Position numbers and translations under genes: made by a program | Part shown: one piece after another, positions 1-9,083 of the stretch | How positions within the stretch are numbered: the first letter of the stretch is position 1 | Layout: every line of letters begins with the position of its first letter | Notes under the pieces: generated by a model | The model's database searches: none | What the model saw: only the letters and a program-made list of their open reading frames with translations | What the model was told of the DNA's origin: nothing | From: Actinomycetes bacterium | Lineage (GTDB): Bacteria > Actinomycetota > Acidimicrobiia > Acidimicrobiales > Bog-793 | Assembly: GCA_021823365.1 (NCBI GenBank) | Contig: JAKAOD010000095.1 | Coordinates: forward strand, 1-9,083 | Reading direction: 5' to 3' | DNA length: 9,083 bases

Positions 1-188
1 CCCATGTGGACACGGGCGCCGCGCGGGCGCCAGGGCCGGCCCCGGCCGATCTCGTGGGCGGGGCGTGGGAAGCCGAGCGGAGCGCCGACGCTGCGGCGTC
101 GTAGCGGGCGGGCCCGGTCCACGTCGGCCGACCTGGCCGGCGAGGGGACGTCGCAGGTCCTCGGGCCGCCGCGCTACCGTTCGGGTCG
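1..188. other. Upstream non-coding stretch
   Basis: No convincing gene is seen here. The open frames across it give arginine/proline/glycine-rich translations typical of non-coding GC-rich DNA. Two small GC-only hairpins lie near the left end: a GGCGCC repeat at 15-20 and 26-31, and GGCCGG/CCGGCC arms at 34-39 and 42-47. They could be the 3' end or terminator of a gene lying left of the window, but neither is followed by a T-run. The right end should hold the promoter of the gene starting at 189. Confidence 0.5.
175..180 (+). promoter_or_regulatory. Possible -10 box of a leaderless promoter
   Basis: TACCGT fits the actinobacterial -10 pattern TAnnnT and ends 8 nt before the GTG start at 189. 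No Shine-Dalgarno sequence lies between it and the start. That spacing would place the transcript start at or next to the GTG, as in leaderless mRNAs common in Actinobacteria. No good -35 box is visible, and a TAnnnT match can occur by chance, so this is tentative. Confidence 0.3.
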
Positions 189-1463
189 GTGACCGCGACC
201 GCACCGGCCGTGCGCCTCGTCCACTTCTCGAGCGTGGTGCGGCGCCCGCTCGTCGACTCGACGGGCGAGCGCGTCGGGCGAGTCGAGGATCTCGTGGTGC
301 ACCTCGGCGCCCCCCACCCGCCGGTCGTCGGTGCGGTGGCACGGATCGCCGGGCGCGACCTCTTCGTCGGCGCCCACGGGATCGACGGCATCGGGAACCG
401 GGAGCTGCGGTTCACGGGCAACAGGGTCGACCTCCGGCGCTTCGAACGCCGGCCCGGCGAGCTGCTTCTCGGGCGCGACCTCCTGGCGAGGCACATCATC
501 AACGTGGCGGGCGGCCGGCTCATCCGCGCCAACGAGATCTACCTGTGCGACGTGAACGGCACCTGGGAGATCATCGGCGTCGACCCGTCACGCAGGGGCG
601 TCCTTCGTCGCCTGCTGCGGGGCCATCTCGGATCGGGCGGCGAGCCTTCCGAGGTCGTGGACTGGGCGAGCATCGAGCCCTTCGTCGGGCACGTCCCCAC
701 TGCGCGGCTCCGCATCCCGCACCGCAAGCTCGCGCGCCTGCACCCGGCCCAGATCGCAGACCTCGTAGAGGCCGCATCCCACGAGGAGGGAGAGGAGATC
801 ATCGAGGCGGTCCGTGCCGACCGGGAGCTCGAGGCCGACGTCTTCGAGGAGCTCGACTCGGAGCACCAGGTCGAGTTCCTCGAGGCGCGCTCCGACCAGG
901 ACGCGGCACGGCTCCTGGCGTCGATGGCACCCGACGACGCCGCCGATCTCATCATGGAGGCGGACCAGGACCGCCGGCTCCGCCTCCTCGAGGCTCTTCC
1001 CCAGCCCCAGCGCCGCAAGGTACGCCTGCTCCTGAACTACAACCCCGACACCGCGGGCGGCCTCATGAGCCCGGATCTCGTCTCCCTGCCCGAATCGGCG
1101 ACCGTGGACGACGCGCTCTCGGCCGTCCGGCACAGCACCGCCGCACCCGAGTCGCTGCACGTCGTGTTCGCTCTCCACGAGGACGGCACGGTCGCGGGCT
1201 CGGCGTCGGTCGTGGCGCTGCTTCGAGCGGAGCCCAGCGCCGCGCTCGCCTCCGTGGTCCGTCCCATTCCCGCCCACCTCCATCCCGACTGGGACCTCGG
1301 CGCGACCGTGCGCAAGATGTCCGACTTCAACTTGATGGTCGCTCCCGTCCTGGATGCCGAGCACCAGCACATCCTGGGTATCGTGACGGTGGACGACGTG
1401 CTGGAGCAGATGCTGCCCACCGGGTGGCGTCGCGACTTCGGGACCATGTCGCCCGAGGACTGA
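189..1463 (+). CDS. Soluble PRC-barrel/MgtE-N/CBS domain protein (Mg2+-sensor-like)
   Basis: This 424-residue protein has no membrane segment. Seen in order: PRC-barrel-like beta segments at about 8-80 and 90-145 (GERVGRVEDLVV; ARHIINVAGGRLI); an MgtE N-terminal helical-repeat domain at about 180-285 (LHPAQIADLVE, MAPDDAADLI); the MgtE junction NPDTAGGLMSP at 285-295 opening CBS 1; and CBS 2 at about 352-410 ending in GIVTVDDVLEQM. In MgtE channels the N and CBS domains bind Mg2+ in the cytosol and gate the pore. Here the chain stops (GWRRDFGTMSPED) where the plug helix and pore of MgtE would begin. It therefore cannot transport by itself and is probably a Mg2+ (or nucleotide) sensor or regulatory partner. 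The neighbouring Nramp transporter 204 nt downstream on the same strand is the obvious partner, by inference. The GTG start is chosen because PRC-like sequence begins within ten residues. No SD is visible, so translation may be leaderless. Confidence 0.9.
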   Translation: MTATAPAVRLVHFSSVVRRPLVDSTGERVGRVEDLVVHLGAPHPPVVGAVARIAGRDLFVGAHGIDGIGNRELRFTGNRVDLRRFERRPGELLLGRDLLARHIINVAGGRLIRANEIYLCDVNGTWEIIGVDPSRRGVLRRLLRGHLGSGGEPSEVVDWASIEPFVGHVPTARLRIPHRKLARLHPAQIADLVEAASHEEGEEIIEAVRADRELEADVFEELDSEHQVEFLEARSDQDAARLLASMAPDDAADLIMEADQDRRLRLLEALPQPQRRKVRLLLNYNPDTAGGLMSPDLVSLPESATVDDALSAVRHSTAAPESLHVVFALHEDGTVAGSASVVALLRAEPSAALASVVRPIPAHLHPDWDLGATVRKMSDFNLMVAPVLDAEHQHILGIVTVDDVLEQMLPTGWRRDFGTMSPED

Positions 1464-1506
1464 CGAGACGTGCACAGATCGATGGAACCCCCAAATACCA
1501 AGTGGC

Positions 1507-1525
1507 CGGGGCCGACGGCGCCCCG
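1507..1525 (+). terminator. Small GC stem-loop after the sensor gene
   Basis: Six-base arms CGGGGC (1507-1512) and GCCCCG (1520-1525) enclose a 7-nt loop, 44 nt after the stop of the MgtE-N/CBS gene. There is no T-run after it, so it is only a weak terminator or processing candidate. If it does not terminate, the sensor and transporter genes could share a transcript. Confidence 0.25.
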
Positions 1526-1574
1526 CGTCACCACTGACAGAACCGACGGACCGCCACGCCGGCGGGCCGTGCGC

Positions 1575-1610
1575 TCGCTCTCGGGAGCGGCGCGGGCTCA
1601 CACTCCGCGC
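1575..1610 (+). promoter_or_regulatory. Possible structured 5' leader of the Nramp gene
   Basis: Two adjacent stem-loops can form: CGCTC/GAGCG (1576-1580 with 1585-1589, loop TCGG) and GCGCGG/CCGCGC (1590-1595 with 1605-1610, 9-nt loop). Both have competitors. CGGGAG at 1582-1587 can instead pair with CTCCCG at 1615-1620, and GCTCA at 1596-1600 can pair with TGAGC at 1611-1615. Mutually exclusive pairing in front of a metal-transporter gene recalls a leader switch, but GC-rich DNA makes such pairings easily. It does not resemble a riboswitch class I can recognise. Confidence 0.25.
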
Positions 1611-1615
1611 TGAGC

Positions 1616-1645
1616 TCCCGGTGGCGTGCGCGCACGCCACCGGGA
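1616..1645. repeat. Perfect 30-bp palindrome
   Basis: Fifteen consecutive base pairs match around the centre 1630/1631, with no mismatch; left arm TCCCGGTGGCGTGCG. The first failure is C1615/C1646. It ends 9 nt before the AGGAGG of the Nramp gene. As DNA it could be an operator for a dimeric regulator. As RNA it would form a 13-bp hairpin with a GCGC loop that could limit access to the ribosome binding site or protect a transcript end. Confidence 0.7.
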
Positions 1646-1654
1646 CCAGCCGAG

Positions 1655-1660
1655 AGGAGG
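1655..1660 (+). promoter_or_regulatory. Strong ribosome binding site fixing the Nramp start
   Basis: AGGAGG followed by TG (AGGAGGTG, 1655-1662) is close to a perfect anti-16S match and lies 7 nt before the ATG at 1668. It decides the start against the in-frame GTG at 1626, which lies inside the palindrome. It is by far the best Shine-Dalgarno sequence in the window. Confidence 0.85.
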
Positions 1661-1667
1661 TGAGCCA

Positions 1668-3356
1668 ATGGCAGAGACCGGGGCCGGAGCCCACCGTTCG
1701 GAGCCCCGCACCCCCGGAGCCCGCCTCTCGGTCGACGACGAGCTCGGGGCCAGGCCCTCGGCAGTCCTCGACGAGGCGCACCTGGGGGACATCCGGGGGG
1801 CGTTCGGCACCGTCCGCCAGTTCGACGCCGAGTCGCGCCGTTCCTGGAAGCGGCGCCTGCTCACGCTCCTCGCCATCCTCGGCCCCGGGATCATCGTCAT
1901 GGTGGGCGACAACGACGCCGGTGGTGTCGCCACCTACGCCCAGGCGGCGCAGAACTACGGCCTCACGCTCTTGTGGACGCTCCCCCTCCTCGTCCCGGTG
2001 CTCGTCGTCAACCAGGAGATGGTCGTCCGTCTCGGCGCGGTCACGGGCGTGGGGCACGCCCGGCTCATCAACGAGCGGTTCGGCAAGTTCTGGGGCGCCT
2101 TCTCGGTGGGCGACCTCTTCATCTTGAACTTCCTCACGATCACGACCGAGTTCATCGGGGTGAACCTCGCGCTCGCCTACTTCGGAGTGAGCCCGTACGT
2201 CTCGGTGCCCATCGCCGCAGCAGCCCTGGTGGCGATGACCGCGACGGGCAGCTTCCGGCGGTGGGAGCGCTTCATGTTCGTCTTCATCGTCGCCAACTTC
2301 CTCGTGATCCCCCTGGCGGTCTTCAGCCACCCGCATGCGTCCGCCTTCTTCAAGAGCTTCGTCGTTCCCGGCGTCCACGGCGGCTTCACGTCGACCTCGG
2401 TCCTCCTCATCATCGCCATCGTCGGGACGACGGTCGCGCCCTGGCAGCTCTTCTTCCAGCAGTCCAACATCGTGGACAAGCGGATCACGCCCCGGTGGAT
2501 CTCCTACGAGCGCGCAGACACCGTCATCGGTTCGTTGGTCACGGTCTTCGCTGCGTCGCTGATCATGGCGGTGGTGGCCGCCGCCTTCTCCGGACACCCG
2601 CTCTTCGGGCACTTCACCAACGCCGGCGCCGTCGCCCGCGGGCTCTCGCGCGAGGTCGGCCACGCAACGGGCGCAATCTTCTCGGTCATCCTCCTCAACG
2701 CGTCGCTCATCGGCGCTGCCTCGGTCACCCTCGCCACCTCCTACGCCTTCGGCGATGTCTTCGGAGCACGGCACTCGCTGCACCGGAGCTGGCGCGAGGC
2801 GAAGTTCTTCTATGCCTCGTTCAGCGTGATGGTGGTGCTCGCCGCGGCGATCGTCCTTGTCCCCGGGGCGCCGCTCGGTCTCATCACCACGGGGGTCCAG
2901 GCGCTCGCCGGTGTCCTCCTCCCGAGCGCCACCGTCTTCCTCCTGCTGCTCTGCAACGACAAAGAGGTGCTCGGTCCCTGGGTGAACCGGCCGTGGCTCA
3001 ACGTGATCGCGTTCGGGGTCGTCTCTGTGCTCCTGGTCCTGTCCCTGTTGCTCATGGCGACGACGGTCTTCCCCCACCTCGACGTCCGGGACCTCGCCTT
3101 CGGGCTGGGGGCAGCGCTCGCTCTCGTGTACGCGGTGGGGGGAGTCTCGTACTGGAGGGTGCTGCAGCGGCGGCCTCCCGAGCCGCCGATGCCCCGCGCC
3201 CGCAGAGACCACTGGCGGATGCCGCCGCTCAACCGCTTGCAACGGCCCGTCTGGTCGCGAGGCCGGCTCGTCGCCATGTACCTGCTGCGCGGCTACCTGG
3301 TGTGCGCGGTGATGTTGCTCGTGGTGAAGGCGCTCCAGCTCGGCATCCACGGCTGA
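1668..3356 (+). CDS. Divergent Nramp-family divalent metal transporter
   Basis: This 562-residue integral membrane protein has a hydrophilic N-terminus (1-62) and about 12 hydrophobic segments from residue 65 on. The first helix carries GPGIIVMVGDNDAGG (72-86) where classical Nramp/MntH proteins have DPGN: the metal-binding Asp is kept (D83) but the Asn position is Gly86. The sixth helix carries TTVAPWQLFFQQS (254-266) where MntH has MPH: the Met that favours Mn2+/Fe2+ is Ala257 and the His is Trp259. From memory, loss of that Met to Ala is a mark of Nramp-related Mg2+ transporters (NRMT). The upstream gene encodes MgtE sensor domains, which fits Mg2+ as substrate, but this is inference. The family normally couples transport to protons, and whether this one does is unknown. 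A basic loop around 500-530 precedes a last hydrophobic segment (about 535-557), making it longer than MntH (about 410 residues). The ATG start is set by an excellent AGGAGG. Expression may be controlled through the palindrome just upstream. Confidence 0.93.
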   Translation: MAETGAGAHRSEPRTPGARLSVDDELGARPSAVLDEAHLGDIRGAFGTVRQFDAESRRSWKRRLLTLLAILGPGIIVMVGDNDAGGVATYAQAAQNYGLTLLWTLPLLVPVLVVNQEMVVRLGAVTGVGHARLINERFGKFWGAFSVGDLFILNFLTITTEFIGVNLALAYFGVSPYVSVPIAAAALVAMTATGSFRRWERFMFVFIVANFLVIPLAVFSHPHASAFFKSFVVPGVHGGFTSTSVLLIIAIVGTTVAPWQLFFQQSNIVDKRITPRWISYERADTVIGSLVTVFAASLIMAVVAAAFSGHPLFGHFTNAGAVARGLSREVGHATGAIFSVILLNASLIGAASVTLATSYAFGDVFGARHSLHRSWREAKFFYASFSVMVVLAAAIVLVPGAPLGLITTGVQALAGVLLPSATVFLLLLCNDKEVLGPWVNRPWLNVIAFGVVSVLLVLSLLLMATTVFPHLDVRDLAFGLGAALALVYAVGGVSYWRVLQRRPPEPPMPRARRDHWRMPPLNRLQRPVWSRGRLVAMYLLRGYLVCAVMLLVVKALQLGIHG

Positions 3357-3412
3357 CGTCCGGGCACTCGTCGCCGCCTTCGGGGCGGCGTGCTGCGGCT
3401 TGCACCCGGACG
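3357..3412 (+). terminator. Nested GC-rich stem-loops after the Nramp gene
   Basis: An outer 8-bp stem, CGTCCGGG (3357-3364) with CCCGGACG (3405-3412), begins at the base after the Nramp stop. It encloses an inner 7-bp hairpin CGCCGCC/GGCGGCG (3372-3378 with 3384-3390) around TTCGG. No T-run follows. It is placed as a terminator would be between the transporter and the glycosyltransferase operon, but could equally be a processing or leader structure. Confidence 0.45.
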
Positions 3413-3470
3413 CACCGCTTGGAAGGCTTTGCAGCCATGACCTCCCGAGGGCGCACCGGCGGCCCCGCCC

Positions 3471-4937
3471 TTGCCTGAGGGTCTACGTCGCTCGTGGCGC
3501 GAGGTGAAGCAGTCCTGGGACCGCTCCCGGACGATCGTCCTTCCCGCCCCGGTTGCCCCGGCCCCCGCCGGCCCTGAAGGACTGCGCGTCGCCTTCCTCG
3601 TCTATCGGGGGAACCCTCAGTGCGGCGGCCAGGGGGTCTACACGCGTCACCTCACGCGTGAGCTGGTCGCGCTCGGCCACTCGGTCACGGTGCTCGCGGG
3701 CCAGCCGTGGCCGGAGCTCGACCCCGGGGTGGGGTTCGTCCCCCTGCCGGGCCTCGACCTCTACCGCGAGCCCGACCCGTTCCGCCTGCCCCACCCCCGA
3801 GAGGTCCACGACCTGGCCGCGGCCGCGGAGCTCGGCGTGATGCTGACGGGCGGCTTCGGCGAGCCCTTCGCGTTCTCCCTCCGTGCGAGGCGAGCCCTCC
3901 GCCTTCGACGCGGCGAGTTCGACCTGGTCCACGACAACCAGTGCCTCGGCACGGGGATGCTCGGCATCCTGGCCGACGGCTGGCCCCTCCTCACGACCCT
4001 CCACCATCCGATCACCGTCGATCGCCAGCTCGCGCTCAGCCACGCATCCGGGCTGTACCAGCGGCTCGGGACGAGACGGTGGTTCGGCTTCCTCGGGATG
4101 CAGATGCGGGTCGCACGGCACCTTCCCGCGGTGGTCACGGTCTCGAACTCGTCGCGCAGGGACATCGCCGCGCAGATGGGGGTCGCTCCAGAGCGCATGA
4201 CCGTCGTGCCCGTCGGCGTGGACCACGACGTCTTCCGTCCCCGGTCCGACGTCCGTGCCGTCCCCGGCCGCCTGATGGTCACCTCTTCGAGCGACGTGCC
4301 GATGAAGGGGCTGGTGCCGCTGCTCGAAGCGGTGGCCAGGCTGCGCAGTTCCCGCGCCGTCGAGCTCGTCGTCGTCGGCCGGCCGCAGAAAGGCGGGCGT
4401 GTCGATCGCGCGCTCGACCGCCTTGCCCTCCGACCGGCGGTCCGCTTCGTGAGCGGCATCACCGACGACGAGCTCGCGCGCTGCTACGGGGAGGCGGAAG
4501 TGGCGGTCGTCCCTTCGCTCTACGAAGGGTTCTCGCTTCCGGCCGTCGAAGCCATGGCCTGTGGCGTACCCGTCGTGACGACGACCGGCGGCGCGCTCCC
4601 AGAGGTCGTCGGCCGGGACGGCGAGACGGCGGTTCTCGTTCCGCCGGACGACCCCGGAGCGCTCGCGGCAGCGATCGCGGGGCTCCTCGACGATCCCCTG
4701 GCCCGCGCGCGGCTCGGCGCCGCCGGCAGGGCACGCGTCCTCCGTCGCTTCACGTGGCGCGTCACGGCCGAAGGGACGGCGGCGTGCTACCGCGCGCTCC
4801 TCGGCGGCCGTGCGCTCTCGGGGCTCGGACCGGCACCGGGGGAGCAGGGTCCCGACGCGCCCTCCGACGAGCCCCCCGACGCGCCCCCCGACGCGCCGGC
4901 CAGCAAGAGCGCGCTCGTTCGGGCGGCCCAGTGCTGA
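3471..4937 (+). CDS. Family 4 (GT-B fold) glycosyltransferase
   Basis: This 488-residue, probably cytosolic or membrane-associated enzyme should transfer a sugar from a nucleotide donor, with retention of configuration, to an unknown acceptor. The N-terminal Rossmann-like half starts at about residue 38 (LRVAFLVYRGNPQCGGQGVY) and has the glycine-rich acceptor loop CGGQG at 51-55. LHHP lies at 177-180 and TVSNSSRRD at 223-231. The C-terminal donor domain has VVPVGVDHDVFRP (245-257), VVVGRP (300-305) and the hallmark EGFSLPAVE (E352...E360, the E-x7-E pair) followed by MACGVPVV. After about residue 445 the chain turns into a disordered Pro/Asp/Ala tail with DAP repeats. The start is uncertain: TTG 3471 gives 38 residues before the domain, GTG 3504 would give 27, and neither has a clear SD. 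The stop overlaps the methyltransferase start by 7 nt, so the genes are translationally coupled. Donor and acceptor cannot be read from sequence. Confidence 0.93.
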   Translation: MPEGLRRSWREVKQSWDRSRTIVLPAPVAPAPAGPEGLRVAFLVYRGNPQCGGQGVYTRHLTRELVALGHSVTVLAGQPWPELDPGVGFVPLPGLDLYREPDPFRLPHPREVHDLAAAAELGVMLTGGFGEPFAFSLRARRALRLRRGEFDLVHDNQCLGTGMLGILADGWPLLTTLHHPITVDRQLALSHASGLYQRLGTRRWFGFLGMQMRVARHLPAVVTVSNSSRRDIAAQMGVAPERMTVVPVGVDHDVFRPRSDVRAVPGRLMVTSSSDVPMKGLVPLLEAVARLRSSRAVELVVVGRPQKGGRVDRALDRLALRPAVRFVSGITDDELARCYGEAEVAVVPSLYEGFSLPAVEAMACGVPVVTTTGGALPEVVGRDGETAVLVPPDDPGALAAAIAGLLDDPLARARLGAAGRARVLRRFTWRVTAEGTAACYRALLGGRALSGLGPAPGEQGPDAPSDEPPDAPPDAPASKSALVRAAQC

Positions 4938-5701
4938 CCGTCGACTTCGACCGTCTCGGGCTCCGCCCGGGCGACCGGCTGCTCGATCTCGGTTGCGGGT
5001 CGGGCCGGCACGCCTTCGAGGCGGCCCGCCGAGGGTGCGAGGTCGTCGCGCTCGACGCCGGCGCAGACGAGCTCCAAGAAGTCCGGGCGATGTTCCTCGC
5101 GATGCTCGCTGCGGGCGAGCTCGGCGAGCGCACCAGGGCGGGAGCCGTCCGCGCCGACGCGCTCCGCCTTCCCTTCGCCGACGGGGCCTTCGACCGCGTC
5201 GTCGCCGCAGAGGTCCTCGAGCACATCCACGACGACACCCGAGCCATGGCGGAGCTCGCCCGCGTCCTGCGACCCGGGGGCACCATGGCGGTGACCGTGC
5301 CCCGCTGCGGACCCGAGGTGGTCAACTGGCTCCTCTCCGACGCGTACCACGACGTGCCCGGGGGCCACGTGCGCATCTACAGGCTGTCGACGCTCGTGCG
5401 GCGCCTGGGGTCCTGCGGGCTCGTCCCCTCGGGTCGCCACTACGCCCACGGCCTGCACACCCCGTACTGGTGGCTGCGCTGCCTCGTGGGTCCCCAGAAC
5501 GACGCGCATCCCGCGGTCGCCGCGTACCACCGGATCTTGGTGTGGGAGATCGTGAAGCGCCCCCCTCTCACCCGGCTCGCCGCCCGCCTGCTCGACCCGC
5601 TGATCGGGAAGAGCCTCGTCGTCTACCTCAGCAAGCCCGGCGGAGCTTCTGTGCCGGGCCGCCGGCACAGTGGCGAGACGCCGGTGGCGGCGGCAGCATG
5701 A
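4931..5701 (+). CDS. Class I SAM-dependent methyltransferase
   Basis: This 256-residue enzyme has the methyltransferase type 11/25 pattern: motif I LLDLGCGSGRHAFEAA (17-32) for SAM binding, the acidic end of strand 2 at D42 (VVALDAG), RADALRLPFADGAFD (74-88), then VVAAEVLEHI (90-99) with the LEH signature, and LRPGG (113-117). The C-terminal half (about 130-235), with HGLHTPYWWLRCLVG and a late hydrophobic stretch, probably forms the acceptor pocket or touches the membrane. The open frame runs far upstream, but that part lies inside the glycosyltransferase gene. GTG 4931 is preferred because motif I then starts 16 residues in, as is usual. It overlaps the upstream stop by 7 nt and ends in an ATGA overlap with the next gene, so the three genes form one unit. 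It may methylate the glycosylated product of the upstream enzyme; the target is unknown. Confidence 0.9.
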   Translation: MLTVDFDRLGLRPGDRLLDLGCGSGRHAFEAARRGCEVVALDAGADELQEVRAMFLAMLAAGELGERTRAGAVRADALRLPFADGAFDRVVAAEVLEHIHDDTRAMAELARVLRPGGTMAVTVPRCGPEVVNWLLSDAYHDVPGGHVRIYRLSTLVRRLGSCGLVPSGRHYAHGLHTPYWWLRCLVGPQNDAHPAVAAYHRILVWEIVKRPPLTRLAARLLDPLIGKSLVVYLSKPGGASVPGRRHSGETPVAAAA

Positions 5702-6831
5702 CGCTCGGCGCTCGTCGCGACTCGACCGCGCTCGTCCCCGAGGTGCCGGGGGTGCTCAGCTCCGCCGAGGTCTTCGCCAGCGGGTGCGCCATCGCCTCGG
5801 TGCAGCGCGCGGACGGCATGATCCCGTGGTTCCCGGGCGGCCACTGCGATCCCTGGAACCACGTCGAGGCGACGATGGCGCTCACCGTGTGCGGGCTCCT
5901 CGAGGAGGCCGAGGCGGCCTTCGACTGGCTCGCGGCGACGCAGCTCGAGGACGGGAGCTGGTTCAACTACTACGTCGCCGCCGGGGTGAAGGACGCCAGG
6001 ATCGACACGAACGTCTGCGCCTATGTCGCGACGGGGCTGTGGCACCATGCGCTCGCCACCCGAAGCTGCGACCTCCTGGCCCGTCACTGGCCCGTGGTGG
6101 AGCGCGCGATCGACTTCGTGCTGCGCTGGCAGCGACCCGACGGGTCGGTGCGGTGGTCGCTCGACCAAGCCGGGCGCCCCGAGGGCTACGCGCTCCTCAC
6201 CGGGTCGTCGTCCATCTTCCACAGCCTGCGCTGCGCGGTGGCCGCCGCGGAGGCGCTCGATCGACCCCGGCCCGATTGGGAGCTCGCGGCCGCCCGCCTC
6301 GGCCACGCGGTCGCCCGGCACCCGCGCGCGTTCGCGCCGAAGGACGAGTTCGCGATGGACTGGTACTACCCGGTGCTGTCAGGCGTGCTCGGTGGTGAGC
6401 CGGCTCGCCAGAGGCTCGAGGCGACATGGGCGACGTTCGTCATGGACGGCCTCGGCGTCCGCTGCGTGTCAGGCAACGACTGGGTCACCGCGGCGGAGAC
6501 CGCCGAGTGTGCGATCGCGCTCGGCGCCGCGGGCTTGGGGCAGTCCGCTCTGGAGCTCTTCGCGTCGGGACAGGGGCTCCGGCTGCCGGACGGGAGCTAC
6601 TGGACCGGGATGGTCTATCCGGGTGAGGTCACGTTCCCCGGCGGCGAGCGGACTACGTACACCGCGGCCGCGATGGTCCTCGCCGCGGACGCCTTGTCGT
6701 CTGCGTCCGGCGCGTCCGGCCTCTTCCTCGGCGAGGCGCTGCCCAAGGCGATCGACCTTGCCGAGCCCTTCTGCACGAGCGACGTCCAATGCCTCGCAGG
6801 GACCGGCGCCGACCTGCCCGACGACCGCTGA
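5698..6831 (+). CDS. Alpha/alpha-toroid protein (prenyltransferase/six-hairpin-like), function unknown
   Basis: This 377-residue protein lacks a signal peptide or membrane helix. Its repeated helical hairpins each end in a DGS-aromatic turn: QLEDGSWFNYY (82-92), WQRPDGSVRW (144-153) and LRLPDGSYW (294-302). The first resembles a QW motif of terpene cyclases and prenyltransferases (Q-x2-DGSW). The overall pattern also fits six-hairpin glycosidase-like barrels. Other notable residues are FPGGHCDPWNHVEATMAL (45-62), RIDTNVCAYVATGLWHH (101-117), MDWYYPVLSGVLGG (220-233) and GNDWVTAAETAECAIAL (259-275). There is no DxDD or DDxxD, so a true terpene cyclase is unlikely. An enzyme or binding protein acting on a glycan or lipid-linked glycan fits the neighbours. 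ATG 5698 overlaps the methyltransferase stop (ATGA), giving tight translational coupling. The stop is followed by a 98-base convergent junction. The fold is fairly clear; the activity is not. Confidence 0.85.
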   Translation: MTLGARRDSTALVPEVPGVLSSAEVFASGCAIASVQRADGMIPWFPGGHCDPWNHVEATMALTVCGLLEEAEAAFDWLAATQLEDGSWFNYYVAAGVKDARIDTNVCAYVATGLWHHALATRSCDLLARHWPVVERAIDFVLRWQRPDGSVRWSLDQAGRPEGYALLTGSSSIFHSLRCAVAAAEALDRPRPDWELAAARLGHAVARHPRAFAPKDEFAMDWYYPVLSGVLGGEPARQRLEATWATFVMDGLGVRCVSGNDWVTAAETAECAIALGAAGLGQSALELFASGQGLRLPDGSYWTGMVYPGEVTFPGGERTTYTAAAMVLAADALSSASGASGLFLGEALPKAIDLAEPFCTSDVQCLAGTGADLPDDR

Positions 6832-6850
6832 GCTGCCGTTCGGGTTCACC

Positions 6851-6914
6851 CCGGGACCGCTGCCGCCCGGGACCGCCGCCGCCCGGGACCGCCGCCACCC
6901 GGGACCGCCGCCAC
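6851..6914. repeat. Four tandem copies of a 16-bp repeat
   Basis: Units start at 6851, 6867, 6883 and 6899, with consensus CCGGGACCGCYGCCRC. Copies 3 and 4 are identical and copies 1 and 2 differ from them at one or two positions. The array fills most of the gap between the convergent stops at 6831 and 6930. It contains no spacers, so it is a minisatellite-type array and not CRISPR. It probably arose by slippage and may vary in copy number between strains. Confidence 0.85.
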
Positions 6915-6929
6915 CATCGCCGGGGCCGC

Positions 6930-7616
6930 TCAGTGCTCGCTCGCACGCAGGCGCCGCAGCACGCGCAGGCTTCCGCACTCCGCGTCCTCCTCCCAGTCCC
7001 CTGAGCTCGCGGCGTCGCACCACACCTCGTAAGGGGGTCGTCCGCCCCCGGCGGGGTCGGGGAACACGTCGTGGATCGCGAGCAGCCCACCTGCAGCGAC
7101 GAGGGGTGCCCAGCCTCGGTAGTCGGCCCATGCGGGTCCCTCGCCGTGACCGCCGTCGATGAAGCAGAAGTCGACCATGGTCGTCCAGCAGGATGCGACG
7201 GTCGGCGAGTCGCCGACGACCCCCACGACGACGCCTTCGAGGCGCGCGTCGGCGATCGAGCGGCGCCAGGACGGCAGCGTGTCGATCCTCCCGTCCCTGG
7301 GCTCGACGAGGTCCGGCTCGTGATGCTCCCATCCGGGCTGGTTCTCCTCGGAGCCATGGTGGTGGTCGACGCTGAAGAGGACCGCCCCGGTGGCTTCGGC
7401 CGCGGCGCCGAGGTAGATCGTCGACTTCCCGCACCATGCGCCCACCTCGACGAAGACGGGCGGTCCGGCGCGCCGCGCGGCATCACCCCCGCGCGCGCCA
7501 CGCGCGGCCTCACCCGCGCGCCGCGCCGCTCCGTAGAGCGCAGCACCCTCCTCGTCGGGCATGAAGCCGCGGGTCGACCGCGCGAGCGTGAAGAGCTCGT
7601 CCTCGCGGTCCGTCAC
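6930..7616 (-). CDS. Class I SAM-dependent methyltransferase (methyltransferase 24/CmcI-like)
   Basis: This 228-residue protein has the compact Rossmann methyltransferase layout: FVEVGAWCGKSTIYLG (55-70) as motif I (E57-x-G-x3-GKST), VDHHHGSEENQ (83-93) at the end of strand 2, MVDFCFIDGGHGEGPAWADY (147-166) with the D-G-x-H signature of the type 24/CmcI-like group, and GGLLAIHDVFPDP (176-188) with its characteristic HD. The related groups O-methylate sugars, macrolides and other natural products, often with a divalent metal; the metal need here is not shown. Start GTG 7616 forms a GTGA overlap with the stop of the upstream GDT1-like gene, so it is the last gene of a leftward operon. An upstream extension to 7946 would run inside that gene and is rejected. 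It faces the glycosyltransferase operon, so a shared pathway with the other methyltransferase is possible but unproven. Confidence 0.88.
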   Translation of the reverse strand: MTDREDELFTLARSTRGFMPDEEGAALYGAARRAGEAARGARGGDAARRAGPPVFVEVGAWCGKSTIYLGAAAEATGAVLFSVDHHHGSEENQPGWEHHEPDLVEPRDGRIDTLPSWRRSIADARLEGVVVGVVGDSPTVASCWTTMVDFCFIDGGHGEGPAWADYRGWAPLVAAGGLLAIHDVFPDPAGGGRPPYEVWCDAASSGDWEEDAECGSLRVLRRLRASEH

Positions 7617-8209
7617 GTGGCGAGAGCGTAGATGCCGTACGCGGCGAACCCGAGGAGCGCGAGACCGCCAGCCCGCCGGATCCATTCGAGAGGCAGCACT
7701 CGAAGGAGCGCCCGGCCGCCGAAGGCGCCGAGTGCCGAAGCTCCGAGCAGGCCGGCGTACGCGCCCACGAACACGGCCCACGGATCGTGGTACTTGCCTT
7801 CGAGGTTGATCGTGAGCAGCTGGGTGAGGTCGCCGAGCTCCCCGACGACGATGACGATGAACGCGGTGCCGACCACCTGCCAGGGACGGGTCGGCGAGGG
7901 TTGGACGCGGTCGGCCTCTTGCTCGCCTCTCTTCTGCTCGCGCCACTCGGGAACGACGAGGAGCAGCACCGCGCCGACGAAGAACAGAGCCGTCACCACG
8001 ATCTCGAGCGCCTGGTGGGGGAGGAGCTCGATCGCGCGTCCTGCGGCGACGGCGATCCCGACCTGGACCAGGAACGCCCCGGCGGCACCCAGCCAGACGA
8101 GGACCGGCCGGCTCCGGCTCCCCATCACGAGGGTGGCGACCATCGTCTTGTCAGGCAGCTCGGCTGCTGCGACGAGCACGAAGACGGTGGCGACGACTCC
8201 CGCGCTCAC
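7613..8209 (-). CDS. GDT1/TMEM165 (UPF0016)-family cation transporter
   Basis: This 198-residue membrane protein has six hydrophobic segments (about 5-28, 36-56, 67-87, 112-135, 143-165, 175-196) in two halves joined by a charged loop (88-110). The size and duplicated layout match the family, whose studied members (yeast Gdt1, human TMEM165, bacterial MneA) move Mn2+ or Ca2+ out of the cytosol, probably in exchange for protons. The family signature E-x-G-D-(K/R)-(T/S) appears once per half but altered: ELPDKT at 17-22 (Pro for Gly) and ELGDLT at 124-129 (Leu for Lys/Arg). The acidic pairs E17/D20 and E124/D127 that would bind the ion are kept. GTG 8209 is chosen because the first membrane helix then starts at the N-terminus; it lies 16 nt after the aminopeptidase stop behind a weak GGGGCGAG. 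Mn2+ export is the likeliest role by family, not proven here. Confidence 0.88.
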   Translation of the reverse strand: MSAGVVATVFVLVAAAELPDKTMVATLVMGSRSRPVLVWLGAAGAFLVQVGIAVAAGRAIELLPHQALEIVVTALFFVGAVLLLVVPEWREQKRGEQEADRVQPSPTRPWQVVGTAFIVIVVGELGDLTQLLTINLEGKYHDPWAVFVGAYAGLLGASALGAFGGRALLRVLPLEWIRRAGGLALLGFAAYGIYALAT

Positions 8210-8225
8210 GCCGGCTCGCCCCGGC

Positions 8226-9083
8226 TCAGTGCGGCACGATCCCGAGCTCGCCGCCGAGACGCCCGCGCATACGGGCGCCGAAGCGCACGTGCACCGCGAG
8301 CTGCTCGAGGGTCTGCACGACGGTCCGCTGGCCGACCGCCAGCGGGTGGTCGGTGCAAAAGCGCGTGACGTCCGCGGCGAGCGCGGGGTCACGGCAGAGG
8401 GTACGCACGCCGGCGAGCATCGCGGCGTGGTTCACGTCGGGGAACCGGTCCAAGAGGAGCGGCCACTCGGACTTCACCCACTCCCAGGCCGTCGGGCCGC
8501 CCACCCGGTTGGCGAGGAGGGCCCGCACGACGAAGGGCCCGTCCTGGCGCCGGACCTCGCCGAGCGCCAGCTCGAAGGTGCGGCGGCAGAGACCCAGGTC
8601 CGCGAACGAGCCGAGCACGAAGAGATGGCGGCGCTCCTCTTGCGGGTTGGCAGGATGGCGGTAGCGGTCCAGCACCGCGTCGTAGTCGCTCTCTTGACCC
8701 TGGTCGGCGACCACGGCGAGCACCGCCGCCTCGAGGTTCGCGTCGATCCAGTCCTTTCCCGCGCAGCGTGCGGCGAACCGGCGCGCGGCCTCGGTGCGGA
8801 CCTGCTGTGTGCCGCCCGTCGTCCCGAGCGTCTCGACGAGGAGTGCCCGGAGCGTGGGGACGCGCTCGCCTTCCCCTTCCCGAGGGTCCCAGCCGAGGGC
8901 CGCCGCGCGCGGTCCCAGCAGGTCCTGCGCGGCGGCCTCCACCACCTGACGGTCGGCGTCGTCGGCGATGCGATCGCACAGGCGGAGCGCGGAGACGGCG
9001 GCGTGGTAGGTCTCGGGCTCGTCGTCGCCGAGCCGGGCGGCGAGCGCCAAGAGCTCGCCGAGCTCCGCCTGCCCGCTCAGCAC
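8226..9083 (-). CDS. pepN: M1-family aminopeptidase, C-terminal part (cut by window edge)
   Basis: The visible 285 residues form the helical-repeat C-terminal (ERAP1_C-type) domain of an aminopeptidase N-like enzyme. Typical stretches are KDWIDANLEAAVLAVVADQG, YDAVLDRYRHPANPQEERRH, LFVLGSFADLGLCRRTFELAL and AWEWVKSEWPLLLDRF. The catalytic zinc domain with HExxH and GAMEN would lie right of base 9083, so activity cannot be judged here. The apparent GTG at 9083-9081 sits at the window edge and is most likely an internal Val codon. Enzymes of this type trim N-terminal residues from peptides in the cytosol. The gene leads the leftward operon, with the GDT1-like transporter starting 16 nt after its stop. 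The domain call is strong; the gene symbol is by family only. Confidence 0.87.
   Translation of the reverse strand: MLSGQAELGELLALAARLGDDEPETYHAAVSALRLCDRIADDADRQVVEAAAQDLLGPRAAALGWDPREGEGERVPTLRALLVETLGTTGGTQQVRTEAARRFAARCAGKDWIDANLEAAVLAVVADQGQESDYDAVLDRYRHPANPQEERRHLFVLGSFADLGLCRRTFELALGEVRRQDGPFVVRALLANRVGGPTAWEWVKSEWPLLLDRFPDVNHAAMLAGVRTLCRDPALAADVTRFCTDHPLAVGQRTVVQTLEQLAVHVRFGARMRGRLGGELGIVPH

Follow-up and report, generated by a model that had tools for sequence, protein, structure and literature searches.

Most members of the NrmT group of Nramp carriers have a neighboring gene for the N-terminal cytoplasmic domain of MgtE, and it has been speculated that this MgtE-like fragment serves in feedback regulation or as a chaperone (Shin et al. 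2014, PMC4072509). When the NrmT of Acidobacterium capsulatum was placed in B. subtilis, it fully rescued a Mn defect, and its rescue of a Mg defect was limited to low millimolar Mg concentrations, a pattern taken to suggest Mn rather than Mg transport; co-expression of the fragment, its only test in the available text of that study, gave no further rescue (PMC4072509). M-box control was found in only part of the group (PMC4072509). Both the pairing of sensor and Nramp and the idea of regulation are present in the available text of Shin et al. 2014 and are therefore not new. No later test of the fragment's role was found in the literature searched, including the available text of PMC8806188, PMC9606685, and PMC10606218. 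Among the main texts searched, NRMT/NrmT, Nramp, and MgtE were treated together only in PMC4072509 and PMC8806188, no paper joined DUF1003 with MgtE, and none joined Nramp, riboswitch, and Acidimicrobi.

Sensor and carrier of the window

Our analysis concerns a stretch of 9,083 nucleotides from an actinomycete (the window). The initial annotation read its first part as MgtE N and CBS domains lacking the channel pore, followed on the same strand by a divergent Nramp with a nonclassical metal site, and proposed that the first protein senses Mg2+ for the second. Both gene identities were borne out, and the metal site proved to be that of the NRMT type.

189 to 1463, + strand: stand-alone MgtE-type sensor of 424 aa, with a PRC-like region, MgtE_N, and a CBS pair, without pore or plug helix (Pfam, solved relatives, AF2 model)
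216 to 587, + strand: N-terminal all-beta PRC-like region, residues ~10 to 133 (below the Pfam cut-off; beta strands in the AF2 model)
738 to 1049, + strand: MgtE_N domain, residues 184 to 287 (Pfam E 1e-19; equivalents of D91 and D95 kept, E59 replaced by Asp)
1062 to 1412, + strand: CBS pair (Pfam E 2e-11; D247 kept, D226 replaced by Asn, D250 by Glu, ATP-contact residues lost)
1668 to 3356, + strand: NRMT-type Nramp of 562 aa from an ATG (Pfam Nramp E 5e-70)
1914 to 1925, + strand: TM1 metal-site motif DAGG, classically DPGN (residue alignment)
2427 to 2438, + strand: TM6 metal-site motif TTVA, classically A..M (residue alignment)

The sensor carries the MgtE_N and CBS cytosolic domains that mark an MgtE channel, and MgtE cytosolic domains are its best solved relatives. 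Its AF2 model (mean pLDDT 82, pTM 0.54) matched MgtE cytosolic chains with target TM scores of 0.74 to 0.85. A Pfam scan of the protein detected no PF01769 pore domain with D432, and the chain, as read on the near-identical L145, stops 18 residues past the D250 column. The PRC score was 18.3 bits, below the Pfam cut-off of 21.2; relatives such as L116 score above it. As a separate observation on domain content, one long sensor relative (P0242) carries an MFS domain.

Sensors of this family, which are 59 to 100% identical across 80 loci, retain most of the N-domain Mg-site acids of MgtE and have lost the residues of the ATP site and plug helix. Specifically, E59 (as Asp), D91, D95, and D247 were present in all 80, and D226 of site Mg5 was Asn in every one. 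In MgtE, D226N was combined with D250A to disable that site. Judging from the residues that remain, the window sensor may bind Mg2+.

The best solved relative of the Nramp was EleNRMT (7qia; E 2e-63, with the second best at 4e-17). DAGG and TTVA conform to the NRMT signature, DxxG - TxxA/T (PMC8806188, in its available text). In a quick tree, 68 rows including the window Nramp formed the EleNRMT branch (SH-aLRT 98), and a single branch held EleNRMT together with all 47 sensor-adjacent Nramp rows used. A Mn/Fe-type (classical Nramp/MntH) identity was ruled out by this placement and by the metal site, which has neither DPGN nor A..M. An alternative GTG start at 1626 would lengthen the protein to 576 aa.

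Conserved pairing and relict pores

The two genes lie on the same strand, 204 nt apart. Conservation of this adjacency, on which the annotated partnership depended, was found across genomes: the Nramp gene was the next gene downstream of the sensor in 77 of 80 homologous loci, and the other three stop at a contig edge. The pairing goes beyond general conservation of gene order, since among the 56 loci whose downstream sequence extends for 5.5 kb or more the Nramp was retained in all 56 and the following gene, a glycosyltransferase, in only 20. GDT1 was considered as a further conserved neighbor and dropped, as it was present in 4 of the 56.

A survey of 197 Actinomycetota genomes placed the association on one type of carrier. 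Among the matches listed, an Nramp adjoined 37 of 88 pore-less MgtE_N proteins and none of 62 pore-bearing ones, and for 10 further pore-less proteins among those matches an NRMT-signature Nramp lay on another contig of the same genome. All 37 adjacent Nramps were of the NRMT type; none of the 31 A..M-type Nramps that we read adjoined a sensor. Within this sample, pairing is confined to NRMT-type Nramps. Two genomes (G118 and G057) had an NRMT-like Nramp and no MgtE_N among the matches listed. No natural sensor-Nramp fusion was annotated among 40 long sensor relatives (length-extended query, best 7986 candidates scored).

The search for a complete MgtE pore encoded elsewhere, with which the sensor might pair, returned none. 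PF01769 was absent from the nearest genome searched and from all 49 genomes, of unstated completeness, that carry loci L001 to L050, a set separate from the genomes of L051 to L080 and from the window's own. Pores in decay were found beside other NRMT genes. In Collinsella/Eggerthella-like genomes, NRMT-adjacent sensors keep a relict MgtE pore that lacks the pore aspartate D432 (present in 0 of 16 relict pores vs 20 of 20 intact MgtE), and these sensors are predicted membrane proteins. Furthermore, a group of soluble sensors nests within them. This pattern in the sequences suggests that sensors beside NRMT may be former channels whose pore has decayed; such former channels probably now regulate the adjoining transporter.

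The gap between the genes

1464 to 1667, + strand: sensor-Nramp gap, occupied by an M-box riboswitch in L045, L077, and L078 and by a conserved leader in many others (Rfam search, gap comparison)
1480 to 1499, + strand: conserved gap element, in the window version CGATGGAACCCCCAAATACC, related to the CTGAAACCCCCNAGTACC form by position and likeness only
1616 to 1645, + strand: perfect 30-nt palindrome directly upstream of the Nramp ribosome-binding site

The M-box, a Mg riboswitch, occupied the gap in these three close relatives and was not found in 76 of 79 family genomes. It stood beside 10 of the 37 adjacent pairs in the Actinomycetota survey. The window itself had no M-box or other Rfam family up to E 1, and its gap had no R1 match. 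About half of the other relatives' gaps contain an undescribed conserved leader. We do not claim an RNA structure for the 5' conserved element, because none of the four pairs of its RNAalifold stem changes on both sides; a loose alignment of the whole leader likewise gave no consensus fold. For a downstream hairpin, three of five measures beat all 500 shuffles and the pair-count and type-count measures did not (26 and 167 of 500), in a test biased in its favor because the structure was drawn by eye from the same sequences. Palindromes with arms of 8 to 15 nt occur at the corresponding place in seven relatives (L001, L002, L004, L008, L009, L014, and L017), and the palindrome core was found once in the L001 genome and was absent from those of L010 and L045.

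Candidate functions and known systems

We favor, with some confidence, the view that sensor and NRMT form a magnesium-uptake unit, with the sensor curbing transport at abundant Mg2+. The carrier would import Mg2+, and perhaps also Mn2+, while the MgtE-derived cytosolic protein would read internal Mg2+ through its N and CBS domains and reduce transport at high levels; the PRC-like domain may anchor it to the carrier or the membrane. We infer that the carrier of this organism takes Mg2+ as its substrate, and physical contact or gating between the two proteins, as well as a restraining sign of the effect, would follow from the same reading. Its support comes from the conserved and NRMT-specific pairing, the Mg-site acids kept in all 80 sensors, the M-box in three relatives, and the relict pores beside NRMT. 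Against it count the uniform change of D226 to Asn, the Mn rescue by A. capsulatum NrmT and the lack of effect of its fragment (in the available text of PMC4072509), the missing M-box in the window and in most family genomes, the two genomes with an NRMT-like Nramp and no listed MgtE_N, and the absence of any observed fusion.

Several of these points are what one would expect if the sensor regulated the Nramp and the metal were Mn2+ or another transition metal, that is, if a Mn-responsive MgtE-like regulator acted on a Mn importer. The A. capsulatum carrier, which has an adjoining fragment, behaved as a Mn transporter (PMC4072509, in its available text), D226 is replaced throughout the window family, and EcoDMT given NRMT-type site residues still transported Mn (PMC8806188, in its available text). 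Yet the M-boxes of close relatives and surveyed pairs are Mg riboswitches, and the closest solved relative, although only 34% identical, is a Mg transporter. We regard this explanation as unlikely. Somewhat less likely again is that the sensor is no gate, but a metal chaperone or buffer, or a reporter of Mg2+ to another protein, with gene order reflecting mere co-expression. A chaperone role was already suggested in 2014, and fragment co-expression brought no further rescue (both in the available text of PMC4072509). Moreover, another clade of pore-less sensors is paired with DUF1003, and so the domain set is not bound to one transporter; nevertheless, pairing with Nramps is limited to the NRMT branch in our sample, and a predicted membrane protein with a relict pore would be an odd shape for a chaperone. 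That the sensor serves a distant MgtE pore, or is a functionless decaying MgtE, would fit the usual place of MgtE_N and CBS as the cytosolic part of that channel, but is very improbable given that no such pore was found in the nearest genome searched or in the 49 family genomes and that the sensor is so well kept over 80 loci.

The magnesium-uptake unit invites a more tentative evolutionary account, to which we give rather less than even weight: a gated channel became a regulatory subunit of an unrelated carrier. A dead-pore MgtE-like protein would have persisted beside NRMT in Collinsella/Eggerthella-like genomes; one group within them, and perhaps the window lineage on its own, would have dropped the pore, leaving a soluble Mg2+ sensor that restrains NRMT, with a leader RNA replacing the M-box in the window family. 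Because that leader would also control the Nramp, the metal would have two readers, one an RNA and the other a protein. If true, the sensory module of a channel can pass to a carrier with a different fold, and gene context would aid in separating Mg2+-type from Mn/Fe-type Nramps. In the genomes sampled from the phylum, the pairing is tied to Nramps of the NRMT type. An NRMT 95% identical to EleNRMT (L115) has a soluble sensor gene directly upstream, which makes a direct test possible with existing kinds of assay.

Four related systems frame the locus. EleNRMT (PDB 7qia; PMC8806188, in its available text) has the DxxG-TxxA metal-site signature and the tree branch of the window Nramp, which is 34% identical to it and longer at both ends. 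The MgtE channel (TtMgtE, 2zy9) has the N and CBS domains and most of the N-domain Mg-site acids of the window sensor, whereas the sensor lacks the pore, the plug helix, and the ATP-contact residues and has gained a PRC-like domain. DUF1003-linked sensors are likewise pore-less MgtE_N proteins with a conserved neighbor, but the neighbor is DUF1003 rather than an Nramp; DUF1003 adjoined 26 of the 88 pore-less MgtE_N proteins among the matches listed (one of the 26 weak), and 14 sampled members formed their own clade with support of 100/100. The nrmT pairs of Shin et al. 2014, in the available text of PMC4072509, share with the window an NRMT-type Nramp adjoining a pore-less gene that encodes the N-terminal cytoplasmic domain of MgtE. 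The window pair differs in belonging to the Actinomycetota (the main text of PMC4072509 names neither Actinobacteria nor Eggerthella), in lacking the M-box that part of that group bears, and in the PRC-like domain of its sensor, a comparison that leaves aside the PRC content of the earlier fragments. New here are the retention of most N-domain Mg-site acids alongside loss of ATP-site and plug-helix residues, the relict pores without D432, the M-box or leader in the gap, and the pairing with DUF1003.

Conservation of the sensor–Nramp pair

The window is GC-rich DNA from an acidimicrobial actinobacterium. The record closest to it is that of the MAG MAS3.bin166 (L001; 100% identity in the sensor, 99% in the Nramp), where a selenocysteine tRNA (RF01852) lies about 5.5 kb 5' of the sensor (L001:368-459, + strand). 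The initial annotation had placed MgtE_N and CBS domains in gene 1 and an Nramp in gene 2 on the same strand, and these calls hold.

Genes of the window
189-1463, + strand: gene 1, sensor, 424 aa; all-beta PRC-like region, MgtE_N, CBS pair
1668-3356, + strand: gene 2, Nramp; best solved relative EleNRMT, an Nramp-related magnesium transporter (NRMT)
3471-6831, + strand: glycosyltransferase (GT4), methyltransferase and cyclase-like frame, 3' of the Nramp
7613-8392, - strand: GDT1-family divalent cation/proton antiporter gene (Pfam E 8e-35)

The neighborhood survey that the annotation proposed revealed conserved adjacency. Among 80 loci homologous to the window sensor, 77 have an Nramp downstream on the same strand, at 39-566 nt in 76 and at 2,058 nt in L045; in the remaining three, the contig stops no more than 154 nt from the sensor. 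Where 5.5 kb or more of downstream sequence is available, the Nramp is kept in 56/56 loci and the next gene, the glycosyltransferase, in 20/56. The genes at 3471-6831 recur near the sensor in 18-20 of these loci, and a GDT1 relative in only four.

Across 197 Actinomycetota genomes, 150 MgtE_N matches, among the matches listed, were sorted by nearby pore: an MgtE pore lies close downstream of 62 and of none of the other 88. An Nramp lies within 6 kb of 37 of the 88 pore-less matches versus 0 of the 62 pore-bearing ones. It is on the same strand in 36 (upstream in three of these) and on the opposite strand in one. Of the other 51 pore-less matches, 26 adjoin DUF1003 (G029, at the edge of its contig, matches only weakly), ten are long frames with an NRMT-signature Nramp on another contig of the same genome, ten are short frames (163-191 aa), and the last five are fragmentary or odd frames. 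The DUF1003-paired, stand-alone sensors constitute a second class with its own clade in the sensor tree (14 sampled). Separately, the 843-aa protein P0242, encoded on a contig of 2.27 Mb, combines an MFS transporter with a PRC-MgtE_N-CBS sensor; it is possibly a natural fusion involving one more kind of transporter, or else a gene-calling artefact.

NRMT partners and relict pores

The partner is of one kind, which bears out the non-classical metal site proposed initially. We compared 137 survey Nramps, the omitted listed matches being mostly weak or fragments. Among the 37 sensor-adjacent Nramps, 35 carry DxxG with TxxA/T and two carry GxxG with TxxA, versus 17 with an NRMT-like pattern, 31 of A..M type and 52 with other residues among the 100 others (Fisher P 1e-20, only descriptive since the rows are related). 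In the family loci, 76/77 Nramps read DxxG-TxxA and one is unreadable. Furthermore, in a quick tree one branch (68 of 147 rows; SH-aLRT 98) takes in EleNRMT and all 47 sensor-adjacent rows (37 survey, nine family loci and the window), together with 20 rows that lack a linked sensor. The latter include NRMT-like Nramps of G118 and G057, neither of which has an MgtE_N match among the matches listed; G144 and G001 each carry an additional unlinked copy or only a DUF1003-type sensor. EleNRMT is 34% identical to the window Nramp; its identity to the L115 NRMT, whose gene is directly 3' of one for a soluble sensor, is 95%. Another Nramp, whose metal site is mixed (DxGS + AVIMPW; L216, L218, L220), occurs in genomes G094, G078 and G001, which also carry a sensor-NRMT pair and include the window's nearest genome.

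In Collinsella/Eggerthella-like genomes (a label based on P0248, named Collinsella, and on EleNRMT kinship), sixteen NRMT-adjacent sensors carry about 200 extra residues.

Sampled sensors by class
DUF1003-paired: L092-L098, L100, L101, L105, L106, L148-L150
NRMT-adjacent, with a relict membrane domain lacking the pore aspartate D432: L116-L118, L121, L124-L127, L129-L134, L137, L140; also P0248

Eighteen such tails (the sixteen plus two unlinked) matched six MgtE-type membrane tails, three of which themselves lack D432 (hhalign probability 99.3, E 2e-20). An AF2 model of P0248 (mean pLDDT 81, pTM 0.44) aligned with full-length MgtE (2zy9) over 432 columns at a target TM of 0.65 and an rmsd of 7.9. 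D432, its position confirmed on the 2yvx chain, is present in 20/20 intact MgtE versus 0/16 relict-pore sensors, and in three of these proteins scanned the Pfam MgtE domain was below cut-off in two and undetected in one. In the sensor tree, four soluble sensors near EleNRMT kin nest within the relict-pore group (16 rows, support 100/96), so these sensors have lost a relict pore. The soluble clade that holds the window is placed elsewhere (weak support, 82/74).

Metal-site residues and M-box riboswitches

Site residues of TtMgtE were taken from passages of PMC5882242 and PMC5529423. In family sensors, E59 is replaced by Asp and D91, D95 and D247 are retained in 80/80, while D226 is Asn in 80/80 and D250 is Glu in 75/80. 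The plug helix bearing E258 and D259 is missing, and at the ATP contacts Y170, R187, D188, N203, V207 and F227 the window has V, V, A, R, A and L. The 37 survey sensors retain D91 in 34, D95 in 28 (Glu in five), D247 in 37 and D226 in eight; as a control, 20 intact actinobacterial MgtE retain D91 in 18, D247 in 20 and D226 in 17, with E59 and D95 variable. Judged from aligned residues, the sensors thus retain the N-domain acids at least as well as MgtE channels do and have an altered plug-helix-linked site, a pattern that supports Mg2+ sensing, short of proof.

M-box Mg riboswitches occupy the sensor-Nramp gap of L045, L077 and L078, the only ones found in 79 family genomes; the window has none. 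The survey yielded 18 in 14/197 genomes: ten directly 5' of adjacent pairs, two directly 5' of unlinked NRMT genes (G094, G144), and six elsewhere. This placement points to Mg2+, contrary to an Acidobacterium capsulatum result, described in a passage of PMC4072509, that favored Mn2+.

A candidate leader and a proposed feedback model

Many gaps share a previously undescribed leader, GTTCNAAGGGGG...CTGAAACCCCCNAGTACC, with a hairpin 3' of it able to pair the Nramp ribosome-binding site (L030-L080; e.g., L047:7265-7435). The leader has no Rfam match and is missing wherever an M-box occupies the gap. AACCCCC followed by TACC within four bases occurs in 37/77 gaps; both strands of every locus, 1.84 Mb together, contain it 40 times. 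A model trained on 30 gaps (R1) matched 39/82 sources, always inside the gap, nine of them outside the training set; it matched neither the window nor the three M-box loci. In 30 whole genomes, with the best candidates scored (at most 150 per genome), R1 gave a single match in 26 and none in four, including the L001 genome. The window gap (1464-1667) holds a short element related to the leader and a 30-nt palindrome.

The hairpin can pair the Shine-Dalgarno region in 22 gaps, with 90% of cells paired. Cells changed on both sides numbered 17 versus 7.4 in shuffles (0/500 as high), and pairs with both-side change six versus 3.6 (reached by 26/500); the observed number of pair types was reached by 167/500. 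Mean folding z was -2.0 in 38 leaders versus -0.4 in 107 control stretches, and Shine-Dalgarno pairing was 0.86 versus 0.71. It is plausible, not proven, that the leader is a new cis-regulatory RNA.

Taken together, our results suggest how the pair probably works. The NRMT would import Mg2+, upon which the sensor dimer would close in the manner of MgtE. Lacking a plug helix that could enter a pore, the closed sensor may, we infer, bind the carrier and slow transport. Both the pairing and the feedback idea appear in the main text of Shin et al. 2014 (PMC4072509), so the window pair belongs to a known kind; we found no later test of that idea in the literature searched. That main text lacks the words Actinobacteria and Eggerthella, and has "pore" only in a reference. 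To the known pairing, our findings add the relict pores, the sensor class paired with DUF1003, and the leader.
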